42,115 nt of DNA from assembly GCF_021209385.1 (NCBI RefSeq), contig NZ_JAJOIL010000017.1, forward strand, positions 1-42,115. The letters are read 5' to 3'. The position numbers were made by a program, and so were the translations under genes. Positions 1 through 42,115 of the stretch are shown here, piece after piece. The stretch is from Seleniivibrio sp. GTDB taxonomy: Bacteria > Chrysiogenota > Deferribacteres > Deferribacterales > Geovibrionaceae. Below the pieces are notes generated by a model that saw nothing but the letters and a program-made list of their open reading frames with translations, did not search any database and was not told where the DNA came from. Numbering within the stretch: position 1 is the stretch's first letter; every line of letters begins with the position of its first letter.

Positions 1-1720
1 TCATATTTCTGCAATCTCTGTCGTTATTATATAGAATATGCAGCCGTTTGTCATCATCGCAATCGTAAGTATTGCTTCTGGTGTGATAAACTGCTTTGCA
101 GTCCGTCCGTGTCTCGTTCACGCAAACCCCGCCGTAGTCCTCGCCTTCGTTCTCTATTTTTATAAGATAATTCTCACCGTTATAGATAGTTATCGTTCCT
201 GTGTCTGCTTTTGATATGCCCATTTCAGTGAGGAACGGCACGAATTTATATTTGAAATCGCCGTAAGTGCCTTTGAAAAATATATGCACTTTACCGTCCA
301 GAATAACAAATGCTTTTGACCGCTGGTAGCCCATAAAGTATGCGCCTTTAAGGACGTTTTCCTGCTTTTCGGCAGGTTTTTCAGCTTTTGAAACGGTGGT
401 TTCAACAGCTCTGGGAGCTTTGTCCGCAGGCAGATATGGCAGCATAAGAAGCACGGCGGCGGCAAGCACCTTTCGTTTGACAAGGGTATAGAGCAGGAAC
501 AGTATCATGAATCCTATGACATATTTATCAGGCTTGTACACCTGATAGAAAAAATCCGAGTGGTCAGAAAAGAATCTGACTATCCACATATGCACGTCTT
601 CGAGGAAGAGCAGGGGAGCGATTGAGTGTTCAGGGAAAAAACAGTACAGCCCGAAAACAGCCATTTGCAATGCCACCACAGGCGACAGGATGATAGTGGA
701 TATTACAGACGATATGTTGAACATGCCGAACACAGCCGCGGCGGCAGGCATTATGAATGCGGAAGCCGCAAGACCCACCGCGACGGAAGCCATAAGGTTG
801 TTGCGTATATTGGGTAGATATACCAGCCCCAACACGGCAGAGAACGACAAAATGAACGAGATATCTCCAAGAAGCGAAGGGGTTAAGAGTATGAACATGC
901 TGGCGGCGAACAGAAGAAGTTTTCCCGTGTCTGTGCGGTAATCAAGAAGTTTTGCGCCCATTACGAAGAAACCGAACAGAGCCGCTCGGCAGACGGTAAC
1001 AGTGAAACCTGTCAGCGGCATAAGCAGGAGCATTGAAAGCATCATAGGAATAAGTCTCAGTTTCGCAGGCAGAAAACTGAACAGAAAGAAGAGCATACCA
1101 GCCAGCACAGCGACGTGCATACCGGAAACAGATAGAAGGTGTCCAAGCCCCGTAACGAGGAAAAGATCGTTCATTGTCTGCGGGATGTAGCGCCTGTCGC
1201 CAAGGGTGAGCGCCTGTGTCAGCACCAATTTTCCGCCCGTGGCATAATACAGCCCGTCGGAAAGTTCTTCCCGTTTCAGCAGAATTGACTTTATGAACGG
1301 CACGGATGTTTTTTTGTCGATGTGTTCCGCGATATAGTAGCCAGCCGAAAAACGTCCTTCTTTCAGAAAAGAATAGGTCTTCTTGCGGAATTTGCCTGAT
1401 AGCACGTCTCCGGGTTGTAATCCGGCTGGTGCCAAAAGGGAACCCCATGTGGTTTTATAAAGCCAATTATCACCTTCCGGTTTCTTTACCTCAGTGATGA
1501 GAAGATGCCCCGCAAGCAGATATGCCAATCCCGATGTCAGAATCCCGATGATTATTCCCGTGCGCTTACCGATGAAGATCGCAGGTAGCAGAAAACCCGA
1601 TGCGAGCATAGCTTTTTCGGACGGATAGAACAGGACTGCCGAAAGCACCGACAGCACGAAGAACATTTCCGTTTTAAATTTAAACCGTTGCCACAGCAGG
1701 ATTATCTTTTTAAGCATCAT
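1..1720 (-). CDS. comEC: ComEC/Rec2-like DNA uptake channel, C-terminus beyond window
   Basis: An open frame runs from ATG at 1720 off the left edge (573 codons seen, no stop), so the protein is partial here. ComEC forms the inner-membrane channel that brings transforming single-stranded DNA into the cytoplasm. The N-terminal 75 residues hold hydrophobic segments. Around residues 183-200 is the competence-domain signature 'TGLGHLLSVSGMHVAVL', followed by many membrane helices to about residue 430. The tail after residue 440 should be the metallo-beta-lactamase-like domain; a weak echo remains ('VPFLTEMGI') but no HxHxDH metal site is visible. No Shine-Dalgarno precedes the ATGATG start. It is divergent from dnaE. 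Family assignment is good; whether it serves competence is not shown by the sequence. Confidence 0.78.
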   Translation of the reverse strand, partial: MMLKKIILLWQRFKFKTEMFFVLSVLSAVLFYPSEKAMLASGFLLPAIFIGKRTGIIIGILTSGLAYLLAGHLLITEVKKPEGDNWLYKTTWGSLLAPAGLQPGDVLSGKFRKKTYSFLKEGRFSAGYYIAEHIDKKTSVPFIKSILLKREELSDGLYYATGGKLVLTQALTLGDRRYIPQTMNDLFLVTGLGHLLSVSGMHVAVLAGMLFFLFSFLPAKLRLIPMMLSMLLLMPLTGFTVTVCRAALFGFFVMGAKLLDYRTDTGKLLLFAASMFILLTPSLLGDISFILSFSAVLGLVYLPNIRNNLMASVAVGLAASAFIMPAAAAVFGMFNISSVISTIILSPVVALQMAVFGLYCFFPEHSIAPLLFLEDVHMWIVRFFSDHSDFFYQVYKPDKYVIGFMILFLLYTLVKRKVLAAAVLLMLPYLPADKAPRAVETTVSKAEKPAEKQENVLKGAYFMGYQRSKAFVILDGKVHIFFKGTYGDFKYKFVPFLTEMGISKADTGTITIYNGENYLIKIENEGEDYGGVCVNETRTDCKAVYHTRSNTYDCDDDKRLHILYNNDRDCRNM

Positions 1721-1741
1721 ATATTTTAGCACAATTTACTG

Positions 1742-1770
1742 TTCACATCACAGCACTGATTTGATACAAT
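1742..1770 (+). promoter_or_regulatory. Probable sigma70-type promoter of dnaE
   Basis: TTCACA and TACAAT are separated by 17 bp and lie about 35 bp before the dnaE ATG. An AGAGG ribosome-binding site follows at the right distance. Read by eye only. Confidence 0.4.
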
Positions 1771-1803
1771 ATTTAAATCGCAAAATTTGATTCAGAGGTA
1801 TCA

Positions 1804-4800
1804 ATGTCCCAGAACAAAGAGTTCGTCCACCTGCACCTGCACACCCAGTATTCACTGCTGGACGGTGCCATAATCGTGGGCGACCTTATGAAGAAGATAA
1901 AAACCAACGGAACAACCCCCATCGTCGGCATATCCGACCACGGAACCATGCACGGCATAGTGGATTTCTATAAACAGGCGCTTGCCAACGACATAAAACC
2001 CATTCTCGGCTGCGAAGTGTACGTTGCGCCGGACAGCCGCAGAAATACGTCATACGAAAAAGGGCAGGACAGGAACTATCACCTTGTTCTGCAGGCAAAG
2101 AATAACAAAGGACTTTCAAACCTGCAAAAGCTGGTGTCCCTTGCACAATTTGAGGGCTTCCACTATAAACCGCGTATAGATAAAGAGATACTTGCACAAT
2201 ATTCCGAAGGTCTGATCGGTCTTTCCGCATGTCTGGCGGGTGAGATACCCAGAAAGCTGATGCGCGACAGATATGATGAGGCGCTTGCCGCCGCAATGGA
2301 ATATAGAGATATCCTCGGTAAAGACGATTTCTTCCTTGAGATTCAGGAGAACGGCATAGAGGAACAGATGATGGTGAACCGTCAGATAATAAAGATGTCG
2401 CAGGAAACGGGCATCCCGCTGGTGGCTACGAACGACTGCCACTATCTGAACAAGGGCGACCACCTTAGCCATCAGGTTCTCATATGCATACAGACCCAGT
2501 CCACAGTAAACAGCCCCAACAGGTTCGAGATACACTCGGATCAGCTCTGGGTGAAAAGCCCCGAAGAGATGTGGGCGGCGTTCGGAGAAGTGCCTTCCGC
2601 ACTGACAAACACCATGGCGATTGCGGAAAGATGCAACACGTCTATAGAGTTCGGACACCTGCACCTTCCGGAATATGAAGTCCCCGAAGGTTTCAACACA
2701 ATCGCGGACTATCTGACACACCTTGCACGCAACGGGCTTGTGAAGAAACTGGCAAAAATTCCGGCAGAAAAGCATGAAATATATCATCAGAGGCTCAAAG
2801 AAGAGCTCGACGTTATCATAGGAAAACATTTCGACGGCTATTTCCTCATCGTATGGGACTTCATCAACCATTCGCGCACCATAGGCGTTCCGGTGGGACC
2901 CGGCAGGGGTTCCGGTGCCGGTTCTCTGGTGGCATACAGCATAGGTATCACGGATATTGACCCGATACGTTTTAATCTGCTTTTCGAGCGATTTCTGAAC
3001 CCTGAAAGAGAATCCATGCCCGACTTCGATATAGATTTCTGCGTAAGAGGGCGTGAAGAGGTGATAAAGTACGTCCGCCAGAAATATGGCGACGACAGAG
3101 TTTCGCAGATCATCACATTCGGTAAGCTGATGGGCAGAAGCACAATTCGCGACGTAGGGCGTGTGCTTGAGGTGCCGCTGAAAGACGTGGATAAGCTGGC
3201 GAAGGCGCTGCCTTCCGACCCGGGTATGACGCTCCGCAAGGCTCTGGAGAAAGACCCTTCCCTGAACGACAACTTTAAAGAGGTTGAACAGGGTGAGGAT
3301 ATCCTCACCCACGCCGTAAAGCTTGAAGGACTTGTGCGAAACACGGGTATGCACGCGGCTGGCGTTGTCATTTCCGACAAACCCCTGAACGAATACGTTC
3401 CGCTTTGCAGAGGTCAGAACGAAGAGGTTATCACTCAGTTTGAAAAGGACACGCTGGAAGCTGTCGGACTTGTTAAGTTCGACTTTCTCGGTCTGAACAA
3501 CCTCACAATCATAGATGAGGCGCTGAAGCGCATCAAAGAGAACCGGGGAGAGGATCTGGACATATCCAGAATCCCTCTGGACGATAAAAAGGTATATGAC
3601 CTTCTCTGCCGCGGCGACACAACTGGGGTTTTCCAGTTGGAAAGCTCCGGTATGAAAAACCTTCTGAAAAAGCTGAAACCGGAAGAGTTTGAGGACATCA
3701 TAGCCCTTGTTGCTCTGTACCGTCCCGGTCCCATGGAATCGGGCATGCTTGATTCTTTCGTAAAACGTAAATGGGGCGAAGAGGAGATCGACTATATTTT
3801 CCCTGAGCTTACGGAGATATTGAAAGAGACCCGCGGGGTGGTTATTTATCAGGAACAGGTTATGCAGATCGCCCAGATAGTTGCCGGTTATTCGCTCGGT
3901 TCGGCGGATAACCTGCGGCGCGCCATGGGTAAGAAGAAAGCCTATGAGATGGAAAAACAGAAAGAGTTTTTCCTCCATGGCGACGGAAAGACCATCCCAG
4001 GTGCGAAAAAGATGGGCTTCGATATGGTCATGGCGGAAGACCTGTTCGACAAACTGGCAAAATTCGCCGGATACGGTTTCAACAAGTCTCACTCAGCAGC
4101 ATACGCACTTATTTCCTACCAGACCGCTTACCTGAAAGCAAATTACCCTGTGGAATACATGGCGGCTATCCTGTCATGCGAAATAGATAAAGGCGAAAAG
4201 ATCGTGACCTTTACGGAAGAATGTAAAAGTATGGGCATAGAGGTGCATCCGCCGGATATCAACAAATCCGGAGCGTCGTTTGTTATAGATGGGAACACCA
4301 TCCGTTTCGGACTGGGAGCTATTAAAAACGTGGGAATGAACGCCATCGAAGCGGCGCTGAAAGTGCGGGAAGAGGGCGGAGAGTTCAAAAATATATACGA
4401 GTACTGCTCGCGTGTAGACCTGCGTCTGAGCAATAAAAAAGTGCTGGAATCACTGGTAAAGGCGGGTGCGTTCGACAGTACGGGCAAGAACCGCAGGCAG
4501 AATCTTCAGGTGCTTGAAAAAGCTCTGGAAGAAGGACAGCGTAAGCAGAAGATGGAACAGCAGGGCATCATCTCTCTGGAATCTTTTCTTGAAGACGAAA
4601 CGGAGAACGGCGGCGATAATGATTTCTTCCCCGACGTAACAGAGATGCCGGAGAACGAGCTTCTCAAGATGGAGAAGGAGGTACTGGATTTCTATATCTC
4701 AAACCACCCGCTTGCCGTTTATCACAATATTCTGAAGACCTTCACAGTGCCTATGGCGGAACTGAAAACTCCCGAAGCTTCGGGGCAGTATGTGATTGGC

Positions 4801-5343
4801 GGGCTTGTGAAAGCGATAAAGAACATTTTTACGAAAAAAGGCGACAAGATGGCTTTCGTGACCCTTGAGGACATGGACGGCGAACTTGACGTGGTTGTGT
4901 TCCCGCGGGTTTATGAGGAGACAGTGCGTCACCTTGTGGCAGATAAGATAGTTGTTGTCGCGGGCAGTGTAAACCATAAGGACGAGGAGACCACCATACT
5001 TGCCGATGCGATAATGGACGTGCCGGAAGCTGTGGAAAAACTCACCGAGCGGGTCACCATAAAACTCACCAGCCTCGGAATGACGACAGAGATAATCAGT
5101 AAGCTGAAAACCATTGTGAAACTTCATAAGGGCGATGTTCCAATAACGTTTTATCTGGAGCGTCCGAAGACCTTCGGAGTTTTTATAAACGCCGGAGAGG
5201 ATTTTTATATCAAGCCTGACTTTGATTTCTATAAAGAGATAGATGACCTCATCGGCAAAGGCAGATATGAGATAAAATCCAAGGCATACGAACATAAAGA
5301 GCAGAAAACCAGCTTTTACAGAAAGCGCACGGGAGATTCATGA
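1804..5343 (+). CDS. dnaE: DNA polymerase III alpha subunit
   Basis: Replicative polymerase catalytic subunit, 1179 aa, the normal length for DnaE1. The N-terminal PHP domain starts 'FVHLHLHTQYSLLDGA' (about residues 7-22). The palm carries 'GPGRGSGAGSLVAY' and the catalytic 'PDFDIDF' with D407 and D409; the third acidic residue is D560 in 'KFDFLGL'. 'LYRPGPMESGM' and 'AGYGFNKSHSAAYA' match the fingers region. A C-terminal OB fold is seen near residues 995-1070 ('GDKMAFVTLEDMDGELDVVVF'). The start has an AGAGG site. The stop overlaps the thiD start by four bases (ATGA), so the two are probably translationally coupled. Confidence 0.97.
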   Translation: MSQNKEFVHLHLHTQYSLLDGAIIVGDLMKKIKTNGTTPIVGISDHGTMHGIVDFYKQALANDIKPILGCEVYVAPDSRRNTSYEKGQDRNYHLVLQAKNNKGLSNLQKLVSLAQFEGFHYKPRIDKEILAQYSEGLIGLSACLAGEIPRKLMRDRYDEALAAAMEYRDILGKDDFFLEIQENGIEEQMMVNRQIIKMSQETGIPLVATNDCHYLNKGDHLSHQVLICIQTQSTVNSPNRFEIHSDQLWVKSPEEMWAAFGEVPSALTNTMAIAERCNTSIEFGHLHLPEYEVPEGFNTIADYLTHLARNGLVKKLAKIPAEKHEIYHQRLKEELDVIIGKHFDGYFLIVWDFINHSRTIGVPVGPGRGSGAGSLVAYSIGITDIDPIRFNLLFERFLNPERESMPDFDIDFCVRGREEVIKYVRQKYGDDRVSQIITFGKLMGRSTIRDVGRVLEVPLKDVDKLAKALPSDPGMTLRKALEKDPSLNDNFKEVEQGEDILTHAVKLEGLVRNTGMHAAGVVISDKPLNEYVPLCRGQNEEVITQFEKDTLEAVGLVKFDFLGLNNLTIIDEALKRIKENRGEDLDISRIPLDDKKVYDLLCRGDTTGVFQLESSGMKNLLKKLKPEEFEDIIALVALYRPGPMESGMLDSFVKRKWGEEEIDYIFPELTEILKETRGVVIYQEQVMQIAQIVAGYSLGSADNLRRAMGKKKAYEMEKQKEFFLHGDGKTIPGAKKMGFDMVMAEDLFDKLAKFAGYGFNKSHSAAYALISYQTAYLKANYPVEYMAAILSCEIDKGEKIVTFTEECKSMGIEVHPPDINKSGASFVIDGNTIRFGLGAIKNVGMNAIEAALKVREEGGEFKNIYEYCSRVDLRLSNKKVLESLVKAGAFDSTGKNRRQNLQVLEKALEEGQRKQKMEQQGIISLESFLEDETENGGDNDFFPDVTEMPENELLKMEKEVLDFYISNHPLAVYHNILKTFTVPMAELKTPEASGQYVIGGLVKAIKNIFTKKGDKMAFVTLEDMDGELDVVVFPRVYEETVRHLVADKIVVVAGSVNHKDEETTILADAIMDVPEAVEKLTERVTIKLTSLGMTTEIISKLKTIVKLHKGDVPITFYLERPKTFGVFINAGEDFYIKPDFDFYKEIDDLIGKGRYEIKSKAYEHKEQKTSFYRKRTGDS

Positions 5344-6131
5344 AAAAGGCACTTACAATAGCCGGTTCCGACTCCGGCGGCGGAGCGGGAATTCAGGCGG
5401 ATATAAAATCCATGAGCGCGAACGGAGTGTTTGCCATGAGCGTCATAACGGCGGTTACGGCACAGAACACCCTCGGCGTTCAGGGATATGTCGATATACC
5501 TCTTGAATACATAGAGATGCAGATAGATTCAATATTTGCAGACCTTATACCCGATGCCGTAAAAACGGGGATGCTTTCCAACCCCGACACAGTTGCTCTG
5601 GTGTCTTTTAAATTGGCTCAGTACCATGTGGACAACCTTGTTGTAGATCCGGTTATGGTGGCGAAGGGCGGTTCGCCCCTGCTTCGTCAGGAGGCAGTAG
5701 ATAAGATGAAAAATCTTCTTTTTCCGCAGGCGCTGGTACTGACGCCGAACATACCGGAGGCGGAGTTTATCACGGGTAAAAAGATAGTCAGCGGCGCCGA
5801 CATGAAGGAAGTTTGCCTTGAAATAGCGGATATGGGTGTCCAGAATGTTCTTTTGAAGGGCGGACATATGGGAAGTCCTGAGGCGACAGACCTGCTCTAT
5901 GACGGCAGCGAGTTCCATACGTTCACAACGCCGAGGATTGATACAAAAAACACCCATGGGACAGGCTGCACAATGGCGAGCGCAATAGCTGCCGGACTTG
6001 CCGGGGGGCTTTCAGTTTATGACGCGGTTGATGCTGCTAAAAAATACATACAAAAGGCGATAGAGCATGCCGACGAAATGCATGTCGGCTCAGGTCATGG
6101 ACCTGTGAACCATTTCTGGATGATGAAGTAG
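5340..6131 (+). CDS. thiD: Hydroxymethylpyrimidine/phosphomethylpyrimidine kinase
   Basis: Phosphorylates HMP and HMP-phosphate in the pyrimidine branch of thiamine synthesis. The 263-aa protein opens with the ThiD signature 'IAGSDSGGGAGIQADIKSM' and has the ribokinase-fold anion hole and catalytic region 'THGTGCTMASAIAAGLA' near residue 205. Length is typical of the stand-alone kinase, with no ThiE or TenA fusion. It overlaps dnaE by ATGA. The thiazole genes thiG and thiH lie 28 kb away on the other strand. Its 3' end abuts a convergent response regulator with no gap. Confidence 0.95.
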   Translation: MKKALTIAGSDSGGGAGIQADIKSMSANGVFAMSVITAVTAQNTLGVQGYVDIPLEYIEMQIDSIFADLIPDAVKTGMLSNPDTVALVSFKLAQYHVDNLVVDPVMVAKGGSPLLRQEAVDKMKNLLFPQALVLTPNIPEAEFITGKKIVSGADMKEVCLEIADMGVQNVLLKGGHMGSPEATDLLYDGSEFHTFTTPRIDTKNTHGTGCTMASAIAAGLAGGLSVYDAVDAAKKYIQKAIEHADEMHVGSGHGPVNHFWMMK

Positions 6132-6539
6132 CTATTTTTTAAGACGTTCCGCGCATTTGCGCAGGGTAAGAGTGAGGTCTTCCTTAACAACGGGTTTTTT
6201 GAGATATTCAAAAATACCTATTTCGGAAGCCTTATCTATATACGGTTTTTCATTGAACGCGGTGGTTATTACTATCACCGCATCGGGGTTTATCTCAAGT
6301 ATCTTTTTCGCCATCTCAATGCCGTCCATAACAGGCATCTGTATGTCGGTTATAACTATGTCCGGACGGTTGGCTTTGTACATTTCAAGCCCTTCCTGTC
6401 CGTCTTTGGCGGTGAATATTGTTTCAAACCTTCTTTTCAGAAAGCGCATCAGACTCTCACGCACACTGGTATCGTCCTCAACATGCATGATGGAAAGGTT
6501 TTTTAAAAGTTCCACGTCTTTGATATATTCTTCGTTCAT
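6132..6539 (-). CDS. Single-domain response regulator (CheY-like)
   Basis: A 135-aa receiver with no output domain. The acidic pocket is E21-D22-D23, the phospho-acceptor is D65 in 'IVITDIQMPVMDG', the switch threonine is T93 and the conserved lysine is K115 in 'YLKKP'. All essential phosphorylation residues are present, so it is likely active. It may relay from an orphan hybrid or soluble kinase, or act on the motor; no kinase is adjacent. A likely -10 (TATAAA, forward 6561-6566) and an AGGGGA ribosome-binding site precede the start. Its end abuts thiD in convergent orientation. Confidence 0.9.
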   Translation of the reverse strand: MNEEYIKDVELLKNLSIMHVEDDTSVRESLMRFLKRRFETIFTAKDGQEGLEMYKANRPDIVITDIQMPVMDGIEMAKKILEINPDAVIVITTAFNEKPYIDKASEIGIFEYLKKPVVKEDLTLTLRKCAERLKK

Positions 6540-6689
6540 GATTCCCCTTGTTCAGTATATTTTATACCGACAAAAAGTTTGGCGCAATTAAAAATAAATT
6601 GATTTACATAAGGAAATTCTAAAAACAGGTGGAAATTAGTACGGGAACTTTATATATTTCTCATTGATGCACACAAACGGAGGTTCTAC

Positions 6690-7565
6690 ATGAGTGATTG
6701 CAATTCAGAGAACGCCTGTTCTTCCTGCTCTTCCGCGGCGGGATGCAGTACAGACGAGAAGAAACTGCACGCCAAGCAGCAGCTTGACGCAAGACTGAGC
6801 AAGATCAAATACAAGATCATGGTTATGAGCGGCAAGGGCGGCGTGGGAAAATCAACTGTCAGCGTGAGCCTCGCATCCGCTCTGCATTCGCTGGGTTACA
6901 GCGTAGGCATAATGGATGCGGATATCCACGGACCGAACGTTCCCAAAATGTTCGGGCTGACGCAGAAAGGTGTTCGCTCGGGGGAAAACGGAATCGTACC
7001 TTTTGAAGCGGCGGAGGGACTGAAAGTTATGTCCGTTGCTTTTCTTCTTGAAAATGACGACGACGCCATTATCTGGCGCGCACCCGTTAAACACGGTATG
7101 ATCGAACAGTTCATATCCGATGTTGACTGGGGTGAGCTTGATTTTATTATAATTGACCTGCCCCCCGGCACAGGCGACGAGCCTTTAAGCGTTGCCCATG
7201 TCATAGGCGCTGTTGACGGCGCTGTGATCGTTACCACTCCGCAGGAGGTTGCGCTTCTGGATTCCAGAAAATCCGTGACTTTTGCCCGCAAGCTGAACAT
7301 ACCGATTCTCGGCATTGTTGAGAACATGAGCGGAATGGTATGCCCCCATTGCGGCGAAACTGTTGACCTTTTCAAATCAGGCGGTGGTGAAAAAGCTGCC
7401 AGTGAGATGGAGGTTAATTTCCTCGGCAGAGTGCCGATCGACCCCATGGTTGTCATTCAGGGCGACAGCGGAAAGCCCTACGTTCTTGAGGTGAAAGACA
7501 CACCCACTGCGATTGCGTTCCGCAAGATAGCAGAGAACGTTGCGAAACAGACAATAGCAAAATAA
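6690..7565 (+). CDS. mrp: Mrp/NBP35-family P-loop ATPase, iron-sulfur carrier
   Basis: A 291-aa deviant-Walker ATPase of the ApbC/Mrp/Nbp35 group, which holds and transfers [4Fe-4S] clusters to apoproteins. The Walker A is 'GKGGVGKST' near residues 48-56. The bridging cluster motif is CPHC (C218, C221). The N-terminus is unusually rich in cysteine (C4, C10, C13, C19), reminiscent of the extra N-terminal cluster of Nbp35 rather than the DUF59 domain of E. coli Mrp. A strong site (GGAGG) precedes the ATG. It starts a rightward run of genes after a 150-bp gap; a GC-rich hairpin follows the stop. Confidence 0.9.
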   Translation: MSDCNSENACSSCSSAAGCSTDEKKLHAKQQLDARLSKIKYKIMVMSGKGGVGKSTVSVSLASALHSLGYSVGIMDADIHGPNVPKMFGLTQKGVRSGENGIVPFEAAEGLKVMSVAFLLENDDDAIIWRAPVKHGMIEQFISDVDWGELDFIIIDLPPGTGDEPLSVAHVIGAVDGAVIVTTPQEVALLDSRKSVTFARKLNIPILGIVENMSGMVCPHCGETVDLFKSGGGEKAASEMEVNFLGRVPIDPMVVIQGDSGKPYVLEVKDTPTAIAFRKIAENVAKQTIAK

Positions 7566-7576
7566 ATATTTATGTG

Positions 7577-7595
7577 GCGGGGCAACGCCCCGCCT
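7577..7595 (+). repeat. Perfect 8-bp GC-rich hairpin after mrp
   Basis: GGCGGGGC and GCCCCGCC flank a 3-base loop, 12 bp after the mrp stop. No T-run follows, so it is not a standard intrinsic terminator; it may stabilise mRNA ends or be a dispersed palindrome. It supports starting the next gene at 7611, beyond the hairpin. Confidence 0.55.
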
Positions 7596-7610
7596 GCTAT
7601 AAAGACAGAT

Positions 7611-8042
7611 ATGAAACTATTTATTATTATAGGTTCCTTCTTAATGCTGGTCGTCGCTCTGGTTCACATATACTGGAGCCTTGGCGGCACACTGTTCATT
7701 GACAGAGCGCTACCCGAAAAAACCGACGGCAGGAAACTCTTTAAACCCACACGCGCAGGAACGGCGATAGTGGGTACTGTGCTTCTTGTTGTGGCAATGG
7801 CTGCGACTTCGCCGCTTTATATAAGCGACGCGCGCCTGCTCTCTATTTTCAGGATAGTGCTGATGTTCTTCTGTGTTGTTTTCTTCGTGCGGTTTATCGG
7901 CGATTTCAGATTCGTGGGTATATTCCGCAAAATACGCAACACCGGATTCGCAGAATACGACACCCTTGTCTATACCCCTTTAAGTCTTGTCTTTTCCCTC
8001 GTATGCGGACTTTCGGCGTATTTTTTTAATTCACTTGCCTGA
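7611..8042 (+). CDS. DUF3995-like four-helix membrane protein
   Basis: I use the internal ATG at 7611 (143 aa). The upstream in-frame ATG at 7572 would force translation through a GC-rich palindrome and adds a non-hydrophobic leader. Four hydrophobic segments are visible (about residues 2-20, 48-66, 78-97 and 118-140), with 'HIYWSLGG' after the first and a charged cytoplasmic-type loop 'FIGDFRFVGIFRKIRNTGFAEYDT'. The pattern HxxWxxGG followed by a proline/alanine helix matches my memory of DUF3995. Function is unknown. It lies between mrp and ubiD, with a 39-bp gap to ubiD. Confidence 0.6.
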   Translation: MKLFIIIGSFLMLVVALVHIYWSLGGTLFIDRALPEKTDGRKLFKPTRAGTAIVGTVLLVVAMAATSPLYISDARLLSIFRIVLMFFCVVFFVRFIGDFRFVGIFRKIRNTGFAEYDTLVYTPLSLVFSLVCGLSAYFFNSLA

Positions 8043-8081
8043 TCACCTGTAAAATTATATCCTTATTCCACAAGGTGAAAT

Positions 8082-9917
8082 ATGGGATATAAAACGCTGA
8101 AAAGCTGTCTGGACGATCTGGAAAGACACGGACAACTGAAAAGAATAGATGCTGAGATTGACCCTTATCTTGAAATTGGGGTTATTCAGAGAAAGGTTTA
8201 TGAAGCTGGCGGACCCGCTCTGCTGTTTACAAATGTCAAAGGATGCAAATTTCCCATGGCGGGCAATATCTTCGGCACCATGGAGCGGACGAAATTCATA
8301 TTCCGCGACACTCTTTCGTCTATTGAGGCGATGGTTAAGGCGAAGACCGACCCCGCTTATCTGTTCAAAAATCCATCAAAACTTCTTAAACTTCCTAAAG
8401 CGGCGCTGAATATACTGCCGAAAACTGTTAGTAATGCACCTGTTATGAAAAACAGGATAGGGCTTAGTGATCTGCCGCATTTCGTGGGCTGGGAAAAGGA
8501 CGGCGGGGCGTTTATTACGTTGCCTCAGGTGTATACTGAATCACCTGAAAAAGCCGGATACAGAAACAGCAATCTGGGAATGTACCGCGTGCAGATATCG
8601 GGCAATGACTACGCACCTGACGAGGTGGGCATACACTACCAGATACACAGAGGGCTTGGGATTCACCACACGCAGGCACTCGCCAAAGGCGAACGTCTGA
8701 ACGTGAATGTTTTTATCGGCGGCGCGCCATCAATGACAATCGCCGCTGTTATGCCTCTGCCGGAGGGGATGCCGGAGATATCTTTCGGCGGCGCACTGGG
8801 CGGACACCGTATGCCGTTTTTCAGACCGGAAAACGGAGCGGCGGTTTATGCGGAGGCGGATTTTGTTATCAGCGGTTATATAGACGGCTCGCTGAAACCG
8901 GAAGGACCTTTCGGCGACCATGTGGGCTACTACAGCCTGAAACACGACTTCCCAGTGATGAAAGTGACAGGCGTTTACCATCGCGACGATGCTATATTCC
9001 CGTTCACAACGGTGGGCAGACCCCCGCAGGAGGATACCAGTTTCGGCAATTTCATACACGAACTCACAGGCGAGCTTATCCCCGACGTTCTGCCGGGCGT
9101 GAAAGCTGTTCATGCAGTTGATGCGGCGGGTGTTCATCCATTGCTGTTTGCCATCGGCTCTGAACGCTATACCCCATACCAGAAGCAGGACGAACCCAAA
9201 GAGATTCTTACGCAGGCTAATGCCATTCTTGGTCAGGGACAGCTTTCTCTGGCGAAATATCTCTTTATCACAAACTTTTCGGACAACCCTGAACTTGACA
9301 TACATGATCCGAAGGAATTTTTTACTCATGTGCTGGAACGTGTCGACTGGCGCAGAGACCTGCATTTCCAGACGTCTGTGACAATTGATACGCTGGACTA
9401 TACGGGACACGGACTGAACAAGGGTTCCAAGGTCACTGTGGCTGTTTGCGGTGACAAAAAACGCACTCTTGCTGCTAAACTGCCGGAAAATTTGAATCTG
9501 CCTGACGGGTTTGATACTCCGAAGGTAGTTATGGACGGCGTTCTTGCCGTGCGTGCGCCGAAACATTCCGCGCCGCGCGGAGAATATGATCCTGCATTGA
9601 TACGTTTCTGCGAATTTTTTGAAGTGGATAATCCTATAAACGGATTTCCTCTGATCGTGCTTGCGGACGACAGCGAATTCACCGCGGCGGATATCGCAAA
9701 TTTCCTCTGGGTTACATTTACAAGGTCAAACCCTGCGAACGATGTCTATGGCATCGGAGCATTTGAACACGTCAAACATTTCGGATGTTCTGGGGCGCTT
9801 GTGATAGATGCACGGGTGAAAGCCTATCATCCCGAAGCGATGGAGATGGACGAAAGCGTCATAAAAAAAGTTGAGGCTATGGCGGCGAAGGGCGGCGCGC
9901 TGGAGGGGCTGTTCTGA
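8082..9917 (+). CDS. ubiD: UbiD-family prenylated-FMN decarboxylase, long form
   Basis: A 611-aa (de)carboxylase that would use prenylated FMN from a UbiX partner not in this window. The prFMN-binding segment 'NSNLGMYRVQI' (about residues 165-175), the 'IHYQIHRGLGIHH' segment and the acidic active-site stretch 'EGPFGDHVGYYS' (about residues 277-288) are intact; E. coli UbiD also has the GDH form. It is about 110 residues longer than E. coli UbiD and resembles the long form found in bacteria that make menaquinone by the futalosine route. A role in menaquinone synthesis is therefore likely but inferred. The stop overlaps the next start by one base (TGATG). Confidence 0.88.
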   Translation: MGYKTLKSCLDDLERHGQLKRIDAEIDPYLEIGVIQRKVYEAGGPALLFTNVKGCKFPMAGNIFGTMERTKFIFRDTLSSIEAMVKAKTDPAYLFKNPSKLLKLPKAALNILPKTVSNAPVMKNRIGLSDLPHFVGWEKDGGAFITLPQVYTESPEKAGYRNSNLGMYRVQISGNDYAPDEVGIHYQIHRGLGIHHTQALAKGERLNVNVFIGGAPSMTIAAVMPLPEGMPEISFGGALGGHRMPFFRPENGAAVYAEADFVISGYIDGSLKPEGPFGDHVGYYSLKHDFPVMKVTGVYHRDDAIFPFTTVGRPPQEDTSFGNFIHELTGELIPDVLPGVKAVHAVDAAGVHPLLFAIGSERYTPYQKQDEPKEILTQANAILGQGQLSLAKYLFITNFSDNPELDIHDPKEFFTHVLERVDWRRDLHFQTSVTIDTLDYTGHGLNKGSKVTVAVCGDKKRTLAAKLPENLNLPDGFDTPKVVMDGVLAVRAPKHSAPRGEYDPALIRFCEFFEVDNPINGFPLIVLADDSEFTAADIANFLWVTFTRSNPANDVYGIGAFEHVKHFGCSGALVIDARVKAYHPEAMEMDESVIKKVEAMAAKGGALEGLF

Positions 9918-11101
9918 TGCGTATAGTATTATTTGCAGGTCCCAGTCAGGTGGGCTGGACGTTCAATTTCATGTCGGAGCTTAAGATATCTTTTGAAAAA
10001 CTCGGCGCTGAATGTCTGCTCTTAAGATGCGAGGATATCTCTTTTTCAAATCTCCAAGCTGTTTTTGACCGCTTCAAACCGGATTTTTCACTCAGTATCA
10101 ACCATATGTTTCCGAAATTTCTTGATAAAGCGAAAAAAGAATTCTTTTTTTATGACGCTTTGCAGGTTCCTCATTTTGTTTATCTCGTAGATAACCCTTA
10201 TATCTGGCTGTCCAGCGGCACGATAAATTTCGACAGTAAATTTCTGCATGTCATAACAATTGATAATAAACATATTCTGCAACAGGCGGGCGTTTCGTCC
10301 GTCGCGGAGATTCCTTACGGATGCCCTGCTTCTCTGAAATGTCCCGCTTTGCAGTCGCCCGATGTTAAAAATATGCGGGTGTTCTTTGCCGGAAGTATTT
10401 CTTCCGCAAAGGCTGAAGCTGAAAAAGTAAACAACAGCAACCTCCTGCCGGAACAGAAACAGGCTGTGATAGCCTATTGTCAGGAGATATTCGGCGAGCT
10501 GTCCGATGAAAAGAAATTTTTGAAAACGAATCTGCTGGACAGGTTTTACAAAAAATATGAGGCGGAATTTTACGGCTATGTGAAGAACAACCGCGCACTT
10601 GCGGGGGCTTTCGGCGTGGTGGAGAAATTCTATGAATGCCTTGCCCGCGAGTTTTTCGTGAATCAGCTGAAAGAGAGCGGCATTCCGTGCCTGATGGCAG
10701 GTGATTCCGCTATGGCACAGCTTTGCGCCGGCGCACCGAATATGAAATATCTGGAGCCTGTGGAGTATGCAAGATTCGCCTCAATGCTTTCTCAGATGGC
10801 AGTAAACCTTAACGTCACTCCAAAACATCTGCATGTGCATGACAGAGTGACGTCAACTCTTATGTCCGGATCACTGCTCATTACAACGCCCATGCCCAAG
10901 CTGGTTGAGCGGATACCCGAACTGAAAGACGTTATTATTCAGGCAGAATTCGGCTCTGTTGAACATCTGAAAGAGATGGAGGCCGTGATAGGCAATAAAG
11001 CGGAATATCAGCGCCGCATCGACGCAGGGGTCGAGATAGCAGGCAAAGAGATGACATGGGACACTTGCGCCGAACGTATTCTGGATGAGGTGTTGATATG
11101 A
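9917..11101 (+). CDS. CgeB-like glycosyltransferase
   Basis: A 394-aa protein with two Rossmann-like halves. The N-terminus 'MRIVLFAGPSQVGWTFNF' and 'FKPDFSLSINHMFPKF' fit the DUF3880/CgeB N-terminal domain. The C-terminal half 'YARFASMLSQMAVNLNVTPKHLHVHDRVTSTLMSGSLLITT' matches the nucleotide-sugar-binding pattern of CgeB-type glycosyltransferases, where the protein compares itself to a list of targets by a mobile loop and ends with a conserved helix. The substrate cannot be told. It overlaps ubiD by one base and the next gene by four, so it sits in one transcript with them. Confidence 0.55.
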   Translation: MRIVLFAGPSQVGWTFNFMSELKISFEKLGAECLLLRCEDISFSNLQAVFDRFKPDFSLSINHMFPKFLDKAKKEFFFYDALQVPHFVYLVDNPYIWLSSGTINFDSKFLHVITIDNKHILQQAGVSSVAEIPYGCPASLKCPALQSPDVKNMRVFFAGSISSAKAEAEKVNNSNLLPEQKQAVIAYCQEIFGELSDEKKFLKTNLLDRFYKKYEAEFYGYVKNNRALAGAFGVVEKFYECLAREFFVNQLKESGIPCLMAGDSAMAQLCAGAPNMKYLEPVEYARFASMLSQMAVNLNVTPKHLHVHDRVTSTLMSGSLLITTPMPKLVERIPELKDVIIQAEFGSVEHLKEMEAVIGNKAEYQRRIDAGVEIAGKEMTWDTCAERILDEVLI

Positions 11102-11514
11102 ATATAATTAGTAGTGAAAATGAAATTATTATTAGTGCTGGTGTTGTTGTACTTGGGTGGTTTGTGACACATCTTTTAATATCTTTTAAATCTGTTAGAG
11201 ATGATAAAAGGAGAATTATAACAAACCATTTGATAAACGCTTATACCATATTAACCAATGATATTGCTCATCGATTACAAACGGATGAAAGAAGTAACAA
11301 ACTAGAAAAATTGATTAGCCAAATTCAACTTTTTGGTGATAAAAAGCAAGTTGAACTGGTCAAAAAATTAGCTGACGATGTAGCCAATGGTTCAAGTTTC
11401 GAGCTTGACCCTTTAATTAATTCTTTGCGAGAGAGTTTAAGGAAATCATTAGGATTAAAGTCTATTACTGATAATGTTGTATGGTTAAGATTTGAAAAAT
11501 TTAATAAAAAATAG
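11098..11514 (+). CDS. AT-rich membrane-anchored hypothetical protein
   Basis: A 138-aa protein of unknown function. A single N-terminal membrane helix (about residues 11-30, 'IIISAGVVVLGWFVTHLLI') is followed by a charged, mostly helical cytoplasmic part. Codon choice is strongly AT-biased (many TTA, AAT, ATT), unlike the neighbouring ubiD and glycosyltransferase genes, and it sits beside a tRNA gene, both hints of recent acquisition. It overlaps the glycosyltransferase stop by ATGA. A short hairpin with T-run follows. Confidence 0.6.
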   Translation: MNIISSENEIIISAGVVVLGWFVTHLLISFKSVRDDKRRIITNHLINAYTILTNDIAHRLQTDERSNKLEKLISQIQLFGDKKQVELVKKLADDVANGSSFELDPLINSLRESLRKSLGLKSITDNVVWLRFEKFNKK

Positions 11515-11529
11515 TCAATATGACTTTTT
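11513..11529 (+). terminator. Weak intrinsic terminator
   Basis: AGTCA-ATA-TGACT followed by five Ts starts inside the stop codon of the AT-rich gene. The 5-bp stem is short, so function is uncertain. Confidence 0.35.
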
Positions 11530-11594
11530 ATATTTCGTTTAGGTTAGATATTCCTAATCGGTCGGCGTTCACTGTCGTTCGATTCCACGTAAAT

Positions 11595-11626
11595 AAAAAA
11601 GGATGAGGCAAAAGCCACATCCTTTT
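11595..11626 (-). terminator. Intrinsic terminator of tRNA-Leu
   Basis: On the minus strand AAAAGGATG pairs with CATCCTTTT, with an inner GGC-TTTT-GCC, and runs into a T-tract. It begins 6 bp after the tRNA 3' end. Confidence 0.8.
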
Positions 11627-11631
11627 ATAAA

Positions 11632-11716
11632 TGCCTAGGACGGGAATCGAACCCGTACAGGAGTAAATCCCGAGGGATTTTAAATCCCTTGCGTCTACCA
11701 GTTCCGCCACCCAGGC
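11632..11716 (-). tRNA. tRNA-Leu, anticodon UAA
   Basis: 85 nt with long variable arm. The acceptor GCCTGGG pairs with CCTAGGC (one G-U), discriminator A73, and the anticodon loop is TTTAAAA giving UAA. The T-arm 'GGGTTCGATTCCC' is canonical. The 3' CCA is not encoded and must be added. A spurious 66-codon frame covering this region reads through the tRNA and is not a gene. Confidence 0.95.
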
Positions 11717-11755
11717 AAGCCTATTCATTTGTAAAATACAGTCTTCTATCTTGTT

Positions 11756-11788
11756 CCCCTCTTTAGCAAAGAGGGTTAGGGGAGATTT
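11756..11788. repeat. Dispersed C-rich/G-rich palindromic element, copy 1
   Basis: CCCTCTTT-AGC-AAAGAGGG followed by TTAGGGGAGATTT. The same pattern recurs as two inverted copies at 21627-21712, so it is a dispersed intergenic element rather than a gene-specific site. Confidence 0.7.
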
Positions 11789-11936
11789 ATATTTTATAAA
11801 AACCCATTAATGTAGTGCCTCTTATAGCTTTTCGGTCTTCATGTGTCAAATGTTTATTCATCCTGCGAATATGTTTATATCCTCAGTAAATCAAAAATGT
11901 TGCATAGGGAAATATTGGTAACGTTATGTATTGTTG

Positions 11937-11964
11937 TTGAAAATATTGTGTTATGGTGTATAAA
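11937..11964 (+). promoter_or_regulatory. Probable promoter of the 96-aa gene
   Basis: TTGAAA and TATAAA are spaced by 16 bp in an AT-rich stretch, about 42 bp before the chosen ATG at 12007. Confidence 0.45.
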
Positions 11965-12006
11965 ATAAATAAAATATACATATTGAGAATATGTCGTGAG
12001 GCAGAT

Positions 12007-12297
12007 ATGAGCATGAAAGTTAAGCAGATTTTCAATTCCGGCGTGATAAACAGTGTGGATGAAGAGACAGGCGAGACTAAATTATTTTATAAATGTTCTG
12101 CATATGTTTCCGGCGAAACAGGTTTTATGCATACCTTCATATCTGATAAAGCAGTTAAAGTCGGAGACGAGGTCAAATTTCCCGAATGGGTTCTCTCGGA
12201 GAACGTGCACGTTGACAGAGCAGGAAAAGTACAGATAAATATGGTTTGCGAACCTGAATGTGAAAGTGAAAAAGTACACTTAAGCAAAGTAAAATAA
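12007..12297 (+). CDS. Small hypothetical protein, possibly OB-fold-like
   Basis: A 96-aa protein I do not recognise. ATG at 12007 is preferred over 11953 because GTGAGG precedes it and the likely -10 overlaps the longer start. The sequence alternates short beta-type stretches ('FYKCSAYVSGETGFMHTFIS', 'KVGDEVKFPEWVLSENVHVD', 'KVQINMVCEP') with no membrane segment. The pattern of about five strands, including 'VGDEVKF', would suit a small beta-barrel, but this is a guess. Its 3' end converges on the GNAT gene, 10 bp away. Confidence 0.55.
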   Translation: MSMKVKQIFNSGVINSVDEETGETKLFYKCSAYVSGETGFMHTFISDKAVKVGDEVKFPEWVLSENVHVDRAGKVQINMVCEPECESEKVHLSKVK

Positions 12298-12307
12298 CTT
12301 TCGCGTA

Positions 12308-12790
12308 TCACAAAAGGAATGAGAATAACACTCCTTGGTATTCCTTACCGCCTATTTTAAGCGTTTCATGTCCTGCAACTGTGCCTTTTCGTGCCAGATA
12401 GAATCTATTGTTGGGAGCGCCGTCAAGAGTTTTTACTACCATATTCCGGCATTCATTTTCTTTGAAATATGTTCTTAAAGTTTCAAAAAGCTCGCTGCCG
12501 ATACCTTGTCCATGATATTCGGGGTGTACATAAAGCCCTCTTGTTTCGCAGTCGTAAGTTCCTTCAAGAAAAACACCGGATGCAAACCCCAGAACATTTC
12601 CCTTATCTTCAAAGACATAAAATATTTCGGCTTCTGATGCTATTGTATCGGACATCAGTAGTTTGAATTTTTCGGTGTTGATGGACGCCAGATAGTCATC
12701 GGCTATTATGCCTTTGAAATCCTTCTGCCATGCCGCGGCTCGTATTTCGGAAATACTTTTTGCGTCCTCTTGTACAGCTTTTCTTATCAT
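12308..12790 (-). CDS. GNAT-family N-acetyltransferase
   Basis: A 160-aa acyl-CoA-dependent N-acetyltransferase. The acetyl-CoA pyrophosphate loop is 'HPEYHGQGIGSELF' (about residues 93-106), preceded by the strand 'CETRGLYV'. The N-terminus 'MIRKAVQEDAKSISEIRAAAW' is typical of the fold. The acceptor substrate is unknown. It lies 12 bp after selD on the same strand, so the two are probably cotranscribed. Confidence 0.85.
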   Translation of the reverse strand: MIRKAVQEDAKSISEIRAAAWQKDFKGIIADDYLASINTEKFKLLMSDTIASEAEIFYVFEDKGNVLGFASGVFLEGTYDCETRGLYVHPEYHGQGIGSELFETLRTYFKENECRNMVVKTLDGAPNNRFYLARKGTVAGHETLKIGGKEYQGVLFSFLL

Positions 12791-12802
12791 TCTTTAACTC
12801 TA

Positions 12803-13837
12803 TCAGATGAAAATAACGGATTTTTCAGCTTTTTCAGACGCTGTTCCCACGACGGCTGCATTGGCGTAGCCTTCGTCTTTCAGTGCGGATACCATCTTTT
12901 CCGCGTCATTTTCTGAAACGCCTATCAAAAGCCCGCCGGAAGTCTGCGGGTCAAAGAACAGCATGTGTGAATTGTCTGGCGAGGTGGTGAATCCGCAGAC
13001 GTCTTTCACAAACTCCATGGTTCCGTATGCGCCCGCAGGAATGATGAACTGCGAGGCGTATTCCCTTGAACCATCCTGATATGTGAAACATTTGCTGTCG
13101 AATGTGACTGTCTTACCGGAGCCGTTTGCCATCTCGTGTCCGTGTCCTGCCATTCCGAATCCCGTGACATCAGTACATGCGGAAACATTGAATCTGCGCA
13201 ACAGCTTTGAAGCGTTGCCATTTGAAAGGAGCATCGTATCTGTGACGGACTTGATATGTTCCTCAGTTGCCATACCTGCTTTCAGGGCGGTCGTGACAAG
13301 ACCTATACCCAGCTTTTTGGTATAGATGAGAACGTCACCTGTTCTCAGCCCGTGGTTCTTATAGAATCGCTTGTCTTCTATCACTCCGGTGACGGAGAAA
13401 CCCAGCTTTATTTCGTTGTCAGCGATAGTGTGACCGCCGCATAGTGCCGCGCCTGCTTTAGCACATTCATCCGCCGCGCCCTGCATCATCGCCTGTATGA
13501 TTGTTTTGTCCATGGAACAGTTAAGCATGAAAACACTGAGAGCCGTGACAGGACGTCCGCCCATGGCGTATACGTCGCTGATTGAATTGTTTGCCGAAAT
13601 CCGCCCGAAAAGGTATGGATCGTCCACAACGGGCGTAATGAAATCAACGGTCTGCACCAGATATGTACCGTTTCCGAGGTCGAACACAGCAGCATCGTCG
13701 CCCGTTTCAAACCCAACAATGAGGTTATCTGGGCGGTACAGTTTCAATCCTGAAAGTACTTCCGCCAGGTCGCCCGGACCCGTCTTGGCGGCTCAGCCGG
13801 CCGCTTTAGCGTATTCAGTCAGACGTTTTACGTCCAT
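12803..13837 (-). CDS. selD: Selenophosphate synthase, itself a selenoprotein (Sec15)
   Basis: Makes selenophosphate from selenide and ATP, the selenium donor for Sec-tRNA and selenouridine. Reading from the ATG at 13837, which has a strong GGAGG site 7 nt upstream, gives 344 aa with one in-frame UGA at codon 15: 'YAKAAGUAAKTGPGDL'. It aligns with the catalytic Cys17 region of E. coli SelD ('GAGCGCK'), so the UGA is read as selenocysteine. The ATP-binding 'TGDDAAV', 'CGGHTI' and 'CTDVTGFGMAGHG' motifs follow. A standard gene caller would start at a TTG at 13747 and lose the catalytic residue. A terminator of the upstream aminotransferase lies just before it, so either read-through or a short promoter drives it. 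Confidence 0.93.
13762..13795 (-). promoter_or_regulatory. UGA selenocysteine codon with SECIS-like hairpin
   Basis: The in-frame TGA is at 13795-13793. Directly after it CCGCCA (13791-13786) pairs with TGGCGG (13767-13762), and GGTC (13780-13777) pairs with GACC (13771-13768). A 5-nt bulge lies on the 5' side and the loop is CGGGC. The loop begins 17 nt after the UGA and has G in its second position, matching the usual geometry of bacterial SECIS elements recognised by SelB. Confidence 0.75.
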
Positions 13838-13853
13838 CTTGTCCTCCGATAAA

Positions 13854-13893
13854 CAAAAAAAGGCACGCAAAACGATGACCGTTAGCGTGCCTT
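13854..13893 (-). terminator. Intrinsic terminator after aminotransferase gene
   Basis: On the minus strand AAAGGCACGC pairs with GCGTGCCTTT around a 15-nt loop and runs into seven Ts. It lies between the aminotransferase stop and the selD start. Confidence 0.8.
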
Positions 13894-13912
13894 TAACATC
13901 GTCAGTTAAAGA

Positions 13913-15223
13913 TTATTTATGAAGCTCTTGGCAAGCCTGATAAATATATTTGAACAGTTCGGCAGTATCGCCTTCATCAAGGCAAGAGAAAGCAAGACGG
14001 AGGTCTGTGCTGCTTGCGGAGATGGTGCCTATGCCGTATTTGTCCAGAAGGTAAATTCTGAGCTGTTCAGCGTCCACATTTTTCAGCTTAAGGCACATAA
14101 AGTAGCCTGAGTTGAAAGGATATGAAGTGAACTCGTCTGTGTAGTCGTTTTCTTTGAGCACTTTTTTGAAGCTGAGTGCGCGTCCTTTCATTATTTTCAC
14201 TTTTTCCGCACGTTGTGCATCGAAAGCGGGGTCGTTCAGAGCTTTCAGAACGATTGACTGAGAAGGATGCGGGCAGTTTGATATAGTGCCTCTGATGAGA
14301 CCTGTGAGTTTTTTCTCCAGTGCAGCCATCATGCCGGACTGATCGCCGCCTGCTGTTGCGCCGAAGGTCACGAAACCTACACGGAAGCCCCATACGAAGT
14401 GTTCTTTTGTAGCTCCGTCCAGTTTGATGGGGAGCAGGTTTTTGCTGCGTCCCACAAGGAGGCTGAACACTGATTCAGGGTAAATGTCGTCTTCATAGAA
14501 CAGACCGAAGTATGCGTCGTCAGTGATGACAATAACTTTTGAACCGGATTCGGCTATCGCGGTGAGACCGTCGGCGATTGCATGCGCCTCGGAAACAGTG
14601 GGGGCATAGCCTGACGGGTTGTTGGGGAAGTTAAGAATAACAACAACTTTACCTTTTATGCGCGCTGTTTCTTTACATTTTTCAAGGAGCGCTTCGACGT
14701 TGAAGCCGCCTTTGTCGTTGAACGTAGCGAAAGTAGCTATTTCCGCGCCGCCGATGGTTACAAAAGTAAGGCGGTAGTTACCCCAGAATTTATCCGGCAG
14801 AACGAGGGTGTCGCCTTTTTCAAGGAACATGTCACCCATGAGTTTCAGACCGTGTGTCAGAGCGTTTGTGACAATGGGGCTGCTCATCTGTTTTCCGGCG
14901 AGGGAAGGGCAGTCTTTAAGGATTTTTTCTGCCCATCTTTTTCTGAGTTCCGGTTTGCCTGATGAGGGCGCATATGTAAAAAGATCTGAAGGTTTCATGT
15001 CGTTGAAAGACTTGTAAACGCTGTCCAGATACATAGGTCCTTTTTTGTCCGTAGCAATACCGATCGTTACGTTGAATTTGTGTGCTTTTTCCTTTGCCTC
15101 GGCAGATTGTGTTATGATGCCTTTGGGCATGAAAAGGTTTTTTCCGAGATCGGAAAGCATCTCAAGAACGATGGGGCTGTCTTTTGCAATTTGCTCATTA
15201 AGCTCTTTAGCCAATGGATTCAT
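13913..15223 (-). CDS. Class I/II PLP-dependent aminotransferase
   Basis: A 436-aa fold-type I aminotransferase. I place the start at 15223, behind a GGAGGT site; the longer frame adds 32 residues encoded by the divergent promoter region. Visible features are 'TYAPSSGKPELRKRWAEKI', 'NFPNNPSGYAPT' (cofactor-binding NNPSG, near residue 205), 'VIVITDDAYFGLFY' and the probable PLP lysine in 'KLDGATKEHFVWGFRVGF'. The amino donor and acceptor are not deducible. It is divergent from the rubrerythrin gene; a TATAAT (forward 15261-15266) suits its promoter, and a strong terminator follows the stop. Confidence 0.88.
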   Translation of the reverse strand: MNPLAKELNEQIAKDSPIVLEMLSDLGKNLFMPKGIITQSAEAKEKAHKFNVTIGIATDKKGPMYLDSVYKSFNDMKPSDLFTYAPSSGKPELRKRWAEKILKDCPSLAGKQMSSPIVTNALTHGLKLMGDMFLEKGDTLVLPDKFWGNYRLTFVTIGGAEIATFATFNDKGGFNVEALLEKCKETARIKGKVVVILNFPNNPSGYAPTVSEAHAIADGLTAIAESGSKVIVITDDAYFGLFYEDDIYPESVFSLLVGRSKNLLPIKLDGATKEHFVWGFRVGFVTFGATAGGDQSGMMAALEKKLTGLIRGTISNCPHPSQSIVLKALNDPAFDAQRAEKVKIMKGRALSFKKVLKENDYTDEFTSYPFNSGYFMCLKLKNVDAEQLRIYLLDKYGIGTISASSTDLRLAFSCLDEGDTAELFKYIYQACQELHK

Positions 15224-15339
15224 GATAATTATACCTCCGTTAAAAAGGCAAAAGTAATATATTATACTTACTTGACTTTGTTTTTGAAAGGCAAATGTTG
15301 TAATATAACATGTACACACTTAAAAAAGCGGAGGTAATT

Positions 15340-15849
15340 ATGAGCCAGTCTATGCAGAAAGCACTGAAAACAGCCTATGAGGCGGAGAAAGAGGGGATGA
15401 GAAGTTATATGAAATTCGCAAAAGACACCAGTGTCATCAGCGGAAAAGACATGTTCATCCAGCTTGCTCTCGACGAGATTGACCATATGGAGATGATAGA
15501 GAAATTTATGGAAAAAGCTCTCGCTGGCGAAATGTTCACTCCTGTTAATGTTCCTCCTGCAAGAATATCCAAATTTATGCCGAAAATTTCTGACGCTTCC
15601 AGGAAAAAGACAGAAAAATCTTCTGTCAGCGATGAAACGGCTCTTAAGATAGCTCTCGCCCATGAAGAGAAAGCCCGCAATTTCTATAAAGATGAAGCAG
15701 AAAAGACCAATGATGCTGAGTTAAAAGCATTTTTCATGAAACTTTCCGATGTTGAACAGAAGCACCACGACATAATTCAGGCGGAGCTTGACTTCATGGC
15801 TCAGGACGGATTCTGGTTTGATGCCATGGAGTTTTCGCTGGAAAAATAA
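15340..15849 (+). CDS. Rubrerythrin/ferritin-like diiron protein
   Basis: A 169-aa four-helix diiron protein. Carboxylate/histidine ligands are visible in pairs: 'YEAEKEGMRSYMKFA' with 'ALDEIDHMEMIEKF', and 'AHEEKARNFYKDEAEK' with 'SDVEQKHHDIIQAELDF'. It lacks the C-terminal rubredoxin domain of classic rubrerythrins, so it belongs to the short family. Likely role is peroxide reduction or iron handling in an anaerobe. I use the ATG at 15340 behind a GGAGGT site. It faces away from the aminotransferase and precedes tRNA-Asn. Confidence 0.88.
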   Translation: MSQSMQKALKTAYEAEKEGMRSYMKFAKDTSVISGKDMFIQLALDEIDHMEMIEKFMEKALAGEMFTPVNVPPARISKFMPKISDASRKKTEKSSVSDETALKIALAHEEKARNFYKDEAEKTNDAELKAFFMKLSDVEQKHHDIIQAELDFMAQDGFWFDAMEFSLEK

Positions 15850-15874
15850 TTTGAGAAAATCTTCTGATAAGTAG

Positions 15875-15903
15875 TTGACAAAGGGGTAGGATATTGATAT
15901 ATT
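15875..15903 (+). promoter_or_regulatory. Strong promoter of tRNA-Asn
   Basis: A consensus TTGACA and TATATT with exactly 17 bp spacing, ending 14 bp before the tRNA. Confidence 0.85.
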
Positions 15904-15917
15904 CTCCCCCTCGACAA

Positions 15918-15990
15918 TCCCCGATAGCTCAATCGGCAGAGCAATTGACTGTTAATCAATAGGTTACTGGTTCAAGTCCAGTTCGGGGAG
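15918..15990 (+). tRNA. tRNA-Asn, anticodon GUU
   Basis: 73 nt. Acceptor TCCCCGA pairs with TCGGGGA, discriminator G, anticodon loop 'CTGTTAA' gives GUU, T-arm 'CTGGTTCAAGTCCAG'. CCA is not encoded. Confidence 0.96.
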
Positions 15991-15995
15991 TTTAG

Positions 15996-16024
15996 AAAGG
16001 TCTTGCAAATGCAAGACCTTTTTT
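15996..16024 (+). terminator. Intrinsic terminator of tRNA-Asn
   Basis: AAAGGTCTTGC-AAAT-GCAAGACCTTT followed by a T-run, 5 bp after the tRNA. Confidence 0.88.
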
Positions 16025-16185
16025 ATTATCCACTTTTAATCGATTTTCTCAGAAATTTTTCGTGTTAATACCATGTGAGTGCGGTGGTTATAGGCAAAAC
16101 AGGCGCTTGTTAATCTTTTGATTTGAGTATATTGAAAAAATAGTTCTGGTTGTTGCCTGCCTTAATGCAATCCGATTTTATTTAT

Positions 16186-17388
16186 TTAGTTTGTTTCTGC
16201 AACACTGACGTCGTTTAATCGGGTGTATTCGGGAGCATTACCATATTGTTCAGGATCATCCTGTTTTTTGACATTATTTGAATATGTTGAGTCGTTATAA
16301 ATCATGGTTATGCTTCCGCTACCATCTTTCATGGTCAGAGTTTTCACTTTTTTGCCGTTTTCGTTTCTTGATTCAGCTACATCATACTCACTCTCAGATA
16401 TGCCGTTGAGTTCGATAATTGTGTCTTCTGTCACGCCTTCAATGATGTCGTGTCCATCGCCTCTATTGTATCTGATAACATCCTGAATATTTTCATCTTT
16501 CTGGAATATCGAGTGGTGAAGTTTGATATAGTCGTCGCCTGTACCGCCAGATATTATACCTGAGGCTGTTATAGTATCGTTTCCTGCTCCGCCGTTAACA
16601 ATGACATTATTGGAGTTCTCGACTGTTATGATATCATCTCCATCTCCTCCATCTACAATAACATTACTGGAATGTTGAACATTGGTGATGTCGTCACCTT
16701 TACCGCCGTTTATTGTTAAGTTGTCAGACGAAATGACATATGTAGTATCGTCCCCATCTCCATTGTTTATATTCAATGAATTTGAGGAGTATACGGTCGT
16801 TTTATCATTCCCATCTCCTTCATCTATAGAGACATTGCTAGAGGAGCTTATTTCTATTGAGTCGTTTCCGTTTCCGCTATCAATTGCAACATTATTGGAG
16901 GTATTTGCAGTAATAATGTCGTTTCCATTACCGCTTTTTATGGCAATTCCGCTTGATCCTGATGAGAAAACGCGGTCATCGCCATCTCCTGAATTAATGA
17001 GGACATTTTTAGAACCCATAACCCCTATACCATCATTGCTGCCACCGCTATTAATAATAACATTGCTTGAATTATTCACTCTCAGGCGGTCACTGCCTTC
17101 TCCTGTGTTAGTAATGACATTATTACTGTCATTCACTCCTATTTCTCTCGTGCCTTTAGTTACATTCAGAACGACATTTTCACTATTAGAAACTGATACG
17201 CTGGATTCATCACCATCATAATATACGTTGTTGGCAAATCTTATATTTGCATGTTGACCGTCGGGGCTAATGCTTGACCATTCCCCTTTTTTCTTAAATT
17301 CATCAGATATTTTTGCCGTCTGAGCAAGGGTTTCTGATGATAACGTTTGGTTTTCAATATTATCGAAAACTTCACGGATACCGCTCAT
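16186..17388 (-). CDS. RTX-like calcium-binding repeat protein with 19-residue period
   Basis: A 400-aa acidic, Ser/Asn-rich protein. Ten GxGxD-type motifs start at residues 96, 115, 134, 153, 172, 191, 210, 229, 248 and 267, exactly 19 residues apart, each followed by an 'S-N-V-x-I' half. Classic RTX repeats are 9 residues, two per 18-residue turn; here only one GxGxD occurs per turn. The C-terminal region 'VIRYNRGDGHDIIEG' and 'IIELNGISESEYDV' resembles the post-repeat segment of RTX proteins exported by type I secretion, but no secretion genes are near. No classical signal peptide is seen. An AGGAG lies 11 nt before the ATG; the real N-terminus may be at 17582 if a frame error exists (see next entry). 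Confidence 0.75.
   Translation of the reverse strand: MSGIREVFDNIENQTLSSETLAQTAKISDEFKKKGEWSSISPDGQHANIRFANNVYYDGDESSVSVSNSENVVLNVTKGTREIGVNDSNNVITNTGEGSDRLRVNNSSNVIINSGGSNDGIGVMGSKNVLINSGDGDDRVFSSGSSGIAIKSGNGNDIITANTSNNVAIDSGNGNDSIEISSSSNVSIDEGDGNDKTTVYSSNSLNINNGDGDDTTYVISSDNLTINGGKGDDITNVQHSSNVIVDGGDGDDIITVENSNNVIVNGGAGNDTITASGIISGGTGDDYIKLHHSIFQKDENIQDVIRYNRGDGHDIIEGVTEDTIIELNGISESEYDVAESRNENGKKVKTLTMKDGSGSITMIYNDSTYSNNVKKQDDPEQYGNAPEYTRLNDVSVAETN
16534..17103 (-). repeat. Ten tandem 57-bp coding repeats
   Basis: Ten in-register 57-bp units inside the RTX-like gene encode residues 96-285. They have diverged at the DNA level but the length is exactly conserved. An eleventh GTGDD starts after a shortened 15-residue unit. 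Confidence 0.85.
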
Positions 17389-17582
17389 GAAGCTGTTTTC
17401 TCCTGCGAAGGAATTGAATATGTTCTTCTGGATACTGCCAAATATGTTGTATGTGGCGGATGTATTTGATACGGACGGGATGTATTATCTGTGTTCGCTA
17501 TTTCAGACGCTTTTTGATTGTTGGATTGAGACGTATTAAAAAAGCTGTAGTCATGGCTGTTACCTGCGCCTGATATTATCAT
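17385..17582 (-). pseudogene. Probable frameshifted N-terminus of the RTX-like protein
   Basis: A 65-codon frame with a good GAGGT site starts at 17582 and ends by overlapping the RTX-like ATG (ATGA). Its first 35 residues ('ISGAGNSHDYSFFNTSQS') are Ser/Asn-rich like the downstream protein. After a CCC at forward 17477-17479 it becomes unlike it, whereas the RTX frame reads 'SVSNTSATYNIFGSIQKNIF' up to the ATG. One added base at the CCC would join them into one protein of about 465 residues. The alternative is a genuine two-gene arrangement with translational coupling. Confidence 0.5.
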
Positions 17583-18016
17583 GCCATACCTCGATAAAGA
17601 ACATACGTAAAATTAACCTGACATCTTTATTGTCCAATTGTGAAATTGCTTAACATAAATTATGAAGAATTGATGATGTCTTATAATATTTTCCAGACAT
17701 ATTAGCAGAATCCAATACTTTGCACATGTGTCGTGGTTATTCAACCTGTTTTGCAGATAAATTTTAAGCTCAGTTTTATTCAATATCCAGGAATGTTATC
17801 ATATAGTAGTTGAAAAGGTAATTTCAAATTAATCTCGTAATATTACTTATTACATCAGTTGGAGTTAGTGTTTTTTCACTTGTTTCAAAGCAAACATACC
17901 CGTTAACTTTTAACGAACCTGCAACGTCACCCAAGCCAGAGCAGGCGTTGTTAATAAGCACATCCATTCCTGTTATTTTTGTGTTAATATCCATAAGCAA
18001 AAAACGGAGCACTGTA
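17583..18016. other. Intergenic region between divergent RTX-like and luxR genes
   Basis: 434 bp, AT-rich, holding both divergent promoters. I cannot resolve convincing -35/-10 pairs. A 62-codon minus frame at 17824-18012 ('GSLKVNGYVCFETSEKTLTP') has a protein-like composition but no clear ribosome-binding site, and overlaps the luxR upstream region; I do not call it a gene. Confidence 0.5.
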
Positions 18017-18784
18017 ATGCCTGCCGAAACAAGAGATTATAAAAAACTGGACAAGCGCGATCTTATCAAATGTCTGCATGTAATAAACCGATGCCATAAA
18101 ATTAAAGATGTTGATGATTTTCATGAACTTATCATGGATTTTGCATCTTATATAGGCTTCCGGTTTGTTCTTTACTGCTATTCAAGTGCCACTTATTACA
18201 GCGGCTACAAAATAAACATAATTAACCTTTCAAATCCGGAAGAATGGATGCAGGAGTATTACGAAAAAGATTTTCTTTCATTCGATCCTGTGCGCAAAGA
18301 GATGGAGCGCAGACTGAGAGCGAACTCGAGATTATCGTTTATTCTGTGGGATACTTACGAGATTGATCTTTTGCCGCAGGAGCAGGAAGTGGTGGACAGG
18401 CGCAGGGCATACGGGCTTGAATACGGCTGTTCGGTGTACGACGATTCGGAGAACAGGGATTTCGCTTTTCTTGTGTCTTTTTCAGATAAAAAGCATAAAC
18501 CGGATGAAAAAACGGAGCTGATGTGTCGTCTTGTTGTCAACCATATGATGACAACGAGAAAGAGACTTGATATGCTGATGCTTTACAGAAGTCTCACGAA
18601 GAAGGAGAGCGAGATAGCCGAGTGGCTGGTAAAGGGCAAGACCAACTGGGAGATTGCAAAAATAATAGGTATCAGTGAGAATACGGTTAAATTTCACCTG
18701 AAGAATATATTTGTTAAGCTGAATGTAACAAACCGTCAGCAGGCGGTTAACGTTGTACTTATTGCAAAGTATCTGAGCAATTGA
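18017..18784 (+). CDS. LuxR-type receptor with complete acyl-homoserine-lactone pocket signature
   Basis: A 255-aa regulator; the ATG at 18017 follows ACGGAG and gives the usual LuxR length. The ligand domain (residues about 15-165) shows W77, Y81, D90, P91 and V92 at the same spacing as TraR W57, Y61, D70, P71 and V72, then W111 in 'FILW' as the likely W85 counterpart. The C-terminal GerE helix-turn-helix is 'LTKKESEIAEWLVKGKTNWEIAKIIGISENTVKFHLKNIF'-like (about residues 190-245). No luxI-type synthase is present, so it would be a LuxR solo. The S41 protease gene follows in 10 bp and is a plausible cotranscribed partner. Confidence 0.85.
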   Translation: MPAETRDYKKLDKRDLIKCLHVINRCHKIKDVDDFHELIMDFASYIGFRFVLYCYSSATYYSGYKINIINLSNPEEWMQEYYEKDFLSFDPVRKEMERRLRANSRLSFILWDTYEIDLLPQEQEVVDRRRAYGLEYGCSVYDDSENRDFAFLVSFSDKKHKPDEKTELMCRLVVNHMMTTRKRLDMLMLYRSLTKKESEIAEWLVKGKTNWEIAKIIGISENTVKFHLKNIFVKLNVTNRQQAVNVVLIAKYLSN

Positions 18785-18794
18785 GGGGGAACCC

Positions 18795-20114
18795 ATGTTA
18801 AGACTGAAACTGGCGGTGATTATATGTGCGTCTTTTATGCTGTTCTCTTGCGGGGGCGGCGACAGCGATTCGTCATCAGACGGCTCGCTTCATATTGACT
18901 ATTATCCGACAGAGTGCAGCGAAGCGGCACAGATAGAGTTTGTTTATAAAGCTATGCATGATGTTTACCTCTGGGCTGATGAAGCACCTGTTCTTAACTA
19001 TGCGTCTTATTCTTCTCAATACGATCTTATGGATGACCTGAAGGTTTCGGCTGACAGATTCAGCGCTATATATACCAAGCAGTATCTTGAGGACTATTAT
19101 GCGGGAGCTAACGTCGGTCTCGGTTTCAACGGCATAACAAATTCCACCGATCTTTATGTCAGGGTGGTTTACCCGGATTCACCCGCTGACAACGCCGGTA
19201 TCAAACGCGGCGACAGGATCGTTTCCATGAACGGATACACAGGCTATCAGATAGTTAACGACGACACCGCCTACGAAGCTGTGTACGGGGATGCATCTGA
19301 GGAAGGAAAACGTGTCGATGTGGTTTTCGAGGATTCTGAAAACGTTCAGCACAGCGAGACACTTTATACTGCCAGCTACTATGCGGATTCAGTTCTGGGG
19401 TATTCTGTGCTGACCAACACTGCCGATGGAAACAAAGTCGGTTACATAATGTATAACTCGTTTAACGAGAACATCTCCGATACCAACGAAGCCTTCGAGG
19501 CGTTTCGTGACGCGGGTGTAAAAGAACTCGTGGTTGACCTGCGTTACAACGGCGGAGGTCTTGTCAGTGTGGCGCAATATATCGCCAGCGTGATAGGCGG
19601 CAATGATCTTAACGGGTATATCCTGCTCCAGATGATATATAATAATATGCATCAGGACGCCAATAAAACATATAACTTCACCAAAACGAAATACGATCTG
19701 AACATAAGAAAGATAGTATTTCTGGTTACGGGAAACACTGCTTCCGCAAGTGAGCTTGTGATAAACGGTCTTCTTCCGTTTCAGGATGTTTATGTAATCG
19801 GAACCACGACTTACGGCAAAGCCGTAGGAACAAATTATATCAGCTACTGTGATAAGTATCTTTCCGCCATAACTTTTAAAAACCAGAACGCACTGGGTGC
19901 CGGAGACTACAACAGCGGGCTGGTACCCGACTGCATAAAGGATGAGGATATTGCGAATCTCGGCACGTTCGGAGACAGCAGTGAAAAATATCTCGCCGCC
20001 GCTATGACCTATCTGGAGACAGGTTCGTGTGTTTCTGAAAGGAGCGCGACGGAGGAAGCGAAGGTCAATGAGCTTGAAGTTCAGGTACCGTGGAATAAAA
20101 AAATAATTAAATAA
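18795..20114 (+). CDS. S41-family PDZ protease, lipoprotein
   Basis: A 439-aa C-terminal-processing-type protease. The N-terminus is a lipoprotein signal with lipobox 'LFSC' (C19), followed by a Gly/Ser/Asp linker, so it is anchored in the envelope. A PDZ-like domain spans about residues 105-190 ('VVYPDSPADNAGIKRGDRIVSMNG'). The S41 core has 'LVVDLRYNGGG' and the catalytic serine S319 in 'TASASELVI', with lysine K342 in 'TTYGKAVG' as the partner base. It likely cleaves envelope or secreted proteins. A GAGGGGG site lies before the start and the gene is 10 bp from luxR, suggesting control by quorum or exogenous signals. Confidence 0.88.
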   Translation: MLRLKLAVIICASFMLFSCGGGDSDSSSDGSLHIDYYPTECSEAAQIEFVYKAMHDVYLWADEAPVLNYASYSSQYDLMDDLKVSADRFSAIYTKQYLEDYYAGANVGLGFNGITNSTDLYVRVVYPDSPADNAGIKRGDRIVSMNGYTGYQIVNDDTAYEAVYGDASEEGKRVDVVFEDSENVQHSETLYTASYYADSVLGYSVLTNTADGNKVGYIMYNSFNENISDTNEAFEAFRDAGVKELVVDLRYNGGGLVSVAQYIASVIGGNDLNGYILLQMIYNNMHQDANKTYNFTKTKYDLNIRKIVFLVTGNTASASELVINGLLPFQDVYVIGTTTYGKAVGTNYISYCDKYLSAITFKNQNALGAGDYNSGLVPDCIKDEDIANLGTFGDSSEKYLAAAMTYLETGSCVSERSATEEAKVNELEVQVPWNKKIIK

Positions 20115-20160
20115 GGTTTTTCATTTAAATTTCCTGTATTCAAAAGGCATTTTTTGCAGT

Positions 20161-20196
20161 ATGTAATAATTGTAGGTTTTATTACAATTATTACAT
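20161..20196 (+). promoter_or_regulatory. Perfect 14-bp inverted repeat before gdhA
   Basis: ATGTAATAATTGTA and TACAATTATTACAT flank an 8-bp spacer, ending 18 bp before the gdhA ATG. No T-run follows, so it reads as an operator for a dimeric regulator, or a 5' leader stem. It overlaps any likely gdhA promoter. Confidence 0.6.
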
Positions 20197-20202
20197 ACAT
20201 AA

Positions 20203-21561
<1,359 letters not shown>

Positions 21562-21569
21562 AAGAAAAA

Positions 21570-21589
21570 GGGCGGTCGAAAGACCGCCC
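21570..21589 (-). terminator. Hairpin terminator between gdhA and DAHP synthase, copy A
   Basis: GGGCGGTC-GAAA-GACCGCCC. Read on the minus strand it is followed by TTTTTCTTTT, so it best terminates the leftward DAHP synthase transcript after it passes the repeat cluster. It may work in both directions. Confidence 0.65.
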
Positions 21590-21626
21590 CATGTTGTTGA
21601 CAAAGTTGAGTCTTCTGTATTTTATC

Positions 21627-21712
21627 CTCCTTTAGATAAAGGAGTGCTGGGGTGGATTTGATTGATATTTAATGTAAATCCCCCTTATTCCCCCTTTGCT
21701 AAAGGGGGAGAC
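21627..21712. repeat. Two inverted copies of the dispersed palindromic element
   Basis: Left copy: CTCCTTT-AGAT-AAAGGAG followed by TGCTGGGGTGGATTT. Right copy: AAATCCCCCTTATT, then CCCCCTTT-GCT-AAAGGGGG. They are inverted relative to each other about an 18-bp centre, giving a MITE-like large palindrome between two convergent genes. A third copy is at 11756-11788. Confidence 0.75.
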
Positions 21713-21745
21713 AAAACACGAAATAGCTTTTTTCATCAATCTGTA

Positions 21746-21770
21746 GCGGTCGAAAGACCGCCCGGTTTTT
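21746..21770 (+). terminator. Hairpin terminator between gdhA and DAHP synthase, copy B
   Basis: GCGGTC-GAAA-GACCGC, then CCGG and five Ts on the plus strand, ending in the DAHP synthase stop codon. It shares its stem and loop with the hairpin at 21570-21589 and would stop rightward gdhA transcripts. Confidence 0.6.
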
Positions 21771-22812
21771 ATAATTTGGAGTGCGCGTCGCGCAGCATTT
21801 TTTCCGTTGTTTCCCAATCAACACATTTGTCGGTGACTGATACACCGTATTTCAGGCATGACAGGTCTTCCGGTATGTTCTGGTTTCCTGCGAAGAGGTT
21901 ACTTTCTATCATAACACCTTTGATATCGGTCTGTTTGTCACTGCGTATCTGAGATACGATGCTGTCCAGCACCGCCGGCTGTTTCTCGTGATCTTTTTCG
22001 GAGTTCGCGTGGCTGCAGTCCACCATTATTGCGTTGGGCAGATTATTCTTTTTCAGAAGCGCAACTGTCTCTTCAATGTTTTCTTTAAAATAGTTGGGTG
22101 AATCGTTTCCGCCTCGCAGAACAATGTGGACGTCGGGATTACCTGCTGTCTGAACAATAGCTGTCACACCGTCGTTGTTTATACCCAGGAAACTGTGGGG
22201 GCGGCAGGATGAGGACATTGCGTCGGTGGCAATTTTGAGGCATCCGTCTGTTCCGTTTTTAAATCCGACAGGGAATGAAAGACCGCTTGCCATTTCTCTG
22301 TGGGTTTGTGATTCGGTTGTTCTTGCGCCTATGGCTCCCCAGCTTATCATGTCGGAAAGATAATGCGGAGTGATGGGGTCGAGCATTTCACAGGCAATGG
22401 GGAGTTCTTTTTCAGTTATCTGGCAGAGAAGCCCCCGTGCGATGCCCAGCCCTTTGGATATCATGTGTGTGCCGTTCAGGTCGGGGTCGTTTATGAGGCC
22501 TTTCCAGCCGACTGTCGTTCTTGGTTTTTCAAAGTAGACCCGCATAATGATGAAGAGCTTGTCGGAAAGTTCGTCGGACAGTTTTTTAAGTCTGTCGGCG
22601 TATTCCAGAGCCGCCTTTGTGTCGTGTATGGAGCAGGGACCCACAACCACCATAAGTTTGTCGCTCTTTCCGTGGAGTATATCGCGGATGGTGTCTCTGG
22701 ACTGTTTAACGAATGCGGCACCCTTTACGGGGAGCGGAAAAACCTGTTTCAGGTTGTTCGGTGATATTAGAGGTGTCAGGGCAAGTACGTTTATGTTATA
22801 AGTTTTAACCAT
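21769..22812 (-). CDS. aroF: 3-deoxy-7-phosphoheptulonate (DAHP) synthase, class I
   Basis: First step of the shikimate pathway: phosphoenolpyruvate plus erythrose-4-phosphate to DAHP. 347 aa, the length of AroF/AroG/AroH-type enzymes with N-terminal extension for feedback control. Motifs: 'VVVGPCSIHD' (metal cysteine), 'MRVYFEKPRTTVGWKGLINDP' , 'GARTTESQTHREMASGLSFP' and 'MVDCSHANSEK'. Which aromatic amino acid inhibits it cannot be told. A 7-bp inverted repeat about 50 bp upstream could be an operator. The single upstream gap suggests its own promoter. Confidence 0.96.
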   Translation of the reverse strand: MVKTYNINVLALTPLISPNNLKQVFPLPVKGAAFVKQSRDTIRDILHGKSDKLMVVVGPCSIHDTKAALEYADRLKKLSDELSDKLFIIMRVYFEKPRTTVGWKGLINDPDLNGTHMISKGLGIARGLLCQITEKELPIACEMLDPITPHYLSDMISWGAIGARTTESQTHREMASGLSFPVGFKNGTDGCLKIATDAMSSSCRPHSFLGINNDGVTAIVQTAGNPDVHIVLRGGNDSPNYFKENIEETVALLKKNNLPNAIMVDCSHANSEKDHEKQPAVLDSIVSQIRSDKQTDIKGVMIESNLFAGNQNIPEDLSCLKYGVSVTDKCVDWETTEKMLRDAHSKL

Positions 22813-22858
22813 TTTGACTCCTTATGTGATATTTGTTAGCTTTCAAAACTTTTTGAGT

Positions 22859-22884
22859 ATCCACTGTAGCTTTATTTAGTGGAT
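22859..22884 (-). promoter_or_regulatory. 7-bp inverted repeat upstream of DAHP synthase gene
   Basis: ATCCACT and AGTGGAT flank a 12-bp spacer, 47 bp upstream of the start codon. It looks like an operator for a dimeric repressor; it does not match the TyrR or TrpR boxes I know. Confidence 0.35.
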
Positions 22885-23000
22885 TAATCAAAAGGTTTTT
22901 GGTCTTCCTGTTTCATTTTTTTGTCATGAATTTCCGGTACACTTTAAATATATATAAATCAGAGGCAGATTGAAGGATAAGTTTTATTATGCAGGAAAAA

Positions 23001-23026
23001 AGAGGGTGGTGAGTTCCACCACCCCC
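23001..23026 (-). terminator. Intrinsic terminator of the chemotaxis receptor gene
   Basis: On the minus strand GGGTGGTG-GAACT-CACCACCC then TC and a T-run, starting 5 bp after the stop. Confidence 0.8.
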
Positions 23027-23030
23027 CTGT

Positions 23031-25325
23031 TTATTTGGTTTTGAATTTATTTACGTCTGAATACATTTCATTTGAAAGATGGCTGAGTTCTCCCAGATTG
23101 GCGGAAACGGAAAGAATAGACGCCGTATTCCGTTCGACACCGGAAGTGATACCGTTTATGTTTTCTGAAACTGAGGTGATGGCAGAATTCTGTTCTTTAA
23201 CAGCAGCTTCAATATTTCGTCCTGCATTGTCAATATTCATAACAGCATCAATGATCTGATTGAAAATCTCGTTTGTGTGACCTATGGCAGCTACCCCTTT
23301 GTTTACTGTTTCTTCGGCATTCTGCATCTCTTTTGAGGCGTTTGCTGTTTCATGTTGAAATGTTGAAACTATCTGACTTATCTCTGTTGTTGCATTTTGT
23401 GTGCGCTCTGCAAGTTTGCGTACTTCGTCCGCCACTACGGCGAAACCGCGTCCTGCTTCACCCGCTCTTGCTGCTTCGATTGCCGCATTCAGCGCCAGAA
23501 GGTTTGTCTGGTCTGCAATATCATTGATAACACTAAGTATGTTGCCTATTTCAACGGATGAGCTGCTTAGCCCGCCTATTGTCTTTGCCAGATATCCGAC
23601 CCTAGCATTTATCTCTTCAATATTTTTAATGGCATCTTTAAGAGCCTTCATGCCGTCTTTGGTTTTAAGGTCGGCTATTCCTGTTCGCTCGATTGTTTCC
23701 GAAGCATTATGCAGAACCATTTCCGATGTTGCACTCATTTCTTCCATCGCCGATGCAATGTCGCTGATGTGTCCCGACTGTTCGGAAAAGCTTGTTGATA
23801 TTTCAGACGCTACTGATGCCAGACTGGATGTCTTTATATTAACAGTGCTTGCTTTTTCTTTGATATCTTTAACAATAAAATGAATATTGCTGATGAACTT
23901 GTTTATGTATGACGTAAGGAGAACTATTTCGTCTTTGCTTTGCGCGCTGTCTCCCGATGCAGAGAGAGAAAGCTCTTTCGTGAGGTCAGCGTCCTGACTT
24001 ACCAGATCTTTAACAACGTCTGTCACCTTTTTGAGGTCATTCAGAACAACTGAATTGATAACAACATATGTTATTATCACTGCAATCAGAGTTATTAATA
24101 GGGATGCAACGATAAGGTAGTTGCGCAGTGAGACAGTTGATTTCATTGCTTCAATCTTGTCTATACGGATGATAAGGCCCAGCTTTATGCCGTATACTTC
24201 CAGCGCGGAGAAAGCGTTGAATGAATCCGTTCCGTTAGGGTCTTCAGTTACTGCAAATCCTGATTCGCCTTTAAGTGCGCGGGAAACAGCTTCATCGTCA
24301 AACCTGAGTATTCCTATGGTGGTTTTAAGCTTTTGGACAAGCGGGTCTTTTATTTCGTCTATAAATCGGCTGTTATTGCGCATGGTGTGGTCTTCGCCCA
24401 CAAGAAATGCCTGCCCCGTTGCTCCTAAACCTGATTTTTCATAATGTCCGTTAAAGTTCATTACGGCGTCTATTTTATTGATAGGCATCTGAAATATCAG
24501 TACGCCTATCATTTTCCCGTCTTCATAGATAGGAGATGAGATGAACGACGCCGGAAGGTTATAGCTGGGTTCGTATGGCTTGAAATCGTTCATGTATACT
24601 TTGCCTTTTTCCAGCGTTCTGCCCTTTTTATAAGCGTCACCAAGTCCTGTGTCTGCATATGGACCGGAGAGCAGATTGGTGGCAAAATCTTTTTCTTTGA
24701 AAACCGTATACACAACATCACCCTGCATATTTACAAGGAAAATATCGTAAAGAGAGAACTCTTTCAGTATTGTGTTGAATGTATTGTGATAAGCAGTGTG
24801 AAGGCGGGTGTATTCGCTTTCAAATCCTTTCGGGGTGACCATATTGTTTTTCTCACCGATTTTCTCGCCGTTTTCTTCAATATAAATATATTGAGCGAGG
24901 AGTCCGTTAGGATTGATTTTAAGATAATCTTCGGTAGGGCGCCTTCCCGGCACCCCTGGCACATCGTAGTTGACCAGATTCAAATACTGGTTTTCATAGT
25001 GCGTTTTGAGCTTGGATAATACTTCCTGCGGATCGGTCTGCAGTTCATCCTGAAGCTTATAGTAGCCTTCGCTCAGTTCCGAAAGAGCGTTTGCTGTCAT
25101 TTGCCCCGATGCAGTTGAAATAAGAAGGGCGCCGATATTGCTGAAGTAATCGTTAATATTGTCTTTTTTGATCGCACATATACTGCTTAGATTTTCCTGC
25201 TGCGTTTCCTGAACGGAACTGCAGGATTTTATTGCGGCAAGTATCGTAAGTGTGATCCCGAAGAGCGCCAGACCGAGGATAGTTGCTGTAACCAGCCGCA
25301 GTCTGATTGACGTGTTTTTGAACAT
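23031..25325 (-). CDS. Methyl-accepting chemotaxis receptor with periplasmic sensor
   Basis: A 764-aa transducer. TM1 is at about residues 10-31, a large periplasmic sensor follows (about 32-402), TM2 about 403-425, a HAMP-like linker to about 480, then the cytoplasmic coiled coil. The sensor has '[25 protein letters not shown]', typical of a double-Cache type domain. The signalling hairpin tip '[37 protein letters not shown]' is intact near residues 600-640. No CheR/CheB-binding pentapeptide is visible at the C-terminus. Ligand unknown. It has its own terminator and a GAGGTGA ribosome-binding site. Confidence 0.95.
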
Positions 25326-25415
25326 GCTTCACCTCTGAAAAATGAACATATTCTGTTGTTAAAAAAAATAATATGAACGCTTACTATCCCCACACGGAAC
25401 TATATCACAAAATAA

Positions 25416-25444
25416 TTTAAACTAGTACCTATATAGTGTATAAT
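25416..25444 (+). promoter_or_regulatory. Probable promoter of the histidine kinase gene
   Basis: TTTAAA and a consensus TATAAT are spaced by 17 bp, 20 bp before the kinase ATG. Confidence 0.6.
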
Positions 25445-25464
25445 CTACCCAAAAGAAGGGTATT

Positions 25465-26916
25465 ATGATTAGATTATTTTTCACCAAAAGATCCGGAACG
25501 GTTATAACAGGGGGAGCTGTCTTTGCTGTACTCATTTATGTTCTTGCCGACAGCTATATTGACTCCCGATTTCAACATGATGATGTGACGAGAGAAATAT
25601 TTGAAAAGCTTACGGTAGGCTTGCTTTTTCTTATGTTTATCAGCAGTCTGTATGTGATATTGCGTATCCTGAACAGGATGGACACACAGACGCGGGAACG
25701 GGATGAGAAATACAAAACATATATAAACAACTCGCCCGATCCGATAATTGTTTGTGACAGAAGGGGATGCATTGTCGAAACAAATCCGTCTATGCGTGAT
25801 ATCTCCGGTTATACTGAAACAGAGCTTTCCGGTATGACCATTCAGCAGATGTGGGCGGATGAAAGCGTCAAACAGGGGTATGCGGCAGTTGCAAAGATGC
25901 TGAAAACCGACACTCTTGATATCACTCTGAAATTTCTCAAGAAAGATGGTGGCGACTATTACCTCTCATGCCATGCTGTGCGTGTCGGTGATAACAGATT
26001 TCTTATTATGTGCAGGGATATGACCTCGTATGTATTAATGGACAGCCGCATCAGGCAGATGCACGATGATTTGAAAGATAAAGTCGAAGAGGAACTGAAA
26101 AAACGCCAGCGTCAGGAACATCTTATAGAAAATCAGAAAAAAATGGCGGATATGAGCAAGCTTTTAAGTGCCATTGCACACCAGTGGCGGCAGCCGCTCA
26201 ACGTCCTTTCGCTCTACTGCATCGACCTTAATGACACTTATAAGGCTGGCGGACTGAATGACAAATATATGGACGACTACAATACAGTGGTTACATCCAC
26301 TATAGAAAAAATGTCCGACATTATAGATGATTTCAGGCTTTTCTTCGCGCCGGAAAAAGCAGGAACCGAATTTTGTGTGACAGTGGAAATTACTGATGTA
26401 CTCAGTATCCTTCAGGCACAGCTTAACTATCTGGGTATTGAGATTGAATTGCAATGTAAGTGCGGCAGACAGTATTCAACCTGCAAAAACATCGCTGAAT
26501 GTCCCGACTGTGCGTACAGATGGATGATTGTTCGCGGTGAACAGGACAGGTTCCGGCATGTTATGCTGAACCTGATATACAACAGCATTGATGCCATTAA
26601 CGAAAAATCTGAAAGTTTATCTGGCTATAAAGGGAAAATAACAATCTCGGTTTCGTGTGTAAAAGAGAATGTCCGCATATCCGTTGCAGATAACGGAACC
26701 GGAATTCCCGATGATGTACGCGAGCATGTATTTGAACCCTATTTCTCCACAAAAGAGGAAGGAAAAGGCGCCGGAATAGGGCTTTTCATGTCCAGACTGG
26801 TGGTAAAGGATCAGATGCACGGGGATATTGAGCTGAGGAATACGAAAGACGGAGCCGAAGCAGTGATAACTCTTCCCGTGATGAAAGCTCAGGTGTCAAG
26901 CACTTTGACAATGTGA
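25465..26916 (+). CDS. PAS-domain sensor histidine kinase with inserted cysteine cluster
   Basis: A 483-aa kinase. Two membrane helices (about residues 13-29 and 49-68) enclose a short loop, then a PAS domain ('YINNSPDPIIVCDRRGCIVETN', about 89-195), a coiled coil and the H-box 'AIAHQWRQPLN' with phospho-accepting H239. The ATPase domain has 'NLIYNSIDAI' (N box), 'VADNGTGIP' and 'STKEEGKGAGIGL'. Between the H-box helices and the N box five cysteines are packed: C331, C333, C340, C346 and C349, a zinc-ribbon or redox-type insert that is not part of the usual domain. No adjacent response regulator; the nearest is at 6132. The last 28 bp overlap the convergent phosphatase gene. Confidence 0.92.
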   Translation: MIRLFFTKRSGTVITGGAVFAVLIYVLADSYIDSRFQHDDVTREIFEKLTVGLLFLMFISSLYVILRILNRMDTQTRERDEKYKTYINNSPDPIIVCDRRGCIVETNPSMRDISGYTETELSGMTIQQMWADESVKQGYAAVAKMLKTDTLDITLKFLKKDGGDYYLSCHAVRVGDNRFLIMCRDMTSYVLMDSRIRQMHDDLKDKVEEELKKRQRQEHLIENQKKMADMSKLLSAIAHQWRQPLNVLSLYCIDLNDTYKAGGLNDKYMDDYNTVVTSTIEKMSDIIDDFRLFFAPEKAGTEFCVTVEITDVLSILQAQLNYLGIEIELQCKCGRQYSTCKNIAECPDCAYRWMIVRGEQDRFRHVMLNLIYNSIDAINEKSESLSGYKGKITISVSCVKENVRISVADNGTGIPDDVREHVFEPYFSTKEEGKGAGIGLFMSRLVVKDQMHGDIELRNTKDGAEAVITLPVMKAQVSSTLTM

Positions 26917-28877
26917 ACGGTGTTGCCTTTGTCGCTGTAATACAGCCCGTCGACAAGGTTATCGGTGATAAAGATGCCTCTGCCGTTGTACTTTTTAGTG
27001 TCTATTTTGAATAGATTGCCGTCAAAACTGCTGAATTTGAATATTTCGGATACGTTGAACCCGCTCCCGCTGTCGGTTATCTCAACGGTAAGAAGCTTTT
27101 GTCCTTCTGTGCCTGTCTGAGCGGAACGGCACCTTATCATTATCTCTTTGTTATAATCGGATGTGTCCTCTTTTGTATGCTCTGCGATGAAGTCGTCATA
27201 CACCCCTCCGCGTATCATGTCCTGTTTCTGGCGGAATGAAAGTCCCAGGCTTCCGTGTTCAAGAGCATTCATCAGCATTTCGCCGACTGCAAACTCAAAG
27301 GTGGAAACTTCAACGCTGTCAACTCCCTGTGCCTCCATAAAGGCGTTTATCCTTTCTCCTGCGGTACTCAGTTCCGACGCGCCGGAATGTATGGAGAAGG
27401 AATCTTCTGCAATTATTTCGTTCTGTTCGGTGCTTATGAAGAAAAAAGTTATGTCGTCTTCGTTCTGGGTTATGTCTTCGTTTACCATCCTGAGCAGGTG
27501 TTTTTTTGTTGCCGCCCTGCTGAAACAGTCCGGAAGTTTGTCGTAATAGAGAGAACCGTCGCTTGTGGTGGACTCCGAAAGTCCGTCGGAATATATCAGT
27601 ATTTTGTCGATACCTTTCAGGCTGAATTCCGTGATCTCCTTAACAGCCATAAAACGCATTATCGGCATATTCGGTGTGCGGAGTTTTTGTATTGTGCCGT
27701 CTTTCATTTTTGCGAGGATTGGCGGCATGCCGAAGCTGGATACGGCAATTGTGTCCGTGTTGGTATCTATCATTGCAAATACGGCGCACAGTGCTTCATC
27801 CTCCATCAGTCTGTCGCGGATGTAGTGGAGGAACGACGAGAGCATCCTGCTCATGTCAAAGTCGTTTTTGATTATGGAAAGTTCAACGGAGTGGTTTATG
27901 AAAGAGCTTGACTGCAATGCGGTTACGGATGCAGAGAGCCCTTTGCCCATTGCGTCTATTATGTAAAGAAAGTACCTTCCGTCCTTTATGTTCATGTTTC
28001 CGTAGATGTCTCCGCTCATGATGTCCAGCGGTTTGAAATAGGTCTCGAAAAAGAAACGGCTGCCCTTTGTGCCGGATATTTCATCCTTTATGACAAGCAT
28101 CTGTTTTTTAAATGCTGACGCCTGCTGGGTGGAGTGGTATCTCTCCTGATATTGCAGAAGCTCAAGCTCTTTCTGCCTGTCTATGGCTCGTCCGGACACC
28201 GGATAGAATATCAGTATGCTTCCGCTCTGCTTATTGTTTTCATATATTATTGTCAGCGTACCGGAAAGCAGCAGTTCTCTGCCTTTGCAGGTGGTGTGTG
28301 GCTGTTCCTCAAATCTGGTTGTGTCGTCCATGAAAGGATGCATTGTGAAAATATCGTTCAGAGTCATAAGGTTCAGCTCGGAACCCTTCATATCCAGAAT
28401 ATTTTTCGCTGCTTCGTTCATAAAGGTTACGCGTCCGTCGGCGTTCATCACCATTATGCCGTGTTCAACGCAGTTGGCAAGGTCACGCAGTCTGTGCACA
28501 GCTTTATGTACCAGCGATGCGTATTTTGTATCTCTGCCCTGCTGGAGCTGTTTTATTCCTTCCGTTACGGATTGTTTCGTGAAAAATGTATTGATGCCGA
28601 TGTCTGCGAAACGGGAAAGGTTGCTGTCTGATGTCAGAAAAACAGCCGTTTTCGGAGCGTCGGGAGCCCGAAGTATCGGTGCCACTTCAAAAAGGCATTC
28701 GTCGTCTGTACCTTCACTGTCGAATACGATGGCGTCAGGTTTATCCTCTGCCAGTCTTTTCAACAGGTTATTTTTTCCATATACCTGATCATATTCGGCA
28801 ATCATTCGACAGAACGGATCGGAAATATCACAAAAGTTAATTTTTGAATTATATATTAAAATCTTTTTCATGCTCAT
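26889..28877 (-). CDS. Receiver-PAS-PP2C phosphatase with C-terminal anti-sigma-type kinase domain
   Basis: I start at M28877 ('MSMKKILIY'; the alternative is 28871), giving 662 aa. Domain order: a receiver-like domain (about residues 3-115) that keeps an aspartate in 'IVFDSEG', a threonine/serine and a lysine, but lacks the N-terminal acidic pair; a PAS domain ('VEHGIMVMNADGRVTFMNEA'); a SpoIIE-type PP2C ('DIMSGDIYG', 'IDAMGKGLSASV', 'LIYSDGLSES', 'NEDDITFFFI'); and a HATPase_c_2 domain ('EMLMNALEHGSLG', 'ITDSGSGF', 'NGRGIFITDNL') like RsbW. It thus joins the phosphatase and kinase sides of a partner-switching module. No STAS antagonist is in the window. Confidence 0.88.
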   Translation of the reverse strand: MSMKKILIYNSKINFCDISDPFCRMIAEYDQVYGKNNLLKRLAEDKPDAIVFDSEGTDDECLFEVAPILRAPDAPKTAVFLTSDSNLSRFADIGINTFFTKQSVTEGIKQLQQGRDTKYASLVHKAVHRLRDLANCVEHGIMVMNADGRVTFMNEAAKNILDMKGSELNLMTLNDIFTMHPFMDDTTRFEEQPHTTCKGRELLLSGTLTIIYENNKQSGSILIFYPVSGRAIDRQKELELLQYQERYHSTQQASAFKKQMLVIKDEISGTKGSRFFFETYFKPLDIMSGDIYGNMNIKDGRYFLYIIDAMGKGLSASVTALQSSSFINHSVELSIIKNDFDMSRMLSSFLHYIRDRLMEDEALCAVFAMIDTNTDTIAVSSFGMPPILAKMKDGTIQKLRTPNMPIMRFMAVKEITEFSLKGIDKILIYSDGLSESTTSDGSLYYDKLPDCFSRAATKKHLLRMVNEDITQNEDDITFFFISTEQNEIIAEDSFSIHSGASELSTAGERINAFMEAQGVDSVEVSTFEFAVGEMLMNALEHGSLGLSFRQKQDMIRGGVYDDFIAEHTKEDTSDYNKEIMIRCRSAQTGTEGQKLLTVEITDSGSGFNVSEIFKFSSFDGNLFKIDTKKYNGRGIFITDNLVDGLYYSDKGNTVHIVKVLDT

Positions 28878-28928
28878 CCATAATTTATATGCACAAAGGA
28901 AAAAATACAGGATTATTCCTAACACTCT

Positions 28929-28956
28929 TTTACAATCCTGCAAAATGTATTATGAT
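28929..28956 (+). promoter_or_regulatory. Probable promoter placing moeA transcription start at its ATG
   Basis: TTTACA and TATGAT are spaced by 16 bp. The -10 ends 6 bp before the moeA ATG at 28963, so transcription would start at or next to the start codon. Confidence 0.5.
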
Positions 28957-28962
28957 TATAGC

Positions 28963-30108
28963 ATGAAACTTGAAGAAGCATTTAACACCATAATATCTTT
29001 TATACCCGGCGCAAAGCCGGAGGAGGTACCCCTCATCGCGGCTGCGGGAAGGGTTCTGGCAGAGGATATCGTTGCCCAGCACGATTATCCGGAGGCTGAC
29101 ATGTCCCGTATGGACGGTTATGCCGTGGGAAAAGGAAGCGAAGGCGTTTGTATAGTAGTGCAGGAGCTTTCCGCCGCAGACAGCTATGACAAGCCGCTGA
29201 AAAAAGGCGAGTGTATCCGTGTTGCCACCGGAGCGAAAGTTCCCACAAACACTGATTTTGTCGTTCCTTTTGAAAATGCCCACAGAAACGGAGAGAATGT
29301 CACATACCAGCAGGGAGAGGAGCGCAAAAGGCACATTACTCAGGCGGGAAGCGACATTAAAAAAGGGGATGTCTTAGCGCGCAAAGGGATGCGGGTAGAC
29401 ATACGGCTTATGGAGGTATTTGCCAGTATGCGCTTTGCCACTCTGCCCTGTGCAAAAGCGCCTCTGATAGGTGTTATCTCCACAGGTTCCGAACTGGTGG
29501 AGGATTTCACGCAGAAAGGCACCGTTAACAGCAACTATTACCACATGGCGGGACTGCTGCGCATTTTCGATGTGGATATGAAATATTACGGGGTAATCCC
29601 AGACGACGAGGGTCTGCTTTCAAAAATTATGAAACAGGCGGCTCTTGAGTGCGATATGATCGTGACGTTCGGCGGAACCGGCTATTCCAGATATGACCTG
29701 CTTAAGCTCACGGTTCTTGAGGCGGGCGGCGAGATACCAGTTGAAGGACTTCGCGTCAGCCCCGGCAAAACTTTCCGTTTCGGACTTCTGGGCGGAAAAC
29801 CGCTGTTTATGTTCCCCGGTTCACCTGCTGGTGCCATAGCATGTTCGGAAGTGTTCCTTGTTCAGGCGATACGCAAATGGCACGGGCTTAAGACCGGAAA
29901 CATAAAGGCACAAATCAACTTCCCTGTGAAAAAGAGAAAAGGTTTTGCAAAACTGGTCAGAACATGGCTCACTATAAATGATGAAGGTATGGCTGTGGCT
30001 TGCCAGAACGGAGTGGGATTCCCCTGTGTCGCCGCTATAGCGGAAGATACGGAAGAGGTTCAGAGGGGCGATCTTGTGGATGTATGGCTTGCGAGCAAAA
30101 TGCTCTGA
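28963..30108 (+). CDS. moeA: Molybdopterin molybdenumtransferase
   Basis: Inserts molybdenum (or, in some anaerobes, tungsten) into adenylated molybdopterin. 381 aa from M28963 ('MKLEEAFNTI'). Motifs: 'PEADMSRMDGYAV' (conserved MDGYA), 'IRVATGAKVPTNTDFVVPFE', 'VISTGSELVE', 'VTFGGTGYSRYDLL' and 'MFPGSPAGAIACSEVF'. No Shine-Dalgarno precedes this ATG and a likely -10 lies directly upstream, so the mRNA may be leaderless; longer in-frame starts upstream overlap the divergent phosphatase gene. The AFOR homologue, which would need this cofactor, is on the opposite strand 2 kb away. Confidence 0.93.
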   Translation: MKLEEAFNTIISFIPGAKPEEVPLIAAAGRVLAEDIVAQHDYPEADMSRMDGYAVGKGSEGVCIVVQELSAADSYDKPLKKGECIRVATGAKVPTNTDFVVPFENAHRNGENVTYQQGEERKRHITQAGSDIKKGDVLARKGMRVDIRLMEVFASMRFATLPCAKAPLIGVISTGSELVEDFTQKGTVNSNYYHMAGLLRIFDVDMKYYGVIPDDEGLLSKIMKQAALECDMIVTFGGTGYSRYDLLKLTVLEAGGEIPVEGLRVSPGKTFRFGLLGGKPLFMFPGSPAGAIACSEVFLVQAIRKWHGLKTGNIKAQINFPVKKRKGFAKLVRTWLTINDEGMAVACQNGVGFPCVAAIAEDTEEVQRGDLVDVWLASKML

Positions 30109-30149
30109 TATGGCGAATAAGTTATAATAGACTGCTTCAGGATTAACCC

Positions 30150-30198
30150 TTCGCAGAAGACCATGTCTTCGCGAGGAGTGTTCACGACGAAGCGATCT
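30150..30198. repeat. Degenerate dispersed palindrome-like repeat
   Basis: Nested CTTCG/CGAAG segments ('TCTTCGCGAGGAGTG' then 'GACGAAGCGATCT') resemble a widespread intergenic repeat. It ends in the class II aldolase stop codon and may serve as its transcript end. Only one copy is in the window. Confidence 0.35.
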
Positions 30199-31327
30199 AT
30201 TGTATTATGATTTTCTGATATTCCTTTAACGCCGCGGTCTCTGTTTCTGTCAGCAGCCGCAGCGCTTCGTTAAAATCACCAGCGGACACGGTGAAAACGC
30301 CGTGTCCGTATACTGTTACACTATCACTTTTTTTCATAGCTGGCGGCAGGGTGTTCACCATTGCTCTGGGACCGTTCCCCACCTCTCCGGAAACTATCGG
30401 CACTTTTCCTATGTATCTTTCCTTTGTACAGGCATAGTGACATTTGCCTCTGTTTTCGCATTTTTCCGCGCACATCATTGACATTATGACGGCAAAGCGC
30501 GGATGTGCATGGAGAATGACCTTCTTGTCAGTGGTTTCGTAAATCCTTCTGTGGGATGCCAATTCACTGGATGCGGTCAATCCTGTGCATGTGGATTCGT
30601 CCAGAGGACAGATATCGGTTTCATTTTCAAGCTCGTCCAGACTGCTTCCTGTCCTGCTTATGTATATGTTCTTGCCCTCAAAGACAGAAATGTTGCCGAA
30701 AAATGAATCAACAAGTCCCAAATAGACTGTTGTTCTGCCCGCTTGTGCCATAGCTGATAATATGGATTGTTCCGATTGAAAGATATCTTTATCAAGAGAC
30801 GGCGTATCGTTTACGGCGAATCTCTTTATGTAGCTGTTCAGAAGTTCGAGCGTCAGTTCTTTGTCGTAGGGCTTTCCGAGTAGTGCCGCTTCCCCTGCGT
30901 CTGCAAAAAATTTCACGAACCCGCTGAATATGACAGAGCTGGCAAATATAAATGCCTGTTCTGCGCCGAACGGGGCGGCTGTTGCTATTCCCTGTCCGCG
31001 GACGAAGACTGCCTTGCGGCGTTTGAGCGCGTCAGGCACTTCCGAAAAGCTGTCTGCAACAGGAACCGTGTGCAGAAAAGTTCTTGTTTCGGAATCGTTG
31101 GGTGCGAACTCGCCGCCTTTTGCCGCTGCTTCCAATGCTGACATGAACGGTTCTGCCGGGCGGACAAAAAGAAGTGAATAGGTCTTGATATGTGAGGCTA
31201 TTTCCGAAAGCTCTTTATCAGCGGTGTCGCCATATATAGTTACAGTGTCTTCGGTTACGATATAGATCGCTTTGTCTGCTAGCTTACTTAGTTTGAGTTT
31301 ATTCAGGTATTTATCGAAAAGGCTCAT
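30197..31327 (-). CDS. Two-domain class II aldolase/adducin-family protein with Cys cluster
   Basis: 376 aa, about 150 longer than the fuculose-phosphate aldolase family norm. The C-terminal half carries the whole active site: 'FFGNISV' (N212), the catalytic acid E255 in 'ASSELASH', zinc ligands H273 and H275 in 'ILHAHP', and H342 in 'VYGHG'. The N-terminal half ('RRKAVFVRGQGIATAAPFGAEQAF', about 103-126) looks like a worn copy of the same fold without these residues. An insert holds C286, C290, C296 and C300, plus C240 and C247, a pattern suggesting a bound metal or cluster. It is the last gene of the operon and overlaps the AFOR stop by four bases. Likely reaction: retro-aldol cleavage of 5-deoxyribulose-1-phosphate or methylthioribulose-1-phosphate to dihydroxyacetone phosphate plus an aldehyde; inferred from mtnA. 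Confidence 0.75.
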   Translation of the reverse strand: MSLFDKYLNKLKLSKLADKAIYIVTEDTVTIYGDTADKELSEIASHIKTYSLLFVRPAEPFMSALEAAAKGGEFAPNDSETRTFLHTVPVADSFSEVPDALKRRKAVFVRGQGIATAAPFGAEQAFIFASSVIFSGFVKFFADAGEAALLGKPYDKELTLELLNSYIKRFAVNDTPSLDKDIFQSEQSILSAMAQAGRTTVYLGLVDSFFGNISVFEGKNIYISRTGSSLDELENETDICPLDESTCTGLTASSELASHRRIYETTDKKVILHAHPRFAVIMSMMCAEKCENRGKCHYACTKERYIGKVPIVSGEVGNGPRAMVNTLPPAMKKSDSVTVYGHGVFTVSAGDFNEALRLLTETETAALKEYQKIIIQ

Positions 31328-32774
31328 ACAAGCCCCCGTATGCGGTGGTATTTTTTCAGTTCGGCATCAAACTCTTTCTGCTGCTGTGCCGACAGGACAC
31401 CTTCCGGCAGTCTGTCCGTTTCTATGCCGAAACCCAGTCTGCGAATTATTCCTATCTCGTTCATGAATATGTTGTTTCCGCATTCGGCAAGTTGTGCCGC
31501 AGTTGTTCCGAGCGCCTTGGAATATTCCTCCAGTGATGCAGAAAAGAGGACGTACCGGCAGACAGGCAGCGAATCAGCCGCCGCCTTTGCGTTTTCATAG
31601 GCTATGTTTATGACGGCTTTGCCCTCGGCAGAGTGTCTGTCAGTGGGGACGGGTTTTCTTAGTATCTCGTGGGTGACTGCCATTGCGGTTGTCCAGTCCG
31701 CGCCGTTTGTGGAGGTTGCATAACCCAGCGCCACGCCCATTGCGCCATCGGGTGCGAAGGCAGGCAGTTCAATGCCTTTAACGGTGAGACTATCCGAGCC
31801 TTTGTAATATTCTTTTGGAATATTATAGAGAAATTTTTCAGCATCCATGCCCGACTGCACTATGCAGTGGCAGGCGGTTGTTATGTCTATGCCCTGTTTC
31901 AGGCAGTAGTTATATGTTTCGAGGATTCTGTCAAACGGGATTCCCACGCTTAAGAGCATGGCAAATTCATCATATTCCGGTACCCGTAGTCCGTTCTTTT
32001 TTTTTGCGGCAGGCTATGACGCATGAACCGCATGAGACGCTTTCCGTTTTACCGAAGGCATTTGCGTTATCGTGTGCATGGGGTTTCGACATGTTGAAAA
32101 AGACGTTGGGGAGAATGTTGCGTGCATGGGAAAGGTCATAGAGTGCGGCTGTGCCGAATCTGCCGATGCCCAGTCTTCCGGTGAGCGACGGCGCGGCGTT
32201 TATCAGCCTTTCTATGTCTTCATATGCCTGTGTCGACGGAATTTCCGGTTCGTTTGCAGGCATAATGCCCACTGACAAAAGATTCATGTCGTGCATCAGA
32301 GTTCCTGTGCCGCCTCTGTGTGTTGTAAAAAATCCGTCGGAGAGGATACCGCAGTATCTTATGTTTTTGTCAGCGCCCGCTTCGATCTTCGCATAGCCCG
32401 CGGGTATGCTTCCGAACCGTATGTTTTTGTCTATGATCAGGCTTACGGGTTTGTCCGCCCGTCCTGTAATGATAAGCCCGTCGTATCCCGCTCTTTTCAG
32501 TGCCGTTGCGAATCCGCCGCCGAAATTCGAGCGGAACAACCCCCCCCGTTCGCGGGTCTATGTGCATGACAGCGCATCTGGCTGTGGTCTGATAACCTGT
32601 ACCCGTGAGCGGTCCTGTGCAAAATATAAGAGGATTTTCGCTGAGATGTTTGCCAAGAAGATATCCGCACAGTCCCCGACCGCCGATATATCTGTCATAG
32701 ATGCCTTTTTCAGGTGTTACAATGCTGTGGGAAAGGTCTGTCAGCGAGACTGAGAGTATCTTTCCGGTATACAT
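31324..32774 (-). pseudogene. Aldehyde:ferredoxin oxidoreductase homologue, broken by two homopolymer indels
   Basis: Three frames in series read as one 482-aa AFOR-family (tungsten-pterin) enzyme once one base is removed from a G8 tract (forward C8 at 32540-32547) and one from an A9 tract (forward T9 at 31997-32005). Part 1: 'YIGGRGLCGYLLGKHL' and 'FCTGPLTGTGYQTTARCAV'. Part 2 joins as 'RTGGLFRSNFGGGFATALKRAG'. Part 3 joins as 'KNGLRVPEYDEFAMLLSVGI'. The [4Fe-4S] cysteines are present: 'CGSCVIAC' and the late 'VCRYVLF'. It is about 120 residues shorter than typical AFOR. Both errors are +1 and both in homopolymers, so sequencing error, slippage-rescued expression or true decay are all possible. 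It shares one base with the mtnA stop (TGATG). Confidence 0.8.
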
Positions 32775-33820
32775 CAGAATATTGCTTTAAGGTTGTTCTC
32801 GTACGGTCTTTTCACGATGCCTTTTTCCGTGATAAATCCCGAAATAAGGTATGCCGGAGTAACGTCGAAAGCCGGATTGAGAACGTTTATATCAACAGGC
32901 GCAGTGCGTTTTTCTCCGAAGAAGCAAACTTCGTCGTTTCCGCGCTGTTCTATCTCGATGTCGTATCCGCAGGATGTCTTCATGTCCAGTGTGGACGTCG
33001 GGCAGGCAACATAAAAAGGTATTCCGAAATGTTTCGCCATGATGGCTACGCCCAGCGTGCCTATCTTGTTTGCTGTGTCGCCGTTTGCGGCAACTCTGTC
33101 TGCACCCACAATAACAAGCTGTATTCTGCCGGAAGCCATGACGGATGCCGCCATGTCGTCGCATATGAGAGTAACGTCAAGCCCTGCTCTTTGCAGTTCC
33201 CATGCGGTGAGTCTTGAACCCTGACAGAGCGGGCGGGTCTCGTCGGCGTAGACCTTGAAACGTTTTTTCTGCTCCTGCGCCAGATACATGGGCGCGGTTG
33301 CAGTACCCAGACGGGAAGTGGCAAGGGAGCCTGCATTGCAGTGGGTCAGGATGCCGAAGCCGTCCTGAATGAGTTCTCTGCCGTGTTCGCCGATCATGCG
33401 GCAGGTTCTCAGGTCTTCCTGATGTATTCTGGTAGCTTCGTCCAGAATTTCTGCATACATCTCCTCTGTGGATTTTTGTACGCAGGCATAAAGTCTTTTC
33501 ATTATGCGTTTTATCGCCCAGCTGAGGTTTACGGCTGTCGGGCGGGAAGAGTTCAGGTATTTCGCGTCCTTTCCGAGGTTTTCCATGAAAAGGTTGGGTT
33601 CTTCATCAAGATGTTTCTGTGCGCAGATGCAGAGACCGTATGCCCCCGCAACGCCTATTGCCGGCGCACCGCGCACCTGTAATGTTTTTATTGCGACATA
33701 CACTTCGTCGATATTGCGAAGCGGTACTTCAATGAATATTTCAGGAAGAAGTGTCTGGTCGATGACATAGAGAATGTCCTCCTGCCATCTGAGTGTGTAT
33801 GGAAGCGACTCAAAACTCAT
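32774..33820 (-). CDS. mtnA: S-methyl-5-thioribose-1-phosphate isomerase
   Basis: Converts methylthioribose-1-phosphate (and, in characterised relatives, 5-deoxyribose-1-phosphate) to the ribulose-1-phosphate form. 348 aa. Catalytic C161 in 'LTHCNAGSLAT' and D241 in 'VGADRVAANGDTANKIGT' are intact, as is 'RGAPAIGVAGAYG'. This separates it from eIF2B-like relatives. The rest of the classical methionine-salvage genes (mtnB, mtnC, mtnD, mtnK) are absent here; a class II aldolase and an AFOR homologue take their place. It overlaps ogt by 11 bp upstream and the AFOR gene by one base. Confidence 0.95.
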   Translation of the reverse strand: MSFESLPYTLRWQEDILYVIDQTLLPEIFIEVPLRNIDEVYVAIKTLQVRGAPAIGVAGAYGLCICAQKHLDEEPNLFMENLGKDAKYLNSSRPTAVNLSWAIKRIMKRLYACVQKSTEEMYAEILDEATRIHQEDLRTCRMIGEHGRELIQDGFGILTHCNAGSLATSRLGTATAPMYLAQEQKKRFKVYADETRPLCQGSRLTAWELQRAGLDVTLICDDMAASVMASGRIQLVIVGADRVAANGDTANKIGTLGVAIMAKHFGIPFYVACPTSTLDMKTSCGYDIEIEQRGNDEVCFFGEKRTAPVDINVLNPAFDVTPAYLISGFITEKGIVKRPYENNLKAIF

Positions 33821-34283
33821 TATGCCCCTCAGCTTTCAGCAGCGCCCGTTTCATGCCGAGACCGCTGGAGAATCCCCCGATTTTTCCTCCCGCCGCCAGA
33901 ACACGGTGGCAGGGTACAATGATAAGGAATCTGTTCTTCGACATTGCCGTGCCGACAGCGCGGGATGCGCCCGCGTGACCGGAAAGAACTGCCAGCTCGC
34001 CGTATGTAACGGTTATTCCAAACGGAACCAGTGCCAATGCGCGGTACACAGCCATTGAAAAAGCTGTCGTCCACGAAAAATCAAGGTCGTCAAGCGCTTC
34101 TATAAGCATGGGCTGTCTCGAACAGTCTTTCAGGTATTCTGCCATATAGGCGAACCTTTCCGCAAGAGGCATTTGAATAAGATTTTCGGGACGTGATGAC
34201 GCAACCTCATACACCCTGTCGTTGTCAAAGGTGATGAACAGGTCGTAACCCGCAGAGCATCGCACACTGTCCCAGTGCTTCAT
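33810..34283 (-). CDS. ogt: Methylated-DNA-protein-cysteine methyltransferase
   Basis: Suicide repair of O6-methylguanine. 157 aa with the active-site 'IVPCHRVL' (C125), helix-turn-helix 'VTYGELAVLSGHAGASRAVGTAMSKN' and 'GGFSSGLGMKRALLKAEG'. No Ada-type regulatory domain. It is embedded between thiH (1 bp gap) and mtnA (11-bp overlap). A DNA alkylation repair enzyme inside a thiamine/salvage operon is odd; SAM-derived methylation damage may be the link, but this is speculation. Confidence 0.95.
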   Translation of the reverse strand: MKHWDSVRCSAGYDLFITFDNDRVYEVASSRPENLIQMPLAERFAYMAEYLKDCSRQPMLIEALDDLDFSWTTAFSMAVYRALALVPFGITVTYGELAVLSGHAGASRAVGTAMSKNRFLIIVPCHRVLAAGGKIGGFSSGLGMKRALLKAEGHNEF

Positions 34284-34284
34284 C

Positions 34285-35400
34285 TTATTCTCCGTTAAGA
34301 AAATATGTGTCCCAGTCTTTCAGAACGGGGTCATACCCGTTCATCCTTACCATATCACAAAATTCTTCAACTGTCCTTGTGTCTTCAACCTGAAACTGTT
34401 TGCCGTCGTGTTCCTTTGCATATCCGCCTGGTTCCGTTTTGGAGCCTGCACTCATGTGGGTGACGCCCAGTCTGAGCAGTTTGTTGCGGAACTCTGCGGA
34501 TTCTCGTGTGGATACATTTATGCCGAGATCGTGCCTGAACAGTCTGTGGGTAAGGAGCATCTGAACGTAATCTATATCGTCAATTATCTGATATGCCTGA
34601 AAGTTTCCTGACGCTTTGCGTATGCGGGGGAAAGAGATGGAGACGTGGGTTTTCCAGTAGTTCTTCATAAGATAGCCTGCGTGGAGACCAAGGAAGAACT
34701 GGTCTGTTCTGAATTCCTCAAGCCCCATGAGCGTACCGAGACCTATGGTGCGGAAACCTGCCTGTGCGCCGCGTTCGGGACCGCCGAGCCTCCAGCCGAA
34801 GTCGCGTTTTCGACCTGCGGGGTGTACGTCGGCATATTTCACGCGGTTATATGTTTCCTGAAACATGGTCAGACCGTCAACTCCGTGGGTGTACATAAGG
34901 GTATAGTCCTCAGCAGACATTGGGTATACTTCTATGCATACGGAGCTGAACTTGTCCTTCATGATGTTGACAGCGTTTATAAGGTAGTCCGTGCCGACCT
35001 TTGCAGGGGATTCTCCTGTGACAAGAAGGATATGACGGATGCCCATGTTGTGGATGATATCGGTTTCCTGCCGTATCTCTTCGTCTGTGAGTATGACGCG
35101 TGGTATTTCGTTGTGGCGGTTGAACCCGCAGTATTTGCAGGAGTTCGCGCAGACATTTGAAAGGTACATGGGAGCGTAAACCTTTATTGTCTTTCCAAAT
35201 CTCTGTACAGTTATACGGTTCGCCTTCTGTGCCATCTCTTCGAGATATGGTGTTGCCGCCGGAGAAAGGAGAGCTGCGAAATCCTCTTCGTCGATGTTCT
35301 CTTTGCCGAGGGCAAATTCAACGTCAGCGGGTTTGCGGGAGAAGATGAAATCCTTTATGTCGTTGAAATCGTATTTATCAAGTTCCTGTTCAAAGCTCAT
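34285..35400 (-). CDS. thiH: 2-iminoacetate synthase, radical SAM
   Basis: Cleaves tyrosine to dehydroglycine (2-iminoacetate) and p-cresol for thiazole synthesis, using SAM and yielding methionine and 5'-deoxyadenosine. 371 aa. The radical-SAM cluster is C84, C88 and C91 in 'NVCANSCKYCGF'. Further ThiH features: 'GIRHILLVTGESPAKVG', 'VYPMSAEDY', 'FQETYNRVKYADVHPAGRKRDF' and C-terminal 'LGVTHMSAGSKTEPGGY'. Use of ThiH rather than the oxygen-dependent ThiO fits an anaerobe. Its start shares one base with the thiG stop (TAATG). Confidence 0.97.
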   Translation of the reverse strand: MSFEQELDKYDFNDIKDFIFSRKPADVEFALGKENIDEEDFAALLSPAATPYLEEMAQKANRITVQRFGKTIKVYAPMYLSNVCANSCKYCGFNRHNEIPRVILTDEEIRQETDIIHNMGIRHILLVTGESPAKVGTDYLINAVNIMKDKFSSVCIEVYPMSAEDYTLMYTHGVDGLTMFQETYNRVKYADVHPAGRKRDFGWRLGGPERGAQAGFRTIGLGTLMGLEEFRTDQFFLGLHAGYLMKNYWKTHVSISFPRIRKASGNFQAYQIIDDIDYVQMLLTHRLFRHDLGINVSTRESAEFRNKLLRLGVTHMSAGSKTEPGGYAKEHDGKQFQVEDTRTVEEFCDMVRMNGYDPVLKDWDTYFLNGE

Positions 35401-36179
35401 TATTCGTTCCTCAGAAATCCTGTAAGGGGGCTTGATGCCTCTGCTCTGTCCCTTGTGCCGGGCATACCTGCCGCGCGTGCGGTGACTGCCGCTTCAACGC
35501 CCAGTTTGAAAGATTTAGCCATCATAATAGGGTCTTTTGCAGTCGCGATGGCGGTGTTCACAAGAACGCTGTCCGCTCCCATTTCAATTGCCAGCGCCGC
35601 GTGCGAAGGTGCGCCGATGCCTGCGTCAACAACAACGGGAACCTTTGCCTGTTCGATAATTATGCGCAGGTTGTCGATTGTTTTAATGCCTTTGTTGCTG
35701 CCTATGGGTGCGCCGAGGGGCATAACGGTGACTGTGCCTATCTCTTCCAGACGCTTGCAGAGAACGGGGTCTGCGTTGATATAGGGCAAAACCTTGAATC
35801 CCTCTTTAACGAGTATCTGTGCCGCTTTGAAAGTTTCGATGGGGTCGGGCAGAAGATAATAGGGGTCGGGTGTGACCTCCAGTTTTATCCATGGTTCGCA
35901 GCCTGCCGCTCTTGCTATGCGGGCGAGGCGCACTGCCTCTTCCGCATCTCTTGCTCCGGATGTGTTTGGGAGCAGGAGATATTTTTTTGGGTCTATCTGT
36001 TTCAGTATATCGTCCTGAGGATTGTTTATGTCCACGCGGCGAAGCGCAACCGTGACTATCTCTGCGCCGCTCGCTTCAAGCGCGTCTGCCATAATTTTTG
36101 CGTTGGGAAATTTGCCTGTGCCTACCATCAGTCTGCTGCGGAACGTACGTCCGGCGATGACCAGTTCGTTTTTGAACAT
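35400..36179 (-). CDS. thiG: Thiazole synthase
   Basis: Joins deoxyxylulose-5-phosphate, dehydroglycine and ThiS-thiocarboxylate into the thiamine thiazole. 259 aa from M36179, behind a GGAG site; the longer frame adds 15 residues that fall in the leader. Motifs: '[14 protein letters not shown]', '[12 protein letters not shown]', '[21 protein letters not shown]', '[12 protein letters not shown]', '[21 protein letters not shown]' and '[10 protein letters not shown]'. It is the first gene of the operon. No ThiS-like gene lies near. The leader has no TPP riboswitch that I can find. Confidence 0.97.
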
Positions 36180-36253
36180 GACTATACTCCGATTGTTGGA
36201 AAAAGATTGTAAGACCCTTGCCAACAGGTCTTAAATTTGGGGTAGGCAAAAAT

Positions 36254-36281
36254 ATAATATCCCCTGCACAGAAAAAGTCAA
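36254..36281 (-). promoter_or_regulatory. Probable promoter of the thiG-aldolase operon
   Basis: TTGACT and TATTAT on the minus strand, spaced by 16 bp. The predicted leader is about 68 nt and holds AAGACC...GGTCTT (forward 36211-36232) followed by a T-rich stretch, which could act as an attenuator. Confidence 0.5.
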
Positions 36282-36293
36282 ATTTTTTTCTTA

Positions 36294-36803
36294 TCAGCGG
36301 GCGAGGATGTCTGTGACTTCGCTTATATAAAGGTCGTGGTAGTCTTTGTCCTTATAAAATTCTGTGTCTATGCTGTCTGAAAGGAAGTGATCCGGTGTCA
36401 AAGGCTGACAGAACATTTTTTTGCATATAATGACTTTGTTTGCTTCTTCAAAGTAGGGTGTGCCGTTCCGGTGTGAAACGGTAAGGGCAAATTTTGCTAT
36501 CTTATCCTCGTCGCGCCCCGATACCGTACCCATGTAACCGAGCATCTTGCCGTATTGCTTCCTGTCGAAAAAAGTGAGTGAAAATGTGTCTGCCGCATCC
36601 ACAAATTCTTTTGTGAATCTGCTTTTGCGGATTACTACGAAAGATACGTTCTTTTGCCACATGACCCCAAGTCCGCCCCATGATGCCGTCATGCTGTTTG
36701 CTCTGCCGTCTTTTTCCGCTGTAACGAGCATCCATTCCTTTCCAATTATCCTGAAAGGGCTGTGGTTGAAGTCTTCGGGGTTTATCTGTTGAAATGTTTG
36801 CAT
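36294..36803 (-). CDS. Flavin reductase-like FMN-binding split-barrel protein
   Basis: 169 aa. 'NHSPFRIIGKEWMLVTAEKDGRANSMTASWGGLGVMWQKNVSFVVI' is the flavoredoxin/flavin reductase-domain pattern: a first strand, the T-A-S-W-G FMN phosphate loop and the hydrophobic strand after it, then 'RKSRFTKEFVDAADTFSLTFF'. Likely binds FMN and moves electrons from NAD(P)H or a reduced carrier; the partner is unknown. An AGGAGG site and a TATAAA lie just upstream, so it is probably its own transcription unit. It follows tsf on the same strand beyond a terminator. Confidence 0.88.
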   Translation of the reverse strand: MQTFQQINPEDFNHSPFRIIGKEWMLVTAEKDGRANSMTASWGGLGVMWQKNVSFVVIRKSRFTKEFVDAADTFSLTFFDRKQYGKMLGYMGTVSGRDEDKIAKFALTVSHRNGTPYFEEANKVIICKKMFCQPLTPDHFLSDSIDTEFYKDKDYHDLYISEVTDILAR

Positions 36804-36892
36804 TGTGCTGCCTCCTGTACCACTCAGTATTTTATAATTGCGGGCAGAGAGAAAATAATCAAGAGCTTACAGTTTTGTAAGGGTGGAATAAA

Positions 36893-36917
36893 AAAAGCCG
36901 GAGAAGACTCCGGCTTT
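36893..36917 (-). terminator. Intrinsic terminator of rpsB-tsf
   Basis: On the minus strand AAAGCCGGAG-TCTT-CTCCGGCTTT followed by a T-run, about 50 bp after tsf. Confidence 0.88.
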
Positions 36918-36968
36918 ATTTATTAAGTTTCGACAGAACGCCCAATGCGGCGGTCATGCAGCAGATCT

Positions 36969-37841
36969 TTAGTTCTTGATCTGTTTCATTACCTCTTCCA
37001 CAAAGTTCTCCTGCTTTTTTTCGATGCCTTCTCCAAGCTCGAAGCGGCTGTAGGAAACTATCTTAGCTCCTGCATCGGCAAGAAGTTTTTCGATGGTGAC
37101 ATCGGGGTTTTTAACGAAAGGCTGGCTAACGAGGCAAACTTCTTTAAGAAGTTTTGCGACCTGACCGTCAACTATTTTGGGGATCATGTTGTCGGGTTTG
37201 CCTTGCTCTTTCAGTTTGGCAGCGTATATCTCTTTCTCTTTGTTAACGAAGTCTGCGTCAACATAGCTGGAGTCGAGATATTTAGGGTTGCTTGCGGCGA
37301 TGTGCAGGCAAAGGTCTTTTGCAAGTTCTGCTGTTCCGCCGTCAAGTTTTACAACGACGCCTATTTTACCGCCGCCGTGGATGTATGTGGCAACTGTGCC
37401 GCCTTCAAGGCGTGCGAAACGTCTGATGCTCAGTTTTTCGCCTATTTTTGCGATCATGCTGTTAAGGTAAGCTTCAACGGTTTCGCCGTTTTTAGCTGTA
37501 ACGGTCATGAAAGCTTCGATGTCGGCGGGATTTGCAGTAGCGACAAGTTCTGCCATTTCTGTAGCGTATGAAGTGAAATTTTCGTTTTTAGCAACGAAGT
37601 CTGTTTCGGAGTTGACTTCAACGATAACGCCTATGCCGTCTTTAACGATGGCTGCGACTGTACCTTCCGCTGCGATTCTGTCAGCTTTCTTTGCTGCTGC
37701 TGCGAGACCCTTTTTGCGGAGGTATTCAACAGCACCTTCAAGGTCGCCGTCGGATTCGGCAAGGGCTTTTTTGCAGTCGAGCATTCCTGCTCCGGTTTTT
37801 TCGCGAAGTTCTTTAACCAGTGCGGCTGTGATCTCTGCCAT
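36969..37841 (-). CDS. tsf: Translation elongation factor Ts
   Basis: Guanine-nucleotide exchange factor for EF-Tu. 290 aa, with the N-terminal UBA-like 'LVKELREKTGAGMLDCKKALAE', the 'SETDFVAKNENF' core motif and a two-part dimerisation region. Standard length for the bacterial two-subdomain form. Only 3 bp separate it from rpsB, the conserved rpsB-tsf arrangement, with shared transcription from the rpsB promoter. Confidence 0.97.
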   Translation of the reverse strand: MAEITAALVKELREKTGAGMLDCKKALAESDGDLEGAVEYLRKKGLAAAAKKADRIAAEGTVAAIVKDGIGVIVEVNSETDFVAKNENFTSYATEMAELVATANPADIEAFMTVTAKNGETVEAYLNSMIAKIGEKLSIRRFARLEGGTVATYIHGGGKIGVVVKLDGGTAELAKDLCLHIAASNPKYLDSSYVDADFVNKEKEIYAAKLKEQGKPDNMIPKIVDGQVAKLLKEVCLVSQPFVKNPDVTIEKLLADAGAKIVSYSRFELGEGIEKKQENFVEEVMKQIKN

Positions 37842-37844
37842 TTA

Positions 37845-38630
37845 TTACTCCTCTTCTTCTTTGTCAACGGGTACGTCAGCGAGAAGCTGTTCAACGGGGA
37901 TGTCCTCTCCGCCGTCTTCTTCAGCCTGGCCGATGTTTTCTTCGTCAAGTATCTGTCTGCCTTCGATGATAGCGTCCGCTATACGTCCTGCGATAAGCTG
38001 GCAAGCGCGGATAGCGTCGTCGTTACCGGGGATAGGCATATCAACCTGATCGGGGTCGCAGTTTGTATCTACGATTGCGATTATCGGGATATCAAGTTTG
38101 TGAGCTTCAGCAACAGCGTTCTGCTCCATTTTGATGTCGATTATGAACATAACATCGGGGATACCTTGCATATCTTTGATACCGCCGAGGTTTTTAGTCA
38201 GTTTATCAAGTTCTTTTCTGAGTTTTGAAACTTCTTTTTTGGTATATTTGTTAACGAAGCCTGTTTCAAACATTTCTTCAAGTTCTTTCAGTCTTGCCAC
38301 TCTTGTGCGGATAGTCTGGAAGTTTGTAAGAGTACCGCCGAGCCAGCGTTCGTTCATGTAATGAGCGTTGCATTTTTCAGCAGCTTGTTTGATAGCTTCC
38401 TGAGCCTGTTTTTTAGTACCTACGAAAAGGAATGTGCTGCCCTGACGAGCTGCGTCTCTTGCGAATTCGTAAGCTGTGTTGAAGCACTGAACTGTCTTCT
38501 GAAGGTCAAGTATGTAGATACCGTTTCTTGCACCGAAGACATATTTGGACATTTTCGGGTTCCAGCGTTTTGTCTGGTGACCGAAGTGAACACCCGCCTC
38601 AAGCAGGCTTTTCATTGAAATATAGGACAT
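37845..38630 (-). CDS. rpsB: 30S ribosomal protein S2
   Basis: 261 aa. '[22 protein letters not shown]', '[12 protein letters not shown]', '[15 protein letters not shown]', '[19 protein letters not shown]' are hallmark S2 segments. The C-terminal 25 residues are very acidic (EED and EEE runs), a common lineage-specific tail. A 125-nt leader with hairpins precedes it. Confidence 0.98.
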
Positions 38631-38784
38631 TAATTTCTCCCGAGGCGTTTTTGCCTCTCAATTTGTTATTCTTGCGCCCCGTAAAACAGCCACCCGAAAG
38701 GATTTCAGGCACACGGCAGTTTTAAACGCTATACGGGCGTGCAAAATGGGTGTTCTTTATAGCAAGGGCTATACAAAAAATCAA
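38631..38784 (-). promoter_or_regulatory. rpsB promoter and structured leader
   Basis: TTGATT (forward 38779-38784) and TATAAA (38756-38761) are 17 bp apart on the minus strand. The roughly 120-nt leader has GAGGC-AAAAAC-GCCTC immediately before the GGGAG ribosome-binding site and a G/C-rich middle section. The length and structure fit feedback control by S2, as in other bacteria with S2 leaders. Confidence 0.55.
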
Positions 38785-38853
38785 GGTTTTTTTGATTTGT
38801 AAAAAAAGTCTGTACTGTTTATGATGTTTCCGACAGAGACAAAGGGGGAAATT

Positions 38854-39807
38854 ATGTTTCCGTATCTTTTTAAACTGGGACCACTGGAACTGAGGGTATA
38901 CAGTCTTATGTACATTATCGGGCTTATCGTCGGCATGTACATGATAAAACGCAAGGCGGACAAGCTTAATCTGAAACCGACGGACATGGAGAACGCCGCC
39001 ATCGCGTGTTTCCTCTCCGGTATTCTCGGTGCGAGAATGTATTATGTTGCTTTCCGCTGGGAATATTACGCCGGAAATATATTTGAGATGTTCGCCGTCT
39101 GGCACGGCGGACTTGCCATCCACGGCGGTATCATAGGCGCTCTGATAGCGCTCTTCATATTTACACGGTACAAAAAGGCAAGTCTTCTCGGGCTTGCGGA
39201 CACCATGGTTCCGTGGCTCCTTTTCGGACAGGCGATCGGCAGGATAGGCAACCTTGCAAACGGCGAGGCGCACGGAGTGCCGACCATCGTTCCGCCCTCC
39301 ATAATATTCGGGGTGGAGAACAGGTTTCGGGATTTCTGGGCGGCGGTATGCGACCAGACAGGTCTGAACCCGATGCCTGCCAGCATTTCAAAGCTGATTG
39401 ATAAACTACCCGTTCAGGTGAGTTTTGAAGGAAAACTCTACGAACTGAAAGAATATGTGCCGTGGGGCATGAGCTTTGGAAATTACAAGAGAACCCCAGC
39501 CTACAGCGACTTTGGAGCGCTTCCGGTTCACCCGACGTTCATATATGAAATGGTGCTGAATTTCGCATGTTTCATCGTCCTTTATATATTATGGAGAAAA
39601 GATGAGAACCTCGGAACGGGTCGTCTCGTGGCATGGTATCTTATCTTCTACGGCTTTATACGGGCGTTTGTGACGTTTTTCCGTGCGGACGATCTTATGG
39701 TCGGTTACCTCAGAGCGCCGCATTTAATAAGCATAATAATGGTTGTTGCGGGAATATTAATTTTAAACAGAAATAAATTATTGAAATGCGCTCAAAAACG
39801 CCAATAA
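38854..39807 (+). CDS. lgt: Prolipoprotein diacylglyceryl transferase
   Basis: Transfers diacylglycerol from phosphatidylglycerol to the lipobox cysteine of preprolipoproteins in the inner membrane. 317 aa from M38854, behind AAGGGGGA; the longer start at 38821 adds 11 polar residues. Motifs: 'YSLMYIIGLIVG', 'VWHGGLAIHGGIIGALIA' (essential histidine), the signature 'GQAIGRIGNLANGEAHG', and 'ALPVHPTFIYEM'. About seven membrane helices. It is divergent from rpsB. A 60-residue insert between the signature and the VHP motif (about 155-225) is longer than in E. coli. Confidence 0.95.
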   Translation: MFPYLFKLGPLELRVYSLMYIIGLIVGMYMIKRKADKLNLKPTDMENAAIACFLSGILGARMYYVAFRWEYYAGNIFEMFAVWHGGLAIHGGIIGALIALFIFTRYKKASLLGLADTMVPWLLFGQAIGRIGNLANGEAHGVPTIVPPSIIFGVENRFRDFWAAVCDQTGLNPMPASISKLIDKLPVQVSFEGKLYELKEYVPWGMSFGNYKRTPAYSDFGALPVHPTFIYEMVLNFACFIVLYILWRKDENLGTGRLVAWYLIFYGFIRAFVTFFRADDLMVGYLRAPHLISIIMVVAGILILNRNKLLKCAQKRQ

Positions 39808-39881
39808 TCATGAAAATTAGGGTATAGTATGTTAATATCTTGTACAGCGTGAAGAGAGGTTTCATTTTAGGAGGAGACGTT

Positions 39882-41513
39882 ATGCGTCGTTTTATGTTTT
39901 CGGCAGGGCTTCTTATACTGCCGTTGTTAAGCCCTGTTGCCCTGTATGCCTATGACTATCCCGTCATCGGCGAATACAGCGGCGTTTATCAGAAAGTGTT
40001 CGATGCTATCAAATCAGGAAAATGCAGGAACATGGAGAGCGAGCTTAAAGCTCTTTCCGCTTCCGAAGGCATTTCCAGCAACATCTACAGATCTATTTGT
40101 TTTTTTGAGAATAACCAGCAGCAGGACGGTTTTGTCGCTCTCACCCTTATGCTTGAAAATCAGGAATACGACGAGATTATATATGTCTGCAATACGCAGA
40201 TGGAAAAGGGCAATACAGACCCGAATCTGCTTAAATACAGAGGACTTGCCTTCTTTAACATAGGCGATATGGACGGTGCTCTTGCGGATATCACTGCCTA
40301 TTCGGATAAGACGGGCGACGACACCATGAGATACACTCTTGTGGATATTTACGTCGCAATGAACGATTATGAACGTGCTGACGCGGAACTTGAAAAGGTT
40401 ACTGTCAAAGATGACAGGTACTATATAAGAAAAGGAAAGATAGCCTACAGGCAGGGCGATTTTTACAATGCTATAGGTTCGCTCAGAAAAGTTTCCACCG
40501 AAAAACAGGACAGTTACGATCAGGCGCAGATGCTTATTTCGGATATCTGTATGATCACTGGCAGGTTTGAGTGCGCGGAGGAATCTCTGGTGAACGTCAA
40601 ATCACCCGATGCTGAATACATGCAGCTTAAACGGGAAAAGATGAACCAGTTCAAGAAACCTTTCAGTATCTATTTCTCCGCAATAGAGGAATACGACGAT
40701 AACGTAAAATCCGAGAACGAGGATATAGGCGCTTCCGGTACATCGAGTTTCCGAACCGCCTTTGTGCTTGATGCAAAATATAACATGTACCCGCTCTGGT
40801 CTGACAAGGCTGCTGTCGGGCTTATGAACTACAGGTCGTTCAACATGAAGAGCGGTCTCAGCTCATACGACCTTGAGATGCACAAGGCATATGTTCAGGT
40901 GACAAAAAGTACCGACAGGGTTTCATATACACCCAAATTCACAGCGGGCATCCTTTCGCTCGGAAACGAGAAGTACTATGAAACATACGGCGCGGAACTC
41001 GGTTCAAACATCAAGTTCGACGGTTTTACGCTGAACGTTCCCGTTAAGGTCGAAAAAAGGAACTATGTGTCCTCTCCCGACCCGAGAGCGGACAAAGACG
41101 GTATGTACTACGGAATTTCAGGCGAAATATCAAAAATGTTCGCTCAGAAATATAATATGACATTCGGTGTCGGCGTTAATCTTGAAAACACCGACGGCGA
41201 GGACAAAGACAACAGAGCATACACAGTTTCATTTGGAACACTTGCCGCTGTCACCCCAAAGGTAACACTTACATTCAACGTCGATTACACATACGCGGAT
41301 TTCTTTAACTCCGCCATAGACAGAATGGATGCTTCCGGACTTGCGACCATACGCGAGGACAAGACATATAATGTCGGGCTTAAGTCCATATACAGACTGA
41401 CGGACTCCGTGTTTCTCAGCGGAGGGGTAACATATACCGATGCCGATTCAAACGTGCCTTCGTATAAATACGACAAGACCGTGTTTGATGTCAGCTTAAG
41501 CTACGCATATTAA
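39882..41513 (+). CDS. TPR plus beta-barrel outer-membrane protein (Slam/PgaA-like architecture)
   Basis: 543 aa from M39882 behind GGAGGAG. A signal peptide (about residues 1-24, 'AGLLILPLLSPVALYAY') leads into a periplasmic helical region with TPR-like repeats (about 85-250, e.g. 'LLKYRGLAFFNIGDMDGALADI', 'YYIRKGKIAYRQGDFYNAIGSL'). From about residue 260 the sequence alternates polar and hydrophobic strands with turns, ending in '..VSLSYAY' with a C-terminal aromatic, as in outer-membrane barrels. The order TPR then roughly 280-residue barrel matches Slam (DUF560) and PgaA-type exporters. Cargo is unknown. It is followed 10 bp later by a FecR-domain protein gene. Confidence 0.65.
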   Translation: MRRFMFSAGLLILPLLSPVALYAYDYPVIGEYSGVYQKVFDAIKSGKCRNMESELKALSASEGISSNIYRSICFFENNQQQDGFVALTLMLENQEYDEIIYVCNTQMEKGNTDPNLLKYRGLAFFNIGDMDGALADITAYSDKTGDDTMRYTLVDIYVAMNDYERADAELEKVTVKDDRYYIRKGKIAYRQGDFYNAIGSLRKVSTEKQDSYDQAQMLISDICMITGRFECAEESLVNVKSPDAEYMQLKREKMNQFKKPFSIYFSAIEEYDDNVKSENEDIGASGTSSFRTAFVLDAKYNMYPLWSDKAAVGLMNYRSFNMKSGLSSYDLEMHKAYVQVTKSTDRVSYTPKFTAGILSLGNEKYYETYGAELGSNIKFDGFTLNVPVKVEKRNYVSSPDPRADKDGMYYGISGEISKMFAQKYNMTFGVGVNLENTDGEDKDNRAYTVSFGTLAAVTPKVTLTFNVDYTYADFFNSAIDRMDASGLATIREDKTYNVGLKSIYRLTDSVFLSGGVTYTDADSNVPSYKYDKTVFDVSLSYAY

Positions 41514-41523
41514 AAGGTGTGCC

Positions 41524-42115
41524 ATGAGAATAAAAAGGATTACGGCTTTAACCACAGCAATAGTAATGATCAGTTCACAGGTTTTTGCGTCTTCGGTGGC
41601 AGGAACCGTTAAAACTGTCAAAGGTGCAGTGGATGTCGTTAAGGCGCAGGCTGTCATGGGAAAAATAGCGAAAGAGGGCACAAGCCTATCTTTCGACGAT
41701 ATCCTCAGAACAAAGAGAAAAGGATATGCGGAGGTCAATTTTGTTGACGGAAGCAATATAAAAGTATTCGAAAAATCGCGTTTGCTCCTTCTGGGTTCGG
41801 AGCGTACAAAGGACGGCTTCAACGCGGAACTGCAAAAAGGCAAGGTACTTTTTAAAGTTGAAAAGATGCACGATGTTGCGGGCGATTTCAGAATAAAGAC
41901 CAGCAACGCGGTAATCGGAGTAAAAGGAACTGTGCTTGGTGCAGAATCAAACAACGGAAATCTTGTTGTTGAGGTCGGTTCAGGTACGGTGGTTTTAGTG
42001 CCTAATATACAGGCTCCGTCCGTGGGCGGCGGTGTGGGCGGAGCGGCGGCTTCCGGAGCTGATTATGTAGCTGAAGAGGCGGCAAGAGCCGCAGAACAGG
42101 CGGCAGCGGCACAGG
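41524..42115 (+). CDS. FecR-domain periplasmic protein, 3' end beyond window
   Basis: The first 197 codons of a gene that runs off the right edge. A Sec signal peptide (about residues 1-22, '..MISSQVFAS') without a lipobox precedes a FecR domain: 'GTVKTVKGAVDVVKAQ', 'SFDDILRTKRKGYAEVNFVDGSNIKVFEKS' and 'TSNAVIGVKGTVLGAE'. A Gly-rich then Ala/Glu-rich stretch follows, perhaps a coiled coil or linker to further domains. Stand-alone secreted FecR domains of this kind often sit beside outer-membrane or repeat proteins and differ from the TonB-linked FecR regulator, which has an N-terminal cytoplasmic part. Probably one operon with the TPR/barrel gene. Confidence 0.75.
   Translation, partial: MRIKRITALTTAIVMISSQVFASSVAGTVKTVKGAVDVVKAQAVMGKIAKEGTSLSFDDILRTKRKGYAEVNFVDGSNIKVFEKSRLLLLGSERTKDGFNAELQKGKVLFKVEKMHDVAGDFRIKTSNAVIGVKGTVLGAESNNGNLVVEVGSGTVVLVPNIQAPSVGGGVGGAAASGADYVAEEAARAAEQAAAAQ

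Follow-up and report, generated by a model that had tools for sequence, protein, structure and literature searches.

How is the selD gene of this Seleniivibrio read, when its frame is interrupted by a TGA at codon 15? We addressed this question in the window, the whole 42,115-nucleotide stretch of DNA analyzed here, and in the genome from which it comes. By direct reading, selD lies on the minus strand, with its ATG at 13837-13835 and a single internal TGA in an otherwise open frame; a frame check of the plus strand of 12803-13837 found many stops. The features that bear on the question are the following.

12803..13837, minus strand: selD, encoding selenide, water dikinase, 344 amino acids plus stop, with the presumed selenocysteine (Sec, UGA) at codon 15; from profile match and structure alignment
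13793..13795, minus strand: in-frame TGA, the presumed Sec codon, at the catalytic Cys position; same codon in 21 orthologous loci
13762..13791, minus strand: bacterial SECIS-like hairpin, with a conserved core stem at about 13766-13782 and the apical loop CGGGC at 13772-13776; from conservation, covariation and model fit
13843..13847, minus strand: Shine-Dalgarno sequence GGAGG, 5 nt before the ATG; direct reading
12803..12805, minus strand: true stop TGA, then an in-frame TAG (12800-12802); direct reading
13854..13894, minus strand: terminator-like hairpin with a T run, separating selD from the aminotransferase gene upstream; similar in congeners

The identity of the product as SelD was established by the NCBIfam profile selD (TIGR00476), which scored 335.8 bits (cut-off 125) over residues 5-311, a match that spans the TGA. 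The protein is 88-90% identical to records of 'Seleniivibrio woodruffii' and 'Deferribacteraceae' MAGs, the match from which the genus was assigned. In the closest solved structures, A. aeolicus SelD (2yye) and E. coli SelD (3u0o), a Cys aligns with the TGA, and the N-terminal segment around this position reads KAAG-U-AAK, with the G-C/U-xxK motif present. The claim of the preliminary description that a TGA occupies the catalytic Cys position of SelD, in frame with a GGAGG-led start, was thus borne out by reading and alignment.

We conclude that selD almost certainly encodes a Sec-containing selenophosphate synthetase, in which UGA 15 is read as Sec by way of SelB, Sec-tRNA(Sec) and a SECIS hairpin. 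SelB carrying Sec-tRNA(Sec) would decode the codon, directed by the hairpin immediately 3' of it, and the Sec, sitting where other SelD enzymes have an essential Cys, would take part in the conversion of selenide and ATP to selenophosphate. This compound would then serve SelA in the synthesis of Sec-tRNA, including that for SelD's own Sec, as well as the tRNA 2-selenouridine synthase of the same genome. We infer the insertion of Sec, its catalytic role and a tRNA-Sec gene within an unsequenced gap.

A profile search of the genome recovered selB (C31:62530-64359, 306.8 bits, cut-off 242.25) and, adjoining it, selA (C31:64383-65687, 510.5 bits, above cut-off). The gene for tRNA 2-selenouridine synthase (mnmH/ybbB) was found on contig C25, and selenophosphate therefore has two uses. 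The UGA of selD, the hairpin with its compensatory changes, selA and selB together support the earlier proposal that this organism decodes UGA as Sec. Its corollary, that other genes may be mis-annotated in the same way, is reasonable, but no second selenoprotein emerged in the window or among the formate dehydrogenase-like genes: no other TGA-extended gene was recognizable within the window, and the genome held no match to Sec formate dehydrogenase with an internal TGA. Among Sec-decoding bacteria, those that lack FdhA invariably possess Sec-SelD, and most of them also show the selenouridine trait (PMC1794560). The lack of a TGA-containing formate dehydrogenase in this genome, in which selenoprotein families were surveyed in part, would fit that pattern.

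Orthologs were sought in 31 genomes of the order: 30 relatives plus the one that contains the window. SelD and tRNA-Sec were both present in 21 and both missing from eight; the two discordant genomes were the window's own, with its gap, and one that is 64% complete. This co-occurrence gave a Fisher p of ~1e-5, a value that ignores shared ancestry. SelB scored above the cut-off in 20 genomes, every one of which has SelD. SelD, tRNA-Sec and a SelB at cut-off level were all absent from G006, G008 and G010 (one genus), G014, G021, G028, G023 and G029, and the Sec trait was apparently lost several times within this one order.

The preliminary description had proposed a check for selA, selB and selC, which succeeded for the first two genes and failed for the third: tRNA-Sec was not found in the 42-contig draft genome. 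An Rfam scan of the window and the selAB contig region detected none, and those Rfam tRNA-Sec matches in the genome that we examined proved to be other tRNAs, e.g., Ser, Leu and Tyr. BLAST searches with two sibling tRNA-Sec regions likewise returned no tRNA from this genome, yielding, apart from a 32-bp match on C22 that we rejected as chance-like, only an end fragment of 18 nt on C5. All four congeners, by comparison, carry the gene (ARAGORN SeC (tca), 73-75 bits). Its surroundings in the congener G003 map to our contig C25, which stops within a rhodanese-like gene, ~1-2 kb short of the expected HIT gene and tRNA-Sec. Our genome also lacks the HIT-family gene, a neighbor of tRNA-Sec in G003 that G002 has as well. 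The end of C25 is the 3' end of a transposase (NRRLHSALGYKRP...) and that of C5 the 5' end of a transposase (MKKSRFTETQIISILKE...); we take both to be IS3-like, and they are oriented so that one element could bridge them. Since all congeners have tRNA-Sec, its expected place is a contig gap at an IS element, and the HIT gene is gone as well, the tRNA-Sec of this genome very probably fell into the assembly gap.

At 8.6 kb from its end, C5 also matches the 3' end of the G003 tRNA-Sec exactly over 18 nt, with the remainder of the gene missing; a phage-type integrase gene (tyrosine integrase, PF00589) lies 5 kb beyond this copy. The tRNA-Sec end, the integrase and the IS3-like end all fall within L084 10494-19061 (G000:C5:125494-134061). 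In other bacteria, selC is known as a hotspot for islands. The 18-nt copy resembles the distal attachment site of an island that inserted at the tRNA-Sec gene; the intact version of that gene would be expected beyond the C5 end.

These contig ends also admit a different account, in which tRNA-Sec was truly deleted by an IS event, the UGA has come to act as a stop, and selA, selB and selD have only recently become relics. The absence of the gene from the assembly would agree with it, as would the two transposase ends that a single element could bridge. However, contig breaks usually stem from multi-copy IS elements, the concomitant absence of the HIT-family gene is expected for a dropped small contig, and selA, selB and selD are intact, with no signs of decay. 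We therefore regard a true deletion as unlikely, and it is just as doubtful that IS-mediated loss of tRNA-Sec beside a selC island left Sec-SelD intact but unreadable. If true, such a loss would capture the selenocysteine trait at the very first stage of its disappearance.

The favored reading, in which UGA 15 is decoded as Sec, draws on the comparison of selD itself among relatives. The SECIS-like hairpin of the window is cgggucCGGGCgaccug, with its loop 16 nt past the UGA and an MFE of -14.6 kcal/mol over 48 nt; the type uagguccGGAggaccug occurs in many selD orthologs. The bacterial SECIS model describes a loop of 3-9 nt with a G in the first two positions, an upper stem of 4-16 bp, a spacing of 16-37 nt and an MFE at or below -7.5 (PMC13188914). 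The window's hairpin fits this model in spacing, loop, stem and MFE. When the stem is required to be contiguous, the fit is poor for one ortholog (L067). Taken alone, the window's hairpin is no more stable than shuffled sequences (z -0.44), and an equally good hairpin under the same rules occurs at 66 of the 1570 TGA triplets of the window (~4%). Because this single-sequence signal is weak, the SECIS claim rests on conservation. Across 21 distinct sequences, pairing was standard in 96% of the pair cells and three of the six pairs showed changes on both sides. The covariation score, 0.340, was higher than in any of 500 shuffles (mean 0.234) or any slid control (<=0.148), and RNAalifold, unprompted, recovered the same stem. 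Where AGGUCC/GGACCU is replaced by AAGCCC/GGGCUU, the encoded amino acids differ on both sides of the stem, and the compensatory changes are therefore not accounted for by codon constraint alone. The SECIS search suggested earlier thus led to a conserved hairpin just 3' of the UGA, with compensatory changes and a fit to the published model.

Could SelD instead be a shorter protein, translated from the downstream TTG (13747), with the upstream TGA a true stop? The mechanical table-11 ORF does begin there (12803..13747, TTG start, 314 aa), and it lacks the active site, in agreement with the earlier statement that default prediction cuts the gene at a TTG. Such a protein would lose the G-U/C-xxK active-site segment that is conserved in the SelD family, and the conservation of the SECIS-like hairpin also counts against it. 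Moreover, codons 1-14 show the substitution pattern of a coding sequence in this frame: synonymous/nonsynonymous differences from four congeners were 6/0, 3/1, 3/0 and 4/2, and this mostly synonymous divergence indicates that translation in the selD frame already covers the part ahead of the UGA. We consider a TTG start very improbable.

An even smaller probability attaches to a sequencing error or a pseudogene in which a Cys codon (TGC/TGT) mutated to a stop, a suspicion that might arise in a draft genome with frameshifts in other genes. The SelD orthologs in the 31 genomes have one internal TGA each, and one of them has a TAA in addition. After strand-correct re-reading, the TGA stood at the same selD codon, followed by AAK, in 22 of 22 loci (21 relatives and the window). 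An identical TGA in all 21 orthologous loci of other genomes rules out a sequencing error as well as a broken gene, and the remainder of the selD frame is intact and under purifying selection. Genome-wide reassignment of UGA (e.g., to Trp), as opposed to recoding at selD codon 15, has nothing in its favor beyond the in-frame TGA and merits next to no credence: selD and a DNA polymerase III alpha-like gene (1804..5343) both end at TGA, reading TGA as sense lengthens no other recognized gene meaningfully, and the selD UGA aligns with Cys, not Trp.

Two broken molybdo/tungsto-enzyme genes were observed in the assembly. An aldehyde:ferredoxin oxidoreductase gene at 31324-32774 of the window (minus strand) appears as three overlapping or adjacent ORFs (AFOR_N, AFOR_N, AFOR_C); as a TGA case it was rejected, being frameshifted or error-laden. 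A large molybdopterin oxidoreductase gene on C7 (L115 / G000:C7:28339-30737, minus strand) is broken by a frameshift with its Cys kept, and was likewise dismissed as a TGA candidate.

The borders of selD have features of their own. The gene ends in a tandem TGA TAG in frame (12800-12805, minus strand), a possible guard against read-through of a UGA stop in a Sec-decoding cell. Upstream, the terminator-like hairpin at 13854-13894 ends ~7 nt before the Shine-Dalgarno sequence, and the aminotransferase gene of congeners has a similar hairpin at its 3' side. Transcription of selD must either pass through this hairpin or start from a promoter overlapping it.

The literature agrees with the earlier assertion that Sec-containing SelD is known in bacteria (PMC1794560, PMC4561486). 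It is among the most widespread bacterial selenoproteins (PMC1794560), and Sec is encoded by 19% of the SelD genes in a prokaryote reference set, at an invariant position (PMC4561486). Our gene shares with the Sec-SelD / SPS2 type (TIGR00476) the same full-length homology, the replacement of the catalytic Cys by Sec and a SECIS inside the coding sequence, and nothing of substance differs here. The SelD enzymes of A. aeolicus and E. coli are homologous, but have Cys where the window has its Sec codon; the second residue after this position is Ala in our gene and in A. aeolicus SelD, whereas E. coli SelD has GCGCK. The literature searched held no paper on selenocysteine in the genus Seleniivibrio. 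Sec-SelD is a standard, well-described selenoprotein, and the Seleniivibrio gene is one more ordinary example of it. In this genome, selD comes out truncated when read plainly with table 11. The finding assigns the genus Seleniivibrio, together with most relatives studied, to the Sec-decoding bacteria and confirms a known pattern.
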